Source: Methanoregula sp. PtaU1.Bin051
Lineage (GTDB): Archaea > Halobacteriota > Methanomicrobia > Methanomicrobiales > Methanospirillaceae
Length of the DNA stretch: 64,000 nucleotides
Direction: 5' to 3'
Assembly: GCA_002067895.1 (NCBI GenBank)
Contig: MVRE01000006.1
Location: 1 to 64,000, forward strand
In this document: one piece after another, positions 1 through 64,000 of the stretch
Position numbering within the stretch: the stretch's first letter is position 1
Layout: the number at the start of each line of letters is the position of its first letter
Notes under the pieces: generated by a model
The model's input: the letters and a program-made list of their open reading frames with translations, nothing else
What the model was told of the DNA's origin: nothing
The model's database searches: none
Translations under genes and position numbers: made by a program

Positions 1-173
1 AGAGTAAGGAGGCACTGTACCTTAGATCTTTTGGTCACGGTTTTACTTCTGAGAACGTAGCTTTTCTACAGAGCCATTTTTTCAATCATAACTGCTTCCG
101 GCATGCAGAAAATTCTGAAGCCGGGGGTGATCCGGTTCTGGACGTCTTCAATTACGAAAAATATTCATTGTGA
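1..173 (+). CDS. C-terminal end of an unidentified protein (5' partial)
   Basis: An open frame enters from the left edge and stops at TGA 171-173, giving 56 residues that end in NYEKYSL. The peptide is rich in aromatic residues and His/Asn. I recognise no domain in it. It may be the tail of a real gene or of a decayed mobile-element gene, since the next 990 bases look non-coding. Only the open frame itself supports the call. Confidence 0.3.
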   Translation, partial: SKEALYLRSFGHGFTSENVAFLQSHFFNHNCFRHAENSEAGGDPVLDVFNYEKYSL

Positions 174-1164
174 TGAACGCCGGTAAAAATTACTAGAAGA
201 TTTCAACGGAGGTATTGGTGCATGCCAAAATTTTTAGAGAATTCTTCCCCGGCCTGCCGGAGAATGCGGCATCCTTTGGTGAAGGATCGACATACTTGGG
301 AATAACGCGGAAATGTTCTTCGAGTCGCGATCATCAGGCCGGATTGGAGTGTTTGCTTCTGAGCGAGAAAATCCCGGTATATGGCACGAGGGTATCACGC
401 ATGGTATGCCCTGGTGGAAGAGACTACGAAGAATCCTGACGGATTCTTCTCCTCCTCACGTTCCGATGGTGTTTCGGAAACCGAATGGATCTTCGACGAA
501 AGTCGCACTTTCTCACCGACGGGTACCGACGTGAAATCTGGGGAGGGAGTATCTGTCTTGCGTCAGACAGTCCGGGCCAGGACCCCTTCAGGGAAACAGG
601 ACAACCTCAGCTCTTCTCAGGTCACGGTGGACATACCTCTCCGACGGAGAATCCGGAAAGGGAGATCCCAAAGGAGGGTTATGGGCCCCCCACCGGAACA
701 GCAGTTTTAAGAAACGCCAGAAATCGCCCCCGATCTCAAGAATCAGGCCAAATCTGCCGATTTTGCCCGGCCCCCCAAACCTGTGTGAGTTTCATTCCCG
801 GCATACTACAGCCCGTTTTTCAGGAGATCCTCTGCTGTATGCAATCTGTGGGGCTCTGATGAAGTGTGGGGGTCTAACGGCCCGGATTGGCTGGAGGACG
901 GCGATACGTGACCGGGTTGGGGTATATAAATGGGGGATGCGGAGCAGGAGTGTGAGAAAAATCCCGGGTGAAATTTTTTTCTTGGAAAAATCCGGCGAAA
1001 TTTTTTTTGGAAAATTATTTCCGGAATTTTTTTTAAAATTTGAACTGATGAAATTTTTAACCGCGGAAAATATCCGGGGAATTTTGAGAATTTTTTCAAT
1101 TGAAGGTGATGATGAGGACGTTTTATTTTTTTATGACTTTCACGGCGCGGGACGCAGTGCCCGA
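174..1164. other. long region without a convincing gene
   Basis: Short overlapping frames occur on both strands, but none has a recognisable domain, a good start or consistent codon use. The stretch around 210-720 may be a decayed gene that I could not identify. From about 955 to 1100 the sequence becomes a low-complexity alternation of CCGG-type words and long A/T runs. A similar texture recurs at 57770-57850. Confidence 0.4.
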
Positions 1165-1542
1165 TCAGGATTTGCCGGACGGGGATGTATCTTCCTTAAT
1201 CAGTTTCCGGATCTGGCTTTTGAGGACGGGCAGTTCTTCATGAATGCTCGTCCAGAGCAGTTTCCAGTCAACGCGGAAATACCGGTGGGTGATGATATCC
1301 CGCAGTCCCGCAATACCGCTCCAGTCGATATCGGGATGCTTTGCGACAAGCGGATCGGGAACGTGCTTTGAGGCCTCGCCGATGATCTGGATGTTCCGGA
1401 GGATCGCATCCTTCGTCCGTTCGTCCTGCATAAGCTGTTCGAAGGAAATGTCCCGCGTATAGTCCTCGATCTTCCCGATCGATTCAGCGATATCGAAAAG
1501 CAGGAGCGAGGCCGGGCGCTTTTCAGACATACACGACCTCAT
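1165..1542 (-). CDS. hepT: HepT-like HEPN-domain toxin (DUF86)
   Basis: This is a 125-residue (121 if started at the second Met) all-alpha HEPN protein. It carries the family motif R-X4-H-X-Y near residue 86 (RDIITHRYF). In HepT proteins this motif forms the active site of an RNase, which the partner MntA blocks by adding AMP to the Tyr. The mntA gene is immediately upstream on the same strand and overlaps it by up to 20 bases, so the two are co-translated. Length and motif are normal and the toxin looks intact. Family role is established knowledge; activity here is inferred. Confidence 0.9.
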   Translation of the reverse strand: MRSCMSEKRPASLLLFDIAESIGKIEDYTRDISFEQLMQDERTKDAILRNIQIIGEASKHVPDPLVAKHPDIDWSGIAGLRDIITHRYFRVDWKLLWTSIHEELPVLKSQIRKLIKEDTSPSGKS

Positions 1543-1816
1543 GCATGACCCGGTCGCGGATCAGGGGGTGGAGCCCGTCCGGCGTCACGAGATCGACCCG
1601 GATCCCGAGGCGGTCGGCTATCATGTTCCGAAGGTGCACGAATGCCATCATGCCGATGGGCTGCTCGAACTCCACAACGAGGTCGAGATCGCTCTTCTCG
1701 GTCTGGCGATCCGATGAGTACGAGCCGAAGATACCGATTTTTTTCACATGGTACTTCCCGCGAAGCTCGGCCATCATCCCCTGTAATTCTCTGGCGATCT
1801 CGGATTGTCCCTTCAT
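1523..1816 (-). CDS. mntA: MntA-type minimal nucleotidyltransferase antitoxin
   Basis: A 97-residue minimal nucleotidyltransferase with the full GS-X10-DxD motif (GSYSSDRQTEKSDLD), where the two Asp bind metal. Members of this family neutralise HepT by AMPylating its active-site Tyr. The gene precedes and overlaps hepT, which is the usual order for this type VII toxin-antitoxin module. The module sits 240 bases from cas6 and points away from it. Confidence 0.9.
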   Translation of the reverse strand: MKGQSEIARELQGMMAELRGKYHVKKIGIFGSYSSDRQTEKSDLDLVVEFEQPIGMMAFVHLRNMIADRLGIRVDLVTPDGLHPLIRDRVMHEVVYV

Positions 1817-2056
1817 AGCCCTGCGGAAATATTGGCAGTACTCATATATGAGGAATGTGCAGGTGAACCGGCTGGCCGGGCGGAACGGTGGGGGAGGGGA
1901 ACCCCCGGTGCCATCAGCGTGATGATTGCTGCGATCACTTTCACGGCGCGGGACGGACGATGTTCAGGGAATTGGACGGAGTTCTCATATCTTAAATTAT
2001 TAACGGACTCTAAAAAAAGCAGCCCTTATCATCTCCGGCAAACAGTTCATAGTATC

Positions 2057-2812
2057 ATGCGCCTCCTGCTGCGTCTCCGCTCGAAAAACGATCAGAAGGA
2101 TGTCTCGCTCGAATACCACAAGCTGCAGGGTTTTGTCTACAATCTTCTCATGGAGTCCGGCTTTTTGCTCCTCCATGATAAGAAAGGATACAAGCCGTTC
2201 TGCTTCTCCAATATCTTCCCGTTCGGCGATATGAAAGAGGGTGATATCCGGCATTTCATCATCGCATCACCGGGCAACTCGATCATCGAAAACGTCGCGG
2301 ATCATCTCCAGAAGATGGAGAGGGGACCCGTTCATATCGGGGACTGTGCATTCGATCTTGACAGCTGGAGGATGCTGAAAAGTTCTCTGCCGAAAGGGCC
2401 GGTCCGGCTCTCAACCGCGACACCGATCCTGCTGCGGATCCCTGAATGTAATTACGATCTCTACGCAGTTCCTGAAGAGGAGCGAAGATCCCGTTACATA
2501 TACTGGCGTCCTCAGATCTCGTTCGAGGCCTTTATCAAGCAGCTGACCGAGAACCTGATTAAGAAATATAACCAGTCGTACGGCACAACGATCGGGACGA
2601 TCCCGCTCTTCCAGGAATTCCTGTTCAGGAAGACCGTGCACACGCGGTACATCATTGAAGGGAAGAGTTACGGGGCTGCGGGGAGCATGTGGGAGTTTTC
2701 CTGGAGCCACATGGATGATGCCCAGCGCAGGATCATCGAATTCGGGCTCGATGCCGGTTTCGGCGAGCGGAACAGCATGGGGTTCGGGTTTGTGAATGTT
2801 GTCCGTGACTGA
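2057..2812 (+). CDS. cas6: Cas6 CRISPR RNA endonuclease
   Basis: A 251-residue RAMP-fold protein that should cut the CRISPR precursor RNA inside each repeat. The C-terminus has the glycine-rich family loop GFGERNSMGFGF (about residues 236-247). The N-terminus reads MRLLLRLRS, as usual for Cas6. The open frame extends 84 codons further upstream, but that part has no Cas6 similarity, so ATG 2057 is preferred. The gene stands alone, 5.2 kb from the end of the cas3 gene of the main cas operon and on the other strand. Fragments of another cas3 lie next to it, so it may be a survivor of an older cas locus. It is the only cas6 seen here and probably serves the array at 17461. Confidence 0.88.
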   Translation: MRLLLRLRSKNDQKDVSLEYHKLQGFVYNLLMESGFLLLHDKKGYKPFCFSNIFPFGDMKEGDIRHFIIASPGNSIIENVADHLQKMERGPVHIGDCAFDLDSWRMLKSSLPKGPVRLSTATPILLRIPECNYDLYAVPEEERRSRYIYWRPQISFEAFIKQLTENLIKKYNQSYGTTIGTIPLFQEFLFRKTVHTRYIIEGKSYGAAGSMWEFSWSHMDDAQRRIIEFGLDAGFGERNSMGFGFVNVVRD

Positions 2813-2842
2813 TTACGTCAGTTGAAAATCGTTCTTCATCTA

Positions 2843-2940
2843 TTATACCATTGCATTGCTGAAATCCGGCTCATCGGCGAGAAACCCGAGTTCCGGATCG
2901 TACCGTGCGTTCACGATGAGGCCGTGATCGATCCGAGTGA
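2843..2940 (-). pseudogene. cas3 relic: last ~31 codons
   Basis: The minus strand reads DHGLIVNARYDPELGF then LADEPDFSNAMV and a stop at 2843-2845. This is nearly the same peptide as the ends of the fragments at 4471-4860 and 5673-6293. Similarity stops at about 2940. It is a broken 3' end with no start of its own. Confidence 0.75.
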
Positions 2941-3087
2941 CTCGTTTTAGGTGCATGAATGTAATATCAACAGGTAAAAAGTACATAAACTATAAGCGCT
3001 CTGGTATGAAAAGAAGAGTAATATCATAAAGGAAAACCTTGCCAAAACCTGAAAACGAATGTGAAATCAATAAAATGGTGATATCCC

Positions 3088-3351
3088 ATGATCAAGATGA
3101 ACTTTGATATGATTGTCTTTAAAGAGGGCGAAACCTACGTTGCCTATTGCCCGGAACTGGATCTCTCGAGCTGCGGCAGTTCCGTCCAGCAAGCAAAGGA
3201 GATGCTGCGAACGGCTATACGGTTGTTTCTTGATGAGGCCGAGAAAATGGGCACCCTCACGGACATCCTTTCTGAAATCCATTATACCGTTAATCATGAC
3301 GGGCGATATGTTCCGCCAAAGATTATTGCGGCAGAAGAAGTCAGCCTGTGA
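3088..3351 (+). CDS. hicB: HicB-family antitoxin
   Basis: An 87-residue protein with the HicB fold signature: a beta strand, YVAYCPELDLSSCG, then a helix starting VQQAKEMLRTAI. HicB binds and blocks the HicA mRNA nuclease and usually represses its own operon. The gene lies 18 bases before hicA. An AT-rich TATA-like stretch lies near 2982-2995. No separate DNA-binding tail is visible, so repression by this member is uncertain. Confidence 0.85.
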   Translation: MIKMNFDMIVFKEGETYVAYCPELDLSSCGSSVQQAKEMLRTAIRLFLDEAEKMGTLTDILSEIHYTVNHDGRYVPPKIIAAEEVSL

Positions 3352-3369
3352 CTAGACCGGTACTGACCG

Positions 3370-3600
3370 ATGCCAAGGATTGTTCCCGTTCCCGCAAGGA
3401 AGCTCCGCAGGGTGTTTGAGCTGGCAGGTTTTACCTGCACAAGAACCGAGGGCGATCACGCTGTCTTTACAAAGGCCGGCGTGAAACGGCCGATTGTCAT
3501 CCCAGACTGGGATCCAGTTCCCGTTTTTATCATTAAGAACAACCTGAAATCCGCCGGCATTTCCCGGGAAGAGTATTTTTCGCTCCTTGATGGGATCTGA
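3370..3600 (+). CDS. hicA: HicA-family toxin (mRNA interferase)
   Basis: A 76-residue protein of the YcfA/HicA double-stranded-RNA-binding-like fold. It has KLRRVFELAGFTCTRTEGDHAVF, in which the His of GDH is the catalytic residue of the family, followed by PIVIPDW. The length is typical. It directly follows hicB, so the pair forms a complete type II toxin-antitoxin module. A cas3 fragment begins 45 bases after the stop, on the other strand. Confidence 0.85.
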   Translation: MPRIVPVPARKLRRVFELAGFTCTRTEGDHAVFTKAGVKRPIVIPDWDPVPVFIIKNNLKSAGISREEYFSLLDGI

Positions 3601-3644
3601 ATGTGGTATCGGGACAAGCGGTTCATCCGGGTCGTCTTTGGGAA

Positions 3645-3824
3645 TTATTTTGGGAGAAGATCATCGCATATTCCTTTGAGGGGCAAGCCGTCCGGCCCTT
3701 TCCGCCGGTTGACCCGCCCGAACCGCCGGGTGAGGGCATCGACAGGGGACGGCTCGGAGAAGCAGACGTCGTAGTTGATGCCGGGCGAGACTTCGATGGC
3801 CTGGGTGCCGATGGGAAAGACCTG
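3645..3824 (-). pseudogene. cas3 relic: helicase motif V-VI fragment
   Basis: The minus strand reads GTQAIEVSPGINYDVCFSEP, then RRFGRVNRRKG and LPLKGICDDLLPK, with a stop at 3645. The first part matches Cas3 helicase motif V and RRFGRVNRR matches motif VI (an arginine finger). The piece is about 60 codons long, open at the upstream end and without a start. It resembles the same part of the fragment at 5673-6293 (ALIQRFGRVNRRKRP) more than the intact Cas3 at 8044 (AIIQRMGRVNRSGNR). Confidence 0.75.
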
Positions 3825-3827
3825 TTT

Positions 3828-4121
3828 TTAATTCTTATCGTTTTTCACAATGCCCTGCTCTTTTAATAAAGCGATGTAATTTTCAAATGTCAGTGGGCAC
3901 CGGATAAATAATTCAAGTTCTTTTGCAGAGAGGTGCATCTGGTTCTTCATTTTTTCCAGCAGGGGATTGCCATACTCCCGGACGCCGTGGCTCATGAAGG
4001 TATGAACACCGGTGATTTTTCCGTCAATACACAGGTAAAACAGGTTGTGGTGCGAGGTTCTTTTAAGGAAACCTTTTTGCAGGAGCGCGGCCTCGATCTC
4101 CCGGGCCTTGCGGGGCTTCAC
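3828..4121 (-). CDS. small basic protein, second gene of a toxin-antitoxin-like pair
   Basis: A 97-residue protein that starts KPRKAREIEAALLQKGFL and continues RTSHHNLFYLC. The layout of helix, then conserved Lys/Thr/His, then strand resembles HicA-like RNA-binding folds, but I cannot assign a family with certainty. Its ATG overlaps the stop of the upstream gene by 4 bases (4118-4121), so the two are translationally coupled. Size, overlap and position among three other toxin-antitoxin modules suggest that it is a toxin. That is inference. Confidence 0.5.
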   Translation of the reverse strand: MKPRKAREIEAALLQKGFLKRTSHHNLFYLCIDGKITGVHTFMSHGVREYGNPLLEKMKNQMHLSAKELELFIRCPLTFENYIALLKEQGIVKNDKN

Positions 4122-4423
4122 GTGCCAGCCCCGGCAGGGATGAGTGCCCGCAGGCTGGAACGGAGCCGTATGGCATCGTGGGTCAGGTTCTCGATCTTCT
4201 CATCGACATACACTTCAAAGAGCGCATCGATTTCCTCCGAGATCCCGGCAATCCCTTCCTCCAGTGTCGGGGCGGAAACAGTCAGGCCGAACCTGTCATT
4301 TGAGAGGATGAGCTGATCGTCACCGGATTCCACGGTGATCTCCAGACCTTTCGCAAGCCTGTGTACCCGGCCTTTGATTTTAATCCGGTCAAGTATGATC
4401 TTCTGGGCTGCCAGTTTCAGCAT
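4118..4423 (-). CDS. putative antitoxin partner of the 3828-4121 gene
   Basis: A 101-residue acidic protein with a beta-rich first half (KGRVHRLAKGLEITVESGDD) and a helix containing APTLEEGIAGISEEIDALFE. The latter pattern, a short strand followed by an acidic helix, recalls HicB-like antitoxins without being a clear match. It is translated just before and overlapping the smaller basic partner, the order expected of antitoxin then toxin. No DNA-binding domain is recognisable. Confidence 0.45.
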   Translation of the reverse strand: MLKLAAQKIILDRIKIKGRVHRLAKGLEITVESGDDQLILSNDRFGLTVSAPTLEEGIAGISEEIDALFEVYVDEKIENLTHDAIRLRSSLRALIPAGAGT

Positions 4424-4470
4424 ATGTACACATTACATGTTTTCGCGATCTTATCAGGTTTTCTTCACGG

Positions 4471-4860
4471 TCAAACCACTGTATTACTGAAATCCGGCTC
4501 ATCGGCAAGAAGTCCCAGCTCCGGATCATACCGTGCGTTGACGATGAGGCCGTGATCTGTCTCGGAAATCCGGCTCAGGTTCTTCAGTTTGTGGTACTGG
4601 CCGAGTGATAATGAAAGGACATACTGCATCGCATCGTAAATCCTGCCGTCCTCATGGCATTGCCGGTACGGATCTGCATAGCAGGCCGGGACGGCCTCGA
4701 TTGACCGGAATATCCGGTAAAATTCGGAATCCTTCCGTCGGGTTGCATGGTATGGCACGATCTCTTCGATAAGTTTCGAGAACCGCTCCTTCGTATCCCG
4801 GAATCTCTCCCCATCCGCACCGAACCCGTTTTCATAGACCTTGTCGGTGATCTCCTGGAG
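4471..4860 (-). pseudogene. cas3 relic: C-terminal ~129 codons
   Basis: The minus strand encodes EITDKVYENGFGADGERF through YDPELGLLADEPDFSNTVV and a stop. It parallels the end of the fragment at 5673-6293 with only scattered substitutions, many at third codon positions. There is no helicase part. A Met 39 bases upstream opens the frame but has no Cas3 similarity. The clean frame and mainly synonymous differences suggest that this end came from a once-functional cas3 and not from a very recent copy of its neighbour. Confidence 0.75.
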
Positions 4861-4961
4861 CAGGTTCTCCAAACCGTGGCAATCGTTGGACTGGTTCATT
4901 TTCGGCTCTCTACCGGGGGAATCCTTTTTTATGACTGCCCCCCTACAATCTTTTCAGGAAT

Positions 4962-5261
4962 ATGGCGCAACCGGATATTTATCAGCTGGTTCATTCAAAG
5001 CGGGAGGAAATCATCCGTATCGCAGGTAAGTACGGTGCTTCCCGTATCCGGATCTTCGGATCGGTTGCCCGTCAGGAAGCCGATGAGAAGAGCGACATCG
5101 ATTTTCTGGTTGAGCTGGAGCTGGGCAGAACACTCTTCGATCTGGGGGGGTTTGCGTACGATCTTGAGAAACTGCTGGGGAGACCGGTGGATGTCTGCAC
5201 CCTGCCCCTGCTGCGGGAGGCGGTTCGTGCGCGAGTGGCCTTAGAAGCGATCCCATTATGA
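4962..5261 (+). CDS. mntA: MntA-type minimal nucleotidyltransferase antitoxin
   Basis: A 99-residue minimal nucleotidyltransferase with GSVARQEADEKSDID, the intact GS-X10-DxD catalytic motif. It overlaps the following hepT reading frame by 4 bases (ATGA, 5258-5261). It differs clearly from the other MntA at 1523, so this is a separate module and not a duplication. Its toxin partner is broken, so this antitoxin may now act alone. Confidence 0.88.
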   Translation: MAQPDIYQLVHSKREEIIRIAGKYGASRIRIFGSVARQEADEKSDIDFLVELELGRTLFDLGGFAYDLEKLLGRPVDVCTLPLLREAVRARVALEAIPL

Positions 5262-5602
5262 GAGACGACCGGCTGCGTTTTCTGGATATGGCGGAAGCCA
5301 TCCGGAATATCGAGAAGTATTCGTCACATGGAAAACAGAAATTCCTCAAGGACGAACTTGTCCAGGTATGGGTGGTCCATCATCTTCAGATCCTTGGCGA
5401 AGCTGCCCGCGGGATTTCAGAAGATTCACAAAAGAATTTTCACCGGATCCCTTGGGGAAAGATTATCGGTTTTTTGCAATATTCTCGTCCATCATTATTT
5501 TGCAGTTAATCCCGATGAGATCTGGGCGGTTGTCCAATCGGATATCCCGCCCCTGAAGCAGGAACTGGAGAGGATCCTCAAAGAATTTCCTGCGGATGCG
5601 TA
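5258..5602 (+). pseudogene. hepT: hepT toxin gene, frameshifted
   Basis: The first frame gives a normal HepT start (MRDDRLRFLDMAEAIRNIEK) and runs to IPWGKIIG. The matching rest (NILVHHYFAVNPDEIWAVV) is in another frame. Removing one T from the run of six T at 5470-5475 restores a single frame to the stop near 5602. The Arg expected in the R-X4-H-X-Y motif is then Cys (CNILVHHY), so the repaired protein would still lack one motif residue. Two independent defects suggest a dead toxin rather than a sequencing slip alone. Confidence 0.8.
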
Positions 5603-5672
5603 AAGCCGGCGCTCTTTCCAAATCCAGACTACTCGTAAGAGCCTGAAATCCGTATTAGTGTGCGGAGGAGAT

Positions 5673-6293
5673 TTATATCATCGCGTCGCCGTGATCCGGC
5701 TCATCGGCAATGAGCCCGAGCTCCGGATCGTACCGTGCGTTCACGATGATGCCGTGATCCGTCTCTGAAATCCGGTTCAGGCTCTTCAGTTTATGGTACT
5801 GGCCGAGTGACAATGAGAGGACGTACTGCATCGCATCGTAGATCCTGCCGTCATCGTGGCATTGCCGGTACGGATCTGCATAACAGGCCGGGACAGCCTC
5901 AATCGAGCGGAAGATCCGGTAGAAATCGGAATCCTTCCGGGCGGTCGAATGGTATGGCACGATCTCTTCGATAAGTTTCGAGAACCGCTCCTTCGTATTC
6001 CGGAATCTCTCCCCGTCCGCCCCGAACCCGTTTTCATAGACCTTGTCGGTGATCTCCTGGAGCCGGCTCTCGTGGAGGAGTGGCGTTTCAGATAAGAGCC
6101 GGACGGTATGATCGACCAGGGCCGGGTCATAGATGTACTTGTCGAACTCCGATCCCTTCGTGAATACATACACATCGCAGATACCTTTGAGGGGGAACTC
6201 GTCCGGCCTTTTCCTCCGGTTGACCCGCCCGAACCGCTGGATGAGGGCGTCGACAGGGGCCGGCTCGGAGAAGCACACGCCCGTAATCAATGT
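5673..6293 (-). pseudogene. cas3 relic: motif VI to C-terminus, frameshifted at its start
   Basis: The minus strand encodes VCFSEPAPVDALIQRFGRVN, then the whole C-terminal domain to ADEPDHGDAMI and a stop at 5673. Upstream of VCFSEP one extra G (C-run at 6280-6282) breaks the frame. Before it the other frame still shows DIDYG, the end of motif V. Beyond about 6293 the sequence is unrelated, although the open frame continues to 6443. The HD nuclease, motifs I-IV and most of the helicase are missing. It is the longest of four cas3 fragments between 2843 and 6293. Confidence 0.78.
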
Positions 6294-6436
6294 CGAAGGA
6301 TACGAAATATAGATAATAAGATGACTCGGAGATACAAGAAGCCGATATACATGGAAAAGATTGGAATTTAGTATGTCGGGAAAATAATTATCTTTGTAAT
6401 GTAAATCGGTAGTTGGCGGAGAAAAATGGGGTATAG

Positions 6437-6916
6437 ATGACAATCCAAAGAAATGTTGAATTATTTATGAGGGACTTTAAGAGAGAGGTAGAGAATTTAC
6501 CACATATAGAGAGAGTAGATTTTTTTGGATCGATACTTTCATCTAATTGGAAAATTGGAAAGTCTGATGTTGATGTTATTGTGTGCGGAAATGATATTCC
6601 CCCAACAAGAAAACGAGAAATTGTTTTAATATTTCGCGATTTGAACAGAAAATATGGACTTCAACTTGAAACAGTAAGATGCTGTCATCCTACACCATTC
6701 TTTCTTGATTCACCACAACGAATTCAAATGTTCCAAGAAATGATAAAAGGGCATTCTCATATTTTGGAATTTGGTAGACGGTGGTTAAAGCAAAATGCAC
6801 CCACTTATAAGGAGATTTGGGCCATGGAAGATTCCCTGAAAATTACCGAAAATTTCTTGCCACCAATACCAATTCCTATACCAAAATTGTCAGAAATATT
6901 TGATAAATTCAGATGA
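6437..6916 (+). CDS. nucleotidyltransferase-domain protein
   Basis: A 159-residue protein with FFGSILSSNWKIGKSDVDV, a GS...DxD polymerase-beta-type nucleotidyltransferase motif with one more residue in the spacer than MntA. A roughly 60-residue C-terminal extension ends in a Pro/Ile-rich stretch (PPIPIPIPKLSE). It is the first gene of a low-GC cassette of three, and its stop overlaps the next start (ATGA, 6913-6916). It is not MntA: it is longer and has no HEPN partner. It may modify a nucleic acid or protein in a defence or toxin-antitoxin setting, which is inference. Confidence 0.7.
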   Translation: MTIQRNVELFMRDFKREVENLPHIERVDFFGSILSSNWKIGKSDVDVIVCGNDIPPTRKREIVLIFRDLNRKYGLQLETVRCCHPTPFFLDSPQRIQMFQEMIKGHSHILEFGRRWLKQNAPTYKEIWAMEDSLKITENFLPPIPIPIPKLSEIFDKFR

Positions 6917-7431
6917 TGGGGAAAGACATGGGTGACCCAAATATGGAAACGGCTCTTCGATGGGCAAATGAATTAGGTCCCTCCCCAACATTGCCATCAT
7001 CCTTACAAGATGTAACTGAACGTTCGAAATTAGTGTATGCAATTAATACATCAAATCTTGCCAATTCTCTTTTTGCTGATTTTCATAGGAATTTGTCAAT
7101 TGTGGAAAAAGCCAAATGTCAAAATGCGATTGCTAGATTAAGTAGAGCTTATATGTCGGATGTAACTGATGACAAAGTTCTAGTGAACATCTCATTACGT
7201 CTTTGGTCAGGGTGTCTCTCAGCAGCAAAAACAATTGCTTTTCAAACTATGGATGGACCAAACACTCCTGAGAAACGTGAATTAATCTTTACACAAATTG
7301 AATTTAACGCTCAAGAAGATCCAATTTATCGTGCTGGTGTTGAAGCAGCACCGACTTTCAAAAGACTTCTGAAAGAAGGTTATTCATTTGAAGGAGTATC
7401 AAAAAATTCTGTTGTGAGAAGGTATCCATAA
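6913..7431 (+). CDS. unknown protein, middle gene of a low-GC cassette
   Basis: A 172-residue, probably helical and soluble protein that I do not recognise. Visible features are TERSKLVYAINTSNLANSLF and SLRLWSGCLSAAKTIAF. No signal peptide, membrane segment or metal motif is seen. ATG 6913 overlaps the stop of the nucleotidyltransferase gene; ATG 6916 or 6928 are alternatives. It lies 32 bases before the HhH-type gene and is probably co-transcribed with it. Confidence 0.6.
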   Translation: MMGKDMGDPNMETALRWANELGPSPTLPSSLQDVTERSKLVYAINTSNLANSLFADFHRNLSIVEKAKCQNAIARLSRAYMSDVTDDKVLVNISLRLWSGCLSAAKTIAFQTMDGPNTPEKRELIFTQIEFNAQEDPIYRAGVEAAPTFKRLLKEGYSFEGVSKNSVVRRYP

Positions 7432-7463
7432 GGAAGAAATGAATTAATTGAAGGATTGAAAAT

Positions 7464-7985
7464 ATGAAAGCGATTGATTATGAAAATAATCTTAATGACT
7501 TTTTGAAAAAATACAATCACCAGCCTAACTTGACGAAAAAGTTAGACAATCTACCTGACATATCTTTTACTCAATCTCTTATTGACGAAATTGTATTATG
7601 GAAAATCGATCGTTACGTTTCTCTCGATAATGAAATCCTGCTAAGTCTTGATAATCTTAAAAGCTTCACTCAAGGGAGACACCAGCAAGCACAACCTGTG
7701 CTTGAAACTTTACTTAAGGTTCATGGCGTTGATCTTCCGATGGCATCAACATTTCTTAGATTTCGAAATCCACGAGTCTTCCAAATCATTGACAAGCATG
7801 CATACCGTGCTGTTTATGATAAAAAATATCCGCTTCACTCAAAAAGTCCGCCAAGTGAAAAGATATCAACTTATTTCGACTACTTGGATAAACTGATCAA
7901 ATTATGCCGAGAAAGAAATCTTGAGTTTCAAAATATTGATAGATTACTGTATATGTTCGATAAGCGAACTAACGGGAAGTTGTAA
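7464..7985 (+). CDS. HhH-GPD DNA-glycosylase-like protein
   Basis: A 173-residue protein with the helix-hairpin-helix and Asp pattern of HhH-GPD base-excision glycosylases. The segment LLKVHGVDLPMASTFLRF (about residues 88-105) matches the hairpin. VFQIIDKHAYRAVYD (about 110-124) matches the region of the catalytic Asp. No C-terminal Cys cluster for an Fe-S centre is present. A purine-rich ribosome site (GAAGGATTGA) precedes the ATG. Base composition is much more AT-rich than the flanking cas DNA, suggesting transfer. A role in damaged or modified DNA processing is inferred. Confidence 0.6.
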   Translation: MKAIDYENNLNDFLKKYNHQPNLTKKLDNLPDISFTQSLIDEIVLWKIDRYVSLDNEILLSLDNLKSFTQGRHQQAQPVLETLLKVHGVDLPMASTFLRFRNPRVFQIIDKHAYRAVYDKKYPLHSKSPPSEKISTYFDYLDKLIKLCRERNLEFQNIDRLLYMFDKRTNGKL

Positions 7986-8043
7986 AGATACTGCATGTGA
8001 AATTTCATTAGTATCGAAAAGATTGGAGGAGATATGACTGCAA

Positions 8044-10287
8044 TTAAAAAAATTGCTCAATATTATCCTTCAGTCCCTCATTGTTTGAATATTCATTATT
8101 AATTATCCAAATATCGTCTTTTTTACTCATTGGGTATTTTTTTAACGAGAATGTCCTTAATGGGACCAGTAAATTCTTGGCCTCAATCCATAATCCTGAT
8201 TTTTTACGCCTTTCGTATTCATCTTGTAAATTGAAGGGTAAAACTTCAATCATACCATCTGTTTTTTCAATGATTTTCTCTACCCAATCCTGGCAAGCGC
8301 CTGCGAGAAGCAAATCGTTGAAATTACGAATATCCTGATGATTAAATCCCTCTTCAAATTTGATTTTATCTTCCCCTTGATATCCGGAGCCGTATACATT
8401 GTCTGCAGCATTAACGAGATCGGATTCGCTAATAGGATTTTCCAGATTCTGCAATTCATTAATTGTTTGAGAAATTTTACAGCTTTTACTATGTTCATTT
8501 CCCTTGCATTCACAATAGAGATTATATTTATTGAGTTGTTTTGTGAAAATTTCGATGTTAGCTGGAGATCTATTTCCCGATCTGTTGACTCGCCCCATGC
8601 GTTGAATAATTGCGTCAATCGGAGCGACTTCAAAAAATCCTTGTTCAAAATCAACATCAAGACTCACTTCAACAACCTGTGTTGCAACCATCACCTTAGG
8701 GAGAAGGTTTTTACTGATAAGCTGAGATTCGATCCGATTGCGATCTTCTCTATTAAATCTGCTGTGAAGTAAAACGACCCATTCATTCGGGAGATCTGAC
8801 TGAATTTTATGGAAGATATACTGTGAAGTCTTTACATGATTACATACGATTAACGTTGACGAACGTTCTCGTATTGATTTGATAATGTTTTCATAATGAT
8901 CATCAATCGTCCCGTCTTTGATTGAAACCCGATGTCGTTTCTTGTCTAATATTTCCTGGTCTTTCTCTTTCCCCCGATCGGGTTCAACGAATGTGACCTC
9001 TCCTTCCAAGGCCTCCGTAATTATTTGATGAATAAACCGTGGCAACGTTGCTGACATGAACAGGATTCGGGAATCCCATTTTTTCAGCAATTTTACAGAA
9101 TTCATTGTCAGTCCAACAATTCGGGGATCATATGCGTGAATTTCATCGAAAACGAAGCAGGCGTTATTAAATTCAATGAGCATATTTTCCCAGCCTTTGC
9201 CTCGCAAAGAATGCCGAAGGATCTGATGTGGAGTGCATACTTTTATGGGGAAATATATCTCATGTGCTATTTGCGTCAGGGCAAGAGCATTCTGCTGTTT
9301 AGTTAATAGCGATGTAAGTTCTCCATCGGACTCAAGCATGGTGTAAAGATACGCTATCGCATTATGATGCAGAAGACCCACATTTTCAGTTCCGAATATT
9401 TTGGAAAGCCGGCCATGCATTGCATTAATGCTGGCAGTATACGGAAGACAGTAAAACAATCTTCCATTTGGATTTTGGTTTTTTTGAGCCCAGAGTAAGG
9501 CAGCCTCGGTTTTACCTGATCCTGTGGGGGCTCTTAAGATTGCTGAGCCATGAACATTTCCGACAACTTCCTGAAATGGCCTTGGGGAGTTCAATACAGA
9601 AAATGTTTTGAGATTTGGAATACCGGGTGGAATAACATTCGCGCTCCCAAGATGATCTGCGGTTATCATCAGCCCGCGAATAATCGAAGCGTAGAGACGG
9701 TCATCGAACGAAATTGATTTTCTTTGTCCAAATTTTCCAATTGTCCGTGAAAGCCAAGAGGGATTCAAAGATAATGGAGGCAGATTGTCTTGACATTTCA
9801 TTACATCCCTATGCAAATAATTGCGGATTGTTTCCCATTCAAGGCAAAATAAATTAAAATTATCCTTCCATTCTTTTGCCATTTCGTTCCAAACGGGATT
9901 TTGTTCATTCTGAAAAGGGATCTGTTCCGACGGCAAACATCCATAAATTTCTGAAATCCCGTCAGATGGAATGCTTTTATGGTGAGTTAAAATTGCAAAA
10001 ATTATTGCCGGGTGTAGCCCCTCAATATTCGATGCAAAAGAAGCGGATATGATTTCATGCCGCTTTCCACCCCAGGTTGCTATTTCTCCCGTTAGTACCT
10101 TTTGGAATCCCGTGGCTGCCTTTCCGACATCATGGAGTGCCACTGCAAGAAGTAAATCATTCTCGATAGTTTTTCTCTCGTCATTGGGAAAAGGCAGGGT
10201 TTTAATTATTGACTGGGCGGCATCCAAGCAGCGTTTAGTATGAAGTGAAAGCGTCTCCCCGGAACTTTTTGCCAGCAAATCAGTCAT
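8044..10287 (-). CDS. cas3: Cas3 HD nuclease-helicase
   Basis: A 747-residue intact Cas3 that should unwind and degrade DNA recognised by Cascade. The HD nuclease has H16, HD at 52-53 and HH at 102-103. The superfamily 2 helicase has motif I APTGSGKT (253-260), DEIH (381-384), MSATLP (411-416), TQVVEVSLDVDF (about 536-547) and QRMGRVNR (562-569). Its ATG overlaps the end of cas5 by 8 bases, making it the last gene of the cas8b-cas7-cas5-cas3 operon. It is clearly different in sequence from the four cas3 fragments at 2843-6293. Its 3' end faces the low-GC cassette. Confidence 0.95.
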   Translation of the reverse strand: MTDLLAKSSGETLSLHTKRCLDAAQSIIKTLPFPNDERKTIENDLLLAVALHDVGKAATGFQKVLTGEIATWGGKRHEIISASFASNIEGLHPAIIFAILTHHKSIPSDGISEIYGCLPSEQIPFQNEQNPVWNEMAKEWKDNFNLFCLEWETIRNYLHRDVMKCQDNLPPLSLNPSWLSRTIGKFGQRKSISFDDRLYASIIRGLMITADHLGSANVIPPGIPNLKTFSVLNSPRPFQEVVGNVHGSAILRAPTGSGKTEAALLWAQKNQNPNGRLFYCLPYTASINAMHGRLSKIFGTENVGLLHHNAIAYLYTMLESDGELTSLLTKQQNALALTQIAHEIYFPIKVCTPHQILRHSLRGKGWENMLIEFNNACFVFDEIHAYDPRIVGLTMNSVKLLKKWDSRILFMSATLPRFIHQIITEALEGEVTFVEPDRGKEKDQEILDKKRHRVSIKDGTIDDHYENIIKSIRERSSTLIVCNHVKTSQYIFHKIQSDLPNEWVVLLHSRFNREDRNRIESQLISKNLLPKVMVATQVVEVSLDVDFEQGFFEVAPIDAIIQRMGRVNRSGNRSPANIEIFTKQLNKYNLYCECKGNEHSKSCKISQTINELQNLENPISESDLVNAADNVYGSGYQGEDKIKFEEGFNHQDIRNFNDLLLAGACQDWVEKIIEKTDGMIEVLPFNLQDEYERRKKSGLWIEAKNLLVPLRTFSLKKYPMSKKDDIWIINNEYSNNEGLKDNIEQFF

Positions 10288-10981
10288 TTGTTGACAGCCA
10301 TTGATACAGAAAAATTACGTGATCCGCATCATCGCTGTCTGAAGGATGATACAGGTTGTCTCTTTCGATAGAATAACGTTGATCAATCGTTGAAGGCATC
10401 GCTTGATACATACCGAAAGCGCCGGGTTTTCGTGTATACCCTTTTTTTGAATTATCAATCCATTCAGGTAATCTGAATACCAAACCCGGCAAACCAGGCT
10501 TTGGATTGGGGAGAAGAGTTGGCCCGATTTTTCCATTCTTCTTCTGCTGGAGTTCGATTTCTCTAACGAATTTTATCCAAGCAATATCCTGCGAACGTCC
10601 AAGACAGGGTGTTGATATCGGAGTTTCAAAAATATTTTTAAGATTTGTGTTTGTCAGATAAAGATCAAGTCGGGGTTTCCAATATACTTGTCTTGAATAA
10701 ATTCCCTGTCCTTCCGAATGAGATTTTAAGTGCCCTTTTTTATCGACCATTAATCTGTCGCTACGTTCTATCTCATGATCATACGACTTGCAATGGAATT
10801 CAAAACCGATCTTTGTATCTTTTGGTTTAACAACATGTCCCGCACATGCACTGATCATACCTAAAATGTTACTGTACGCAGGCATAGGTGTACTAATCTG
10901 ACCCCCGCTAATGGTTAGTGGATGACGGAATGAAGAAGTCAATCCTTCAAACTGTACATGTAACGCTGGGATGGTGTTCAT
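10280..10981 (-). CDS. cas5: Cas5 (type I-B) Cascade subunit
   Basis: A 233-residue RAMP protein that should hold the 5' handle of the crRNA in Cascade. The N-terminus has FRHPLTISGGQISTPMPAYS followed by NILGMISACAG, the usual Cas5 opening. Its start overlaps the end of cas7 by 4 bases and its end overlaps cas3. The order fits the Cas5t of type I-B systems. No catalytic His dyad is needed because cas6 is present elsewhere in the window. Confidence 0.88.
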   Translation of the reverse strand: MNTIPALHVQFEGLTSSFRHPLTISGGQISTPMPAYSNILGMISACAGHVVKPKDTKIGFEFHCKSYDHEIERSDRLMVDKKGHLKSHSEGQGIYSRQVYWKPRLDLYLTNTNLKNIFETPISTPCLGRSQDIAWIKFVREIELQQKKNGKIGPTLLPNPKPGLPGLVFRLPEWIDNSKKGYTRKPGAFGMYQAMPSTIDQRYSIERDNLYHPSDSDDADHVIFLYQWLSTND

Positions 10982-12348
10982 GGGAGATATTCAGATATTT
11001 TTTTGGCCGCCTCAATCGGTGTCATTACCAGAACTTCCACGCCATTTATGATCCAAGATTTAGGATTATTTTTGTCGTCAATAAATTCCCCCTTTAATGT
11101 TTTCTCATTTTTAAGATATCCGGATCTTATTCCAATAATGACTGGCGTAGCGATGCGATCCGAATAATCTGAAATAATTTCCTTAAGTGTTTCAATTTTC
11201 AGGGAAGGTCCATATCCATCATCATCGAACAAATGATTGAAGATTGGATTTCCACTGGTAGTTCCCGCGAGGATGAGGGCTTTTGGAGCAATGTCAGTAC
11301 CGAATTGCGCTTGTTTTGCACCGCCACGAAGCACTACAAGCGCATTAAATAATGCTGTGGCCCGATCTTTAACAGTTGGTTTGACTTCCCCAGCAATCTG
11401 GTAAATATTTCCACTTTTCCCGTTATCGCTCAATTTTTTATATGATTCTTCATTGGTAACATTCTTGATTTTTTTATCGGCAAGTAATTTCTTTGCTTTG
11501 ACCTCTTCCAGTTCGATTCTGTCGCCGAGATTCCAGTAAACACCTAGCCGGTTATAATTGAGACAGAATATGCCTTGGAGGTTCGTGTTATAGAATTGGG
11601 TTGTATAGGGAACCGGGCTGCAAGGATTTTCGATAAATTTTACTTCTTTGGGTTTGGCTTTTTCGGAAAGGAGTCCTCTTAATTCTTCAAGTTTATTGCT
11701 ATCCGCAAGTCCCTTCACTTTAACCGAAAAAGCTTCATCATACCTTTTTAATCTTTCCCAGAGATTTTTCTTTTTATCTTGTTTACCCGCCACTTCTGCG
11801 AGAAATCTCTCAACCTCAGCTTCCGCGAGTGATGATGGATTATATTTTGTCAGATGCACGAATCCCTCGTCCCGGCCTTGCCAGCCTGTAGAGCGTAAGG
11901 AAACCAACAGAGAGGCCATGAATGGGGATGCTCGCATAACGGATTTCGTTTTAGTCCTCCCGCTTACATCTGCTTCTTCTTCAACTTCTCCTTCTATTTG
12001 TTTGCGCCCTTGTCCCGCTTCGGCACGCATATATCCGAATATATCATCTTCAGGAAATTCCACGGGATTGAGCTCGGATGCCAGTTTATTGACGTTCCCC
12101 TTTGGATTCCAGCCGATAGCTTTTGGCTCACTCGCCGTCCATCCGGTTTCTTCGATCAACGTGTTCCTAAGCCATCGTTTCCAAGCCTGTGCAGATACAT
12201 ATGGAACCCTGTTTTTACCTTCCTGAAACGTTTTTGGAATTGTAACATTTTGGTCTTCGCCTGCACCGAGTCCCGCGCCATTTAAAAAAGATGCATCAGC
12301 CTGAATAAGGAATGTCCCGACAACATGTGTTAACTTTTTTTCCGTCAT
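10978..12348 (-). CDS. cas7: Cas7 (Cst2/DevR-type) Cascade backbone subunit
   Basis: A 456-residue protein with the DevR/Cst2 opening: VVGTFLIQADASFLNGAG, then PYVSAQAWKRWLRNTL. Several copies should line up along the crRNA as the Cascade backbone. It is longer than most Cas7 proteins because of a Lys-rich middle segment (about residues 180-240). It follows cas8b with one base between and overlaps cas5. The Cst2 type together with the CxxC Cas8 indicates subtype I-B. Confidence 0.9.
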   Translation of the reverse strand: MTEKKLTHVVGTFLIQADASFLNGAGLGAGEDQNVTIPKTFQEGKNRVPYVSAQAWKRWLRNTLIEETGWTASEPKAIGWNPKGNVNKLASELNPVEFPEDDIFGYMRAEAGQGRKQIEGEVEEEADVSGRTKTKSVMRASPFMASLLVSLRSTGWQGRDEGFVHLTKYNPSSLAEAEVERFLAEVAGKQDKKKNLWERLKRYDEAFSVKVKGLADSNKLEELRGLLSEKAKPKEVKFIENPCSPVPYTTQFYNTNLQGIFCLNYNRLGVYWNLGDRIELEEVKAKKLLADKKIKNVTNEESYKKLSDNGKSGNIYQIAGEVKPTVKDRATALFNALVVLRGGAKQAQFGTDIAPKALILAGTTSGNPIFNHLFDDDGYGPSLKIETLKEIISDYSDRIATPVIIGIRSGYLKNEKTLKGEFIDDKNNPKSWIINGVEVLVMTPIEAAKKISEYLP

Positions 12349-12349
12349 A

Positions 12350-14365
12350 CTATCTCCCCTTCATTAACTGTTCATTACACATTGCCATTCTATAAAGATT
12401 TGCGAATGCTAGTTTGAGCTGGAAATATCGTTCAGTTATTGCATTGTTACCCTCTTCATCAAGTAAGAAATCATCCCACTCCAGTTCAGTGAGGGGTTCA
12501 ATCTCTGAAAAGCCAGTTCCTGTAAATTTTTTCTTGAACCAAGTAATTCCAAGTTCATTTTTCCTTAACTTAACCAGAATATCCTGATAAAAACGTGAAA
12601 TTCCACGTTGCTCAATATAATCGCGGAATAGTACTTCAAGAATTGTATTGATTTTTTCAGGTAGCCAGTTATGACCCTTAATGGAAGGTTGCGGGAAATT
12701 TATCATTTCTTTGCCTTCCCTCAACCATTGAATCCATAATAAACGCATCTGAAATAGTAATTCGTTAGTAAACAAATTCCCGTCATCTTGTTTACAGAGA
12801 TTCACCCAATGTTCATAGGTGAAACCTTCTTGAGATTCAGCGAGTTGAGCAAATTGACTTATTAGCCACGCTACCTTAATGTCCCGATCAAATCCGGTTA
12901 TTACTTCCTTCTCGAACCGGTCTTTACCTCTCTCCATCAGATAACGGTTGTAAATCTGGGCAGCATAATATGGCAGAGGACTCGCAATTTTTTCAATTTG
13001 GGGAATCTTGTCACTCATTTTAGGAAATTCTTCAGAAGTATGATGGAGGTAAAACCGAATCAGATTCCAACCGTCCCAACCAACGCTGATACCTCGTCCT
13101 TCATTCAAGGGGAACAGATCAAGATATTCCTTAAGTGTAATTTTTCCTTGTTCAGCCATTTGGACAATAATATATCTTATCTGAGTCCGGATTTTCTTCT
13201 CTCGGAATGCTTCTGAACGTTGGAGTCGTTTCAAATCTTTTTCGTTAATCTGACTTACAACGGTTTTCGATATATCGTAAGATATCTGTAATGCATTAAT
13301 CGAATGCCCGACAACATTCATTTGATAAAGAGTAAACAGCTTTGAGCTCGCTCCTGTTTTTTTCCCTTCGGGATAAAAATTCAGATAATCCCTCTCTTCT
13401 AATATACAATGATACAGTGAATAACGGGGATTTTTTCCTTCCTTTGCAATTATCGATTCTATCTCGGAACCCAAACCTATCTTCACAGCATTCCAAAGAA
13501 ATGACAAGGCCGGATTGGGGATCTCTTCGATAGTACATTCCGGATTTGTTCCGGAATTACTGAAACGCCATACATATAGGGATGTATTTTTTGGAATTTC
13601 GTGGTAATTTTTTTTATGTTGGAGACGCTTGATAAGCGGAATCAGTCTTTTCATTATTGCCCGGCTTCCCTCATTCTTGCCAATTGTCTCATAATTCCCA
13701 GATTGAACCCGACTTTTTACTTCACTGACAATATCGTGGACAAGTTCATACCATAATTCCGTTGAGGTCGATTGAAAAACTGCCAATCTGCCGTCCAACA
13801 GGATCAAGCTCATTGGGAGATAATGAATTGCAAAAAGACATTTTGGACAAATAACCGGAGCCTGAGAAGCGGCGGGAAGTGCCTGAGCATCACTTCCCAA
13901 ACTGCCTGCCAATGGAAACCAATCTCTTCCTATCTTCTTTTCATCAGAAACCTTTTTTCCGACGGTTTCAATTGCATTTTTACATATCAATGAAAAATCA
14001 AAATCTGTTAATTCCCCGCATGCCCAACATCTTTCCTTTGAACCTGTTTTACCAATTTCTCCAAGAAGCCCATTAAGAATATTTTTATAGATATCTTTGT
14101 TGGTATTGGAAGAACCAATCCCTTTTTTAAATCCATATGAAGGCTGAAATAAAGGATTGATTGTACCAAAAATTTGAGTGAACGTTTTCAGTTTTGAATT
14201 CCATTCAGTTAATTGTGATCCATCAGCATAGACTTTTTTAATATGGGTGAGATTCAGTTCATTGATATCATCAACTTCTTCAGAAAGTGAAGCGATTACA
14301 GCAAGTCCCGTATCAACAAAAGGATTTCCGGTTAACTCAATTTTTATCTGATTGTTATCCATCAT
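12350..14365 (-). CDS. cas8b: Cas8b (Cst1-type, CXXC-CXXC) Cascade large subunit
   Basis: A 671-residue protein with two CxxC pairs: CWAC (113-116) and CPKC (173-176). These fit the zinc-binding pattern of the CXXC_CXXC Cas8/Cst1 family. The large subunit recognises the PAM and recruits Cas3. It is the first gene of the minus-strand operon and starts ATGATGG, so either Met may be used. The region 14366-14530 upstream is AT-rich and should contain the operon promoter. The rest of the sequence has no motif I can read. Confidence 0.85.
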   Translation of the reverse strand: MMDNNQIKIELTGNPFVDTGLAVIASLSEEVDDINELNLTHIKKVYADGSQLTEWNSKLKTFTQIFGTINPLFQPSYGFKKGIGSSNTNKDIYKNILNGLLGEIGKTGSKERCWACGELTDFDFSLICKNAIETVGKKVSDEKKIGRDWFPLAGSLGSDAQALPAASQAPVICPKCLFAIHYLPMSLILLDGRLAVFQSTSTELWYELVHDIVSEVKSRVQSGNYETIGKNEGSRAIMKRLIPLIKRLQHKKNYHEIPKNTSLYVWRFSNSGTNPECTIEEIPNPALSFLWNAVKIGLGSEIESIIAKEGKNPRYSLYHCILEERDYLNFYPEGKKTGASSKLFTLYQMNVVGHSINALQISYDISKTVVSQINEKDLKRLQRSEAFREKKIRTQIRYIIVQMAEQGKITLKEYLDLFPLNEGRGISVGWDGWNLIRFYLHHTSEEFPKMSDKIPQIEKIASPLPYYAAQIYNRYLMERGKDRFEKEVITGFDRDIKVAWLISQFAQLAESQEGFTYEHWVNLCKQDDGNLFTNELLFQMRLLWIQWLREGKEMINFPQPSIKGHNWLPEKINTILEVLFRDYIEQRGISRFYQDILVKLRKNELGITWFKKKFTGTGFSEIEPLTELEWDDFLLDEEGNNAITERYFQLKLAFANLYRMAMCNEQLMKGR

Positions 14366-14545
14366 CCAAACTCCTTAATGAAACACTCATTTTACGAGAG
14401 GATAAAATCTTGACTATACAACTTCACTGAAGATCCATCTTCAGACGTAACCATAAACCTTTTGGACGCATTGTGAAAATAGTATGAATAATTCAAAAAA
14501 ATCCCACCACAACCATATCAATTCCCGGATTTAACCACACTATAC

Positions 14546-15303
14546 TATAGATAATTCCAACACGATCCGGCTCATCCGGGAATACAACCCGCAGCTCGAA
14601 GGGCGGACGTACCCCGTCCCCGAAATCCGGCGCGACCTATACGATGAGATCGGGCCGTGGCTCTCCCGGAAACAGGCCATCGCCATCGTGGGCCTGCGCC
14701 GGACCGGCAAGACAACGCTGATGCGCCAGCTCATGGAGCGGCTGGAAAGCCCGGCCGCCTTCTTCTCGTTCGATGAGGAAGAGACCCGCACGAAAGAGGT
14801 ACTGGTTTTCGTGCTGGACTATGTGATCACAACGCTTAACGCAAAGAGCATTCTCCTCGACGAGATCCAGTACGTGGAAGGCTGGGAAGGCGTCCTCAAG
14901 CGGTACTACGACCAGAAAGGGTTCAAGTTCATCCTCTCCGGATCCGAATCGCTCGATCTCTCCCGGGCCAAGGCAGCGCTTGCCGGCCGGATCGCGACCT
15001 TTTCGCTCCCTCCGCTCTCGTTCGGCGAATACCTGCGGCTCAAAGGCGTGACGATTGGGAACGGGCCCGCATCGCTCTCCGATTACCCGGCCATGAAACG
15101 GCTCTATGAAGAATGCCTCACCCGGAAAGAATATTTCGAGCACGAATTTGTCGAATATCTCTGGAAGGGGGCGTTCCCCGAGATTGTATCGGAGAACGAC
15201 AGCGCTGTTGTCCGGAGGTACATCAGCGATCTCGTTGTCAGGAAGATCGTGTACCAGGACATCCCGTCAATCTTCGAGGTCCGGAGACCCGACATTCTCT
15301 TTG
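14546..15303 (+). pseudogene. AAA_14/DUF4143-type ATPase gene, truncated at both ends
   Basis: The translated frame reads LIREYNPQLEGRTYPVPEIR, then the Walker A GLRRTGKTTLM and Walker B LLDEIQYVEGWE. It ends in VVRKIVYQDIPSIFEVRRPD, where family similarity stops near 15300. The DUF4143 half is missing and cas4 begins at once. There is an in-frame stop at 14532 and no ATG, GTG or TTG until GTG 14688, which lies just 12 bases before the conserved RTGKTT. The gene therefore lacks a usable start as well as its 3' half. An intact relative is at 24163-25431. Confidence 0.7.
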
Positions 15304-15321
15304 GCCGGTTCCGGTATACCA

Positions 15322-15891
15322 GTGCCTGCTCCTCCTCGCACAAACCTTATCTCCCCGCGCGCCCACGCTCTGCCCGTGGAGCTCTCAGCGCCCGACCTCT
15401 TCACCGGAACACAGGTCAACTACTACTTCATCTGCAAGACAAAACTCTGGCTCTTCTCGCACCGGATCACGATGGAGCAGTCCTCCGATCTTGTCGGCAT
15501 GGGCCGGTTCATCCACGACACCAGCTACGCGCGGGAGAAGAAGGATGTGATCATCGATGACCGGATCGGGATCGATTTCATCAGAAAGGGGGACGCGATC
15601 ACCGTCCATGAAGTAAAGAAGTCGCGGAAACTTGAGAAGGCGCACAAGTACCAGCTCTATTACTATCTCTATTACCTGAACGAGATCAAGGGCGTGCCGG
15701 CAACGGAAGGCATCCTCGATTACCCGGCAAGCCGCGAGCGGGTGACCCTGACGCTCACGGATGCCGTGAAGGAGGAAATCGCCGGGATTCTTGAGAACAT
15801 CCGGTCGCTGGTCGCGTGTGATGAACCGCCCGAGGCCGAGAAGAAACCCTACTGCCGGTCCTGCGCTTACTTCGAGTTCTGCTGGGTGTAA
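15322..15891 (+). CDS. cas4: Cas4 RecB-like exonuclease
   Basis: A Cas4 of up to 189 residues, which trims and selects prespacers before Cas1-Cas2 integrate them. It has the RecB nuclease signature VHEVKKSRKLEKAHKYQLYY and four Fe-S cysteines, one in YFICKTKLWLF and three in CRSCAYFEFC at the end. The start is uncertain: GTG 15322 or GTG 15376 (171 residues, starting VELSAPDLFTG) are plausible, and no ATG is suitably placed. The open frame continues upstream into the truncated ATPase region, which is not Cas4. Cas1 follows 69 bases after the stop. Confidence 0.85.
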   Translation: MPAPPRTNLISPRAHALPVELSAPDLFTGTQVNYYFICKTKLWLFSHRITMEQSSDLVGMGRFIHDTSYAREKKDVIIDDRIGIDFIRKGDAITVHEVKKSRKLEKAHKYQLYYYLYYLNEIKGVPATEGILDYPASRERVTLTLTDAVKEEIAGILENIRSLVACDEPPEAEKKPYCRSCAYFEFCWV

Positions 15892-15960
15892 CATGAAGAA
15901 AAATGAGACTGCGCTCTGCCCCGATACTCCAATGATATCAGCATTCTGCCGGGTGTGAGC

Positions 15961-17073
15961 ATGAAGAAGAACCTGTACCTGATCAAAAACGGGAAGATTA
16001 TCCGCAAACAGAACACGCTCTATTTTGTCAGCAAAAAGGAAGGCGGCGGGCCACCTTCTCCGGCCGGAGGATCGGCAGCCGAAGGAGTGCCGGGATACCT
16101 TGCGGACGATGACGACGAGCGCACCGAGCTCCCCGATGACATCTCCGACAAGCCGGAGTTCGAGAAACGCCCGCTTGCGGTAGAACAGGTCGATGCAATT
16201 CTCTGCTATGGCAGGGTCTCCCTGACCTCTGGTGTCATCTCGTTCCTGTCGAAGTACAACATCCCCGTCCACTTCTTCGGGTACTACGGCCATTATGAAA
16301 GCACGCTGTTCCCGAAGGAAGCCCTGCTCTCCGGTGAGATGCATGTGCGGCAGGCATCCCATTACCTCGACAAGAACAAGCGGCTTACTCTCGCGCGGAA
16401 GTTCGTCACCGGCTCTGCCGCGAATATCAAACGGAACCTCGAATATTACCAGAACCAGGAGAAGCAGCTTGCAGATGCGCTCGCAGAGATCGATGCGCTT
16501 GTGGAATCTGCGGCAACGTGCGTGAACATCGGTCAGCTGCTGGCGCTCGAAGGCAACATCCGGAGCACCTATTATTCGAAGTTTGACACAATGCTCAAGC
16601 CGGGATTCTCGTTCGGGGGCAGGAGCCGGCAGCCGCCGGCAAATCCGCTCAACGCGATGATCAGCTTCGGGAACTCGCTCGTGTACGGCCAGGCCATCAA
16701 CGCGATCTACCGGACCCAGCTCGACCAGACCGTCTCGTTCCTGCACGAGCCTTCAGAGCGGCGCTTCTCGCTCGCGCTTGATATCGCCGAGATCTTCAAG
16801 CCCCTGCTGGTCGACCGGGTGATCTTCAAGCTAATCAACAAGGACATGATCTCCCCGCAGGATTTCGTAACCGATCTTGGGTCGTGCCTGCTCAGCGATA
16901 AAGGGAGGCGGCTGTTCCTTGCGGAGTTCAATGAGAAGATGGAGACGACCATAAAGCACCGGGATCTGGGGCGGAACGTCTCGTACAGCCGGCTGGTTTA
17001 TCTTGAATGTATCAAGCTCGGGAAGCACGTGATGGGGATCAAGGATTACAAGCCCTTCACGATCTGGTGGTAG
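15961..17073 (+). CDS. cas1: Cas1 integrase with an unusual acidic insertion
   Basis: A 370-residue Cas1 that integrates new spacers next to the leader. Family features are NLYLIKNGKIIRKQNTLYF, VEQVDAILCYGRVSLTSGVI, KYNIPVHFFGYYGHYES, LEGNIRSTYYSKFD (catalytic Glu) and KYNIPVH-type core strands, with a C-terminal DYKPFTIWW. Between residues of about 26 and 72 lies a Gly/Pro/Ala- and Asp/Glu-rich insertion (GGSAAEGVPGYLADDDDERT) where related Cas1 proteins have only a few residues. GTG 15955 is an alternative start two codons earlier. The gene stands 10 bases before cas2. Confidence 0.92.
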   Translation: MKKNLYLIKNGKIIRKQNTLYFVSKKEGGGPPSPAGGSAAEGVPGYLADDDDERTELPDDISDKPEFEKRPLAVEQVDAILCYGRVSLTSGVISFLSKYNIPVHFFGYYGHYESTLFPKEALLSGEMHVRQASHYLDKNKRLTLARKFVTGSAANIKRNLEYYQNQEKQLADALAEIDALVESAATCVNIGQLLALEGNIRSTYYSKFDTMLKPGFSFGGRSRQPPANPLNAMISFGNSLVYGQAINAIYRTQLDQTVSFLHEPSERRFSLALDIAEIFKPLLVDRVIFKLINKDMISPQDFVTDLGSCLLSDKGRRLFLAEFNEKMETTIKHRDLGRNVSYSRLVYLECIKLGKHVMGIKDYKPFTIWW

Positions 17074-17083
17074 GAGGAAACGG

Positions 17084-17347
17084 ATGTACGTGATAATTGT
17101 GTATGATATCAATGTCGATCGGGTCTCGAAGGTATGTAATTTCCTGCGCCGGTACCTGACCCGGGTCCAGAATTCTGTCTTTGAAGGGGAGATCACCGAC
17201 AAGCAGTATGCAGAGATTGAATACGGCCTGAAGCATATTATCAAAAAGGATGAGGATTCGATCCGCTGGTATTCCTTCAGGATGCAGGATCAGGTAAAGG
17301 TTTCCAGCCTTGGTGTGGAAAAGGCTGACCTGTGCAATATTATCTGA
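17084..17347 (+). CDS. cas2: Cas2
   Basis: An 87-residue Cas2, the structural partner of Cas1 in the spacer integration complex. It opens MYVIIVYDINVDRVSKVCNF, with the conserved Asp after the first strand, and continues RRYLTRVQNSVFEGEI. It follows cas1 closely with AGGAGG (17073-17078) as ribosome site. The array leader begins right after its stop. Confidence 0.92.
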   Translation: MYVIIVYDINVDRVSKVCNFLRRYLTRVQNSVFEGEITDKQYAEIEYGLKHIIKKDEDSIRWYSFRMQDQVKVSSLGVEKADLCNII

Positions 17348-17460
17348 CAAGGATCGTGGATCTTTATTAATTGAGAACATTATTATCCATCCCAGATCCA
17401 TCCTCTTTTGGTGTGCATTATACACCGCCCGAATGGGGAAAAAGCCTAATTTCGGGGCGT
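17348..17460 (+). promoter_or_regulatory. CRISPR leader
   Basis: The 113 bases between cas2 and the first repeat contain an AT-rich TATA-like stretch (TTTATTAATT near 17370) about 85 bases before the array. The opposite array end has altered repeats, which is typical of the leader-distal end. So this side should be the promoter and integration side, and the spacer at 17491 should be the newest. Confidence 0.75.
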
Positions 17461-20400
17461 GTTCGAAGCGGACTAAATTAGGATTGAAATAAATCAAAAA
17501 TCTGAATTTTGACTTCATACTACGGGTTCGAAGCGGACTAAATTAGGATTGAAATTCCAAACGGCATTGCGGTTGGTTAAAGATCTCCAGTAGTTCGAAG
17601 CGGACTAAATTAGGATTGAAATACGTGATCAGGATACGAATTAAGGGGGGATTGAAGGGTTCGAAGCGGACTAAATTAGGATTGAAATGTTAGAGTTTCA
17701 GTTGAGAGAGAGGTCGATAGGGAAGTTCGAAGCGGACTAAATTAGGATTGAAATACAACAACCGGTTGGGCCGTGGAAATTTCTTCCCCGTTCGAAGCGG
17801 ACTAAATTAGGATTGAAATCGTTCAGTACAATTTTGCCCTGACTGCGGAAAGTTGTTCGAAGCGGACTAAATTAGGATTGAAATTATTTCAGGAGTGGGT
17901 GCCTATCGGGTAGAACAATGTTCGAAGCGGACTAAATTAGGATTGAAATTACAGATGTCATCGCATGGTAAACAGTGTGGGAACGTTCGAAGCGGACTAA
18001 ATTAGGATTGAAATTGATCTCCCCACTTTGCTTTAATTTATCTAGCACGGGTTCGAAGCGGACTAAATTAGGATTGAAATTTAATAACTTCTTCTAATTA
18101 CTGAATCTCAGTTTAGTTCGAAGCGGACTAAATTAGGATTGAAATCGCGCACGGGACATTCGTGATCGCAGGCCGACGGTAGGTTCGAAGCGGACTAAAT
18201 TAGGATTGAAATCATTCATGTGAATCCATCGCGCCTCGTGATTTCCTCGTTCGAAGCGGACTAAATTAGGATTGAAATGATATTTAGCCTTAGCATTTGG
18301 TTTCGGGTGGTAGAGGTTCGAAGCGGACTAAATTAGGATTGAAATTTTGATCAGTCGTTGGAAATTGCCGTCTAGGTAAAGTTCGAAGCGGACTAAATTA
18401 GGATTGAAATTAGTTGGCAATCAGGAGAAGGAGACTGATACAATGGGTTCGAAGCGGACTAAATTAGGATTGAAATGATTTCCGCCGTTCGGGTTCAGCA
18501 TCCGCAGAACCTGTGTTCGAAGCGGACTAAATTAGGATTGAAATGACACAATTGATACGGTTTGGACAGTTAACAAGTCCGCGTTCGAAGCGGACTAAAT
18601 TAGGATTGAAATTACTGAGATACTGCGCTTTGGTCAACGGTCTGGAGGTTCGAAGCGGACTAAATTAGGATTGAAATCTCTTTTAGAGGATCTGATACGG
18701 AATTCTCGGCGGCGTTCGAAGCGGACTAAATTAGGATTGAAATGGCAAAGAGAGCAACGGTGAGAAGTACGAATTCCTGTTCGAAGCGGACTAAATTAGG
18801 ATTGAAATTGTCAATTCCATATGACGCTTCTGGGATATCATGAGTTCGAAGCGGACTAAATTAGGATTGAAATGAAGGGGGCTCTCCATCCGAAACGATG
18901 ACCAAGAAAGTTCGAAGCGGACTAAATTAGGATTGAAATAGGGGGCGCCGAACCAATATGGCGAACTCTGACTGGTAGTTCGAAGCGGACTAAATTAGGA
19001 TTGAAATACTGGTACAATCAAGGGAACGGTCGGAATTACGGAGTTCGAAGCGGACTAAATTAGGATTGAAATGCACAAACATCTCCGGGCTCTCGTTGCA
19101 GACCGTTCAGTTCGAAGCGGACTAAATTAGGATTGAAATGTCGGAAGTACTGCGGACAATTGAGGTGGAATTGGTATGTTCGAAGCGGACTAAATTAGGA
19201 TTGAAATCATATTTCTCATGGAGGTACTCAATAAAGAATCCAAGTTCGAAGCGGACTAAATTAGGATTGAAATGAAATTGGATCGCGGGATCCCGAAGAT
19301 GTTCAGGTAGTTCGAAGCGGACTAAATTAGGATTGAAATCTTGCTGCGATGCTGGTCTGTGCAACTTCCGGGTTAGTTCGAAGCGGACTAAATTAGGATT
19401 GAAATTGATCCGTTTCATGACCGCCCGCAGGGGTTGGATGGTTCGAAGCGGACTAAATTAGGATTGAAATCAATCTGGGTGCTTTCCCTGATCTGAGGTG
19501 ATGAGAGTTCGAAGCGGACTAAATTAGGATTGAAATCTGCTGGATGTTACCCGACGGCATACCACCTGCTCGTTCGAAGCGGACTAAATTAGGATTGAAA
19601 TTTTTCCGCGCATTATTCTCTCCTCGTGATTTCATAGAGTTCGAAGCGGACTAAATTAGGATTGAAATTTGTCAAGGCACGGATTGACGATTCGCAGATG
19701 TCGCGTTCGAAGCGGACTAAATTAGGATTGAAATTTTTTGTTATCGGGCATCGCTGCATTCTTTCACCAACGTTCGAAGCGGACTAAATTAGGATTGAAA
19801 TACGGAGCAACACGGTAAAGATTGCTCTTAATCAGTTAGTTCGAAGCGGACTAAATTAGGATTGAAATTTGAGAACCCGTCTACCGTCATTGTGGACACG
19901 TAGGTTCGAAGCGGACTAAATTAGGATTGAAATGATTCGAGAACATCGACATCATACGCAAACTTTTCGTTCGAAGCGGACTAAATTAGGATTGAAATTT
20001 TCTTCTTGCCAACCACATCCCTGATTGAACATGAGTTCGAAGCGGACTAAATTAGGATTGAAATTACTAGGGTAGAGCAGGCAGACTGCACGTATAGTTT
20101 CGCGTTCGAAGCGGACTAAATTAGGATTGAAATATTCCATCAAGGTGGAGGACGAAGGCGAGACGGTATAGTTCGAAGCGGACTAAATTAGGATTGAAAT
20201 CGCTATACCCGCGTCGGGAATTTCGTACGAGATCTGTTCGAAGCGGACTAAATTAGGATTGAAATGTCATATCCGCAGTTCGGGCAGTTCATACCTTGAA
20301 CTTGTTCGAAGCGGACTAAATTAGGATTGAAATGACTGACAAGTGATTACATCATTGATATTCACATCAAGTTCGAAGCGGACTAAATTAGGATTGAAAT

Positions 20401-23400
20401 GCAATTCTACGGTCTTGTTTTGCAGTTTGAGCCGCGTTCGAAGCGGACTAAATTAGGATTGAAATGAGATCAAGAGATTGCTTGACAAATGCAACGATGA
20501 TGTTCGAAGCGGACTAAATTAGGATTGAAATCGAAACAGAGGGCACGAGGAAATTGGGTCCAGTCTGAGTTCGAAGCGGACTAAATTAGGATTGAAATGC
20601 ACAAGGCGTTTCAGATCAATTGCAAGCCTCAATCGTTCGAAGCGGACTAAATTAGGATTGAAATTGTACGCCGGAGGTGGAATAGGAGTCGGGGTGGGCT
20701 CGTTCGAAGCGGACTAAATTAGGATTGAAATCGAGTTTCGCAACAAACGCTGGGCGAGTTGCATCGTTGTTCGAAGCGGACTAAATTAGGATTGAAATTG
20801 CACGAGGCCAAAAGGGGGGAGATACCCTGATGGGGTTCGAAGCGGACTAAATTAGGATTGAAATGATCAATAACCCGATAAAAACAAACAAAGGGATAAC
20901 GTTCGAAGCGGACTAAATTAGGATTGAAATTCACTACGCGCGGCGGTCTCCCGTTCGCGCGTGTATACGTTCGAAGCGGACTAAATTAGGATTGAAATCG
21001 TACCCGATCATGTAGACACTCGCACTTGCGCCGAGTTCGAAGCGGACTAAATTAGGATTGAAATATAATGAGCCCGTCAAAATCGCCCATGTCGTCACCG
21101 CCGTTCGAAGCGGACTAAATTAGGATTGAAATGGCGAAGCGCTACAGCTTTTCACGAGCGTCAACGTTGGTTCGAAGCGGACTAAATTAGGATTGAAATG
21201 CGCAACATAGCTGCCGTGCAGGTATGACCAGAAGTGGTTCGAAGCGGACTAAATTAGGATTGAAATGCCTTTTATCGGCACGGACAGATTCCCGTCGGTC
21301 AGGTTCGAAGCGGACTAAATTAGGATTGAAATGCCGCACATGCAACGCGCCGTTCCGCTCGGGGCGAGTTCGAAGCGGACTAAATTAGGATTGAAATCCT
21401 GATTTATACAGGTCAATCTGTGGGTCTGTTGAGTTCGAAGCGGACTAAATTAGGATTGAAATTATTACTTGGATAAATGACACGTATCATTTCAAATGGG
21501 TTCGAAGCGGACTAAATTAGGATTGAAATTCGCACTCGCCTTATTCAGCGGCAAACAAGAAGTCGTTCGAAGCGGACTAAATTAGGATTGAAATATCGGG
21601 GTTGGCAGCCTGATCAGGTCGAACGCAAAGTTCGAAGCGGACTAAATTAGGATTGAAATCGCGTAGTGATGGTTTGTCGGCGATGCGGACACAGATTGTT
21701 CGAAGCGGACTAAATTAGGATTGAAATGTTTTTCCCTGCCGTCCGCCGTTTCGGCTGCGGCGGTTCGAAGCGGACTAAATTAGGATTGAAATGCCTCCAG
21801 CCGTGCGGCGTGTAGAAGTCTGCGGGCTGTTCGAAGCGGACTAAATTAGGATTGAAATTTCTCTCATCTTTCGTGCTACCGCTGCCCTTACTCTTGTTCG
21901 AAGCGGACTAAATTAGGATTGAAATGAGAACGCTCTATCTTAAAGCGTGTGAAGATAGATGGTTCGAAGCGGACTAAATTAGGATTGAAATTTTAAGGGC
22001 GATGCATCAATCGAGTATAAGTGGAGGTTCGAAGCGGACTAAATTAGGATTGAAATCCCGATAACTGCGGAGTTATCAGACGTGTCGTTTAGTTCGAAGC
22101 GGACTAAATTAGGATTGAAATGACTGCTCCTTGTGCGACATGCAACTCTTTGATGGTGTTCGAAGCGGACTAAATTAGGATTGAAATCGACGGTTGGCGG
22201 ATCTATGATTGTCGCAAGCTGGTGGTTCGAAGCGGACTAAATTAGGATTGAAATTCGAGCGCGAGAACAAGTCTTTGTTGTTCTCGCACCGTTCGAAGCG
22301 GACTAAATTAGGATTGAAATAGTTCTAACAAGGTTGTTTCGCGGAGCTTCGGGGACGGTTCGAAGCGGACTAAATTAGGATTGAAATATCGGGGTTGGCA
22401 GCCTGATCAGGTCGAACGCAAAGGTTCGAAGCGGACTAAATTAGGATTGAAATTGGTTAAGCGCCGCGCTTCTAGCCTCCTCTACACGAGTTCGAAGCGG
22501 ACTAAATTAGGATTGAAATGCGACTGCAATGATGACAAGATTCTGCCACTTTTCTGTTCGAAGCGGACTAAATTAGGATTGAAATTTAGATAACCGTATA
22601 TCTGAATAGAGGTCTCAACCGGAGTTCGAAGCGGACTAAATTAGGATTGAAATTATAAGAACAATTAAAACTTCGATGAAATCGGAGGCGTTCGAAGCGG
22701 ACTAAATTAGGATTGAAATGTCAAGGTTAGTCGTAAGGACTTCAGCCAGTGACAGTTCGAAGCGGACTAAATTAGGATTGAAATATGTATATACCTTACA
22801 GACTCCTTCAACATGCGTGGGTTCGAAGCGGACTAAATTAGGATTGAAATTGGATTGTATGCGGTATCTGCATCAGGATCACCCGGTTCGAAGCGGACTA
22901 AATTAGGATTGAAATAGGGAGGATTGAGGATGAAAACACTTGTTTGTGGAGTTCGAAGCGGACTAAATTAGGATTGAAATCCGTGATGGATGGGACTCTG
23001 TGCGATCAGGTATCCTGTTCGAAGCGGACTAAATTAGGATTGAAATGATCTGATCGACACCCTCGATAAGAACCGAAAGGAGGTTCGAAGCGGACTAAAT
23101 TAGGATTGAAATATCTGAAATGGACGCTGATCAAGAACGTCCTGCCTGTTCGAAGCGGACTAAATTAGGATTGAAATCCCATTGCCCTAACCGGAGTCGC
23201 CTGTATCGCACTCCGTTCGAAGCGGACTAAATTAGGATTGAAATTTGGGAGGAACTTGACTTTGTAGGTTGGCATAAAGGAGTTCGAAGCGGACTAAATT
23301 AGGATTGAAATTGGTCTGATCTCGCAGCGCTTCAAGCGCGAGTTTGTTGGTTCGAAGCGGACTAAATTAGGATTGAAATGGTACATTACTGCGAGATCGT

Positions 23401-24013
23401 GGACTTCGGAGTTAAGTTCGAAGCGGACTAAATTAGGATTGAAATCGCCGCGTGTTCGAAGCGGACTAAATTAGGATTGAAATACTTGACGCACAACTAC
23501 GAAGAATCGCAGCTATCAATGTTCGAAGCGGACTAAATTAGGATTGAAATGTCGCAAAGCCAGAAGAACAGAAGATATCCCGGAAAGTTCGAAGCGGACT
23601 AAATTAGGATTGAAATCGATGCTGAAGATTGATGTCGACAAGATACACCGCCGCGTTCGAAGCGGACTAAATTAGGATTGAAATCGTAGCGCATTGTTTG
23701 AGGATTATCGAAGAAATCAGTTCGAAGCGGACTAAATTAGGATTGAAATTGTAATAATGAGTGATATGTCGTGTTTTTCGAGGATGTTCGAAGCGGACTA
23801 AATTAGGATTGAAATCTACTTTCCAGCCACAGCGCTTGTTCCTGCCACTTTCGTTCGAAGCGGACTAAATTAGGATTGAAATATCTACAATTACGGCCTC
23901 ATCAAAATCATCTGTTTCGTTCGAAGCGGACTAAATTAGGATTGAAATCGCTCTCGAACGGGAACAGGTACGGCGCGGTCAGGGTTCGAAGCGGACTAAA
24001 TTAGGATTGAAAC
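17461..24013 (+). CRISPR. type I-B CRISPR array, 100 repeats
   Basis: Counting every repeat start gives 100 repeats of 30 bp and 99 spacers. The repeat begins GTTCGAAGCGGAC and ends TTAGGATTGAAAT. Repeats read as identical except the last (23984-24013), which ends AAAC. Spacers are mostly 34-39 bp. Exceptions are an 8-bp spacer at 23446-23453 and one spacer present twice (21595-21629 and 22388-22423). The 3' end ATTGAAA(T/C) is the usual type I-B 5' handle source. Short frames seen through the array are artefacts of the repeat. Confidence 0.98.
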
Positions 24014-24058
24014 TCAAACTGATCGCGCAGGAACACAATACGCTCATCACCCTTCCAG

Positions 24059-24088
24059 CGGCCCATCCAGGAGAACAAGGATTGAAAC
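24059..24088 (+). repeat. decayed terminal CRISPR repeat (3' half only)
   Basis: The bases 24077-24088 (AAGGATTGAAAC) match the last 12 bases of the repeat with one change, and again end in AAAC. The preceding 18 bases of a 30-bp window do not match. The distance to the last good repeat is 45 bp. This is best read as the decayed oldest repeat beyond the array end. Confidence 0.6.
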
Positions 24089-24162
24089 TGGTGAACTGAT
24101 GACTCGAATGCAGGTTTGAGTTCCCCACACACATGGGGATGGACTTGACCGCTCTCAAACTT

Positions 24163-25431
24163 TTATGTTGCCGTTTCTTCCAAAAGCCACTTCCAGACCG
24201 GTTTTATGATGATTGTCGCATCTCCCGTCTTTCGGAGATCCTCCTGGCTGCCTGTCAGGATGAGGCCTTCTTTCAGCCCGAAGTCTTCCATCGCTTCGGA
24301 CAGGCCTCCGATCTCCCGATCCACGTTCTCATCATTCAGCTCGTGGCATACCTGTACCGCCCTGGATATTTTCCTCCCGCGCTTTATAACAAAATCGCAT
24401 TCCCGGTCTCCGGAATAATAGTAGATTTCCTCTCCCCTCCGCCTCAGCTCGATGAATACGATATTCTCAAGGAGCCGGCCGGTATTGGGCGAGAGGGAAA
24501 AACCGCCAAGAACACCGAATGCGGTATCGATGATATAGACCTTTCTCGGGGAGTTCAGTTGTTTTTTTACCGAGAAATCGAACCGGGGCAGTTCGAAGAA
24601 GAGATATGCGCCGGAGAGGTAGGTAATGTATTCCTTGACCGTTATGGCATTCTTCAGCCCGAGACTCTTTTTTAAGGAATTGTAAGTGAACGGGAGCGAG
24701 ATGGCTGATGCAAGCATCCCTACGAGTTCCCGGACAAGCCGCTGTCTTCGTATGGAATACCGTGCGATGATATCCCGGTAGATGATGTTATCGTACAGTG
24801 TTTTTATGTAATCGCTGTCACGGTTCGTGAGATATTCCGGCATCCCGCCGTTCTCGGAATAGGCGGCAAATGCGGTCATCAGGTTCACCTTCTCTTCCGG
24901 GACATACGGGGAATCCTTCCGGACATGTATCTTCATGAACCGGAGGAATTCAGCAAAGGAGAACGGATAGACTTCGAAGAGTTTGTACCGGCCCGTGAGA
25001 CGGCTCCCGAATTCCCTGCTGAGCAGGGAAGCATTCGAGCCCGTGATCACGACCTTCTTCCCGTTGTCCTGGAGCCGCCGGACAAATGTCTCGAACCGGT
25101 CGATGTTCTGGATTTCATCGAAGAAATAGATCTCCGGTGCCCCGTACGCTTCAAGCAGGACTTCGTTGAGAACCTCGAAGTCTTCTGCGTGGAACGTAAG
25201 CAGCCGCTCGTCCTCGAAATTGACATAACAGAACCGGGATTTTTTTTGCATGATCTGTTTCAAGAGCGTGGATTTGCCGCATCTCCGGATCCCGGTGAGG
25301 ACGAGCACCCTGTTGTCACCGAATGCATCAAGGACGTTGTGCAGGATCGATCGTTCGATATAATCGCCGCCTTTCTCGATCTGGATCTTCTGCTGGATGA
25401 CAAGGTGTCGCAGGAGTTCCCGGGATATCAT
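24163..25431 (-). CDS. AAA_14/DUF4143-family ATPase
   Basis: A 422-residue protein of the common archaeal AAA+DUF4143 type. It has Walker A LTGIRRCGKSTLLKQI (about residues 45-60), Walker B IYFFDEIQN (about 101-109) and a sensor-like VVITGSNASLLS. The C-terminal DUF4143 half has the restriction-nuclease-like ending ECDFVIKRGRKISRAVQVCH. The cellular role of the family is not settled. It stands alone, converging on the CRISPR array, with its start just before the AT-rich spacer 25432-25603. A broken relative lies on the other side of the locus at 14546. Confidence 0.88.
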   Translation of the reverse strand: MISRELLRHLVIQQKIQIEKGGDYIERSILHNVLDAFGDNRVLVLTGIRRCGKSTLLKQIMQKKSRFCYVNFEDERLLTFHAEDFEVLNEVLLEAYGAPEIYFFDEIQNIDRFETFVRRLQDNGKKVVITGSNASLLSREFGSRLTGRYKLFEVYPFSFAEFLRFMKIHVRKDSPYVPEEKVNLMTAFAAYSENGGMPEYLTNRDSDYIKTLYDNIIYRDIIARYSIRRQRLVRELVGMLASAISLPFTYNSLKKSLGLKNAITVKEYITYLSGAYLFFELPRFDFSVKKQLNSPRKVYIIDTAFGVLGGFSLSPNTGRLLENIVFIELRRRGEEIYYYSGDRECDFVIKRGRKISRAVQVCHELNDENVDREIGGLSEAMEDFGLKEGLILTGSQEDLRKTGDATIIIKPVWKWLLEETAT

Positions 25432-25603
25432 ACTAATTGGTAATTAGCAGAATGAGTTAAATCTTCTCATTGGCAATGAGCAGACCACCGGTGGCACCAT
25501 AAGCTGCACGCGGGCATCAACGGTTGCCGTTCAGGGGGGGCACATATCACAATCGAAAACGGGGGGTGACTTCGGGCGCTGTATCCACCGGATTAAGGAT
25601 CCG

Positions 25604-26074
25604 CTATCCGGTACGGTACCCGCGTCTCTCAAAAAAATCCTGAAGCCGTTCTTCCGCATCCGGATCCGAATCCCGGATGGATCGCATCGCCTCATCGTAC
25701 TCCGTTCGTAAATCAGGATCATCAGAATGGAGCGCAAGCGTCCCGGTGACTGTCCCGACCTGTCGGCCGGATTTGTCAAAGACCCGCATCACGACGCACC
25801 GGTAGAACTTGCACTGCGGCGGGCTGTCCCGGTGGATCGTGCACCGTATGAGACCCCCGTCCGGCCGGAGGAAGCGGCAGGCCGTGGGATGCGCATCGAT
25901 CCATGACCGATCAGAAAAGAGGTGCCGCTTGTCCGGATCTATCTCGGCTGAAAACGGCGTGCCGGTTGAAACAGAAGAGCATTCGAATGAAAACGGGCCG
26001 GTCTGTTTCTCGATGACGATATAATCGCCGAGGTACATGCAGCACGAGCCGCACTGCCGGCAGGTAAACGCCAT
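25604..26074 (-). CDS. YkgJ-family cysteine-cluster protein
   Basis: A 156-residue soluble protein with CRQCGSCCMYLG near the N-terminus, then CRFLRP, CTIHRDSPPQCKFYRC. This spacing is the metal- or Fe-S-binding pattern of the YkgJ family, whose function is unknown. It lies 8 bases downstream of the dCMP deaminase gene on the same strand. A similar protein is at 26899, so the two YkgJ-like genes flank the deaminase. Confidence 0.8.
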   Translation of the reverse strand: MAFTCRQCGSCCMYLGDYIVIEKQTGPFSFECSSVSTGTPFSAEIDPDKRHLFSDRSWIDAHPTACRFLRPDGGLIRCTIHRDSPPQCKFYRCVVMRVFDKSGRQVGTVTGTLALHSDDPDLRTEYDEAMRSIRDSDPDAEERLQDFFERRGYRTG

Positions 26075-26082
26075 CCTGACCC

Positions 26083-26568
26083 TTACTTTGCGTCCTCGCC
26101 GAGCGCTTCCCGGCTGCGCATCTGGTACAGCACCATCGGGTCCATCTCCTTGTATTCCGTCGGCGTCGTGCGCATGATCACGTTTGTTATCCCGGCATTT
26201 ATGATCATCTTGGAGCAGAGGAAACAGGGCCAGATCTGTGTAAGGGCGTCTGTCTCAACATCATACCCGGCAAGGTAGAGCGTGCAGCCCCGGGCAAGCT
26301 TGCCGGCCTGGATGAGCGCATTCATCTCCGCGTGCACGCTCCGGCAGCGCTCGTAGTTGGACCCTGACGGGATATTGTGTTCCTTTCTCCAGCATCGGTT
26401 AAGCTCAGTGCAGTCCATCTGTTTCCTCGGTGCACCCGTGTAGCCGGTCGAGACGATCGTGTTATACTCATCGACGATGATCGCGCCGAAATTGCGCCGC
26501 AGGCAGGTCCCCTGGTGAGCACAGCGGAAAGCGAGGTCGAGGAAATACTGGTGCCGGTTGGTTCTCAT
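26083..26568 (-). CDS. deoxycytidylate (dCMP) deaminase-like protein
   Basis: A 161-residue zinc deaminase that should convert dCMP to dUMP for dTMP synthesis. It has the catalytic HAEMNALIQAG (about residues 78-88) and PCFLCSKMIINAG (about 112-124), the two halves of the zinc site. A further Cys/His-rich insert (CTELNRCWRKEHN) is typical of dCMP deaminases. The start ATG 26568 is preceded by about 330 bases without a gene, containing the structured element at 26658-26754 on the same strand. Confidence 0.88.
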   Translation of the reverse strand: MRTNRHQYFLDLAFRCAHQGTCLRRNFGAIIVDEYNTIVSTGYTGAPRKQMDCTELNRCWRKEHNIPSGSNYERCRSVHAEMNALIQAGKLARGCTLYLAGYDVETDALTQIWPCFLCSKMIINAGITNVIMRTTPTEYKEMDPMVLYQMRSREALGEDAK

Positions 26569-26657
26569 TTACCAACAGTATGGCAAAGCCCGGTATTAAA
26601 GGGGCGCGATTCAGTGTCTGAAAAACCCATCAGTACCTGTTATACTTTTCGGAGACA

Positions 26658-26754
26658 GTCCCCGCCCGGCACGACGCCAGCGAAGCCTGTTGGCTTCCCA
26701 AATCAGTCGGTGCTGATGCGACGACCGATCCTCGTCGGGTCGTGCGGCGGGCAG
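26658..26754 (-). ncRNA. candidate structured RNA element, copy A
   Basis: Read on the minus strand, the element begins CTGCCCGCC and ends CGGGCGGGG, which pair together with an inner GCACGAC/GTCGTGC stem. Inside are a hairpin CGACGA-loop-TCGTCG and a hairpin GAAGCC-AACA-GGCTTC. The sequence and the fold recur at 61906-62053 with changes that keep the pairs. It ends about 90 bases before the dCMP deaminase start, so it could be a leader of that gene or a separate RNA. Transcription is not shown. Confidence 0.55.
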
Positions 26755-26834
26755 ATAACTTGACAGTACCGTATATCTCGCGTTTCATGTGACACTGATT
26801 TCCACCGATATCGCAACGGGGGTGCCACAGTGGC

Positions 26835-26850
26835 GGGGGCGTTAGCCCCC
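26835..26850. repeat. GC-rich hairpin in intergenic DNA
   Basis: GGGGGC-GTTA-GCCCCC is a perfect 6-bp inverted repeat. It is preceded by GCCACAGTGGC (26824-26834), a near-continuous palindrome. It lies just after the YkgJ-like gene that ends at 26899 on the minus strand, so it may end that transcript. No T-run follows on the minus strand. Confidence 0.4.
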
Positions 26851-26898
26851 TAGAACGTTGTAAAAAATGGGCAGCACCTGAAAAAAATCCGGTTATTG

Positions 26899-27438
26899 TC
26901 ATCTCCGCACCGAATAGCCGGCGCGGGTCAGGGTATCGATCATCAGGTCTTCCCAGACGCTATCGTCCGGATCCGCAATCGTGTCGATGCATTCGTCCCA
27001 GAGGCGTCTGAGGACCGGGTCTTCGGTGACAAGTGTCCGGATGAACATGACCCTCCCTGCCCTCCTGCCTGCGTTGTCGAGGACGAGCAGGCGCCAGCAG
27101 GAGAAGTCACGGCAGATATCGGGGCGGGTTACGTGGATGGTGCAGTACCCTTTCCGGTCTGCGGCATTGAACCGGAAGAACGGGCAGGCCTCCGGCTCGC
27201 GTTCAAAGGTGCTTTTATCCGAGAAGAGATTGACCTTGTCGCTGTCGAGGACGACCTCCTGCTCGTCCCCGGTGTACTGGTTGTACAGCAGGAACCGGTT
27301 ATTCCCAAGATTTTTCTTTATGGAATGGACGAGCCCGAGGTGGCTGCAGCACTCCCCGCACTGGATGCATTCGAACGGCACTTCACTTTCCTTTCCTGCA
27401 TCACCGGATACAGCACGGGATGCTTTTAATCTAACCAT
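26899..27438 (-). CDS. YkgJ-family cysteine-cluster protein
   Basis: A 179-residue protein with CIQCGECCSHLG, then CPFFRF, CTIHVTRPDICRDFSC, the YkgJ pattern of clustered cysteines. Its middle part (VNLFSDKSTFEREPEACPFF) parallels the relative at 25604. The frame is open up to 27531, but ATG 27438 is preferred because the longer version would overlap the divergent gene at 27504-27516. Function is unknown. Confidence 0.78.
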   Translation of the reverse strand: MVRLKASRAVSGDAGKESEVPFECIQCGECCSHLGLVHSIKKNLGNNRFLLYNQYTGDEQEVVLDSDKVNLFSDKSTFEREPEACPFFRFNAADRKGYCTIHVTRPDICRDFSCWRLLVLDNAGRRAGRVMFIRTLVTEDPVLRRLWDECIDTIADPDDSVWEDLMIDTLTRAGYSVRR

Positions 27439-27515
27439 TATACCGGGACACTTTCGCACCCCGCCAGCCATTGCTGTTTTAACCAGTATATGTCCATGAT
27501 GGTATGGTGTCCTGC

Positions 27516-27986
27516 ATGGACGAGATAGCAATTGTTAAAGTTCCGAAACAGAAGGTTCTTGGCATCAGGAAGTCCGGCACGTACCGGCTGATCCCGGAAC
27601 TTCTCATGAAAGTGTACGAGTATGCGGTATCAAAGAAGATCGCGATTGCCGGGCCGCCGGTCTTTCTCTGCCACGAGACATCACCGGAATCGGTACGGGA
27701 GGCAAACGAGAAAGGGACTGCGGTTGTTGAAGTCGCATGGCCGGTTGCCGGGACTGCAAAGGGAAACCGTGAGATCCGGGCATACGATCTGCCCGGCGGG
27801 AAGATGGTGCGGACCGTCCATTACGGCCCTTACGAGACCTGCGAGCCGACATACCTGAAACTCTTTTCCTGGATCGCGGAGAAGGGTCTGATCATCAACG
27901 GGCCGGTCCGTGAAATCTATCCCAATGATCCCCGCGAGGTAAAACCGGAAGAGATTATCACCGAGATCCTCGTGCCGGTACAGTGA
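27516..27986 (+). CDS. GyrI-like/AraC effector-binding-domain protein
   Basis: A 156-residue single-domain protein of the GyrI-like small-molecule-binding fold. It has the opening KVPKQKVLGIRKSGTYRLIP, the core VAWPVAGTAKGNREIRAYDL, then KMVRTVHYGPYE and the ending EEIITEILVPVQ. These proteins bind small or cationic ligands; the ligand here is unknown. ATG 27504 is an alternative start four codons earlier. It is divergent from the YkgJ-like gene with about 75 bases between. Confidence 0.82.
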   Translation: MDEIAIVKVPKQKVLGIRKSGTYRLIPELLMKVYEYAVSKKIAIAGPPVFLCHETSPESVREANEKGTAVVEVAWPVAGTAKGNREIRAYDLPGGKMVRTVHYGPYETCEPTYLKLFSWIAEKGLIINGPVREIYPNDPREVKPEEIITEILVPVQ

Positions 27987-28052
27987 TCTGCAGTTCTGTA
28001 TCCAGCGTAAGAGAGGTGCCAGGGATCCGGCCGGAAATTATGCCGGCCGTTT

Positions 28053-28574
28053 TCATCTCTCTGTTTTTTTCATCGTAAACCGCCACTGGCAGAACATATC
28101 CGGCGGGTGGGGATCGGGCGGGGCAAAGAGGCACTCGACACGGATTTCCGGATCGATCTCCTTTGCAAACGCGGAGAACTCTGCATTGTGCATCGCCTTG
28201 CAGCTGTATTCCCCGTCACCGCGACGCAGGCGGGCTTCCTGGGTGGGGCAGGAGGGAACCGAGATTATCACAGCATCGTCCCTCTCTTCGATATCGTACC
28301 CGACAATAATCGCCCACGGGAATAACCTGAGCGCCCCGACAAAACCCTTCAGCCCTTTCTGCCTGATATTGAAGCGCTTTACGAGATCTTTTGCAGCCAT
28401 TCCCGCAACACGGCCCCAGACCTTTTCGTTCAGGTCATTGGCCGTATCGTCTCCGTACTTTTCAGCGATGTATATATACCAGAACGCATCGACAACCCGG
28501 TAATGCCAGAGCAGGAACTCAAGGTATCGCTTTTTTTCCTCATCGTTCATCCGGTCAAAGATTGCAGGTTCCAT
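28053..28574 (-). CDS. DUF6125/L-2-amino-thiazoline-4-carboxylate hydrolase-like protein
   Basis: A 173-residue protein starting [20 protein letters not shown]. The second half has [20 protein letters not shown] and the ending [18 protein letters not shown], which I associate with the DUF6125 family of archaeal proteins related to ATC hydrolases. Cys and His in these segments could bind metal. The frame is open to 28703, but the first 43 codons have no such character. No partner gene is adjacent. The substrate is unknown. Confidence 0.6.
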
Positions 28575-28721
28575 GGCAGGTTCCCATATGATTATCTCGT
28601 GTTTCCAACGGGATAAGGCCGCTGGTCTGGTCAGGATGTTTGTTGCAGCCGGCAGCCTGTTTTTCCGGCACCATGAAGTGCATTTCCGGCGGTCGTGAAG
28701 CAAATAAAAAAATGGTGGAGA

Positions 28722-29135
28722 TTATACGAAGATTGAAAAGTCGTTCTTGAGCGCGATCACGTCAATGATCGGCTTTATTTTGTCTTCGGAGACCTGGAAC
28801 TTGTCCATGTACATCTGGAGGATCTTCTGCTCGTTTCCGGCAAGCACACCGTCCGCCATGGCAAGATCGCAGAGAATGGTAAGTGTTGCAATCTTCTGTT
28901 TTTCATCAAGACAGTTCGCGACGAGGTCGATAACCCCCGGGAAGGGGTTTGCCTTCATGACCGCAATCGCAGTGTCGACAGCTTTACGATCGCCGCGCAC
29001 GATCCGTGCAAGGTCATTCAGTTCTGCCTCATCGATAACCCCGTCTGCGGCGACTACCGTCAGCGCCGAAAGGACGAGCGCGGACTTGGGAGTCAGCTGG
29101 GCTGGTTTTCCGGCCAATCTGTCAAAAAGTCCCAT
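28722..29135 (-). CDS. TerB-like protein
   Basis: A 137-residue, mostly helical protein with two TerB half-repeats: LTVVAADGVIDEAELNDLAR (about residues 24-43) and CDLAMADGVLAGNEQKILQM (about 88-107). Each carries the acidic ADGxxxxxE pattern. TerB-like proteins bind metal ions and are linked to stress or tellurite responses in other organisms. No ter partners are here, so the role is open. Confidence 0.8.
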   Translation of the reverse strand: MGLFDRLAGKPAQLTPKSALVLSALTVVAADGVIDEAELNDLARIVRGDRKAVDTAIAVMKANPFPGVIDLVANCLDEKQKIATLTILCDLAMADGVLAGNEQKILQMYMDKFQVSEDKIKPIIDVIALKNDFSIFV

Positions 29136-29249
29136 GTTGGTTCACCAGTTTTTCCGTCATTGTTGGCGCTTATCATTCATCTCCTTTTTGTAAAGTATGA
29201 ATCCGGGTGATGAGCGGGACTGGTCAACGGTAAAAGACTTGTAAAAATT

Positions 29250-29981
29250 TCAGCGCAGCCGGCGCATCGTAAGAAGTCCGGCTCCGGATACAGCAATAAG
29301 GACAAACCCAACGTCCGGCGCAGCCCGGTTCGATGTCATGGGGCCGGAGGTTACCGGGACTGTTGTTACAGGAGTAATAACCGGAACGGTCATTGGTGGT
29401 GACGTAACAGCTGCTGTTGTTTGCGGCACAGTCGTTTGTCTCACAGTCGTTGGCGTAGTGACAAAGCCCACCTTCTTTTCCGGAACATCGATCCGGGCCG
29501 GGACTTCCTCCCCGGTCGCGGGATTTTCAGCACGGATATTGAAGGTCTTTGATGCCGTCGCGGACGAGGTCGAGAACTGGACGATCCCAAAGCCGTCAGA
29601 GTCGGTCGTGACTTTTGCATAGTAACGGGTGTTCGAAACTGAAGCGGAGGATGGTGCTACATCATCGATGATCCTCTTTCCGTTGCCGCCGCTGTATTGG
29701 TACGAGCCGATAACGTATGGCCCGCCATCCGGGTCGAACTCCACCCGTTCAGTATTTCCGACGATGACCGGCGGCTGGTCGCCGGGTTCCCCGGTCATGG
29801 CAAAGGTCCGGGTGAACCAGACATGGTATGGGGTATTCGGTTTTCCCGCAATCGAGATCGTGAACATGCTGCCCCGTGTCAGCGAATCGACGGCAGCAAC
29901 GGGTAGAATAATTCCTGTGATAATAATCGCAGTAACCATACAGAAAAGCAGGATCCGACAGTGAACCTCCCGCGTCTCCAT
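29250..29981 (-). CDS. secreted, C-terminally anchored DUF3821-type protein
   Basis: A 243-residue protein from METREVHCR. It has a signal peptide (about residues 9-31), a beta-rich ectodomain beginning SLTRGSMFTISIAGKPNTPY, and a Thr/Pro/Val-rich linker (about 170-220). It ends in a hydrophobic segment VGFVLIAVSGAGLL with MRRLR, the layout of methanogen S-layer-associated proteins. The ectodomain matches my recollection of the DUF3821 domain. It should face the outside of the cell. The Met at 30020 is an alternative start, but it lies before the signal peptide. Confidence 0.72.
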   Translation of the reverse strand: METREVHCRILLFCMVTAIIITGIILPVAAVDSLTRGSMFTISIAGKPNTPYHVWFTRTFAMTGEPGDQPPVIVGNTERVEFDPDGGPYVIGSYQYSGGNGKRIIDDVAPSSASVSNTRYYAKVTTDSDGFGIVQFSTSSATASKTFNIRAENPATGEEVPARIDVPEKKVGFVTTPTTVRQTTVPQTTAAVTSPPMTVPVITPVTTVPVTSGPMTSNRAAPDVGFVLIAVSGAGLLTMRRLR

Positions 29982-30075
29982 TATTACAATTCCTCCTGCA
30001 TGACTATCGTTATCCTGCATGAAGGATATTGCGGTAGTGCAGTAAGTGTTACGAAGATTGATAGATAAATCAAAA

Positions 30076-30087
30076 TATATAGTTTAA
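30076..30087 (+). promoter_or_regulatory. TATA-type promoter of the first kinase gene
   Basis: The 12-base word TATATAGTTTAA occurs here and, identically, at 36605-36616 before the third kinase. Archaeal transcription starts about 25 bases after the TATA box, so near 30105. That places the GTG at 30088 before the transcript begins and GGAGGT (30106-30111) near its 5' end. Confidence 0.6.
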
Positions 30088-30117
30088 GTGAAGTCACCGC
30101 TCACGGGAGGTCGTACG

Positions 30118-32421
30118 CTGATCCCGGTTCTCTATGTAGATGATGAATCCGATCTTCTTGAGGTCGGCCGCCTCTTCCTCGAAGAGGACGGGAAGTTCAG
30201 TGTCGATACGTTCACGTCGGCCAAAGAAGCTCTTGAGGCCGTGAAGGTGCGGCGCTACGATGCAATCATCTCCGATTACCGTATGCATGACATGGACGGG
30301 ATAGAGTTTTTAAAGGCTGTCCGTTGTATAGCCGGCGATGTCCCGTTCATCCTCTTCACCGGGCGGGGGAGGGAGGAGGTGGTTATTGAGGCGATCAACA
30401 ACGGTGCTGACTTCTACCTCCAGAAGGGTGGCGATTCGGAAGCCCTGTTTGCCGAGCTCATCCACAAGATCAAGAAGGCAATCGAACGCCGGCAGGCGCT
30501 TTTTGATCTCCGGAATTCCGAACAGCGCCTTGCCGACATCATCAACTTCCTGCCGGATGCCACGTTTGCCATCAATACATCCGGGATAGTAATTGCCTGG
30601 AACAGGGCAATGGAGGTTATGACCGGAACCAATGCAGCGGATTTTCTGGGAAAGGGCGGGTACGAGTACGCCATCCCGTTTTACGGCACACGCCGGCCAA
30701 TTCTTATAGACCTGGTTCTGGCCCCGGACGAACGGTTCGAAAGAGAGAAGTATCTCTATGCCACCCGCGAAGGTACAACCCTGACTGCCGAGACCGTTGT
30801 AGTAAAGCCGGACGGGAGTACAGTCAACCTCTGGGGAAAAGCCAGCCGCCTTTATGACAAAAACGGGAACCTTGCCGGTGCGATCGAGTCCATCCGCGAT
30901 GTAACCGATCTCAGGCGGGCGGAAGAGGCGATCCGGGAGAGCGAAGAAAGGTTCAGGGCGATCATAGAAACCTCACCGGATATCATCTGGGAGATCGATA
31001 CGGAAGGTATGTTCCGGTATATCAGCCAGCGTGCAACAGAGATCATCGGTTATCGCCCCGAGGAGCTGGTCGGACAATCCATAGCAACTCTCATCCCGGA
31101 AAACACAAGGCCGTATATAATGCAGGAGCTGGCACGGCACGGCCGGTCAAAAGGATCGCTCTTCACTATCGAGGTACCGGTATTGCACAAAGAGGGCCAC
31201 AATCTCTTAATAGAGATACGCTCGTCCCCCTTTACCGATGAAGACGGCGTTATGATCGGGCACCGTGGCATGGCCCGGGACATAACGGAAAGGAAGAAAG
31301 CACGGGAAGAACTGAGGGGCGCTTACGAACAGCTGAACGCAGCTGACGGGGAACTGCGGAGGCAGTATAAGGAGCTTGTGCAGAGCGAACTGCAGATCCG
31401 GGAGAGCGAGGGACGGTTCCGGTCAATCGTGGAGACGTCACCGGATATGATCTGGGAGATCGATATGCAGGGAATGTTCCGGTATATCAGCCCGCGTGTG
31501 ACGGAGATCCTTGGTTATTTTCCCGAGGAGCTGATCGGAAGATCCGTAACAAACCTGCTGACAGATGAGGCACGGCCCTACATTATGGAAAGGATCGCAC
31601 GCGACGGGGCATCGGAGGAATCGATGTTTACCTTTGAAGTCCCGGCGCGCCATAAGGATGGCCGCGATCTCGTGATCGAGATCCGATCATCCCTGTTTAC
31701 TGACAGTGACAGGAATGTAACCGGATTCCGGGGTGTGGCCCGGGACGTTACGGAAAAGAAAAAAAGCGAAGAAGTCGTGCGTCGGGCGCGTCGCAAACTT
31801 ACGCTTATGACCGGCATTACCCGCCATGACATCCTGAACAATATTATGGCTGTGCTTGGATTATTGCGACAGGTAAAGAAGGACTCACCTGTTCCGGAGA
31901 TGACGGCGTTTATTGAAAAACTGGAGAGGAGGACGAAGCTGATCCGGCAGCAGATTGAGTTCACTCGGATCTATGAGAAACTCGGCACTCAGGACCCCTG
32001 CTGGCAGGATCTCCATGCACTTATATCCCGACTCCAGGTCCCGTTTGGAATCGCTCTTTCTGACACCAGTGCCGGTATAGAGATCCTCAGTGATATGATG
32101 CTCTGGAATGTCTTTGAAAACCTGCTGGACAATTCCATGCGCCATGGGGGCGATGTTACAGAAATAAAGATCAGTACATGGGAAACCGGCTCCGGGCTGG
32201 TTGTCATGTACGAGGACAATGGTATCGGCATCCCGGCCGATGAAAAGGAGAAGATCTTTGAGCGGGGTTATGGGAAGAATACGGGACTCGGGCTGTTCCT
32301 TGTCCGGGAGATCCTTGCCCTGACTGGTATTGCAATCCATGAGACCGGTCAGCCCGGCCGCGGAGTCCGGTTTGAGATGGCCATCCCGAAGGGATCATAC
32401 CGGTTTACGAAGTCCATCTGA
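30118..32421 (+). CDS. receiver-PAS3-histidine kinase (probable CTG start)
   Basis: A cytoplasmic hybrid sensor kinase of 767 residues. It has an N-terminal receiver (VLYVDDESDLLE, phospho-Asp in IISDYRMHDMDG, then QKGG) and three PAS domains. A H-box with phospho-acceptor His (GITRHDILNN, about residue 569) and a HATPase with NLLDNSMRHG and EDNGIGIPADEKEKIFERGY follow. GGAGGT (30106-30111) stands 6 bases before CTG 30118. That CTG aligns codon for codon with the ATG of the two downstream paralogues (LIPVLYVDD against MYSLLYVDD). An in-frame GTG at 30088 lies within or before the presumed transcript start. No membrane segment is seen. The signal is unknown. Confidence 0.85.
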   Translation: MIPVLYVDDESDLLEVGRLFLEEDGKFSVDTFTSAKEALEAVKVRRYDAIISDYRMHDMDGIEFLKAVRCIAGDVPFILFTGRGREEVVIEAINNGADFYLQKGGDSEALFAELIHKIKKAIERRQALFDLRNSEQRLADIINFLPDATFAINTSGIVIAWNRAMEVMTGTNAADFLGKGGYEYAIPFYGTRRPILIDLVLAPDERFEREKYLYATREGTTLTAETVVVKPDGSTVNLWGKASRLYDKNGNLAGAIESIRDVTDLRRAEEAIRESEERFRAIIETSPDIIWEIDTEGMFRYISQRATEIIGYRPEELVGQSIATLIPENTRPYIMQELARHGRSKGSLFTIEVPVLHKEGHNLLIEIRSSPFTDEDGVMIGHRGMARDITERKKAREELRGAYEQLNAADGELRRQYKELVQSELQIRESEGRFRSIVETSPDMIWEIDMQGMFRYISPRVTEILGYFPEELIGRSVTNLLTDEARPYIMERIARDGASEESMFTFEVPARHKDGRDLVIEIRSSLFTDSDRNVTGFRGVARDVTEKKKSEEVVRRARRKLTLMTGITRHDILNNIMAVLGLLRQVKKDSPVPEMTAFIEKLERRTKLIRQQIEFTRIYEKLGTQDPCWQDLHALISRLQVPFGIALSDTSAGIEILSDMMLWNVFENLLDNSMRHGGDVTEIKISTWETGSGLVVMYEDNGIGIPADEKEKIFERGYGKNTGLGLFLVREILALTGIAIHETGQPGRGVRFEMAIPKGSYRFTKSI

Positions 32422-32620
32422 AATCCAATACCTGCCCCGGCACCGGCGTACTGCTTTGCATATTTACATACCTATCATCCGCTTTACAAGATTTTTCAAA
32501 GGAATCTAAAAAAAATTCATTTACCATCGTAAATGCAGTTATGCTTGGCATAACCCAATACCTATGGTCTCTCTTATTGTATGTTTCTTAAGAATTCTCA
32601 ATAAAAACAGGTATCGATTC

Positions 32621-35600
32621 ATGTACTCCCTCCTCTATGTTGATGACGAGCCGGGACTCCTGGAAATTGCCAGGACATTTCTCGAGAAATCAGGGGAATT
32701 TTCTGTCGATGTCCATACGTCAGCGCAGGACGCGCTTGCTACGGACAAGTTCTCATCCTACGATGCAATCATCTCCGATTACCAGATGCCGGAGATGGAT
32801 GGCATAGCTTTTCTCAAAGAGGTCAGGTTCCGTTTCGGTACTATCCCGTTCATTCTCTTTACCGGAAGGGGGAGAGAGGAAGTAGTGATCGAGGCAATCA
32901 ACAACGGCGCTGATTTCTACCTCCAGAAGGGCGGTGATCCCCGTGCACAATTCGCCGAACTCATGCATAAGATCCGGCAGGCTATAACCCGGCGGCAGGC
33001 CCAGAACGAACTCAAGGCAGCGTACGAACGTATCACCGCGTCTGAGGAAGAGCTTCGCAGCCAGCTCGATGAGATAATTAAGGCCCAGCAGGACCGGGAA
33101 AAGACTGAAAAAAATTTCCGTAACCTTGTCGATAACGCTCCGGATGCAATTTATATCCAAACCAATAACCGGTTTGTCTATCTCAACAACGCGGCGCTCC
33201 GGCTGCTCGGCGCAACCTCCGCCGGCCAGTTGCTGGGAAAGAATACATTCGACTGCATCCACCCCTCGTTCCACGAATGCATTCGGGAGCGGGTGAAAAG
33301 GCTAACCATTGATATAAAACCTGTCGAACTGCTGGATGAGGTCTACCTGAAACTTAACGGAACTCCCGTGGATGTGGAAGTTACCGCAGTTCCGTTCCAG
33401 TATGAAGGCGAACATGGTGCCTTGGTAATTGTCCGCGACGTCACTATCAGGAAACGTGCTGAAGCCGAACTCCGGGCAGCCTACGAACAAATCAGCGCTG
33501 CGGAAGAGGAACTTCGCGGCCAGTACGAGGAACTGGCACAGAGCGAACAGAAAGTCCGGGAGAGTGAGGAGAAGTTCCGCGAACTGGCCGAACTCCTGCC
33601 CCAGACAGTCTTTGAGATGGACCTCGATCTCCGGATCACGTTCGCGAACCGTTTTGCACTGGCAACATTCGGCCTTGCCAGAGAGGATATTGATAAAGGG
33701 ATTTTCGCGCTCTCGTATATCGATCCAGCCCACCATGAGCGTGTCCGGAATAATTTTAAGGCGATAGCCGGTGGAGAGCCGGCTGAGATTCAGGAATACA
33801 CACTCTCTAAAAAGGACGGAAGCATCTTTACTGTTCTTCTGTATGCCGCACCTGTCTTCAGGGCCGGAAGACTGGAGGGATTCCGTGGAATTCTCATCGA
33901 TATCTCCGATCGGAAACGGGCGGAAGACGCACTGCGCGAAAGCGAGGAGAAGTACCGGATGCTGGTTGAAGTCAACCAGGATATCATTTATTCTCTTGAT
34001 CTTGATGGTACAATTCTCTATATGAGTCCGCAGACTTCCGACCAGCTCGGGTACCGGCCCGATGAGATGGAAGGGAAAAACTTCGAATGGTTCATCCACC
34101 CTGATGACGTCGGAATGCTTGTCAGCCATATAGGCGAGCCTTTCAAGGCAGGGCACCTTGGGCCGTCCGACCAGTTCAGGGTTCGCAGGAATGACGGCAC
34201 TTACCGCTGGTACGAGGACAAATCCATCTATACCGTTGACCGCAGCGGCAGGAAAATCATAGTCGGGACGATAAGGGACATCACGGAACAGAAAAATGCC
34301 CGGGACGAACTTTTGAGCGCTTACGAACAGCTCACTGCAGCTGATGAAGAGCTTCGCGGCCAGTATGATGAACTGGCCCTGACAAGCGAGAGGCTCCGGG
34401 AGAGCGAGGAGAAGTACCGGATGCTTGTCGAGACAACAAGCGACTTCATCTGGGAGGTGGATGCAGCCGCGGTATATACGTACGTTAGCCCGAAAGTCAG
34501 GGAGATGCTCGGGTATGAGCCTGAGGAGATGGTCGGGAAAACCCCGTTTGACTTTATGCCGCCTGATGAGGCACGACGGGTTGCTGCCGATTTCAACCGG
34601 TGTGTTGAATCCCGGATCCCAATCATCACTCTTGAGAACAAGAATCTCCGGAAAGACGGTTCGGTAGTAATTCTGGAAACAAGCGGAATACCCCGGTATA
34701 CAGAAGACGGAATGTTTGCAGGGTACCGCGGTATCGACAGGGATGTATCAGATCGTAAATCTACGGAAGAAGCATTGCGTGCGAGCGAGGAGACGTTCCG
34801 CAGGGTGATCGAGGGAGCACCGGAAGCCATCTATATCGGCGTGGACTGGAAGTTTGTTTACCTGAACCCGGCTGCAGTCAGGCTCTTTGGGGCCTCTTCC
34901 AGTGAGCAGCTGGGGGGAACCCCGTTCATGAACCTGATCCATCCAAGATTCCACGACAAAATCAGGAGTCGGGTTCATCAGCTCTATGATGAGCGGGCCC
35001 CTGTTCCGCTCCTTGAAGAGGTGTACATCCGGCTTGACGGAACTGAGATTGATGTCGAGGTCTCCTCGGTGCCATTCAGGTTTGCGGGCAATGACGGAGC
35101 CCTCGTTTTTATCCGCGACATAACCGACAGGAAAAAGGCCGAAAAGGGACTGAAAGAGAGCGAAGATCGTTACCGGCGGCTTATCTCCCACTCCTTTGAT
35201 GCGGTCATTATCCATCAGGAGGGCAGGATCGTGCTCGCCAATGACGCCGCTCTCCGGATCATCGGAGCAGCCCCAGATGCCGATCTTATTGGAACACCAA
35301 TATTTTCTTTTGTCCATCCCGATTTCAGGGGTCTGGTGGCAAAGCGGGTTGAGGAGATGCTCACGCCTCCGGGGCGTACTGTGCCTCTTGTCGAAGAGAA
35401 ATTTATCCGCCTCGATGGAACATTCGTTGATGTCGAGGTGATGGAATCAGCCACGCAACATGAAGGAAAACCGGCAGTCATGGTGGTCTTCCGTGACATT
35501 ACCGACCGCAAGGTTGCAGAATCTGCCCTCAGGGAGAGTGAACTGAGGTACAGGAGTATTATTGAGGGTATAGAGGACGGTTTTGTAAGGACGGATAATG

Positions 35601-36547
35601 ATGGCCGGATCACGATGGCAAGCCCTTCGGTGGCGCACATGATGGGTTACGATTCGGCTGAAGAAATAATCGGCAGACCGATCATCTCATTCTACCGCAT
35701 GGGCGAAAACAGGCAGGCGCTGATGGACCAGATGGGGAAGGAGAAGAATGTCCGTGATTATGAGATGGAGTTCATCAGAAAGGATGGCACAGTTTTCTGG
35801 GCATCGCTTAGTGCCAAGTTCCGATATGGCGAAAATAACGAGATTCTGGGGACGGAGGCGGTTATCCGGGATATTTCAGAGCGGAAGCGTATGGAGAATG
35901 CAATCCGTGACATCAACCGGAAACTCAGCCTCTTAAACAGGGTCACAACGCACGATGTTGCCAACCAGCTGACCGTCCTTCGGGGCTATATCCAGCTCGC
36001 CGGCATGAAAAGTCCCGATTCTGATATGACAAACCTTCTTACCAAGATTGATACTGCAGCAGAGGTAATAGCCCGTCAGATCGAATTTACCCGGGCTTAT
36101 CAGGATCTTGGTGCCAGGGAACCAGTATGGCAGGATGTCGGGAAAATACTTGCCCATTGCCACCAGCCCGCCATCCACCTGAGTGCGGCGGAGGTTTCCG
36201 GGGTCGAGATACTGGCCGACCCTATGCTCCATATGGTCTTTTCCAACCTGATGGATAACACGGTCAGGCACGGTAAACGGACGACCCGCGTGACCGTTCG
36301 GGCATCGGAAGACGGCAAAGGCCTGACGGTTTTCTGGGAGGACAATGGCATCGGTATCCCGTATGAAGAGAAGGAAAAAATCTTCGAACAGGGATTCGGG
36401 AAAAACACAGGCTTCGGACTGTTCATTGTCCGGGAGATCCTCTCTCTGACCGGGATTACAATCCGGGAGACCGGTGAGCCGGGCAGCGGCGCCAGGTTTG
36501 AGATGATGGTTCCGAAGAGCTCGTACCGTATCGGGGCATCCCTATGA
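32621..36547 (+). CDS. receiver-PAS7-histidine kinase
   Basis: A 1308-residue cytoplasmic hybrid kinase. The N-terminal receiver begins MYSLLYVDDEPGLLE and has IISDYQMPEMDG. Seven PAS domains follow, each ending in a DITxRK-type linker. Domain pairs are joined by predicted coiled coils such as AYEQISAAEEELRGQYEELA. The H-box TTHDVANQLT has its His near residue 1109, and the HATPase has EDNGIGIPYEEKEKIFEQGF. The open frame begins 19 codons earlier, but ATG 32621 matches the paralogue at 36656 and follows AGGT. It is the second of three tandem paralogues. Input signal and phosphotransfer partner are unknown. Confidence 0.92.
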   Translation: MYSLLYVDDEPGLLEIARTFLEKSGEFSVDVHTSAQDALATDKFSSYDAIISDYQMPEMDGIAFLKEVRFRFGTIPFILFTGRGREEVVIEAINNGADFYLQKGGDPRAQFAELMHKIRQAITRRQAQNELKAAYERITASEEELRSQLDEIIKAQQDREKTEKNFRNLVDNAPDAIYIQTNNRFVYLNNAALRLLGATSAGQLLGKNTFDCIHPSFHECIRERVKRLTIDIKPVELLDEVYLKLNGTPVDVEVTAVPFQYEGEHGALVIVRDVTIRKRAEAELRAAYEQISAAEEELRGQYEELAQSEQKVRESEEKFRELAELLPQTVFEMDLDLRITFANRFALATFGLAREDIDKGIFALSYIDPAHHERVRNNFKAIAGGEPAEIQEYTLSKKDGSIFTVLLYAAPVFRAGRLEGFRGILIDISDRKRAEDALRESEEKYRMLVEVNQDIIYSLDLDGTILYMSPQTSDQLGYRPDEMEGKNFEWFIHPDDVGMLVSHIGEPFKAGHLGPSDQFRVRRNDGTYRWYEDKSIYTVDRSGRKIIVGTIRDITEQKNARDELLSAYEQLTAADEELRGQYDELALTSERLRESEEKYRMLVETTSDFIWEVDAAAVYTYVSPKVREMLGYEPEEMVGKTPFDFMPPDEARRVAADFNRCVESRIPIITLENKNLRKDGSVVILETSGIPRYTEDGMFAGYRGIDRDVSDRKSTEEALRASEETFRRVIEGAPEAIYIGVDWKFVYLNPAAVRLFGASSSEQLGGTPFMNLIHPRFHDKIRSRVHQLYDERAPVPLLEEVYIRLDGTEIDVEVSSVPFRFAGNDGALVFIRDITDRKKAEKGLKESEDRYRRLISHSFDAVIIHQEGRIVLANDAALRIIGAAPDADLIGTPIFSFVHPDFRGLVAKRVEEMLTPPGRTVPLVEEKFIRLDGTFVDVEVMESATQHEGKPAVMVVFRDITDRKVAESALRESELRYRSIIEGIEDGFVRTDNDGRITMASPSVAHMMGYDSAEEIIGRPIISFYRMGENRQALMDQMGKEKNVRDYEMEFIRKDGTVFWASLSAKFRYGENNEILGTEAVIRDISERKRMENAIRDINRKLSLLNRVTTHDVANQLTVLRGYIQLAGMKSPDSDMTNLLTKIDTAAEVIARQIEFTRAYQDLGAREPVWQDVGKILAHCHQPAIHLSAAEVSGVEILADPMLHMVFSNLMDNTVRHGKRTTRVTVRASEDGKGLTVFWEDNGIGIPYEEKEKIFEQGFGKNTGFGLFIVREILSLTGITIRETGEPGSGARFEMMVPKSSYRIGASL

Positions 36548-36604
36548 AAATCGTTACATCCTGTTTGAAATCACAGTATTGCATGGCATATTCCGGCACT
36601 CTAC

Positions 36605-36616
36605 TATATAGTTTAA
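36605..36616 (+). promoter_or_regulatory. TATA-type promoter of the giant kinase gene
   Basis: TATATAGTTTAA is the same word as at 30076-30087. It lies 51 bases before ATG 36656, leaving a short leader that includes CAGGT. The second kinase, at 32621, has no identical word, so the first and third genes may be co-regulated. Confidence 0.55.
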
Positions 36617-36655
36617 ATAAGTCTTTGAGAATCCGGATAGTGCAGGTATCATCAC

Positions 36656-39600
36656 ATGTACTCCCTCCTCTACGTTGATGATGAGCCGGGTCTGCTGGAA
36701 ATTGCCAAGGTTTTTCTGGAAAAAACCGGGGAGTTTTCAGTTGATATCTACACATCAGCGCAGGATGCCCTGAACTCCGGGGCTATCTCGTCCTGCGATG
36801 CCATAATTTCTGATTACCTTATGCCGGAAACGGATGGCATCGCCTTTTTAAAGACCGTCAGAAAACGGCACGGGGACATCCCATTTATTCTCTTTACCGG
36901 TAAAGGGCGGGAGGAAGTCGTGATCCAGGCGATCAACAACGGGGCGGATTTCTACCTCCAGAAAGGCGGAGACCCGAAAGCCCAGTTCGCCGAACTTATG
37001 CACAAGATCCGGCAGGCGATAGCCCGGCGCCGGGCTGAGCGATCGCTCGTGGAATCAGAGAAGCGGCTTTCCGACATCATCAACTTCCTGCCGGACGCCA
37101 CGTTTGCCATCGACCGGTCCGGCCGCGTGATTGCATGGAACCGTGCAATCGAGGAGATGACCGGTGTTGCCGCCGCCGAAATCCTGGGGAAGGGGGAGTA
37201 CGAGTACGCGATCCCGTTCTATGGTACGCGGAGGAAGATCCTCATTGACCTGATCTTCGAACCTGACGACGTTATTGCGAAAAATTATGCCCATATCATC
37301 CATGACAAGGATATCCTCATTGCCGATACAACGTTGCCACGGCCGAAAGGCAGGGTTGTTACCCTGATGGGCAAGGCAAGTCCTCTCTACGACCGGAATG
37401 GCAACATTGTCGGTGCAATCGAGTCCATCCGCGATATTACTGAATTGAAGATGGCGGAAGAAAAACTGCTCCATGCCAAGAAAGACTGGGAGACTATCTT
37501 TCGGGCAATTGGGCACCCCGCTCTTGTCCTTGATGCCCGGAATCGCATTATCGATGCAAATGACGCCACGCTTAAAGTAACCGGTAAGTCTCTTGCAGAC
37601 CTGAAGGGAAAACGCTGCTACGAGGTATTCCATGCCCCGGGTTTAGAACAACCCCCCGACAACTGTCCGTTCGAGCAGCTCAAAAAGACCGGCAGCTCCG
37701 AGACAGCGGAGACCGAGATCGAAGCCCTGAACGGGTATTATTCGGTCAATTGTACACCGGTTTATGGCGCCGATGGCAAGCTCGAGAAGGTGATCCATAT
37801 TGCTATGGATGTCACGGAGCGGCGACGGGTAGAGAATGCCCTGCGGCAGGCCAATGTTGTCATGGAGAACAGCCCGGTAGTACTCTTCCGCTGGAAGGCA
37901 GAAGAAGGCTGGCCGGTTGCCTATGTCTCTCAGAACGTCGTCCAGTTTGGTTATTCCCCCGAAGAGCTGCTCTCAGGCGCCATACCCTATTCCTCCATGG
38001 TGCATCCGGATGATCTTGAACGGGTGGCTTTGGAGGTTCAGAATTATTCGGATGAGGGTACTGACCAGTTCCAGCAGGAGTACCGAATTAAAACCCGCAA
38101 TGGTGATACCCGCTGGATTGATGATCGTACTGTAATCGAGCGCGACGCATCCGGACAAATCACGCACTACCAGGGCATTATCATAGACATTACCGACCGC
38201 AAGAAGTATGAAACCGAACTCCGTGCCGCTTACGAACAGATAACTGCTTCCGAAGAAGAATTGCGCGGGCAGTACGAGGCACTGGCACGGGGCGAGCAGC
38301 GGATCCGGGACAGCGAGGCCGAGTACCGCAATGTCCTTCGGACTGCAATGGACGGATTCTGTATCATCGACATGTCCGGCTCGTTCATCGATGTCAATGA
38401 CGCATTCTGCACGATGCTCGGTTACTCCCGCGGGGAAGTACTTACCCTTTCACTTCCCAAGGTGGAAGTCAGGGAAACCCCGGAAGAGATCGCCAGCCAC
38501 ATCAGGGAGATCATCAGGAAAGGCGAGGACCGGTTCGAAACAAAATTCCGTCGTAAAGATGGCAGGATCATCGATACAGAGGTAAGTGTTGTCTACACCC
38601 GGACCAATGGCGGCCGTTTTCTCACGTTCAGCCGGGACATCACAGATCGGAAAACCATGGAAAAAACGCTCCGCGAGAGCGAGGAAAAGTACAGGTCCCT
38701 CGTGGAAGTCTCCCCTGTTGCCGTTGCCGTGCACCGCGGCGGAACGATCATCTATGTGAACCCGGAGGCCGTCCGGCTCGCGAAGGCCGGATGTGCCGAA
38801 GATCTCGTCGGGAAGGAAATCATCTCATTCATTCATCCTGATTACAGGCAAAAGGCGCTTGAGGATTTACGCCGGATAGCTGAGGAAGGCAGGATAATTC
38901 CTCTCCAGGAAGAGCAGTTCCTTACGGTTACCGGTGAACCGTTCACTGTCGAGGTCGTGGCGAAACGGATCCTGTACGAAGGTTTACCCTCCGTATTAGT
39001 TGCATTCCGGGATATCACCGAACGCAAGAAGGCAGAGGAAGCGCTTCGGGAGACCGGGAGACGGTTGCAGGAAGCCCAGGAGATGGCGCACCTGGGTTTC
39101 TGGACCTGGGATGTTGCGACGGGACAGGTCGAATGGTCTGACGAGGTTTTCAGGATCTTCGGGCTCGATCCCAAAAAATTCACTCCGCAGATCGATTCTA
39201 TCCTTGCGCTCTCCCCGTGGCCCGAAGAGCAGCAGCGCGGTGCGGAACTGATCCGGAAAGCAACGGTGTCCCGCGAGCCGGGCACATATGAACAACGGTT
39301 CCTCCGGCCGGATAAAAGCATCGGATATTACTACTCTACCTTCCAGGGCAGGTATGATGACGCCGGCAATCTCATTTCCATCATCGGGACTGTACTGGAC
39401 ATTACCGAACGCAAGAAGACCGAAGAGGCGCTCCGCGAGAGCGAGCAGAATTACCGCCTCCTCTTCGAGACCGCATCGGAAGGCATCCTTGTCGCGCAGG
39501 GCGACCGCATGGTGTACGTCAACGCTGCGATGATCCGGCTCCTCGGTTACCCGGAGGATGTCATCACATCAAGGCCGTTTACCGATTTCATCCATCCCGA

Positions 39601-42600
39601 TGACCGCGAGCTTGTCCTCTCCCGCCACCTCCAGCGCATGAGGGGAGAGGCACCTCCCACCGGTTACATTTTCAGGATCATCACGCAGGAAGGGCAGGAG
39701 AAATGGGTCCGGATCAGCTCGACGCGGATGAACTGGTCCCAAAAACCCGCTTCGCTCAGTTACCTCACGGATGTCACGGAGCAAAAAAAGGCTGAAGAGC
39801 GCCTTATTGCCGCCAACAGGGAATATATCGCCCTGCTCGACCAGATCCAAGACGTATATTACCGGAGCGATAATGAGGGCAGGCTGGTTAAGGCCAGCCA
39901 GTCCTGGGCAAAACTCCTCGGCTATAACGATGTCTCCGAATGCATCGGGAAAAGTATTACAGACGAATTCTACATCAACCCGGCTGACCGTGAAAGGTTC
40001 CTCGAAGAGATCAACCGGAACGGGAAAGTCACCGATTACGAAATCCTGTTGAAAAAGAAGGACGGGACGCCGGTGCTTGTGGAGACCAGCAGCCACCTCT
40101 CGTTCGATTCTGCGGGGAATATTACCGGTATCGAAGGCACGTTCCGCGATATTACCGACCGGAAAAACACGGAAAAAGCACTCCGCGAGAGCGAGATCAA
40201 GTTCCGCGCCATTGTCGACCATTCCTTTGAGTTCATCGGCCTCCTGACACCTGATGGTGCCCTGGTCGAAGCCAACGAATCAGCGCTGGCATTTGCTGGG
40301 ATTTCTAAATCCGAAGTACTGAACCGGCCGTTCTGGGAGACCCCCTGGTGGACGCATTCTCCGGAACTCCAGGATAAACTCAGGGACGCCATTATACGCG
40401 CTGCATCCGGCGAGACCGTCAGGTTCGAAGTTCCCCTCCGTGATGCGCACGGACAGACTGCCGATTTTGACTTCTCGTTAAAACCGGTCATGGATCCGGC
40501 TGGCAGGATCCAGTACCTGATCCCGGAAGCCCGGGATATCACGGCACAGAAACGGGCGGAAGAGGCGCTCGAAAAGCGCCTCATTGCCCTGACACAGCCA
40601 CTGGAAGATACGGGAATTGCCTTTGAGGATCTCTTCAATATCGAAGAGATCCAGCGCCTGCAGGATGAGTTTGCGAAAGCTACCGGGGTAGCCGTGCTAC
40701 TCACCCGCCCGGACGGCACGCCGATAACAAGACCGAGCAACTTCTGCCGGTTATGCGGCGAGATCGTGCGGAGCACCGAAACGGGAAGGCTGCGATGCCA
40801 GAAATCTGATTCCGTTCTCGGGGAATTCCATGAGGGGGGGCCGTTCGTGCATACCTGCCTTTCCGCCGGCCTTTGGGGGGCCGGGGCAAGCATTGTGCTT
40901 GGCGGCAGGCACATCGCCAACTGGCTGATCGGGCAGGTACGCAACGAGGCCCAGACAGAGGAGGGGATGCGGGCATATGCGCGGGAGCTCGGTGTCGATG
41001 AGGAGGAGTTCATCAGGGCATTCCTTGAAGTTCCCGTAATGTCCCCGGAGCAGTTCGGGGCTGTCGCACAGTCGCTCTACATCCTTGCAAACCAGTTGTC
41101 CAGATATGCATACCAGAATGTGCAGCAGGCCCGTTTCATCACCGAGCGGAAAAAGGCCGAAAAGGCGCTGCGGGAGAGCGAGGAACGATACCGGCTGCTC
41201 GTGGAGAATATCCCCTTTGGCATCACTCTGATCGATGCGGAACACCGGGTCATTCTTTCGAATGCCGCCCAGGGGCAGATGTTCCACACGGACCCTGGAT
41301 CATGGGTCGGGAAATACTGCTACCGGGAATTTGAGAAGCGCGATGCCGTGTGCCCGCACTGTCCCGGGACCAGAGCAATGGCCACAGGAATGTGTCATGA
41401 TGTGGAGACCGCGGGTATCAGGGATGATGGAACCAGGTTCAATGCCCGTATCCATGCTATCCCCCTGCCGGATCCTGAGGGGCGTATCACAGGGTTTATT
41501 GAAATTGTCGACGACATTACCGAGCGGAAAAAGGCCGAAGAGGCGCTGCGGGAGAGCGAGGAGAAGTACCGCGCACTGGTCGAGGCAACCGGTACGGGAT
41601 TTGTTATCATCGACGAACGGGGAAAGGTACTGGATGCGAACCAGGAATATGTCCGTCTTACGGGCCATGCTACGCTTGATGAGATTGCCGGAAGAAGCGT
41701 CCTGGAATGGACAGCCGATTACGAGAAAGAGAAAAATACTGAAGCGGTACGGCAGTGTCTTCGGGACGGATTTATCCATAACTTAGAGATCGATTACACT
41801 GATGCTTCCGGAACCATCACTCCGATCGAGATCAATGCGACCGTTCTGAAATCCGGGGACTCCCTTCAGATACTTACGCTTTGCCGGGACATCACCGACC
41901 GCAAGAGGGTTGAAACTGAACTCCGGGAGAAGACCGAGGAACTGGACCGGTTCTTTACGGCAAGCCTCGACCTTTTCTGTATCGCGGATACAGACGGGTA
42001 CTTCCGGCGGCTGAACCCCGAATGGGAACGGACGCTCGGGTACTCGCTTGCCGAGCTTGAAGGCCACCGGTTCCTCGATTTCGTGCATCCCGATGACCAG
42101 GCAGCCACGCTGGCCGCTGTTTCCGACCTGCGCAACAAGAAGGAAGTGATTAACTTCACGAACCGTTACCGCCATAAAAACGGGGAATACCGGTGGATCG
42201 AATGGCGATCCTACCCGACGGGGAACCTGATCTTTGCCGCAGCCAGGGACATCACAGCACGCCATCTTTCCGCGGAGTACACTGCCCGGATCAGTGCGCT
42301 CAAGCAGGACATGCTCGGCGTCGCACCGCTGGAAGAGAAACTGAAAAAGATTACGGACTGCATTGTCGATCTGTTTGGCGCCGAATTTGCACGGATCTGG
42401 ATCAACGGGCCCGGGGACCTCTGCAATCAGGGGTGTGTCCATGCACTGGTCGCTGAGGGCCCGGCCGCGTGTCAGGACCGCACTGCCTGCCTGCACCTCG
42501 TTGCCAGCTCAGGGCGGTACACCCATATTGATGAAGGTATCAGCAGGGTACCGTATGGGGTGACCAGTATTGGCAATATCACACAAGGTAATGACCCCTT

Positions 42601-45043
42601 CTATATCACCAACGATGTAGCCCATGACACGGTTGTCCGCGACCATGAATGGGCGGTTTCACTGGGCCTGGTCTCCTTTGCAGGGTTCAAGCTGGTATCT
42701 CCGGAAGGAAAACCGATCGGGATTCTTGCCCTTTTCAGCCGGCAGCCGATAAATACGGATATCGCCGTGTTCCTGGAAGACCTTGCGACAACGGCATCAC
42801 AGGTTATCGGTACCGGAATTGTGGAGAGGACTCTTGCCGAAAGCGAGGAGAAATACCGGACGCTTATCGAACAGAGCCAGGACGGGGTGGCGATTGTCCA
42901 GGACGAACGGCTCGTCTTTGCCAACCGGGCATTATCATCGATGATCGGCTATTTTGAGGAGGAAATTCTCGGTCATCCTATCGATGAATTCCTCGCCCCG
43001 GAGGATCTTGGAAGGGTCATGGCCCTGCACCGCGAAAGGATGGGCGGCGGGCAGGCCCCGTCATCGTACGAATTCGCACTCCTCCACAAGGATGGCAAAA
43101 GCCGTGTCATCACGAAGATGAACGCCGGGAAAGCGATAATCGGTGGAAAACCGGCAATGATCGCAACGTTCCATAATATAACAAAAGAACGGGAACGGGA
43201 GGAAGCCCTCAGGGAGAGCGAGGCCCGGCTGAGATCGATCCTTCGCGGGTCTCCGGTATTACAGTTCGTCATTGACCGCAACCATAAGGTCATCTCGTGG
43301 AACAAGGCGATCGAGGAGTACAGCGGGATTAAGGCCGAGGAGATCCTCGGTACCGACCAGCAGTGGCGGGCGTTCTACAGGGAGAAGCGGCCGGTGCTTG
43401 CCGACCTGCTCGTTGACGGCAGGATAGATCTCGTCCCTGAATTGTATGCCGGGAAGTACAGCAAATCCGAACTTGTCGAAGGTGCCTATGAAGCAACTGA
43501 TTTCTTCCCGGAGATGGGCATATCGGGAATCTGGCTCCATTTCACTGCAGCCCCGATTGTGGATCCGGTGGGAACCATCATCGGGTCGGTCGAAACGCTT
43601 GAGGACATCACAGAGCGGCAGAGAGCCGAAGAATCGCTGAAAAAGAGCGAGGAGCAGTATAAGCAGATCTTTAAATCGTTTATCGACATTTACTACGAGA
43701 CCGACAGAAACGGGATTATAACGGTACTCTCTCCCTCCGTTTATCCTATGTCCGGCTGGAAACCGGAAGACCTGATAGGAAAACCGGTCTCGGTCCTTTA
43801 CGTCAACCCGTCCGAACGGCAGGTGCTTCTCGAACGGCTGAAGCGCGAACACGCGGTACATGGGTTCGAGGTGGAGCTGAAAAAACGGGACGGCACACCA
43901 ATCCCGGTTTCTGTCAACGCCCAGATACGGTATAACCCGGCAGGGGAACCGGACGGAATTACTGGTTCGATCCGGGATATCACGAACGATATACTGGCGC
44001 GAAAAAAATTACAGGAGAGCGAGCGGCAGTACCGGAGTATTATCGAAAATATCCAGGACGCATTCATCCGTACCAACAGGGACGGGCAAATCATCATTGC
44101 CAGCCCGTCTGCGGCAACATTGACCGGTTACGGTTCTGTTGACGAGATGATTGGTACGCCTTTCTTGTCATTATTCAGGTTCGCTGAAGACTTCCAGACC
44201 CTCCGGGAGATGATTATGGTGGAGAGGCACGTCCGCGACTACGAGGTCGAGTTTGAAAGGAAGGATGGTTCCGCCTTCTGGGTGGCGGTCAGCGCCCATC
44301 TCCTGTCTGAAGAGCAGGGAAGTACCCTTGGACTTGAGGGTATTGTCCGTGATATATCTGAACGCAGGAGAATGGAAAACGCGATACGCGAGGCCAACCG
44401 GAAACTCAATCTTTTAAACAGCGTAACAAGGCATGACGTTGCGAACCAGCTGACGGCGCTTCGGGGTTATACGCAGATCGCCTCGATAAGGAAACCCGAG
44501 CCTGTCATCGCCGACCTTCTCGCGAAGATTGATGCAGCAGCAGCCACAATCGCCAGCCAGATCGAGTTCACGAAGATCTACCAGGAGATGGGATTGAAAG
44601 CTCCGGCATGGTTCCAAATCGAAGAGGTTGTGACACAGGCTGGCAACAGTCTGGTAAAATTCTCCACAACCTGCCGGAAATACGAGATCTTTGCCGATCC
44701 GATGCTCGGACGTGTCTTCTTTAACCTGTTCGATAACTCCGTCCGGCACGGCGAGAAGGTTACTGCAATCACTGTCCGCTGCGAGCGGGCACCGGGCGGG
44801 CTGGTGATCATCGTTGAAGATGACGGGATTGGAATTCTATCTGGAGAAAAAGAGAAGATCTTCGAGAAAGGATTCGGGAAAAATACCGGCTTCGGCCTAT
44901 TCCTCGCAAGGGAAGTCCTCTCGCTCACCGGCATCACGATCCGCGAGACCGGGATCCCGGGAAGAGGGGCGCGGTTCGAGATCCTTGTACCGAAAGGGCT
45001 GCACCGCTTCGTATCGCCAACGACTCCCGCATCGCAGGAATAA
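36656..45043 (+). CDS. giant receiver-PAS16-PocR-GAF histidine kinase
   Basis: A 2795-residue cytoplasmic kinase. In order it has a receiver (MYSLLYVDDEPGLLE, IISDYLMPETDG) and nine PAS domains. A PocR-type domain of about residues 1305-1490 (RPSNFCRLCGEIVR, CLSAGLWGAGASIVLGGRHI) follows. Three PAS domains, a GAF domain of about 1878-2058 and four PAS domains come next. A H-box with RHDVANQLTALRGY (His about 2591) and a HATPase with EDDGIGILSGEKEKIFEKGF complete it. PAS counts come from the repeated DITxRKxxEExL linkers. Cysteines in PocR (CRLC and later CPHC in the next PAS) could bind metal or act as redox sensors. No membrane segment is present. Confidence 0.92.
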   Translation: MYSLLYVDDEPGLLEIAKVFLEKTGEFSVDIYTSAQDALNSGAISSCDAIISDYLMPETDGIAFLKTVRKRHGDIPFILFTGKGREEVVIQAINNGADFYLQKGGDPKAQFAELMHKIRQAIARRRAERSLVESEKRLSDIINFLPDATFAIDRSGRVIAWNRAIEEMTGVAAAEILGKGEYEYAIPFYGTRRKILIDLIFEPDDVIAKNYAHIIHDKDILIADTTLPRPKGRVVTLMGKASPLYDRNGNIVGAIESIRDITELKMAEEKLLHAKKDWETIFRAIGHPALVLDARNRIIDANDATLKVTGKSLADLKGKRCYEVFHAPGLEQPPDNCPFEQLKKTGSSETAETEIEALNGYYSVNCTPVYGADGKLEKVIHIAMDVTERRRVENALRQANVVMENSPVVLFRWKAEEGWPVAYVSQNVVQFGYSPEELLSGAIPYSSMVHPDDLERVALEVQNYSDEGTDQFQQEYRIKTRNGDTRWIDDRTVIERDASGQITHYQGIIIDITDRKKYETELRAAYEQITASEEELRGQYEALARGEQRIRDSEAEYRNVLRTAMDGFCIIDMSGSFIDVNDAFCTMLGYSRGEVLTLSLPKVEVRETPEEIASHIREIIRKGEDRFETKFRRKDGRIIDTEVSVVYTRTNGGRFLTFSRDITDRKTMEKTLRESEEKYRSLVEVSPVAVAVHRGGTIIYVNPEAVRLAKAGCAEDLVGKEIISFIHPDYRQKALEDLRRIAEEGRIIPLQEEQFLTVTGEPFTVEVVAKRILYEGLPSVLVAFRDITERKKAEEALRETGRRLQEAQEMAHLGFWTWDVATGQVEWSDEVFRIFGLDPKKFTPQIDSILALSPWPEEQQRGAELIRKATVSREPGTYEQRFLRPDKSIGYYYSTFQGRYDDAGNLISIIGTVLDITERKKTEEALRESEQNYRLLFETASEGILVAQGDRMVYVNAAMIRLLGYPEDVITSRPFTDFIHPDDRELVLSRHLQRMRGEAPPTGYIFRIITQEGQEKWVRISSTRMNWSQKPASLSYLTDVTEQKKAEERLIAANREYIALLDQIQDVYYRSDNEGRLVKASQSWAKLLGYNDVSECIGKSITDEFYINPADRERFLEEINRNGKVTDYEILLKKKDGTPVLVETSSHLSFDSAGNITGIEGTFRDITDRKNTEKALRESEIKFRAIVDHSFEFIGLLTPDGALVEANESALAFAGISKSEVLNRPFWETPWWTHSPELQDKLRDAIIRAASGETVRFEVPLRDAHGQTADFDFSLKPVMDPAGRIQYLIPEARDITAQKRAEEALEKRLIALTQPLEDTGIAFEDLFNIEEIQRLQDEFAKATGVAVLLTRPDGTPITRPSNFCRLCGEIVRSTETGRLRCQKSDSVLGEFHEGGPFVHTCLSAGLWGAGASIVLGGRHIANWLIGQVRNEAQTEEGMRAYARELGVDEEEFIRAFLEVPVMSPEQFGAVAQSLYILANQLSRYAYQNVQQARFITERKKAEKALRESEERYRLLVENIPFGITLIDAEHRVILSNAAQGQMFHTDPGSWVGKYCYREFEKRDAVCPHCPGTRAMATGMCHDVETAGIRDDGTRFNARIHAIPLPDPEGRITGFIEIVDDITERKKAEEALRESEEKYRALVEATGTGFVIIDERGKVLDANQEYVRLTGHATLDEIAGRSVLEWTADYEKEKNTEAVRQCLRDGFIHNLEIDYTDASGTITPIEINATVLKSGDSLQILTLCRDITDRKRVETELREKTEELDRFFTASLDLFCIADTDGYFRRLNPEWERTLGYSLAELEGHRFLDFVHPDDQAATLAAVSDLRNKKEVINFTNRYRHKNGEYRWIEWRSYPTGNLIFAAARDITARHLSAEYTARISALKQDMLGVAPLEEKLKKITDCIVDLFGAEFARIWINGPGDLCNQGCVHALVAEGPAACQDRTACLHLVASSGRYTHIDEGISRVPYGVTSIGNITQGNDPFYITNDVAHDTVVRDHEWAVSLGLVSFAGFKLVSPEGKPIGILALFSRQPINTDIAVFLEDLATTASQVIGTGIVERTLAESEEKYRTLIEQSQDGVAIVQDERLVFANRALSSMIGYFEEEILGHPIDEFLAPEDLGRVMALHRERMGGGQAPSSYEFALLHKDGKSRVITKMNAGKAIIGGKPAMIATFHNITKEREREEALRESEARLRSILRGSPVLQFVIDRNHKVISWNKAIEEYSGIKAEEILGTDQQWRAFYREKRPVLADLLVDGRIDLVPELYAGKYSKSELVEGAYEATDFFPEMGISGIWLHFTAAPIVDPVGTIIGSVETLEDITERQRAEESLKKSEEQYKQIFKSFIDIYYETDRNGIITVLSPSVYPMSGWKPEDLIGKPVSVLYVNPSERQVLLERLKREHAVHGFEVELKKRDGTPIPVSVNAQIRYNPAGEPDGITGSIRDITNDILARKKLQESERQYRSIIENIQDAFIRTNRDGQIIIASPSAATLTGYGSVDEMIGTPFLSLFRFAEDFQTLREMIMVERHVRDYEVEFERKDGSAFWVAVSAHLLSEEQGSTLGLEGIVRDISERRRMENAIREANRKLNLLNSVTRHDVANQLTALRGYTQIASIRKPEPVIADLLAKIDAAAATIASQIEFTKIYQEMGLKAPAWFQIEEVVTQAGNSLVKFSTTCRKYEIFADPMLGRVFFNLFDNSVRHGEKVTAITVRCERAPGGLVIIVEDDGIGILSGEKEKIFEKGFGKNTGFGLFLAREVLSLTGITIRETGIPGRGARFEILVPKGLHRFVSPTTPASQE

Positions 45044-45161
45044 GCGGCCTCCATTACCGGGGATTTGTGGGACGAACCCTCAGACAGATCCGGTGCTGAA
45101 CGGAATTATCCTCCCCTCCCGGGTCACCAGGAGTGCTCCCGCACCTTTTTTACATGCCCCG

Positions 45162-45179
45162 CCCTGTAATGGTACAGGG
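45162..45179 (+). promoter_or_regulatory. dyad at the RuBisCO start (operator or translation hairpin)
   Basis: CCCTGTA-ATGG-TACAGGG is a perfect 7-bp dyad with a 4-base centre. It ends 6 bases before the RuBisCO ATG, and its right arm contains the start of the purine-rich ribosome site AGGGAG. As DNA it could be a repressor site over the transcription start. As RNA it would hide the ribosome site. Confidence 0.5.
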
Positions 45180-45185
45180 AGAACC

Positions 45186-46478
45186 ATGGCAATCGACTGG
45201 TACAATGAGTTCGTCGACCTGAACTACACGCCGGCAAAGGACGATCTTGTCTGTCTTTTCTCTTTCGAGCCGGCCGCCGGCATCAGCACGGAGGAGGCGG
45301 TTGGCCGGATCGCGTCCGAGAGCTCGACAGGGACTTGGACAACGCTCTTTACGATGCCGCCGCGGATGAAGAGACTGCAGGCAACGGCGTTTGACATTGA
45401 AGGGAATTTCGTAAAAATTGCGTATCCTCTCGCGCTCTGGGAGGAGGGTAACGCAGTCCAGCTCTTAAGCGGGATTGCCGGGAATATTTTCGGGATGAAG
45501 GCGCTTTCCAACCTCCGGCTCATCGACGCCACGCTGCCGCAGGCATACCTGAAACATTTCAAAGGCCCGCACTTCGGGAATAACGGCATCCGGAAGATGA
45601 TGGGCATCCGCAACCGCCCCCTGACCGGCGCTGTGCCGAAGCCCAAGATCGGATTTACGGCAAAGGAGCACGCGGAGGTCGGGTACGAGACCTGGATGGG
45701 CGGGTTCGACTTCGTAAAGGACGACGAGAACTTAACATCCACCTCATTCAACCGGTTCGAGGACCGCGTAAACCTGATGGCCCGGAAACGCGAGAAGGCG
45801 GAGAAGGAGACCGGGGAGAAGAAGTCCGCGTTCATCAATATCACGGCCGATGTGGAGACGATGAAGGAGCGTGCCGACCTCCTCGCGGAATACGGGTGGA
45901 ACTACGCGATGATCGATGTCGTTGTCGCGGGGACGGCCGGCGTAATGACAATGCGTGATTACTGCTCGGACCTGAACCTTGCCATCCACGCCCACCGGGC
46001 CATGCACGCGGCGTTCGACCGGAACCGTCAGCACGGGATCACGATGTACTTCCTCGCAAAGATCATGCGGCTTGTCGGCGTATCGCAGATCCATACCGGG
46101 ACCGCGGTCGGGAAACTGGAGGGGACGAAGAAGGAGTCCATGATGCTTGCGGATCTCCTGCGGGAGCAGAAGATTGCGGCCGACGACAACCTCTGCCTCG
46201 CGCAGGACTGGGGGAAGATCAAATCGGCGTTCCCTGTCTCATCGGGCGGTTTGCATCCCGGCCTCGTGCCTGACGTGCTGGATATCTACGGCACCGAGCT
46301 CGTGCTCCTCGTCTCCGGCGGCATCCACGGCCACCCGAAAGGGACCCGGGCCGGCGCGAAGGCGACGATGCAGGCGATCGAGGCATGGCAGGACGGCGTC
46401 ACGCTAAACGAGAAGGCGAAGAAGGCAAAGGAGCTGAAACAGGCCCTTGAGAAGTGGGGATACTACAAGCCGAAATGA
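45186..46478 (+). CDS. rbcL: form III ribulose-bisphosphate carboxylase (RuBisCO)
   Basis: A 430-residue archaeal RuBisCO large subunit. It shows the active-site strands AVPKPKIGFTAKEHAEV and GGFDFVKDDENLTS (the Lys is the carbamylated one, followed by the metal ligands). It also has IHTGTAVGKLEG (loop 6) and SGGIHGHPKGTRAGAKA (phosphate binding). Form III enzymes fix CO2 onto ribulose bisphosphate made from AMP/nucleosides or, in some Methanomicrobiales, through the reductive hexulose-phosphate cycle. The open frame extends 124 codons upstream into the kinase tail, but ATG 45186 with AGGGAG is clear. No small subunit or phosphoribulokinase gene is in the window. Confidence 0.93.
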   Translation: MAIDWYNEFVDLNYTPAKDDLVCLFSFEPAAGISTEEAVGRIASESSTGTWTTLFTMPPRMKRLQATAFDIEGNFVKIAYPLALWEEGNAVQLLSGIAGNIFGMKALSNLRLIDATLPQAYLKHFKGPHFGNNGIRKMMGIRNRPLTGAVPKPKIGFTAKEHAEVGYETWMGGFDFVKDDENLTSTSFNRFEDRVNLMARKREKAEKETGEKKSAFINITADVETMKERADLLAEYGWNYAMIDVVVAGTAGVMTMRDYCSDLNLAIHAHRAMHAAFDRNRQHGITMYFLAKIMRLVGVSQIHTGTAVGKLEGTKKESMMLADLLREQKIAADDNLCLAQDWGKIKSAFPVSSGGLHPGLVPDVLDIYGTELVLLVSGGIHGHPKGTRAGAKATMQAIEAWQDGVTLNEKAKKAKELKQALEKWGYYKPK

Positions 46479-46520
46479 AGATCGCGGACTGTTCTTTTTA
46501 TCATAACGATAATTTCTCGG

Positions 46521-48214
46521 TTAATTATCCTCCCGGAACAGTGCCGGGTTCTGCCTGCGTATCCACCAGCGCCGGACCAATATACCGCCGCTGATGAAGA
46601 GCAATCCTGCCCCGACGGCAATCATGAGGTGCAGAGCCGAAAGCCCGCCATCTGCCGGCTTTCCAGCCGGCAGGGCCGTTGTCATGGAGGTAACCTGTGC
46701 AGCCGGGATAATGGTCCCTGCAGTCGTGGGGACTTCTGTCCCTGCTGCATGTGCCGGATCATAATCCGGGAGGATGGTCCCCGCCGGCGTTGCATTCCCC
46801 GGATCCTCCGGGCTTATGCCAGCCTGCCCGGTGATCGCAAACCGCGAGAAACCGGAGCCGGTGGCAGTGAAATAAGCAAGACCGTTCCTTACGGCATCAA
46901 AGGTTGTGGGGAGTGCCTGCCAGCCATCACCGACATTGTGGTACAAAACTATATTGCCGGGAGTGAGCTGGTGTTCGTCAAGCCATGACTGCGGGACGAA
47001 GAACCGGATGCTCACCTTTGTTATCCCGGTGAAGCGGGCGGGAGTGATCTCCGCGTACTCGTAGACCAGTCCCGGGGGCGGAGGGACGCCGTTGCCGGGC
47101 CCGCTGGCTTCTTTAGCGGTTACAATAATATCACCGACTCCGATACCGGTAACCTCTGCATGGATAATTGATGTATGACCGGCCTGGCCGACATTCACCG
47201 AAACGGTCTGAGGGGTTCCCGGTGCCTGCTTCGGTCGCGGGCCGTTCTCTTCGCCCCCGTTATCGGGCGGCGGGTCCATTGACGGATAATATACAGAGAA
47301 ACCGCCGGAGAGCACGGCAAAGAACCCGCGCGGGTTGGTGACCACGACATTATACAGGCCGGTAATTTTATCGGTGAGATCGAACGTGCCGGTGATCTTT
47401 GTGGGCGTAACAACGGTCACACCGGTTGCGGGAATGTTTCCTACGTTTACGATCTCAAGCGCATCGCTGGAATAACTTGCAACGTACGCGTAATTCCCGG
47501 ATACAAAGGCGCTTTGCGGGCTGTCAAGGAGCGCTCCCCCGGCGCCGTCTATGATACTACCCTTGTGGGAGGGGTTGGCCGGGTCGGAGACATCAACGAT
47601 CTCGAGCGCGTCGCTGACTTCACTTACCACGTATGCATAGTTTCCGGCCACGTAGACACTTTTCGGGCCGTCGAGGAGTGCCCCCCGGCACCATGTGTGA
47701 TGCTCCCCTTGTGGGCGGGGTTAGCCGGGTCGGAGACATCAACGATCTCAAGCGCGTCGCTGATACGACTTGCCACGTACGCGTAATTCCCGGCCACAAA
47801 AACGCTCTCCGGGCCGTCAAGGAGCGCCCCTCCGGAACCACTCCGGAGCGTGCCCTTGTGGGCGGGATATGCCGGGTCGGAGATATCCACGATCTCCAGC
47901 GCAAAGCTGTTGCCGCTTGCCACGTACGCGAAATTGCCGGAGACAAAGACGCTCCATGGGCGATCCAGCAGAGGTCCGCCGTCACCGTCAATGATTTTTC
48001 CCTTGTGGACCGGGTTGACGTTTGCCGGGGTCAGCATCGCTGTCGCGCCGGCTTCGAAACCAGTGCCGGCAAGCTCCGTGATAAAGACCGGTGCAGTGTT
48101 GGCCCCGGCCGCTGGCGTGATCCCGGTGACGGTGGGGAGACCGGCTGCTGCGGGGCCTGCAAGCAGCAGGAGAACTGAAATAAAAAGGCAGGATGATACG
48201 AGGTGCGGGCGCAT
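46521..48214 (-). pseudogene. LVIVD-repeat surface protein gene, interrupted by one frameshift
   Basis: The 5' part begins MRPHLVSSCLFISVLLLLAG, a signal peptide. It has an IPT/TIG-like segment (VTGITPAAGANTAP) and then beta-propeller repeats of the type VFVAGNYAYVAS...ALEIVDVSDPANP. At a run of six C (47681-47686; G on the coding strand) the frame is lost. One more G would join it to the rest, which has two further repeats, an Ig-like part and a Pro/Thr-rich linker. A membrane anchor (LHLMIAVGAGLLFISGGILV) with RRWWIRR ends it. With the fix the protein would be about 564 residues and surface-anchored. The break may be real decay, phase variation or a sequencing error. Confidence 0.75.
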
Positions 48215-48560
48215 GGGGAAGGTCGCATTACGGATTTTCAGAGTGCGACCGGCGTACACCCCGGTCTCCATACCCGCAGGGACTACAACTCTCTGACGTC
48301 CTTGTCGATCCATGCATGCGTGACGCGTTACCGAAACCAATATTCCGCCCTGATAAAAATATGATCGGATTACTTAACAAATTGTAAAGGCTAATGTATA
48401 TGATATATATTTGCATTTTTTCCAAGGTCTGCGCGAAATATCTCATCCTTAATTGAAACAACTTGTTTTTCCTGACGCGGATGTGATTGTAATGAAAATA
48501 ATTCAGGGCTTCGCTCATTATCAGCGGACGATTGTTGCGATAAAACTGTAAAAAATTTTC

Positions 48561-48628
48561 TTGCCGGATGCCCTCGATATCTACGGCACCGAGCTCGTGC
48601 TCCTCGTCTCCGGGGGCCTCCACGGCCA
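48561..48628 (+). pseudogene. fragment of a RuBisCO gene
   Basis: The plus strand reads LPDALDIYGTELVLLVSGG then LHGQ, matching VPDVLDIYGTELVLLVSGG-IHGH of the intact gene (about 46267-46333). Over a 47-base core from GATATCTACGG onward the DNA is identical except in the last few bases. There is no start or stop around it. It is a relic of a duplicate or of a recombination event. Confidence 0.8.
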
Positions 48629-48640
48629 ACTGAACAATTA

Positions 48641-48666
48641 TATAAGTGTATAAGCAAACACTTATA
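48641..48666 (+). promoter_or_regulatory. inverted-repeat operator before the ArsR-flavodoxin gene
   Basis: TATAAGTG and CACTTATA form a perfect 8-bp inverted repeat with 10 bases between, ending 8 bases before the ATG. ArsR-family repressors bind such 8-bp half-sites. The left arm overlaps a TATA-like AATTATATAAG, so binding should block transcription. Self-regulation of the redox operon is the natural inference. Confidence 0.65.
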
Positions 48667-48674
48667 CAGAATCC

Positions 48675-49574
48675 ATGGAACCCTGCAACAAGTGCGAAGT
48701 ATGCGACAAGCTCTGCGAGATCGTCCCGGAGATAGCCGGGACATTCAAATCCCTTGGGGACTTAACCCGGCTCCAGATCATCTACCATCTTGCAACCGAT
48801 ACGAGCGGGACGCTCGGCGTATCCGATCTCGCGGAACGGCTCGGGGTTTCCCAGCCCGCAGTCTCCCAGCACTTAAAGGTGCTCAGGGCAGAGGGGCTTG
48901 TCGACTCGCGCCGCGAGGGGTTCTATATCTATTACACGATCAACCGCGAGCGGATGGTACAGTTCCGTGAACATTTCGATCTCATGTACACAAGCGTGAT
49001 GGAGAAGTGCAACCGCGAACTTGTACGGAAATCGACCCGCGATCGCGGTATTAAGGCCTGCGTTATCTTCTATTCGTTCTCCGGCACAACGCGGACTATT
49101 GCCGAAGGGATCCGGAACGCGGGCGGGTGCGATCTTATCGAGGTTAAGACAAAGACCCCGTACTCGTCGTTCACCGCGTACACGACCGGCGTCCTGCGCT
49201 CGCGGAAGAAGGCCTGCGATGCAATCGAACCTGAGGAGATCGATGTCTCGGGCTACGATCTCCTGATCATCGGCACGCCGGTCTGGGCATGGAGACCCGC
49301 ACCGGCCATCAATGCCGCGGTAAAGGCAATGAGAGGATGTGAAGGGAAAACAGCCGTAATCTTCGTGACCTGCTGCAACCAGCCCGGTGAAGCCCTGCCA
49401 GTCCTCAGCAAAGCGCTTTCGGATCGCGGGGTGTCGGTTGCAGCTGCAATCAGCCTTTGTGCAGAGGATACGAAAAAATCCGATGCCGGGGGCGAACTCC
49501 TCCGGCGGATCATCGCGGCCGACCCGCTGAAAGGGACGGGCGAAGGAACAACTACGCAGGGTGTGAAAGTATGA
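48675..49574 (+). CDS. ArsR-type HTH and flavodoxin fusion protein
   Basis: A 299-residue fusion. Residues of about 20-100 are an ArsR winged helix (FKSLGDLTRLQIIYHL, VSQPAVSQHLKVLRAEGLVD). Residues of about 125-290 are a flavodoxin (VIFYSFSGTTRTIAEGI, then LLIIGTPVWAWRPAPAI). The N-terminus has CNKCEVCDKLC, four cysteines that could sense metal or redox state. The architecture implies a repressor that reads flavin or redox status, or a bifunctional regulator and electron carrier. It heads the operon to 53760 and overlaps the next start by 4 bases. A self-operator lies just upstream. Confidence 0.85.
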   Translation: MEPCNKCEVCDKLCEIVPEIAGTFKSLGDLTRLQIIYHLATDTSGTLGVSDLAERLGVSQPAVSQHLKVLRAEGLVDSRREGFYIYYTINRERMVQFREHFDLMYTSVMEKCNRELVRKSTRDRGIKACVIFYSFSGTTRTIAEGIRNAGGCDLIEVKTKTPYSSFTAYTTGVLRSRKKACDAIEPEEIDVSGYDLLIIGTPVWAWRPAPAINAAVKAMRGCEGKTAVIFVTCCNQPGEALPVLSKALSDRGVSVAAAISLCAEDTKKSDAGGELLRRIIAADPLKGTGEGTTTQGVKV

Positions 49575-50374
49575 AAACGATCATCTACTACTTCACCGGT
49601 ACTGGCAACTCGCTTGCTGCTGCAAAAAAGATCGCCGCAGCGCTGGGTAAGACAGAACTAGTGCCGATAGCAACGCTGATGGATACCCCGGGCGATATCA
49701 TGCCTGCGGCGGAACGGGTCGGGATTGCATTCCCGGTCTATTTCGCCGGCCTGCCGGCCATGGTGGCGTCGTTTGCGGCACGCCTCCGTTTCCGGGAAGC
49801 GGCGTATGTATTTGCCGTTGCAACGTTCGGGGGAGCCGGCGCTGCATCCGCCCTCCGGCAGCTCGACGGGATCCTGCGGGAGAATTCATCGCGCGGGCCC
49901 GATGCGGGGTTTGCGGTGAGGATGCCGGGCAACTACATCCTGATGTACGAGTCCCCGAAAGGCGAGAAGCGTGCGGCCATGCTTGCCACAGCTGATGGGG
50001 AGATCGCCCGGATAGCGGATGCGGTTCAGAAGTGCCGGAAGCAGGAACTCCCCCGGTCGCTCTTCGAGCAGGTCATCCACGCGCTGATGTACCGCTGGTT
50101 CATCAGCCGGGCCAGAGGGAAGGACCGGATATTCACGGTTTCGGAGAAATGCACCGCCTGCGGGACCTGTGTTTCAGTCTGCCCGGCGAAGAACATTGAA
50201 CTGGTGGACAAAAAACCGGTCTTTTTGCACCACTGCGAGGTCTGCTGCGCATGCATCCACAACTGCCCGGCGCAGGCAATAGAGGCCGGGACAAAGACGG
50301 AGCGCCGCCAGCGTTACCGGAACCCGGAGGTCACGGTTGCCGAACTGAAACTCCGGAAGGGAGAATCGCAATGA
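49571..50374 (+). CDS. EFR1-type flavodoxin-ferredoxin protein
   Basis: A 267-residue electron carrier. Residues 1-170 are a flavodoxin-like domain (MKTIIYYFTGTGNSLAAAKK). Near the C-terminus are two 4Fe-4S motifs, CTACGTCVSVCPAKNI and CEVCCACIHNCPAQAI. The open frame begins 38 codons earlier, but ATG 49571 overlaps the previous stop and matches the paralogue at 51264. Such proteins pass single electrons between flavin and Fe-S partners in anaerobes. It is the second gene of the redox operon. Confidence 0.85.
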   Translation: MKTIIYYFTGTGNSLAAAKKIAAALGKTELVPIATLMDTPGDIMPAAERVGIAFPVYFAGLPAMVASFAARLRFREAAYVFAVATFGGAGAASALRQLDGILRENSSRGPDAGFAVRMPGNYILMYESPKGEKRAAMLATADGEIARIADAVQKCRKQELPRSLFEQVIHALMYRWFISRARGKDRIFTVSEKCTACGTCVSVCPAKNIELVDKKPVFLHHCEVCCACIHNCPAQAIEAGTKTERRQRYRNPEVTVAELKLRKGESQ

Positions 50375-50469
50375 AGACGACCATCTGCTACTTCACCGCC
50401 CCCCCGTACCTGATAGTCGAAGACATGAAATTCCCCCGGGAGGAGAATCCCGCAAAACCATCCTCATAA
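50371..50469 (+). pseudogene. vestige of a third EFR1 gene
   Basis: A 32-codon frame overlaps the previous stop by 4 bases. It begins MKTTICYFT, the first nine residues of the EFR1 proteins on both sides, then continues PPYLIVEDMKFPREENPAKP with no similarity. It is most simply the start of a third EFR1 gene whose body was deleted. It could still be translated as a small peptide. Confidence 0.6.
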
Positions 50470-50485
50470 ATAAGAAGGTAAAACC

Positions 50486-51247
50486 ATGGCAGAAAAACCA
50501 ATAACAACCAAATCTGTATCGTCACGCCAGAATATCCGGAGGATACTGCTCATCATCTCGTTTCTCTTAATCCCCGTAACCATCTTCTACATCTCGCCCA
50601 TCATCGTTTCGATGGGGGCGGAAAAAGGCATCGTGACCGGCGCCCTGCTGCTCTATATCCTGCTCTTTGTTGCATCGCTGTTCGTCGCCCGCCTCTGGTG
50701 CGGGTATCTCTGCCCGATGGGGGCATGGCAGGAGATCTGCTCGCCGGTCATAAAGCGTACCGTTGCGGAGGGCTGGCCCAACCGGATCAAGTATCTCGTG
50801 ACAGCGCTCTACCTTGCCATGCTGGCTTTCATGTTCAGGAATGCCGGGGGGATCCTTGCTGTCGATCCCTTCTACGGGACGGTGAATGGGATCTCGATCA
50901 CATCTCTTTCGGTCCTGATGATCGTAGCGATCATCTTTGCATCGATCTTCGTTGTCGCGTTCATTGCCGGCAGGCGCGGGTTCTGCCATGTGTTCTGCCC
51001 GATTGCCGGCTTCATGGTCGCAGGCAGGAAGATGCGTAACATCTTCCGGTGGCCGGCCCTCCGGCTTTCCGCCGATGCTTCCCGCTGCATTGACTGTAAA
51101 AAGTGCTCGCGGGAATGCCCGATGGGCCTTGACGTGAACGGTATGGTACGGAAAGGAGAGATGGAGAAGGCCGACTGCATCCTCTGCGCAAGCTGCGCCG
51201 ATACCTGCCCGCAGGGCGCGATCACGTACTCATGGAAGGGCACGTGA
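50486..51247 (+). CDS. NapH-like membrane polyferredoxin
   Basis: A 253-residue membrane protein with about five hydrophobic segments and two CxxxCP loops (LWCGYLCPMGAWQEIC and FCHVFCPIAG) of the NapH/CcoG type. A cytoplasmic tail has two 4Fe-4S motifs (CIDCKKCSRECPMGL and CILCASCADTCPQGAI). It should pass electrons between a membrane carrier and soluble ferredoxins. It sits between two EFR1 genes, its likely partners. An AAGAAGG ribosome site precedes the ATG. Confidence 0.85.
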   Translation: MAEKPITTKSVSSRQNIRRILLIISFLLIPVTIFYISPIIVSMGAEKGIVTGALLLYILLFVASLFVARLWCGYLCPMGAWQEICSPVIKRTVAEGWPNRIKYLVTALYLAMLAFMFRNAGGILAVDPFYGTVNGISITSLSVLMIVAIIFASIFVVAFIAGRRGFCHVFCPIAGFMVAGRKMRNIFRWPALRLSADASRCIDCKKCSRECPMGLDVNGMVRKGEMEKADCILCASCADTCPQGAITYSWKGT

Positions 51248-51263
51248 GAGAGAAGGAGACCCC

Positions 51264-52058
51264 ATGAAGACGGTCATCTACTACTTCACCGGCACCGGCA
51301 ACACGCTCGCTGCCGCCCGCGCTCTCGCGACTGAACTTGGCGACACGAAGCTGATCCCGCTGCGGCGGGCGATGTATTACGGGGCACTTGCCCCGAAAGC
51401 GGACGCGGTCGGGATCGCGTTCCCCGTCCATTTTCTCGACATGCCGGTAATCGTCCGGCAGTTCGTATTCAACATCCTGTTTGACGGCAGACCGTACGTC
51501 TTCGGTCTTGCCACGTGCGGGGAGCGGCCCGGGGGGGCGCTCTACCGGTTGAAGGAACTGCTCGAAGAGAAGACATACACGCTCTCGGCCGGTTTTTCCC
51601 TTGTCATGCCCGGGAATTACATCGGACCCGTCGATCTCATGGGCGATGCCCGGCGCCGCGACGAGAAGTATGCTGCCGTACAAGCCCGCATCCCGGAGAT
51701 AGCCAGCGCAATCCGTGCCCGGGAGATACTGCTGCCTGAAGGAAACAACTCAGGACTCTTAAAGATCGGCGGGCAGATCAGCCGGAAGCTGGCCACTTCC
51801 ATGTACAATACCCCTAAGCGTCTCCATGCAACGGAGGCGTGCAACCGCTGCGGGATCTGCTCCCGGATCTGCCCCACGCGGAACATCACGGTCAGTAATG
51901 ACGCGGTAATCTTCGATGGCGACTGCACCCAGTGTTATGCCTGCATCCACTGGTGCCCGAAGGAGGCAATCGAGATCGGGGGAAGGACGAAGGGGAAGCG
52001 GCGGTACCATCACCCGGACGTGACGATCAAGGACATGCTGGAGCAGCGGGGCGAATAA
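51264..52058 (+). CDS. EFR1-type flavodoxin-ferredoxin protein
   Basis: A 264-residue paralogue of the 49571 gene. It has the same opening (MKTVIYYFTGTGNTLAAARA), a flavodoxin domain, and two 4Fe-4S motifs CNRCGICSRICPTRNI and CTQCYACIHWCPKEAI. The two copies differ at many positions, so the duplication is old and both are probably used. It stands 16 bases after the NapH-like gene with a GAGAAGGAGA ribosome site. Confidence 0.85.
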   Translation: MKTVIYYFTGTGNTLAAARALATELGDTKLIPLRRAMYYGALAPKADAVGIAFPVHFLDMPVIVRQFVFNILFDGRPYVFGLATCGERPGGALYRLKELLEEKTYTLSAGFSLVMPGNYIGPVDLMGDARRRDEKYAAVQARIPEIASAIRAREILLPEGNNSGLLKIGGQISRKLATSMYNTPKRLHATEACNRCGICSRICPTRNITVSNDAVIFDGDCTQCYACIHWCPKEAIEIGGRTKGKRRYHHPDVTIKDMLEQRGE

Positions 52059-52075
52059 TTCTGGATAGCAGCAGC

Positions 52076-52678
52076 ATGTTATGGCGGGTCACCGGCAGGA
52101 TCTCCGGCGCAATCCGGAAGATCTCGACCGGGAAGACCCTGCTGGTATCGCTGGCACTGTACCTTGTAACTTTAATCCTCATCTGGGGAAAGCCATTCGG
52201 CATCGCGCAGCTGCAGGAGATCACGGGCGGCCCGACAATCCTCGATATGACCTTTACCACAAGCCCGCAGCAGGTATACGCGACGCTTGATGCACTCGGG
52301 GAAGCCGGGCGGGCATTCGACCTCGCCCGGATCGTCCCGCTCGATCTCGTCTTCCCGTTTGCCTACACGCTCTTCCTCGTTGTCGTGATTACATGGATCC
52401 TCTCACGGTATCTCCCGCAGGAGAGCCCGTGGTATTTCGTTAATATTATCCCGCTCCTTGCCGGAGCGGCGGATTACTGCGAGAATGCCGGCATCATCAT
52501 CTTGCTCCTCTCGTACCCTGCGATATCGGATCCTGTTGCAGTATGGGTGAGCGCCATGTACATCGTTAAGTTCGTCTTCTCGGCGCTGAGCTTTATTGCA
52601 CTCTTCGGAGCGCTGGCGGGATGGGGGTTTGCAGCAGTACGGAACCGGTTGGGAAAAGGCGGGAGGAGTCTTCATTGA
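52076..52678 (+). CDS. multi-pass membrane protein of the redox operon
   Basis: A 200-residue protein starting MLWRVTGRISGAIRKIS. It has about four hydrophobic segments (LLVSLALYLVTLILIW; VFPFAYTLFLVVVITWIL; FVNIIPLLAGAADYC; VKFVFSALSFIALFGALAG). I know no function for it. It overlaps the next start by 4 bases (TTGA), so it belongs to the same transcript. A long upstream part of the frame, to 51932, lies inside the EFR1 gene and is not used. Confidence 0.7.
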   Translation: MLWRVTGRISGAIRKISTGKTLLVSLALYLVTLILIWGKPFGIAQLQEITGGPTILDMTFTTSPQQVYATLDALGEAGRAFDLARIVPLDLVFPFAYTLFLVVVITWILSRYLPQESPWYFVNIIPLLAGAADYCENAGIIILLLSYPAISDPVAVWVSAMYIVKFVFSALSFIALFGALAGWGFAAVRNRLGKGGRSLH

Positions 52679-53760
52679 ACGACAACAACCTGCAGTACCG
52701 GGAAACGTTCAATACCGTGATTGCCGGCACGCTCGACTCCGCAATCCGGCTTGCCGCAGCCGACCCGGCGCTTGTGCTCTCCGGCATCTCGATCCTCCGT
52801 AACCAGAAGAAGGCATCCTCAATCCGGCAGCAGTATGAACGAGACGGTATCCTTGTTCCCCCTGTGATGATGATCTCGGTAACTTCTCGCTGCAACCTTG
52901 CCTGCAAAGGCTGCTACCAGCGGGCACAGCACCGTAACCGGGCTCCCGAAATGAACGAGGAAGCGCTCCGGTCAGTTGTCTCTCAGGCCGCTGAGCTCGG
53001 CGTCTCGGTGATCGTCTTTGCGGGGGGCGAGCCGCTTCTTAGGAAGGACGAGATCCTTTCGCTCGCAAAATCTCATCCCGCGATCCTTTTTGCCGCGTTT
53101 ACAAACGGGCAGCTGATCGATGACAGCGTCGCAGACGAGATTGCCGGCCTGAAAAATATCGTTCCTATGCTCAGCTTCGAAGGGTTCAGGGCCGAGACAG
53201 ACCTGCGACGGGGAAGCGGGGTATACGACCGGCTGCTGGCAGCAGGAAAACTCCTCAATGACCATCATTCCTTCTTCGGGATCTCGGTCACGGTGACGTT
53301 TCGGAACATCGATCGTGTCTTAAGCAACGAGTTCGTCTCCGCCATGGCAGGTACCGGGGCACGGGCGTTTGTTTTCGTCGAGTACGTGCCAATCGAGCCC
53401 GGAACGGATGATCTCGTGCTGGCACCGGAGCAGAGAGCAGCGCTAAGTTTCCGCCTGCAGGAATTCAACAGGAAATACCCGGCGCTCTTCATCGGGTTCC
53501 CCGGCGATGAGGAGATGTACGGGGGCTGCCTTGCCGCCGGCCGCGGATTCGTCCACGTGAGCCCGTCCGGCGATCTCGAGCCATGCCCCGCGGCCCCATT
53601 CTCGGATGCGAACCTGACGAAGATTCCTCTTATAGAAGCGTTCCGATCGGATTTTCTTGAGAAGATCCGCAGCAACCACAATGCCCTTACAGAGACGAAC
53701 GGCGGCTGCGCCCTCTGGACAAACCGGGACTGGGTGCAGGGACTGCTGGCAAAACAGTAA
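52675..53760 (+). CDS. radical SAM protein (TTG start)
   Basis: A 361-residue radical SAM enzyme. It has the CxxxCxxC cluster motif CNLACKGCYQRA (about residue 78) after VPPVMMISVTSR, the AGGEPLL motif (about 123), and a C-terminal part with VSPSGDLEPCPAAPFSD that recalls a degenerate SPASM segment. The product is unknown. TTG 52675 is preferred because GGAGGAG (52662-52668) is 6 bases before it and it overlaps the previous stop. The earlier ATG 52621 lies inside the membrane-protein gene. It closes the redox operon. Confidence 0.85.
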   Translation: MNDNNLQYRETFNTVIAGTLDSAIRLAAADPALVLSGISILRNQKKASSIRQQYERDGILVPPVMMISVTSRCNLACKGCYQRAQHRNRAPEMNEEALRSVVSQAAELGVSVIVFAGGEPLLRKDEILSLAKSHPAILFAAFTNGQLIDDSVADEIAGLKNIVPMLSFEGFRAETDLRRGSGVYDRLLAAGKLLNDHHSFFGISVTVTFRNIDRVLSNEFVSAMAGTGARAFVFVEYVPIEPGTDDLVLAPEQRAALSFRLQEFNRKYPALFIGFPGDEEMYGGCLAAGRGFVHVSPSGDLEPCPAAPFSDANLTKIPLIEAFRSDFLEKIRSNHNALTETNGGCALWTNRDWVQGLLAKQ

Positions 53761-53872
53761 GGTGATCCGGTTACCGGATCTTTTTTTTCACGCCAAATTT
53801 TATTATCCGGAATACCGATACTGCCCGCTTAAGCACCGGAAGACCGGTGCATAAAACGGGTGGTGATGTTTC

Positions 53873-54091
53873 ATGAACATGGTATGGGACAGGCATGTAT
53901 CGAACGGGATCCGGGAACTGGGGTATGACGTCGAAACGCACACGCTGGCAGTCGTATTCCCGGGGAAAAAGACGGTGCTGCATGCGCCGGTGCCGTACGA
54001 GCTCTACGCGTCGCTCTTTCATTCCTACAATCCCGAACGGGTCTACCGGGAGACGATTAAGGATAAGATTCCTGTCGTGACAGCAAGGTAG
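53873..54091 (+). CDS. KTSC-domain protein
   Basis: A 72-residue protein. It has the KTSC-like layout of SNGIRELGYDVETHTLAVVF, then VLHAPVPYELYASLFHS, and ends ETIKDKIPVV. The family is small, single-domain and of unknown function. ATG 53879 is an alternative start. It is alone between the radical SAM gene and the reductase-like gene. Confidence 0.65.
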   Translation: MNMVWDRHVSNGIRELGYDVETHTLAVVFPGKKTVLHAPVPYELYASLFHSYNPERVYRETIKDKIPVVTAR

Positions 54092-54301
54092 GCTGTTCTT
54101 TCCGCTCATCTCCGGACCATAATCTTCGTACGACAGGGTACGTACCTTTTTTCAATACCGCTTTTTTCCATCAGGTCCTGCTGCCGTACATCAAACGGAC
54201 TTCCGTGCGGCCTCCCGTGCTTAAGTCATGGCTGCTGCCTCCAACAGAATGATAATTAATCCGGAAGTCTTCATCATCAAATCGGAAGGGTGGCACAGGC
54301 A

Positions 54302-54988
54302 ATGACGGAAGGTGCGGGGGCAATCCTCCAGCGGGACGGGCTGACGTACGCGGTCGTAACCCGGATCCCGGCAGGGATCGTAACTCCGGAAGATCTCGAG
54401 AAGATCGCGAAGACCGCGCGGAAGTACAGGGTGCCGGTGCTCAAGATCACGGGCGGCCAGCGAATCGCGCTCGTCGGCCTCGAACCGGGCGATGTACAGA
54501 AGGTTATTGACGAGTTGGGATCGCTCGCAAAACCCGAGACCGCGCCGTGCGTGAAATTCGTGCAGGCCTGCCTTGGCACTGACGCATGCCGGTTCGGCAA
54601 CCAGGATTCGATTACGCTTGCGCGGGCTGCCGATGAGCGGTTTAAGGACAAGACATTCCCGGCGAAAGTAAAGATCGGGATCTCCGGCTGCCCCCGCTGC
54701 TGCGGGGAGAGCCGTACCCGGGATATCGGGATCATGGGGACGAACAGGGGCTGGACGGTTCTCTTCGGCGGCAATAGCGGGACCCGGCCAAGGTTGGCAG
54801 ACATCATCGCCCGGAATCTCACGGCGGCGGATGCGCTGGACTGCGCAGAGCGGCTGCTGGAGTACTACCGGGCCCGCGCAAAGCCGCACGAGCGGACGGC
54901 ACGGTTCATGGAGCGTGTCGGCATGGAAACGCTCAAGTCCGATCTGCTGACATTACTTCCCTATATACCGGTTACAAAGGTGAACTGA
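54302..54988 (+). CDS. small sulfite/nitrite reductase-like siroheme and Fe-S protein
   Basis: A 228-residue protein containing one ferredoxin-like half-domain (AVVTRIPAGIVTPEDLEKIA) and one catalytic half with the siroheme-[4Fe-4S] cysteines: CLGTDACRFG (about residue 98) and SGCPRCCGES (about 138). It is far shorter than assimilatory or dissimilatory reductases, like the small Fsr/Dsr-related proteins common in methanogens, whose substrate is unsettled. GTG 54290, four codons upstream, is a possible start, but GGAAGG lies too close to it. The cupin gene follows 2 bases after its stop. Confidence 0.82.
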   Translation: MTEGAGAILQRDGLTYAVVTRIPAGIVTPEDLEKIAKTARKYRVPVLKITGGQRIALVGLEPGDVQKVIDELGSLAKPETAPCVKFVQACLGTDACRFGNQDSITLARAADERFKDKTFPAKVKIGISGCPRCCGESRTRDIGIMGTNRGWTVLFGGNSGTRPRLADIIARNLTAADALDCAERLLEYYRARAKPHERTARFMERVGMETLKSDLLTLLPYIPVTKVN

Positions 54989-54990
54989 AT

Positions 54991-55329
54991 ATGAAGATCA
55001 CTGAAGTTGCAAAGGTCGCATCCGGCCCGAACCCCCACAAGGTGGATGCCCGGAAGATCTACGAGTCCCCGCACGCAATGGCTGTCGTCATTACGTTAAA
55101 GCCCGGTGAGTCCTTAATAAAACACATCACTCCTGTCGATGTCTTCTTCTACGTGCTGGAGGGGACCGGCATCGTCGAGATCGGCGATGAGCGGGCTACC
55201 TGCACGAAGGACATGCTGATCGAGAGCCCGGCAAAAATCCCGCACCGCTGGATCAACGAGAGCGGCGCGGTGTTCCGGGTGCTGGTCGTCAAGGTGCCAA
55301 AACCGACGGAAGAGACAAAGCTGCTGTAA
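54991..55329 (+). CDS. cupin-domain protein
   Basis: A 112-residue single cupin barrel. Motif 1 is ESLIKHITPVDVFFYVLEGTG and motif 2 is PAKIPHRWINESG, with His available as metal ligands. It follows the reductase-like gene and is probably co-transcribed with it, perhaps sensing or binding a small ligand. The ligand is unknown. Confidence 0.85.
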   Translation: MKITEVAKVASGPNPHKVDARKIYESPHAMAVVITLKPGESLIKHITPVDVFFYVLEGTGIVEIGDERATCTKDMLIESPAKIPHRWINESGAVFRVLVVKVPKPTEETKLL

Positions 55330-55382
55330 CGGCAGACTCTTTTTTTTATGCTGTACTGACGTGCAGATCCCGGCAGTTGAAA

Positions 55383-56891
55383 TTACGGCAGCACAGCCCA
55401 TGACGTAATCCCCGGCGTAAACCCGAACGCCCACGGGATGAGGGTATATAACGCGATGATGATGAGGACGATCCCCATCAGGTTGAGCACGACCCCCGTC
55501 CTCATCATCTCATTCATGGTAACAAACCCCGTCCCGAAAGCGATGGCATTGGGTGGTGTCGAGACCGGCAGCATGAACCCGAGCGCGGCAACAAGCGATG
55601 AGAGAAGCATCAGCAGCACAGGGTTGACCCCGATTGCGACACCCAGCACCGCCATGAGCGGCACCATGATCGAGGCGTTTGCCGTGTTGGACATGAGTTC
55701 CCCCATCATGATGAGGACGATGCAGAGGATGACTGCAATCAGGAGGAACGGCAATCCCGCAAGCCCTCCGAACAGCTGCACGATGAGATTGGCGGCGCCG
55801 GTTTTAACGAGCGCGGCGGAGAGTGAGAGCCCCCCGCCGAAAATGATCAGGATGTCCCATGGGATTGATACGGCGGTCTGCCAGTCCATGGCAAAGATCC
55901 CCGCTTTACGGTCAACGGGGAGGATGAAGAGGAGGAGTGCACCCCCGACAGCGATGACCGAATCCGACACACCGGGAAGGAAAGTCCGGATGCCGGGAAT
56001 GACAAAGTCCCCGATGTTTTTCGGGTCGGCGAGGATCCAGCAGGCTGCTGTACAGCAGAAGACAAGGAGAGTCCACAGCTCCCCGCGTGACAGCTTCCCG
56101 AGAGCAGACCGCTCGCCGGAGATAATCGGGGTGGCCCCCGGAATATCCTGCGGCATCGAGCGGAACGCTACGCGGGTGAGCCAGATCCACGCGAGCAGGA
56201 GGAAGAGAGCAGCAAACGGGATGCCGAACAGGAGCCACTGGAAGAAATCGATCCGCGGAGCTCCAGGGAAGAGCGCATGAACCTGTGCAATGAAGATCCC
56301 GTTCGGCGGCGTCCCGATGATCGTCCCGATCCCGCCAATCGTGGCCGCGTAGGCGACCGCGAGCACGAGGCAGGACCGGAACTGGAGGAGGCCAGGTGAA
56401 TCTTTTCCGTCTGAGCTTTCCTTGGCAAGGGTGGCGATGATCGCAACCGCCATCGGTATCATCATCATCGTGCTGGCGGTATTCGAGATCCACATGGAGA
56501 GAAACGCGGTTGCGACCATGAAGCCGAGGACAAGGCGCCGCGGGCTCGTCCCGGTGTACCTTATGATCTCGAGCGCGATTCGCCGGTGAAGGCTCCACCG
56601 CTGCATACCGGCCGCGATGATGAAACCTCCGAGAAAGAGAAAAATGATCGGGTCGGCGTACGGCGTTGCCGCTTCTGAAAACGATACAACATTGAGAAGC
56701 GGGAGCAGGATGAGGGGGAGGAGTGCGGTTGCCGAAAGCGGAATCGCCTCGGTGATCCACCACACGACCACCAGTACCGTTACTGCAAGCGCCATCCGGA
56801 CCGGGGCCGGAATAACCGTTTCATTGGCGGGGGCGAGGGCTGTTACAATAAAGAGGATGATCCCCGCAATCAGGCCGGCCTCCCGGAGCAT
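55383..56891 (-). CDS. SLC13/DASS-family anion transporter
   Basis: A 502-residue membrane protein with about 12 hydrophobic segments. It has the two SNT motifs of the SLC13 (divalent anion:Na+ symporter) family, SNTASTMMM (about residue 136) and SNTANASIM (about 410). The matching GTPPNG (about 200) and TPPNAIAFG are also present. Likely substrates are dicarboxylates, sulfate or phosphate; the sequence alone does not tell. The gene converges on the cupin gene. Confidence 0.9.
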   Translation of the reverse strand: MLREAGLIAGIILFIVTALAPANETVIPAPVRMALAVTVLVVVWWITEAIPLSATALLPLILLPLLNVVSFSEAATPYADPIIFLFLGGFIIAAGMQRWSLHRRIALEIIRYTGTSPRRLVLGFMVATAFLSMWISNTASTMMMIPMAVAIIATLAKESSDGKDSPGLLQFRSCLVLAVAYAATIGGIGTIIGTPPNGIFIAQVHALFPGAPRIDFFQWLLFGIPFAALFLLLAWIWLTRVAFRSMPQDIPGATPIISGERSALGKLSRGELWTLLVFCCTAACWILADPKNIGDFVIPGIRTFLPGVSDSVIAVGGALLLFILPVDRKAGIFAMDWQTAVSIPWDILIIFGGGLSLSAALVKTGAANLIVQLFGGLAGLPFLLIAVILCIVLIMMGELMSNTANASIMVPLMAVLGVAIGVNPVLLMLLSSLVAALGFMLPVSTPPNAIAFGTGFVTMNEMMRTGVVLNLMGIVLIIIALYTLIPWAFGFTPGITSWAVLP

Positions 56892-57024
56892 GGTGAATTA
56901 TCCGCGTTGTGCTGTAAAAATATAACCGTAACCGGCCTTTTCGGCGGATGAGCCTCCCGGCGTCTCTGCCTAACCTCTTTATACCCGTCACGGCAGATAC
57001 TCTGGTAAGAGCAGGTGAGGGTTA

Positions 57025-57723
57025 TTGAGGTTCTCGGAAAACCCTGAAAGGAATACCGCCATCATCTGGTTTGTGATCGCCGCATGCTCTTTTATTCTCG
57101 CTATCATTCTTGCGGCGCTGACTTTTTCATCGAAGCTCAGCTTTGTACGTTTTTTCCCCCCGTTAATACTTGCCTGCCTCTCGTTTTTAGGGATTCTCTC
57201 CGGCTTAATACACCTGCTGAGTGCAAGGAAGGTTGACGCGCTGACCGGGGGAGACTTCCTCCTCCACTGGAGCTACCGGTACGGTGACATTACGCCCTAC
57301 CTTGACGATGAAATAAAGCGCCGCAATAAAAAGAAGATTCTCATCCTTCTCTCATGCGTTGTTGTTCTCGCTATCGGTGTGCTGTTAAGTTTCACGGCAA
57401 CCACCGTGGATTATGCAGCCATCGGCGAATATGCAGTTCTCCTGATCCTTGCGATCGTTATCCTGTATAAGGGTCTTCCCGCGATGGGGTACGGGACGAC
57501 CGGCGTCACTGAGTTCTACCTGGGAAAGAGTAGCGCGCTCTTTGGCGGCAGGTTCCACAACTGGGATGAGAAGGGCGGGGGTCTTGAGAACGTGCAGTTC
57601 CGCGAGGGAAAACCTTCTTTGCTCCTGGTCTCCTACAAGGCTTCGGCGCGGGGAAAGGTTGTCGATCTCCGCATCCCGGTCCCGTTCCGGCGGGAGCAGG
57701 AAGTTAAGGATCTCCTCACCTAG
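57025..57723 (+). CDS. membrane protein of unknown function (TTG start)
   Basis: A 232-residue protein with four hydrophobic segments: AIIWFVIAACSFILAIIL, PPLILACLSFLGILSGLI, ILILLSCVVVLAIGVLL and YAVLLILAIVILYKGLP. A soluble C-terminal tail has TEFYLGKSSALFGGRF and DLRIPVPFRREQEVKDLL. I recognise no family. TTG 57025 follows AGGTGAGGG. The gene is alone and the 890 bases after it carry nothing until the zinc-ribbon gene. Confidence 0.7.
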   Translation: MRFSENPERNTAIIWFVIAACSFILAIILAALTFSSKLSFVRFFPPLILACLSFLGILSGLIHLLSARKVDALTGGDFLLHWSYRYGDITPYLDDEIKRRNKKKILILLSCVVVLAIGVLLSFTATTVDYAAIGEYAVLLILAIVILYKGLPAMGYGTTGVTEFYLGKSSALFGGRFHNWDEKGGGLENVQFREGKPSLLLVSYKASARGKVVDLRIPVPFRREQEVKDLLT

Positions 57724-58614
57724 ATGTTCGGAATTCTTTGCAGCGATTTTTTGCGCAAATGATCTTTTCAATTATTTTTTCCTGATTTTTTCAGAAAAAA
57801 TAACCGGAAATTTTTTGCCCGGACTTTTTTTTTAAAAAATTTTCCGGGAAAAATTTCGTTGTAAAAAAAAATCCTGAATTTATTGTACAGGAAAGTCCGG
57901 CAGAATTTTTTTTATCGCGCCTCCAGGCCGGGCGGAGGAATTTTTTAATCATGGTCTGTTGCAACCCGCTCCCAGACCCTCTCTCTAAACTTAATCCCGC
58001 TATAATCGCTTAATTCACCGAAATAACCAATTAAATCGCACATTTCCGGACATCCTCATAATCGGGCTATAGCGGGCTTCTGTTGGCGTTTGTCCGAAAA
58101 ACTTACTCCTGTTCACTCAGATCCGGGCAGGGCTTAAAACGCTGCTAAATCTGCAGGTTTTTTCCTGATATAAACGCTTCTTTTTTAAAAATACGCGGAT
58201 AAACCAGTATTTACTTACTGGAATCAACACCGGTTCCACTGGAAAAGATGATACATAACTGTGGAATATATTAATAAAATTTCAAACGATTTTAAGGCTC
58301 ATTTTGTTAAACGGGGCAAAATTCAGATCATGGGTCTCTTACGGTCTCGCGGGGAGGGATCAGGGCCTCATTTCACCGAGTGAGCAGCTACCCATTCGCG
58401 GACGCGAACTCGTGCGCCTTCCCTTCCGCCGGGTATCCGGCCTGTCACGGGTCAACTGACCTGTCACAGGTATCTGACCTGTCACGGGTATTTTCAGGAT
58501 CCTGGTTTTGCACTACGTAGGGGGGGTATTCCTACGGGACAACCTTCATATTCCCGCCGCCGGTATGGATGAGTACTGAGGGGGTGGTGCACCGTGTGTT
58601 CCGGTGGCGGCCCG
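57724..58614. other. long intergenic region with inverted and tandem repeats
   Basis: No coding frame is convincing. From 57770 to 57850 the DNA is a mix of long A and T runs and CCGG words, much like 955-1100. A 9-bp inverted repeat CCCGCTATA/TATAGCGGG lies at 57996-58004 and 58068-58076. A tandem repeat lies at 58441-58496. Confidence 0.4.
58441..58496 (+). repeat. three tandem copies of a CCTGTCAC-type unit
   Basis: Units start at 58441, 58460 and 58478 and each begins CCTGTCAC(G/A)GGT. The middle unit, with the base before it, reads ACCTGTCACAGGT, a small palindrome. The spacing of 18-19 bases could suit a DNA-binding protein. No regulator is known. Confidence 0.5.
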
Positions 58615-58749
58615 ATGAACCTTGAAATCGACGAACTGAAATGGTACAGATACCGGTGCGGGGACTGCGGGAAAATTTACAAGAGCACGGGCGCGAGGCA
58701 ATCGATCTGCCCGGATTGTGGATCGGAGAATGTTGTAAGATGCAAATAA
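58615..58749 (+). CDS. 44-residue zinc-ribbon protein
   Basis: A short gene starting MNLEIDELKWYRYRCGDCGK. Two CxxC pairs (residues 15-18 and 32-35; CGDC and CPDC) form a zinc ribbon of the rubredoxin/RPA12-like type. GGTGG lies 7 bases before the ATG. GTG 58594 would add seven residues. The function is unknown; similar small ribbons occur next to translation or transcription genes. It ends 77 bases before the rhomboid-like gene. Confidence 0.65.
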   Translation: MNLEIDELKWYRYRCGDCGKIYKSTGARQSICPDCGSENVVRCK

Positions 58750-58826
58750 CAAAAATTTGCAGGCTAAAAATATTCTGCAATTTTTTCTGCAAAACAATTT
58801 TGTTTTCAGCATGTTGATCTCCTGTT

Positions 58827-59744
58827 ATGGGGGTGCGGGAAAAATTCAGTGAATTCCGTACAGCGTATCCTGCCCTGATTTCTGAACTGAACCTCGATAC
58901 CATCAACTGGAATGTTTTTACCTGTCTTTTTCTCATCGTGATTCCGTTCTTGCTCTATATCGTCCAGTGGTCAATTGTCACCGGAATGATCCCGTATCCG
59001 GTTGCGATCAATTATTTTGTCCTTACGTTTGGCAATCCCAATCCGGCCACCATGTTCCTGTCCAATTACGTCCATTCCGTCTTTGATTCGGGTCATATTT
59101 ACCAGAATGCCCTTTCATCGATTGTCATCTTTTTCATGATGTACATGTTCTTTCTCGTTGTCATTCCGTACATCAGATTCAGGATTCCCGGGTTCCGGTA
59201 CCGGTTCAATCCGGAGGCATTCATCCTGACGCTCACCGTAACTTTCACTTTCATCCCGTTCTCCGTATCGGGCATCTCGATCTATTTCGGGAAGATCATG
59301 GGAAAATCGGCAGCCTGGGGATTCTCAGGGCTCCTGTATGCATTTCTCGGTTTTCTGATCTATCACATCGTTTTCCTGTTCATTACGATTTTGTTGCAGA
59401 GTTCAAGCGGCATTATACCACCTCAGAAAGAATCGGCAATGATCACATCGTCCCAAGACCCGGAAGAGGATAGGAATGCAAACGGTTATGCGGTTCAGTC
59501 CGCGTTTCTGGTATTCGCCGGTGTATTCATCCCATTCCTTGTTATCGCACTCATCCTCTCGGAACTGATTCAGCCGGGCACGGGAGTCTTTGCGCATCTC
59601 GGCGGATTCATGCTCGGATTTTTAATCAGCCCGCTCATCGAGATGATGACGCTTTCCCCGAAGAAGAAACAAAAGATTGCGTTTGGATTCTTCCTCGCGT
59701 TGGTTGTTGTTGTGCCGGCGGTTTTCTGGTTGGCGTTTGTGTGA
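58827..59744 (+). CDS. rhomboid-like intramembrane serine protease
   Basis: A 305-residue membrane protein with about seven hydrophobic segments. WGFSGLLYAFLG has the GxSG nucleophile motif of rhomboids (about residue 172). FAHLGGFMLGFLISP has the catalytic His with the glycine pattern (about 258). NYVHSVFDSGHIYQNALSSI matches the HxxxN region in the early loop. The family cuts membrane proteins within the lipid bilayer. Its substrate is unknown. Confidence 0.75.
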   Translation: MGVREKFSEFRTAYPALISELNLDTINWNVFTCLFLIVIPFLLYIVQWSIVTGMIPYPVAINYFVLTFGNPNPATMFLSNYVHSVFDSGHIYQNALSSIVIFFMMYMFFLVVIPYIRFRIPGFRYRFNPEAFILTLTVTFTFIPFSVSGISIYFGKIMGKSAAWGFSGLLYAFLGFLIYHIVFLFITILLQSSSGIIPPQKESAMITSSQDPEEDRNANGYAVQSAFLVFAGVFIPFLVIALILSELIQPGTGVFAHLGGFMLGFLISPLIEMMTLSPKKKQKIAFGFFLALVVVVPAVFWLAFV

Positions 59745-59898
59745 TTGAATAAAATAGTCCTTAAAAGACAGGTAATCTATGCCGGAAAGTTTCTGAACGA
59801 AGGGGCAGGATGAGGTCTTCTCAATCTGTCCTGTACTCACTTTCCCTCCCCAATCCCCTCCTTTATAACCTCCAAGCCGGAATTTCTTAGCGCGAAAG

Positions 59899-61839
59899 AT
59901 GTCCTCCTTTGAGCTCACCTCCACGTTTGCGCCGGCCGGCTCCCAGCCCGAAGCGATCGCCACGCTGAAAAAAGGGCTCGATGACAACGACCAGTACCAG
60001 ACGCTGCTCGGCGTCACGGGATCCGGCAAGACGTTTACGATGGCCAACGTGATCGCGTACGCGGACAAGCCCACGCTCGTGCTTGCGCACAACAAGACGC
60101 TTGCCGCCCAGCTGTACCAGGAGTTCTGCGACTTTTTCCCGAAGAACCGGGTCGAGTACTTCGTCTCGTACTACGACTACTACCAGCCCGAGTCCTATAT
60201 CCCTGCTAAGGACCAGTACATCGAGAAGGACTCCGCCATCAACCCCAAGATCGAGCAGCTCCGCCTCTCCGCGACGGCCTCGCTCATGCACCGGCGCGAC
60301 GTGATCGTGGTTGCCTCGGTCTCGTGCATCTACGGATTAGGGAACCCCGAGAACTTCCGGAACATGGGCTTCGAGCTCTCGGTCGGCCAGAAGATCGCAC
60401 GGAACGATATCTTAAGCCGGCTCATCGAGCTCCAGTTCGAACGGAACGATACCGAGCTGATGCCTGGACGGTTCCGGGTCAAGGGCGACATCATCGACTT
60501 CATCCCGGGATACTTCAACGACATCATCCGGGTCGAGATGTTCGGCAACGAGATCGAGCGGATCCGGGAGATCGACAAGCACACCGGCGCAAAGAAGGAG
60601 GAGATGAAGTACTTCCACGTGTACCCGGCCCGGCACTTCGTCACGCCGGAGAGCACGCGGAAGACCGCCATCGAATCGATCCGGAAAGAACTTGACGAAG
60701 TCCTCCCCACGCTCGGGCTCATCGAAGCCCACCGGCTCGAACAAAGAACGAACTTCGACATCGAGATGATCGAGGAGACCGGATCCTGCAAGGGGATCGA
60801 GAACTACTCGCGGCACTTCGACGGGAGGCGCGCCGGCGAGAAGCCCTACTGCCTGCTGGACTACTTCCCGGACGACTTTCTCATGATCATTGACGAGAGC
60901 CACCAGATGATCCCGCAGCTCCACGGGATGTATAACGGCGACCGCTCGCGCAAGAAAGCGCTCGTTGACTACGGATTCCGGCTCCCGAGCGCGTACGACA
61001 ACCGCCCGCTGAAGTTTTTCGAGTTCGAACATTACATGGGGCAGGTGGTCTTCGTCTCGGCAACGCCCGGCGACTACGAGATCAAACGGTCAGCTCAGGT
61101 GGTAGAACAGATCATCCGCCCGACAGGCCTCGTCGACCCGGAGGTCGTCGTCCGTAAGATCGAGGGTCAGACCGATGATGTTATCGCCGAGGTCAAAGCG
61201 GCAATCGCCCGGGGCGACCGGGCGCTAATAACAACGCTCACCAAGAGGCTTGCCGAAGAGCTCTCCGAATTTTTATCGGAACGTGGCGTCAAGACCCGGT
61301 ACCTCCATTCGGACATCGACACACTGGACCGCACCGAGATCATCCGCGAGCTCAGGCTGGGCAAGTTCGACGTGCTGGTCGGGATCAACCTGCTCCGCGA
61401 GGGCCTCGATATCCCCGAGGTCGGGTTTATCGGGATCCTTGACGCCGACAAGGAGGGATTCCTGCGTGACGCACGAAGCCTCATCCAGATCATCGGCAGG
61501 GCGGCGAGGAACGTGAATGCCAAGGTCGTGCTGTATGGCGATAATATGACAGACTCCATGAAGCGGGCGATTAACGAGACGAAGCGCCGGCACGACCTGC
61601 AGGTCGCGTTCAACACTAAGCATGGGATTATACCGAAAACGATCATCAAGCCGGTCAAGGAGAAGGAAGTAGACATAAAGGACACAAAGCACGTCCCGAG
61701 GAACGAGATCCCCAACGTTGTCATCGAGCTCGAGAAGCAGATGCGGGACGCGGCAGAGAGGCTCGACTTCGAAAAAGCTATCGCGCTCCGCGACCAGGTG
61801 AAAAAACTTAACGAGCGTCTCGCTGCAGCGGGAAGGTGA
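59899..61839 (+). CDS. uvrB: UvrB, excinuclease ABC subunit B
   Basis: A 646-residue DNA damage-recognition helicase of nucleotide excision repair. It has Walker A GVTGSGKT (residues 38-45), the beta-hairpin YYDYYQPESYIPAKDQYIEK, IIDESHQMIPQ and VSATPG, IGRAARN (motif VI), and a C-terminal UVR motif (LEKQMRDAAERLDFEKAIAL) that contacts UvrC. Length and motifs are complete. It stands alone here, with uvrA and uvrC outside the window. The structured element follows on the same strand. Confidence 0.97.
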   Translation: MSSFELTSTFAPAGSQPEAIATLKKGLDDNDQYQTLLGVTGSGKTFTMANVIAYADKPTLVLAHNKTLAAQLYQEFCDFFPKNRVEYFVSYYDYYQPESYIPAKDQYIEKDSAINPKIEQLRLSATASLMHRRDVIVVASVSCIYGLGNPENFRNMGFELSVGQKIARNDILSRLIELQFERNDTELMPGRFRVKGDIIDFIPGYFNDIIRVEMFGNEIERIREIDKHTGAKKEEMKYFHVYPARHFVTPESTRKTAIESIRKELDEVLPTLGLIEAHRLEQRTNFDIEMIEETGSCKGIENYSRHFDGRRAGEKPYCLLDYFPDDFLMIIDESHQMIPQLHGMYNGDRSRKKALVDYGFRLPSAYDNRPLKFFEFEHYMGQVVFVSATPGDYEIKRSAQVVEQIIRPTGLVDPEVVVRKIEGQTDDVIAEVKAAIARGDRALITTLTKRLAEELSEFLSERGVKTRYLHSDIDTLDRTEIIRELRLGKFDVLVGINLLREGLDIPEVGFIGILDADKEGFLRDARSLIQIIGRAARNVNAKVVLYGDNMTDSMKRAINETKRRHDLQVAFNTKHGIIPKTIIKPVKEKEVDIKDTKHVPRNEIPNVVIELEKQMRDAAERLDFEKAIALRDQVKKLNERLAAAGR

Positions 61840-61905
61840 AAAAAATACGCGATTGCTCAATAAGTGCAATTAAAGTGGAGATTTTCGGTAGGGGATTTTA
61901 ACAAC

Positions 61906-62053
61906 CTGCCCGCCACGCGGCCCGACGAGGATCGATCGTCGCATCAGCAACGAATGATTCGAGAAGCCATCAGGCTTTGAAGGATGAGTGGTCATCAGAC
62001 CAAGAATCCGAGAAGGTCATCAGACCTTCGAAGGCGCCGCGCTGGGCGGGGAT
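61906..62053 (+). ncRNA. candidate structured RNA element, copy B
   Basis: The element begins CTGCCCGCC and closes with GGGCGGGG at 62044-62051. Inside are a hairpin CGACGA-loop-TCGTCG (61923-61941) and three hairpins with the same ATCA loop. They are AAGCC/GGCTT (61964-61977), TGGTC/GACCA (61989-62002) and GAAGGTC/GACCTTC (62012-62029). The first and last lie in two tandem units that share CGAGAAG and TTYGAAGG. Copy A at 26658-26754 has the same plan. No coding frame is supported. No plus-strand gene follows, so a leader role is unlikely for this copy. Confidence 0.6.
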
Positions 62054-62105
62054 TCTCGTAACGGAAATCCAAACGGATTCAAATTATGCAATCACAAAAA
62101 AAATT

Positions 62106-63035
62106 TCAGGTTAACCGGATCAGGTTCTCCCGGCCTTTCTTTACTTTTACGATGATACCCCGGGAGTGAAGGTCGTTGAGCGCTGAGCTCACTGTCGATT
62201 TTGGGAGCATAAGGTTTTTAACGATATCCGACTGGAACATCTCGCCGCCTTGTGACTGGAGCAGCCCGATGATCCGTTCCTCGAGGCTTCTTATCTCGGC
62301 TTCTGACAGCATGGGAACCTGCGGCTCTTCACGTGTAAAATTGTTTTTTTTCCTGCGATAGAAGAAGAACCCGATAAAGGCGGCGAGGATTATCACCACG
62401 AGTCCGGCCGCGACCGGAATGAGCGGAAACGCCGCCTGTTCCAGCTGCACCCTCGGCTCTCCTGCTCCGAACGAGAGCTGGCCGTACCAGACCAGCCCGT
62501 CGCGCTTGGCATCTGGAGCTGGTTCTGCTGCCTGAACAGTATAGCCGTCAGGATACTGGACGATCAGCGTGTTGCCCTTTGCAAGGTACAACCCGCCTGC
62601 AAAAGCGTCACCGATGGTGAGCCGGGGGCCGGGCTCTGCAAAGCCGTCCCATCGCAGCGTGTAGATAACGACACCGTACCTTCCTGTGGGCGATGTCTGG
62701 ACGGCAGAGGTTCCCGTAACATCAGAAACCGCCATGTGGCGGCCGGTTGCGGCTGCTGCCTGTGCGGCGGACTTTTCCATTAGTTCACGGAACTGCGGGA
62801 GGTATACGGCCTGCAGGTCGCGGGTATAGGAATCGAAATCCGATAGATCGTCTTCGGTCGGGAGGAGGGTACGGTACTCCACACGCCAGAGGGCCGATCC
62901 GTCAGATAAGACGGAGATCGTGTAGGTTATGGAATAGTCCGTCACCTGCGCGGTCTCCTGTCCGCTCACCGGGAGGCAGAATGCAAGCAGGATGATTACT
63001 GATCCGGCTGCGATGATCCAGTTGTTCGTTGACAC
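62106..63035 (-). CDS. membrane-anchored protein with a C-terminal winged helix
   Basis: A 309-residue protein. It has an N-terminal signal segment (IIAAGSVIILLAFCLPVSG), a beta-rich outside domain (SITYTISVLSDGSALWRVEY), and one membrane segment (IPVAAGLVVIILAAFIGFFF). The cytoplasmic winged helix is LEERIIGLLQSQGGEMFQSD then PKSTVSSALNDLHSRGIIVK, of the DUF7343/DUF7345 type common in archaea. The topology suggests a one-component sensor that binds DNA from the membrane. Its target is unknown. Confidence 0.8.
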   Translation of the reverse strand: MSTNNWIIAAGSVIILLAFCLPVSGQETAQVTDYSITYTISVLSDGSALWRVEYRTLLPTEDDLSDFDSYTRDLQAVYLPQFRELMEKSAAQAAAATGRHMAVSDVTGTSAVQTSPTGRYGVVIYTLRWDGFAEPGPRLTIGDAFAGGLYLAKGNTLIVQYPDGYTVQAAEPAPDAKRDGLVWYGQLSFGAGEPRVQLEQAAFPLIPVAAGLVVIILAAFIGFFFYRRKKNNFTREEPQVPMLSEAEIRSLEERIIGLLQSQGGEMFQSDIVKNLMLPKSTVSSALNDLHSRGIIVKVKKGRENLIRLT

Positions 63036-63129
63036 GGATCCAATCCCTCCGGATTACCGGGTTATTCTGAGATGCAAAAAATGTTTTTGAATTCCGTTCC
63101 TGTCAGAATAATGCGGGAACCTTCCCCGC

Positions 63130-64000
63130 TCACCTGTTCCTGCCATTGCCCTGCCCGTTGTTGCCGTTACCGGAATTACCCGTGTTGTGCGGTCCTGAGT
63201 CTCCTCCGTTGCCACGGGTCGCTGTTGGTGACGGCGCGGGACGTTCCGTACCTGCGGTCTGACCCTGCTTTATGCTCTGTCGTTCTGTTACGTTCTTCCC
63301 TTGGTCGGGCGTATCCGTTTTCTCTGTCCGTTCAGCCTGCTGGATCTGCTGCGTCTGCCGCACTTTCACGGTCTGCGTCTCGCCAGCGTTTTCTGTGCGC
63401 TCCTGTTCCGCAACCTCGAGCCTGACGGCCTTTAGTATCGTCCTGTTATTCTTCTCCGCGATCCGCTCGAACCTCACCTGTGTCCTCTCTTCGAATTTAT
63501 TCTCGAGCGCGAGGCTGTTGTCGTACGCACGCGCGAGGCCGGCGTTATCCGGGCGGGAAAGCATAAGCCTTTCAAGGGTAGCCTGGTGTTTCATGATCAT
63601 CTCCTGTGCATGCAGGAGGCCGGTCGCGTTGGAAGACGGCATAGCTGAAAGGTGCAGCTGCGTTGCATTAATTTTCTGTCTGTAAAGATCCAGTGCCCGG
63701 TCGGCAGAATCTGTGTTGTTAAACAGAAGTTCTCTCTTTACTTCGGAAAGCCTGAGACGTGCGTTGTTCATCTCCTTGTTGAGCCGCTCTGTCTCGTTGA
63801 ACGTGAAAGACTCGTCGAGGTCTTCGAATGCGATCTTCAGACCATACAGTGGATTTCCAGGCCCGACAGGGCCGTCATATGGGGCTATTTCGTCCGCTAT
63901 CAGGGTTCCGTCCGTAACAGCTGAGGTATCTTCCTCTGCCGCAGCCACTCCTGCCATGCAGAGCAGGGCGAGCGCGAAGGCAAGCGCAGTCAATAAAAAT
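63130..64000 (-). CDS. DUF5667-type secreted protein (5' partial)
   Basis: At least 287 residues. A hydrophobic start TALAFALALLCMAGVAAAEE is a signal peptide. Then GPGNPLYGLKIAFEDLDESF introduces a helical domain with heptad-like repeats resembling DUF5667. A low-complexity tail is rich in Gln, Thr, Gly and Asn (GGDSGPHNTGNSGNGNNGQG). TTG 63991-63993 could start it, but the frame stays open to the window edge (FLL before it), so the true start is probably outside. Confidence 0.7.
   Translation of the reverse strand, partial: FLLTALAFALALLCMAGVAAAEEDTSAVTDGTLIADEIAPYDGPVGPGNPLYGLKIAFEDLDESFTFNETERLNKEMNNARLRLSEVKRELLFNNTDSADRALDLYRQKINATQLHLSAMPSSNATGLLHAQEMIMKHQATLERLMLSRPDNAGLARAYDNSLALENKFEERTQVRFERIAEKNNRTILKAVRLEVAEQERTENAGETQTVKVRQTQQIQQAERTEKTDTPDQGKNVTERQSIKQGQTAGTERPAPSPTATRGNGGDSGPHNTGNSGNGNNGQGNGRNR

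Follow-up and report, generated by a model that had tools for sequence, protein, structure and literature searches.

The window, a 64,000-nucleotide stretch of the Methanoregula sp. PtaU1.Bin051 genome (contig MVRE01000006.1, positions 1 to 64,000), carries a sensor kinase gene, here called kinase 1, with two paralogues downstream of it, kinases 2 and 3 (Table 1). The genome is a 2.31-Mb draft assembly of 23 contigs. Kinase 1 unites the receiver-PAS-kinase domain set in one protein, with nearly full-length matches to Response_reg (7.7e-22), PAS (3.4e-46) and HATPase_c (1.2e-17). No HisKA-type family is found among its domain matches, and the residues ahead of HATPase_c read TRHDILNN, which may be the H box, the region of the phosphoacceptor histidine. 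The frame is uninterrupted along its full length, and kinase 1 is apparently an intact receiver-PAS-kinase gene of a methanogenic archaeon. Its best three named homologues by E-value come from Methanomicrobiales metagenome-assembled genomes, Methanoregula and Methanospirillum among them, and are 35-40% identical to it. A strict orthologue was not found in a search of 60 genomes that scored no more than 17 candidates in each; four other genomes hold a match at E<=1e-120, none of which covers the whole protein. The titles and abstract openings covered by a literature search contained no report on this kinase family.

Several neighbouring genes also have features of their own. The listed open reading frame of kinase 2 begins at ATG 32564, and the column in which the family's proteins begin indicates ATG 32621. 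Kinase 3 is a very long, PAS-rich protein of 2795 aa; besides a receiver, HATPase_c and a PocR sensory domain, it has as many as 15 PAS stretches. On the minus strand, the open reading frame at 29250-30020 has its listed start at ATG 30020, but translation may actually start at ATG 29981, which is preceded by AGGAGG (GGAGG core at 10 nt).

Table 1. Features of the kinase 1 start region and of the two downstream paralogues (positions in the window).
Feature	Position	Strand	Remarks
TATA box, best consensus (AATATATA)	30074..30081	+	Agrees at 8/8 positions with one of the five words used; start of box at -44 from CTG, -14 from GTG
TATATAGTTTAA	30076..30087	+	Word common to the upstream regions of kinase 1 and kinase 3
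TAA stop	30085..30087	+	In frame with kinase 1, closes the frame upstream; direct reading
GTG, sole in-frame standard start	30088..30090	+	Shine-Dalgarno score 0
GGAGGT Shine-Dalgarno motif	30106..30111	+	6-nt spacer (CGTACG) to CTG
CTG, proposed start codon	30118..30120	+	Same column as the paralogues' ATG
Kinase 1	30118..32421	+	Receiver, three PAS stretches, HATPase_c; 767 aa from CTG, 777 aa from GTG
Kinase 2, paralogue	32621..36547	+	ATG in the same column as CTG 30118; reads MYSLLYVDD
Second TATATAGTTTAA copy	36605..36616	+	Before kinase 3
Kinase 3, paralogue	36656..45043	+	ATG in the same column; reads MYSLLYVDD

From the in-frame stop to the receiver domain of kinase 1, GTG 30088 is the only ATG, GTG or TTG (row L023 of our survey), and reading from it adds MKSPLTGGRT ahead of the protein that begins at CTG 30118. 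The CTG is followed by ATC CCG GTT CTC TAT GTA GAT GAT, giving LIPVLYVDD by direct reading. As the sequence-only reading had claimed, GGAGGT stands exactly 6 bases before this CTG, which aligns with the ATG of both downstream paralogues (LIPVLYVDD against MYSLLYVDD; ATG 32621 and ATG 36656); its further observations, that the GTG directly follows TATATAGTTTAA and that the same word precedes kinase 3, were likewise borne out. TATATAGTTTAA occurs three times in the 2.31-Mb assembly and begins 42 nt before the CTG of kinase 1 and 51 nt before the ATG of kinase 3. The third copy, at 112328-112339 on the minus strand, is uninformative because no nearby predicted gene was seen to start just downstream. 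Folding of the region is unremarkable, the hairpin over the Shine-Dalgarno (SD) motif and start of kinase 1 being no more stable than those of shuffled sequences.

To place the CTG among its relatives, we surveyed the codons found in the start column. Within the same genome, 19 receiver-type regions were fetched and 17 had a readable receiver start. The column holds ATG in 12 of the 17, including kinases 2 and 3, and five of these 12 have a further in-frame start upstream; the other five have another residue in the column plus an upstream start. In the 108 genomes of the family, a strict motif (NTG-7N-T.YT.TAYGT.GAYGA) with ATG, GTG or TTG in the column gave 499 matches (per-genome counts summed), seven of them, all ATG, in the kinase 1 genome itself. 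The motif matched 14 times with CTG in the column and 17 times with CTA, CTC or CTT. Most of these leucine-column relatives have an in-frame start 6-87 nt upstream, and among the 14 CTG rows the majority have an ATG or GTG in frame 9-81 nt upstream, so most of the CTG rows are probably not CTG starts. Leucine is thus natural in the column of N-extended proteins, and the column by itself is therefore no proof of a CTG start. The N-terminal extension of kinase 1, for its part, is scarcely matched by paralogues: of the 21 other matches in the genome with a beginning at query residues 4-14, 16 begin at residues 10-13, the CTG codon being residue 11. We also considered whether CTG is enriched in the start column (14/31, p = 0.09 for all rows; 13/25 against an expected share of 0.32, p = 0.03, in a trimmed set without five rows, L110, L112, L117, L119 and L120, and CTG row L026, which did not look like intact family members). 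This comparison was not used as evidence, because it takes codon usage from the kinase 1 genome only and ignores that L030/L031 and L032/L033 are seemingly close kin.

The window shows no enrichment of GGAGGT (35 copies against 30.6 expected), and with its core ending 5-10 nt before the codon it stands ahead of only 4 of 2848 internal CTG codons in the sampled genes (0.14%); GGAGG at start-like spacing precedes 25 of the 2848 (0.9%). When the surroundings of the chosen starts of 366 predicted genes were searched for an in-frame CTG at most 60 nt away and behind an SD of at least 6 bases at 5-10 nt, the kinase 1 CTG was the single hit. Its GGAGG core ends 7 nt before the codon, within the 6-14 nt range of the 36 genes that have free upstream sequence and an SD of at least 5 bases, three of which are also at 7 nt. 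Near-cognate starts in the sample were listed in 10 rows, including the kinase 1 CTG and the ATC next to it; most of the others overlap a standard start sharing the same SD, and no other CTG is among the rows listed. Nine ATG paralogues were scored: the SD is shorter or missing in eight and stands at 12 nt in one, so these genes do not need one, a point against the CTG reading.

Across the family, 55 rows have GGAG at start-like spacing before the column, which then holds ATG in 32, GTG in 8, TTG in 2, CTG in 2 and other codons in 11. The two CTG rows are kinase 1 and a gene of genome G023. An order-wide search with GAGG, which matched in 43 of 232 genomes, gave no third CTG among the 10 rows counted and the rest inspected by eye. 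By a general SD score, at least 5 SD bases precede the column in 5 of the 14 CTG rows (L022, L023, L025, L027, L033) and in 2 of the 17 CTA/CTC/CTT rows (L107, L114). The scores of L025 and L027 are 5 and 6 bases, with the upstream GTG itself part of the match; L033 has 6 SD bases at 16 nt, and L107 has 6 at 15 nt. Apart from kinase 1, then, one of the 13 CTG rows (G023) has GGAGG at 7 nt, and the chance of at least one in 13 is 0.11.

Kinase 1 shares its N-terminal motif with the receiver-PAS-kinases that have ATG, GTG or TTG in the column (MISVLYVDD, MYSLLYVDD), but differs from them in that the column holds CTG, an SD stands at the spacing of a start, and no better start lies upstream. Of the remaining 13 CTG rows, the G023 gene (L022) alone looks similar. 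This distant relative (G023:C116, L022/L065, reverse strand) has GGAGG 7 nt before the column CTG; the sole start upstream is a TTG that lacks an SD, and a TATA box is absent (best 4/8). In G104:C7 (L067, reverse strand), GGAGGTGGCACAT (GGAGGTG) precedes an ACG in the start column, and of the standard starts the frame has only a GTG that overlaps the SD; no box of 7/8 lies within 90 nt of the ACG, and an ACG start is possible on the sequence. Other candidates for unusual starts were set aside: an ATC behind an SD in G007 (L066) probably belongs to an extension, since an ATG lies in frame 72 nt ahead of it, and GTC codons behind an SD in G093 and G107 both have an upstream ATG. In the leucine-column gene of G109 (G109:C241, L076/L114, reverse strand), the column CTC is preceded by GGAGG at 9 nt and, at -46, by an 8-of-8 box. 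Its TTG lies 28 nt behind the beginning of the 8-of-8 TATA box, the arrangement of a probable leaderless TTG start. Here an SD and a TATA box stand ahead of a column codon that is not a start, which counts against the CTG reading of kinase 1.

We then asked at what distance from their starts the genes of this genome carry their promoters. The sample comprised 366 predicted genes in 464 kb (the window and 20 further stretches, L086-L105). Free upstream sequence was available for 221 of them: 36 with an SD of at least 5 bases, 76 with an SD of 4, and 109 without an SD, kinase 1 at its GTG being counted among the last. Of 39 TATA-word matches for SD genes, 20 begin at -51 to -40 (7/12 for SDs of at least 5 bases, 13/27 for SDs of 4); the range is -36 to -25 for 18 of 39 matches in genes without an SD, which also show an A+T peak at -31 to -26; the starts were picked by a simple score that uses the SD, which may sharpen this contrast between classes. 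SD-led genes with short leaders and leaderless-type genes therefore seem to coexist in the genome, and TATA distance seems partly to separate the two. The TATATA at 30076 lies 42 nt before the CTG, which fits the SD class, and 12 nt before the GTG, which fits neither class. The lone match in the -12 bin of the SD-less class is at the place of kinase 1's own word, and one match each falls at -9 (SD-less class) and -6 (SD of at least 5 bases).

An 8-base box that agrees at 7/8 positions or more was present in 64 other genes. Their best box never begins at -19 to -9; it begins at -47 to -38 in 15 (2/10 with an SD of at least 5 bases, 8/23 with an SD of 4, 5/31 without) and at -36 to -26 in nine, all without an SD. 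The best box of kinase 3 (TTTAAATA) begins at -44 from its ATG, and that of kinase 1, a different word, at -44 from the CTG. Trained matrices were less clear-cut. The first, from all genes, was diffuse, and two from SD-less genes recovered a BRE/TATA-like motif; all three give their top score in 29991-30118 to 30001-30003, some 115 nt ahead of the CTG. Scores equal to or lower than that of the CTG are reached by 54-63% of SD genes and 78-85% of random places; for a leaderless GTG the figures are 34% of SD-less genes and 66% of random places, a comparison only weakly in favour of the CTG.

The main competitor is initiation at GTG 30088, on a leaderless transcript directed by a weaker box at 30058-30069 or within a longer leader from a site near 30003; MKSPLTGGRT would then be part of the protein, and GGAGGT would be two glycine codons. 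The TATA words at -25 to -36 before SD-less genes suggest that the genome often uses leaderless starts, and 6-of-8 boxes at 30058-30069 begin 26, 28 and 30 nt before the GTG. The sequence-only reading had argued that the GTG would lie upstream of the expected transcript start; this holds for the strong box, and not for these 6-of-8 boxes or for the top-scoring matrix site at 30001-30003, since a leader from near 30003 would hold the GTG as well. Most leucine-column relatives, moreover, have in-frame starts 6-87 nt upstream, and the G109 gene seems to use its leaderless TTG. Against this, the strongest consensus box lies only 14 nt upstream of the GTG, a place used by none of the 64 other good-box genes; no SD precedes the GTG; a GGAGGT at such spacing falls before an internal CTG about 0.14% of the time by chance; and the extension is little matched by paralogues, 16 of the 21 matches that begin at residues 4-14 doing so at residues 10-13. 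We consider a GTG start unlikely.

It is also conceivable that the base itself is wrong or polymorphic, with a real or ancestral ATG (or GTG or TTG) at 30118 and the CTG arising as an assembly error or as a recent start-weakening mutation in the strain. A gene with an ordinary ATG start would fit the SD, promoter and column, the assembly is a 23-contig draft, PMC5622118 counts only 2 AUG-to-CUG switches in 61,358, and no orthologue was found in 60 genomes against which to check base 30118. Yet the sequence bears no sign of error, the frame being open throughout and the domain matches nearly full length, and we regard this explanation as distinctly improbable.

Taken together, the CTG lies in frame in the N-terminal column of its homologues, and the lone upstream GTG has no SD and is too near a strong TATA box. 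The proposal of CTG 30118 as the probable start is upheld as the likeliest reading by the column alignment, the 6-base SD at usual spacing and the promoter distances of the same genome. From the sequence, we put the probability that translation of kinase 1 starts at CTG 30118, a rare start codon, at about 0.75; the protein would then begin ten amino acids after the listed GTG start. Under this model, basal factors would bind the box at about 30074-30081, and a transcript starting at about 30101-30107 would have a leader of some 11-17 nt. GGAGGT would pair with 16S rRNA at its 3' end, and the initiator tRNA would be positioned on the CTG with a first-position mismatch. Methionine would be the first residue, giving a 767-aa protein with the N-terminus M-IPVLYVDDESDLLEVGR (M-IPVLYVDD...). 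The output of a CTG start would be expected to be low, which should be tolerable for a sensor kinase.

CTG starts have precedents. In Methanosarcina mazei, a methanogen like the organism studied here, Ribo-seq data assign CTG as the start codon to 5% of unannotated small ORFs (PMC11456600). Those cases are small unannotated ORFs with ribosome footprints, whereas kinase 1 has 767 codons and its CTG start is proposed from the sequence. For bacteria, values cited in PMC11497404 put CUG at 0.86% of AUG output (in E. coli) and at 0.024% of starts, which weighs against the CTG reading. Bacterial CUG starts and the proposed start of kinase 1 would have in common that the initiator tRNA mispairs at the first codon position, that such starts are seldom used and that their efficiency is low (PMC11497404, PMC5622118). 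The bacterial efficiencies and structures come from E. coli, whereas the host of kinase 1 is an archaeon. Archaeal initiation relies on factors that differ from the bacterial ones.

CTG starts having already been reported in a methanogen, kinase 1 would be one more case of a known kind and not a new system. Low output of kinase 1 may suit a sensor kinase, or it may reflect a recent weakening of the gene. A more speculative idea, to which we give little credence, is that this expanded kinase family deliberately adjusts the amounts of individual paralogues through weak near-cognate starts, with CTG in kinase 1 and G023 and perhaps ACG in G104, all of them lying precisely in the start column and preceded by a strong SD. 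If the CTG start is true, gene finders limited to ATG, GTG and TTG, the ORF list used for the window included, give kinase 1 ten false residues, and other archaeal genes may share the problem. Promoter-to-start distances offer, pending experimental confirmation, a cheap screen for misassigned starts and CTG starts in methanogen genomes.

Follow-up and report, generated by a model that had tools for sequence, protein, structure and literature searches.

Is the hairpin-rich element at positions 61,906 to 62,053 of the window (the whole 64,000-nt stretch of DNA analyzed here, C6:1-64000 of a 2.31-Mb Methanoregula genome in 23 contigs) a structured RNA, or is it repeat DNA that keeps a fold? An earlier note had described it, together with a second copy, as a covarying element under selection as an RNA fold. 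We conclude that the feature very probably belongs to a family of interspersed palindromic DNA repeats that is specific to one lineage, Methanoregula-like archaea, and whose hairpin core is modular. Our best reading is of a MITE/REP-like repeat whose fold is real and conserved but whose behavior is that of mobile repeat DNA, not of a dedicated RNA gene.

The two look-alike copies lie where the earlier note placed them, are homologous, and fold far better than shuffled sequences. Copy A (window 61906-62053, plus strand) has an RNA folding energy of -73.7 kcal/mol (z, -6.1), and copy B (26660-26754, previously given as 26658-26754), which runs on the minus strand relative to copy A and scores 97.5 bits with the covariance model, has a z of -3.6; in each case 0 of 200 shuffles folded as well. 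The opposite strand of copy A is nearly as stable as RNA (-72.3 versus -73.7), and copy A folded as DNA gives a z of -4.3. In copy A, the left arm (61906-61921, CTGCCCGCCACGCGGC) and right arm (62036-62051, GCCGCGCTGGGCGGGG) of an outer palindrome, which we call class I, enclose two modules on the plus strand. Module 1 comprises hairpins H1 (61929-61960) and H2 (61963-61979, GAAGCC-ATCA-GGCTTT), and module 2 comprises H3 (61982-62009, GGAT..TGGTC-ATCA-GACCA..ATCC) and H4 (62012-62029, GAAGGTC-ATCA-GACCTTC). Copy B is an outer palindrome holding a single two-hairpin module, with H1 at 26700-26731 and H2 at 26682-26697 (GAAGCC-AACA-GGCTTC), both on the minus strand. The two copies have in common the order CTGCCCGCC..CCCGACGAG..H1..GAAGCC..GGCTTC..GGCG..GGGCGGGG. 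The closing stems reported earlier, ACGCGGC/GCCGCGC in copy A (with one A-C mismatch) and GCACGAC/GTCGTGC in copy B, are present, as are the hairpins AAGCC-ATCA-GGCTT and GAAGGTC-ATCA-GACCTTC. The supposedly conserved CGACGA/TCGTCG hairpin did not hold up: its arms pair in both copies, but it shows 0 double changes in ten copies, below all shuffles, and TCGTCG is instead part of the long first hairpin at 61929-61960. Beside copy B, at 26835-26850, we also observed a hairpin, GGGGGCGTTAGCCCCC, that resembles the GGGGGCATCAGCCCCC hairpin, which is terminal in many elements of genus g5.

The test of covariation proposed earlier gave a result that exceeded all shuffles and slid controls. In a ten-copy alignment, 91.6% of cells were paired and 19 cells carried changes on both sides, versus 7.8 in shuffled and 1 to 7 in slid controls. 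Twenty distinct H1 sequences were retrieved independently with a DNA pattern spanning only the apex, the right arm, and the start of H2, and these contained 33 double-changed cells versus 10.9 shuffled and 1 to 6 slid. H1 combines a conserved apex, TCGC-ATCA-GC(GA), with a covarying base, whereas in H2 it is the base (GAAG/CTTC) that is conserved and the top that covaries. Because double changes exceeded both controls in both sets, the pairing is under constraint; the covariation is evidence for that constraint without showing RNA as the molecule on which it acts.

The copies also vary in a stepwise manner. In class I, the insert between GACGAG and GCG is 0 nt (six copies), 50 to 58 nt (eleven copies listed), or 101 to 104 nt (three copies, copy A among them). 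A second palindrome class, GCGAGGCCCCGACGAG^GCGGCCGAGCGA, has inserts of 0, 52 to 53, and 101 nt, and a third, CCGCGGGGCGCCCTTCGGGG^CGGCGGC, has inserts of 0 and 54 nt. These lengths indicate a two-hairpin module of ∼51 nt, of which a palindrome holds zero, one, or two copies. One module type thus occupies three unrelated outer palindromes, at a fixed site near the tip of the GC-rich palindrome and always in the same orientation, and its hairpin loops are mostly ATCA. Related hairpins also occur in a free array at C22 (4.1 copies of a 55-bp unit) and in pairs at C3, C8, and C17, and the pattern CGAGAAG-N-CTTCGA was found 14 times forward and 12 times reverse, versus 2 and 1 for a control pattern. 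At C8:12547-12617 (L060), a pair of small hairpins seems to split a reading frame whose second part lies in a different frame, possibly a recent insertion into a gene; a Pfam search there gave no domain confirming a broken gene. At another locus (L161, G198:C18:∼85850), the terminal hairpin GGGGGCATCAG passes directly into GCGAGGATTACC of a second module; from its sequence, this is a putative site of recombination located precisely at the common CATCAGC loop.

Copy A as a whole lies within a 249-bp IS1595-like miniature element (MITE; 61848-62096, plus strand), whose ends, CGCGATTGCTCAATAAG and GCAATCACA, match those of related copies at C10:∼1022 and C6:233507. The terminal GATTGCTCAATAAG..GCAATCAC, common to copy A, the C10 copy, and C6:2335xx, matches the IS1595 TIR. 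The MITE takes up the space between uvrB, which stops at 61839, and a convergent gene at 62106-63035, and from the coordinates its removal would leave these neighbors ∼10 bp apart. A complete IS1595-family IS with 24-nt TIRs (GGTGATTCCTCAATAAGATCCACC) is located at C17:115579-116488 (L077 1498-2406). Its transposase (DDE_Tnp_IS1595, PF12762, 3.6e-36) has an intact 277-aa frame with PF12762 and PF12760 and includes zinc-ribbon and DDE domains, making it a predicted trans-acting candidate. Identity to the left end of this IS is 21/24 for the C10 copy and 16/24 for copy A. Candidate 8-bp target-site duplications flank copy A, AAAAAATA at 61840-61847 (imperfect and A-rich) and AAAAAAAT at 62097-62104; they agree at 6 of 8 positions, in A-runs, and those of the two sister copies at C10 and C6:2335xx agree at 7 of 8. 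The matching ends of copy A, C10, and C6:2335xx could be taken to mean that the entire family of repeats is nothing but the interior of a single miniature transposon. We regard this as extremely unlikely: the left MITE end, at 0 to 2 mismatches, was found in only four copies besides the IS itself, most of the 13 palindromes of this genome, copy B included, lack an IS1595-like left end, and the g5 copies sit in other contexts.

Those 13 palindromes were identified by their right outer arm, which recurs across the genome with 0 to 1 mismatch in context. Outside this genome, Blastn detected copies in only two of the seven other genomes of the genus, and a public pattern scan for the minimal palindrome returned Methanoregula sp. 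RA.bin137 and a single match in Streptomyces. The search of Methanomicrobiales genomes with a covariance model, suggested in the earlier note, did yield further copies, but across 232 genomes of the order the ten-copy model placed them in just 12 genomes from 2 of 40 genera, where they were multi-copy and their distribution was patchy. The carriers belong to two related genera of methane-making archaea. Counted as lower bounds from the 18 candidates scored per genome, there are at least 13 copies in the window's own genome, at least 10 in G007, 17 in G198, 11 in G193, and 6 in G032, and lower counts elsewhere (at least 2 in G004, at least 1 in G006, and at least 1 to 2 in several other genomes). 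Searches of phage, plasmid, and viral collections found no copies, and a literature search found no description of this family in Methanoregula, an absence that is weak evidence. All 45 examined copies are intergenic between substantial genes (overlapping frames are short and probably spurious), mostly between 3′ ends, with 15 in convergent and 5 in divergent contexts.

Insertion polymorphism was assessed at a gene pair conserved in the family, glycyl-tRNA-synthetase-like and helicase-like by reading of the translations; the clean comparison of empty and filled sites rests on this one pair. The site is empty, with the genes 0 to 19 bp apart, in nine genomes (G001, G002, G004, G005, G175, G181, G190, G191, and G199), and is filled by differing elements in G000, G007, G198, G173, G188, G206-G208, and others. 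The filled gap of ∼230 to 470 bp consists largely of these palindromes, the types differ among genomes, and among G000, G007, and G198 the orientation differs too. One orthologous copy has been vertically kept (G032 L084 and G198 L092, 82.7% over 3.1 kb). The uvrB site offers no clean empty counterpart because the downstream neighbor differs or is rearranged in the window genome. In a genome of another genus (G178, L087), a different element class likewise follows uvrB, which suggests that certain gaps between genes have received insertions repeatedly. In G006 (L112), yet another palindromic insertion downstream of uvrB, with ends GGCTCTGGAGAAATC and direct repeat AAGAAGCGG, is apparently a MITE belonging to a different transposon.

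The alternative closest to the original proposal is a multi-copy structured regulatory or small RNA, either a trans-acting sRNA family or a 3′-UTR element, with the fold selected as RNA. The strong helix covariation and the conserved H1 apex speak for it, as do two asymmetries: in 30 of 37 copies, most of them chosen by the RNA model, folding favored the plus strand (p 2e-5), and in H1 G-U pairs outnumbered A-C mismatches 36:9 in copies chosen by the covariance model. Outside the RNA-model-chosen sets the bias is nonsignificant, with G-U to A-C ratios of 17:7 in Blast-found copies, hand-counted from the arms (p 0.06), and 8:2 in pattern-found copies (p 0.11), and better plus-strand folding in 8 of 12 Blast-found copies (p 0.11). 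A single-stranded DNA intermediate and RNA read-through both fit such a strand preference. In the g5-rich pattern-retrieved set, 33 double changes stood against only 2 one-sided G-U changes, which is unusual for an RNA helix. In tandem-gene contexts there was no sense bias (6 copies sense and 11 antisense), and a TATA-like box lay upstream of 2 of 20 copies, with a shuffled mean of 2.0 and hence no enrichment. That no RNA family could be named agrees with Rfam, which returned no family for the window at the gathering threshold, the best subthreshold matches being at chance level. Box C/D RNA, raised by weak sR7/sR34 matches, was rejected at scores of 13 to 14 versus cutoffs of 37 to 40. At ten further loci, nothing but tRNAs and a single ribosomal leader matched Rfam, outside the element; the latter, an eL15-Euryarchaeota ribosomal protein leader (L020 1110-1167), is ∼90 nt away from a copy. 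The evidence does not support an independent RNA element: the copies are dispersed, differ in presence between sister species, are missing at orthologous sites, and vary in their modules, they show neither gene-direction bias nor a TATA-like box, and copy A is enclosed in a miniature transposon of IS1595-like type. We therefore consider the RNA alternative improbable. What stands of the earlier claim is the compensatory change and the selected fold, and of the contrary outcome named with it, a mobile DNA palindrome without transcription, the mobile palindrome is what we found.

A preference for folding on one strand, the hairpin architecture, and the intergenic 3′-end position would suit classical REP/BIME elements, which are moved by RAYT, a Y1 transposase acting on single-stranded hairpins. 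One end of a REP element by definition bears a GTAG or CGTC tetranucleotide (PMC3733652), and the ends of this element, ..CCGATCTGCCC and GGGCGGGGACTCTCGTA, carry neither. The PF01797 protein is absent from the window's own genome and from G007, G198, G193, and G032, and was found in only 5 of 108 genomes of the family. Identity with REP/RAYT is thus largely refuted by the missing PF01797, and we rejected it as very unlikely.

The mobile-repeat reading accounts for the 13 arms in one genome, the patchy presence in 12 of 232 genomes, the polymorphism at the gene pair, the stepwise inserts in three palindrome classes, the free arrays, the IS1595 ends of copy A, the covariation, and the intergenic 3′-end position without sense bias. 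Against it, no transposase could be linked with the palindrome proper, copy A is flanked by candidate target duplications that are imperfect and lie in A-runs, and the copy shared by G032 and G198 was kept vertically; the conserved H1 apex TCGCATCAGCGA and the slight plus-strand folding preference would also fit RNA. Under the mobile-repeat reading, the IS1595 transposase would have moved copy A as a MITE, and the palindrome with its module may have spread through a hairpin-recognizing process on one strand, not driven by a Y1/RAYT enzyme, either single-stranded DNA transposition or else recombination and slippage between hairpin copies. Slippage at the short flanking CGA(C)GAGG/CGAAGG repeats at the hairpin bases probably accounts for the gain and loss of modules. 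Where transcription of neighboring genes runs through them, the hairpins may serve as 3′-end structures of the mRNA, like REP and ERIC repeats. A more specific idea, possible but rather unlikely, is an archaeal transposition system in which a ∼51-nt two-hairpin unit inserts in, or is copied inside, the tips of unrelated palindromes via recognition of a single-stranded fold, with an enzyme other than Y1/RAYT; if true, palindromic repeats would here be parasitized by hairpins nested within them.

Covariation is widely read as proving a functional RNA, and here it is strong in repeat DNA that behaves as mobile, which calls for caution in archaeal RNA discovery. A family with 0, 1, or 2 modules, three palindromes, and a copy number that varies among relatives makes hairpin gain and loss traceable, and prompts the question of which agent moves repeats of this kind in the absence of RAYT.

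Among known systems, the element resembles Rfam structured RNAs in its multibranched fold and covarying helices, and differs from them in matching no family and in lacking synteny, a promoter-like signal, and sense bias. Some ERIC copies carry inserts. Like the enterobacterial ERIC/IRU and YPAL repeats (PMC2267715), ours are intergenic, MITE-like palindromes of ∼100 to 170 bp that fold along most of their length, but sequence and hosts are unrelated and the same insert occurs in three different outer palindromes. With REP/BIME and REPIN elements (PMC3733652, PMC3116915) they share short intergenic palindromes in many copies, enrichment near gene 3′ ends, mosaic clusters, and a maintained fold; they differ in lacking the GTAG/CGTC tag and a Y1 RAYT in the genome, in their larger size, and in the stepwise number of inner two-hairpin modules. 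Finally, copy A and two to three sister copies are like IS1595-family MITEs in their IS1595-like TIRs, candidate 8-bp duplications, and a fitting transposase elsewhere in the genome, whereas the inner palindrome with its hairpin modules is a separate entity that also lives outside such MITEs.
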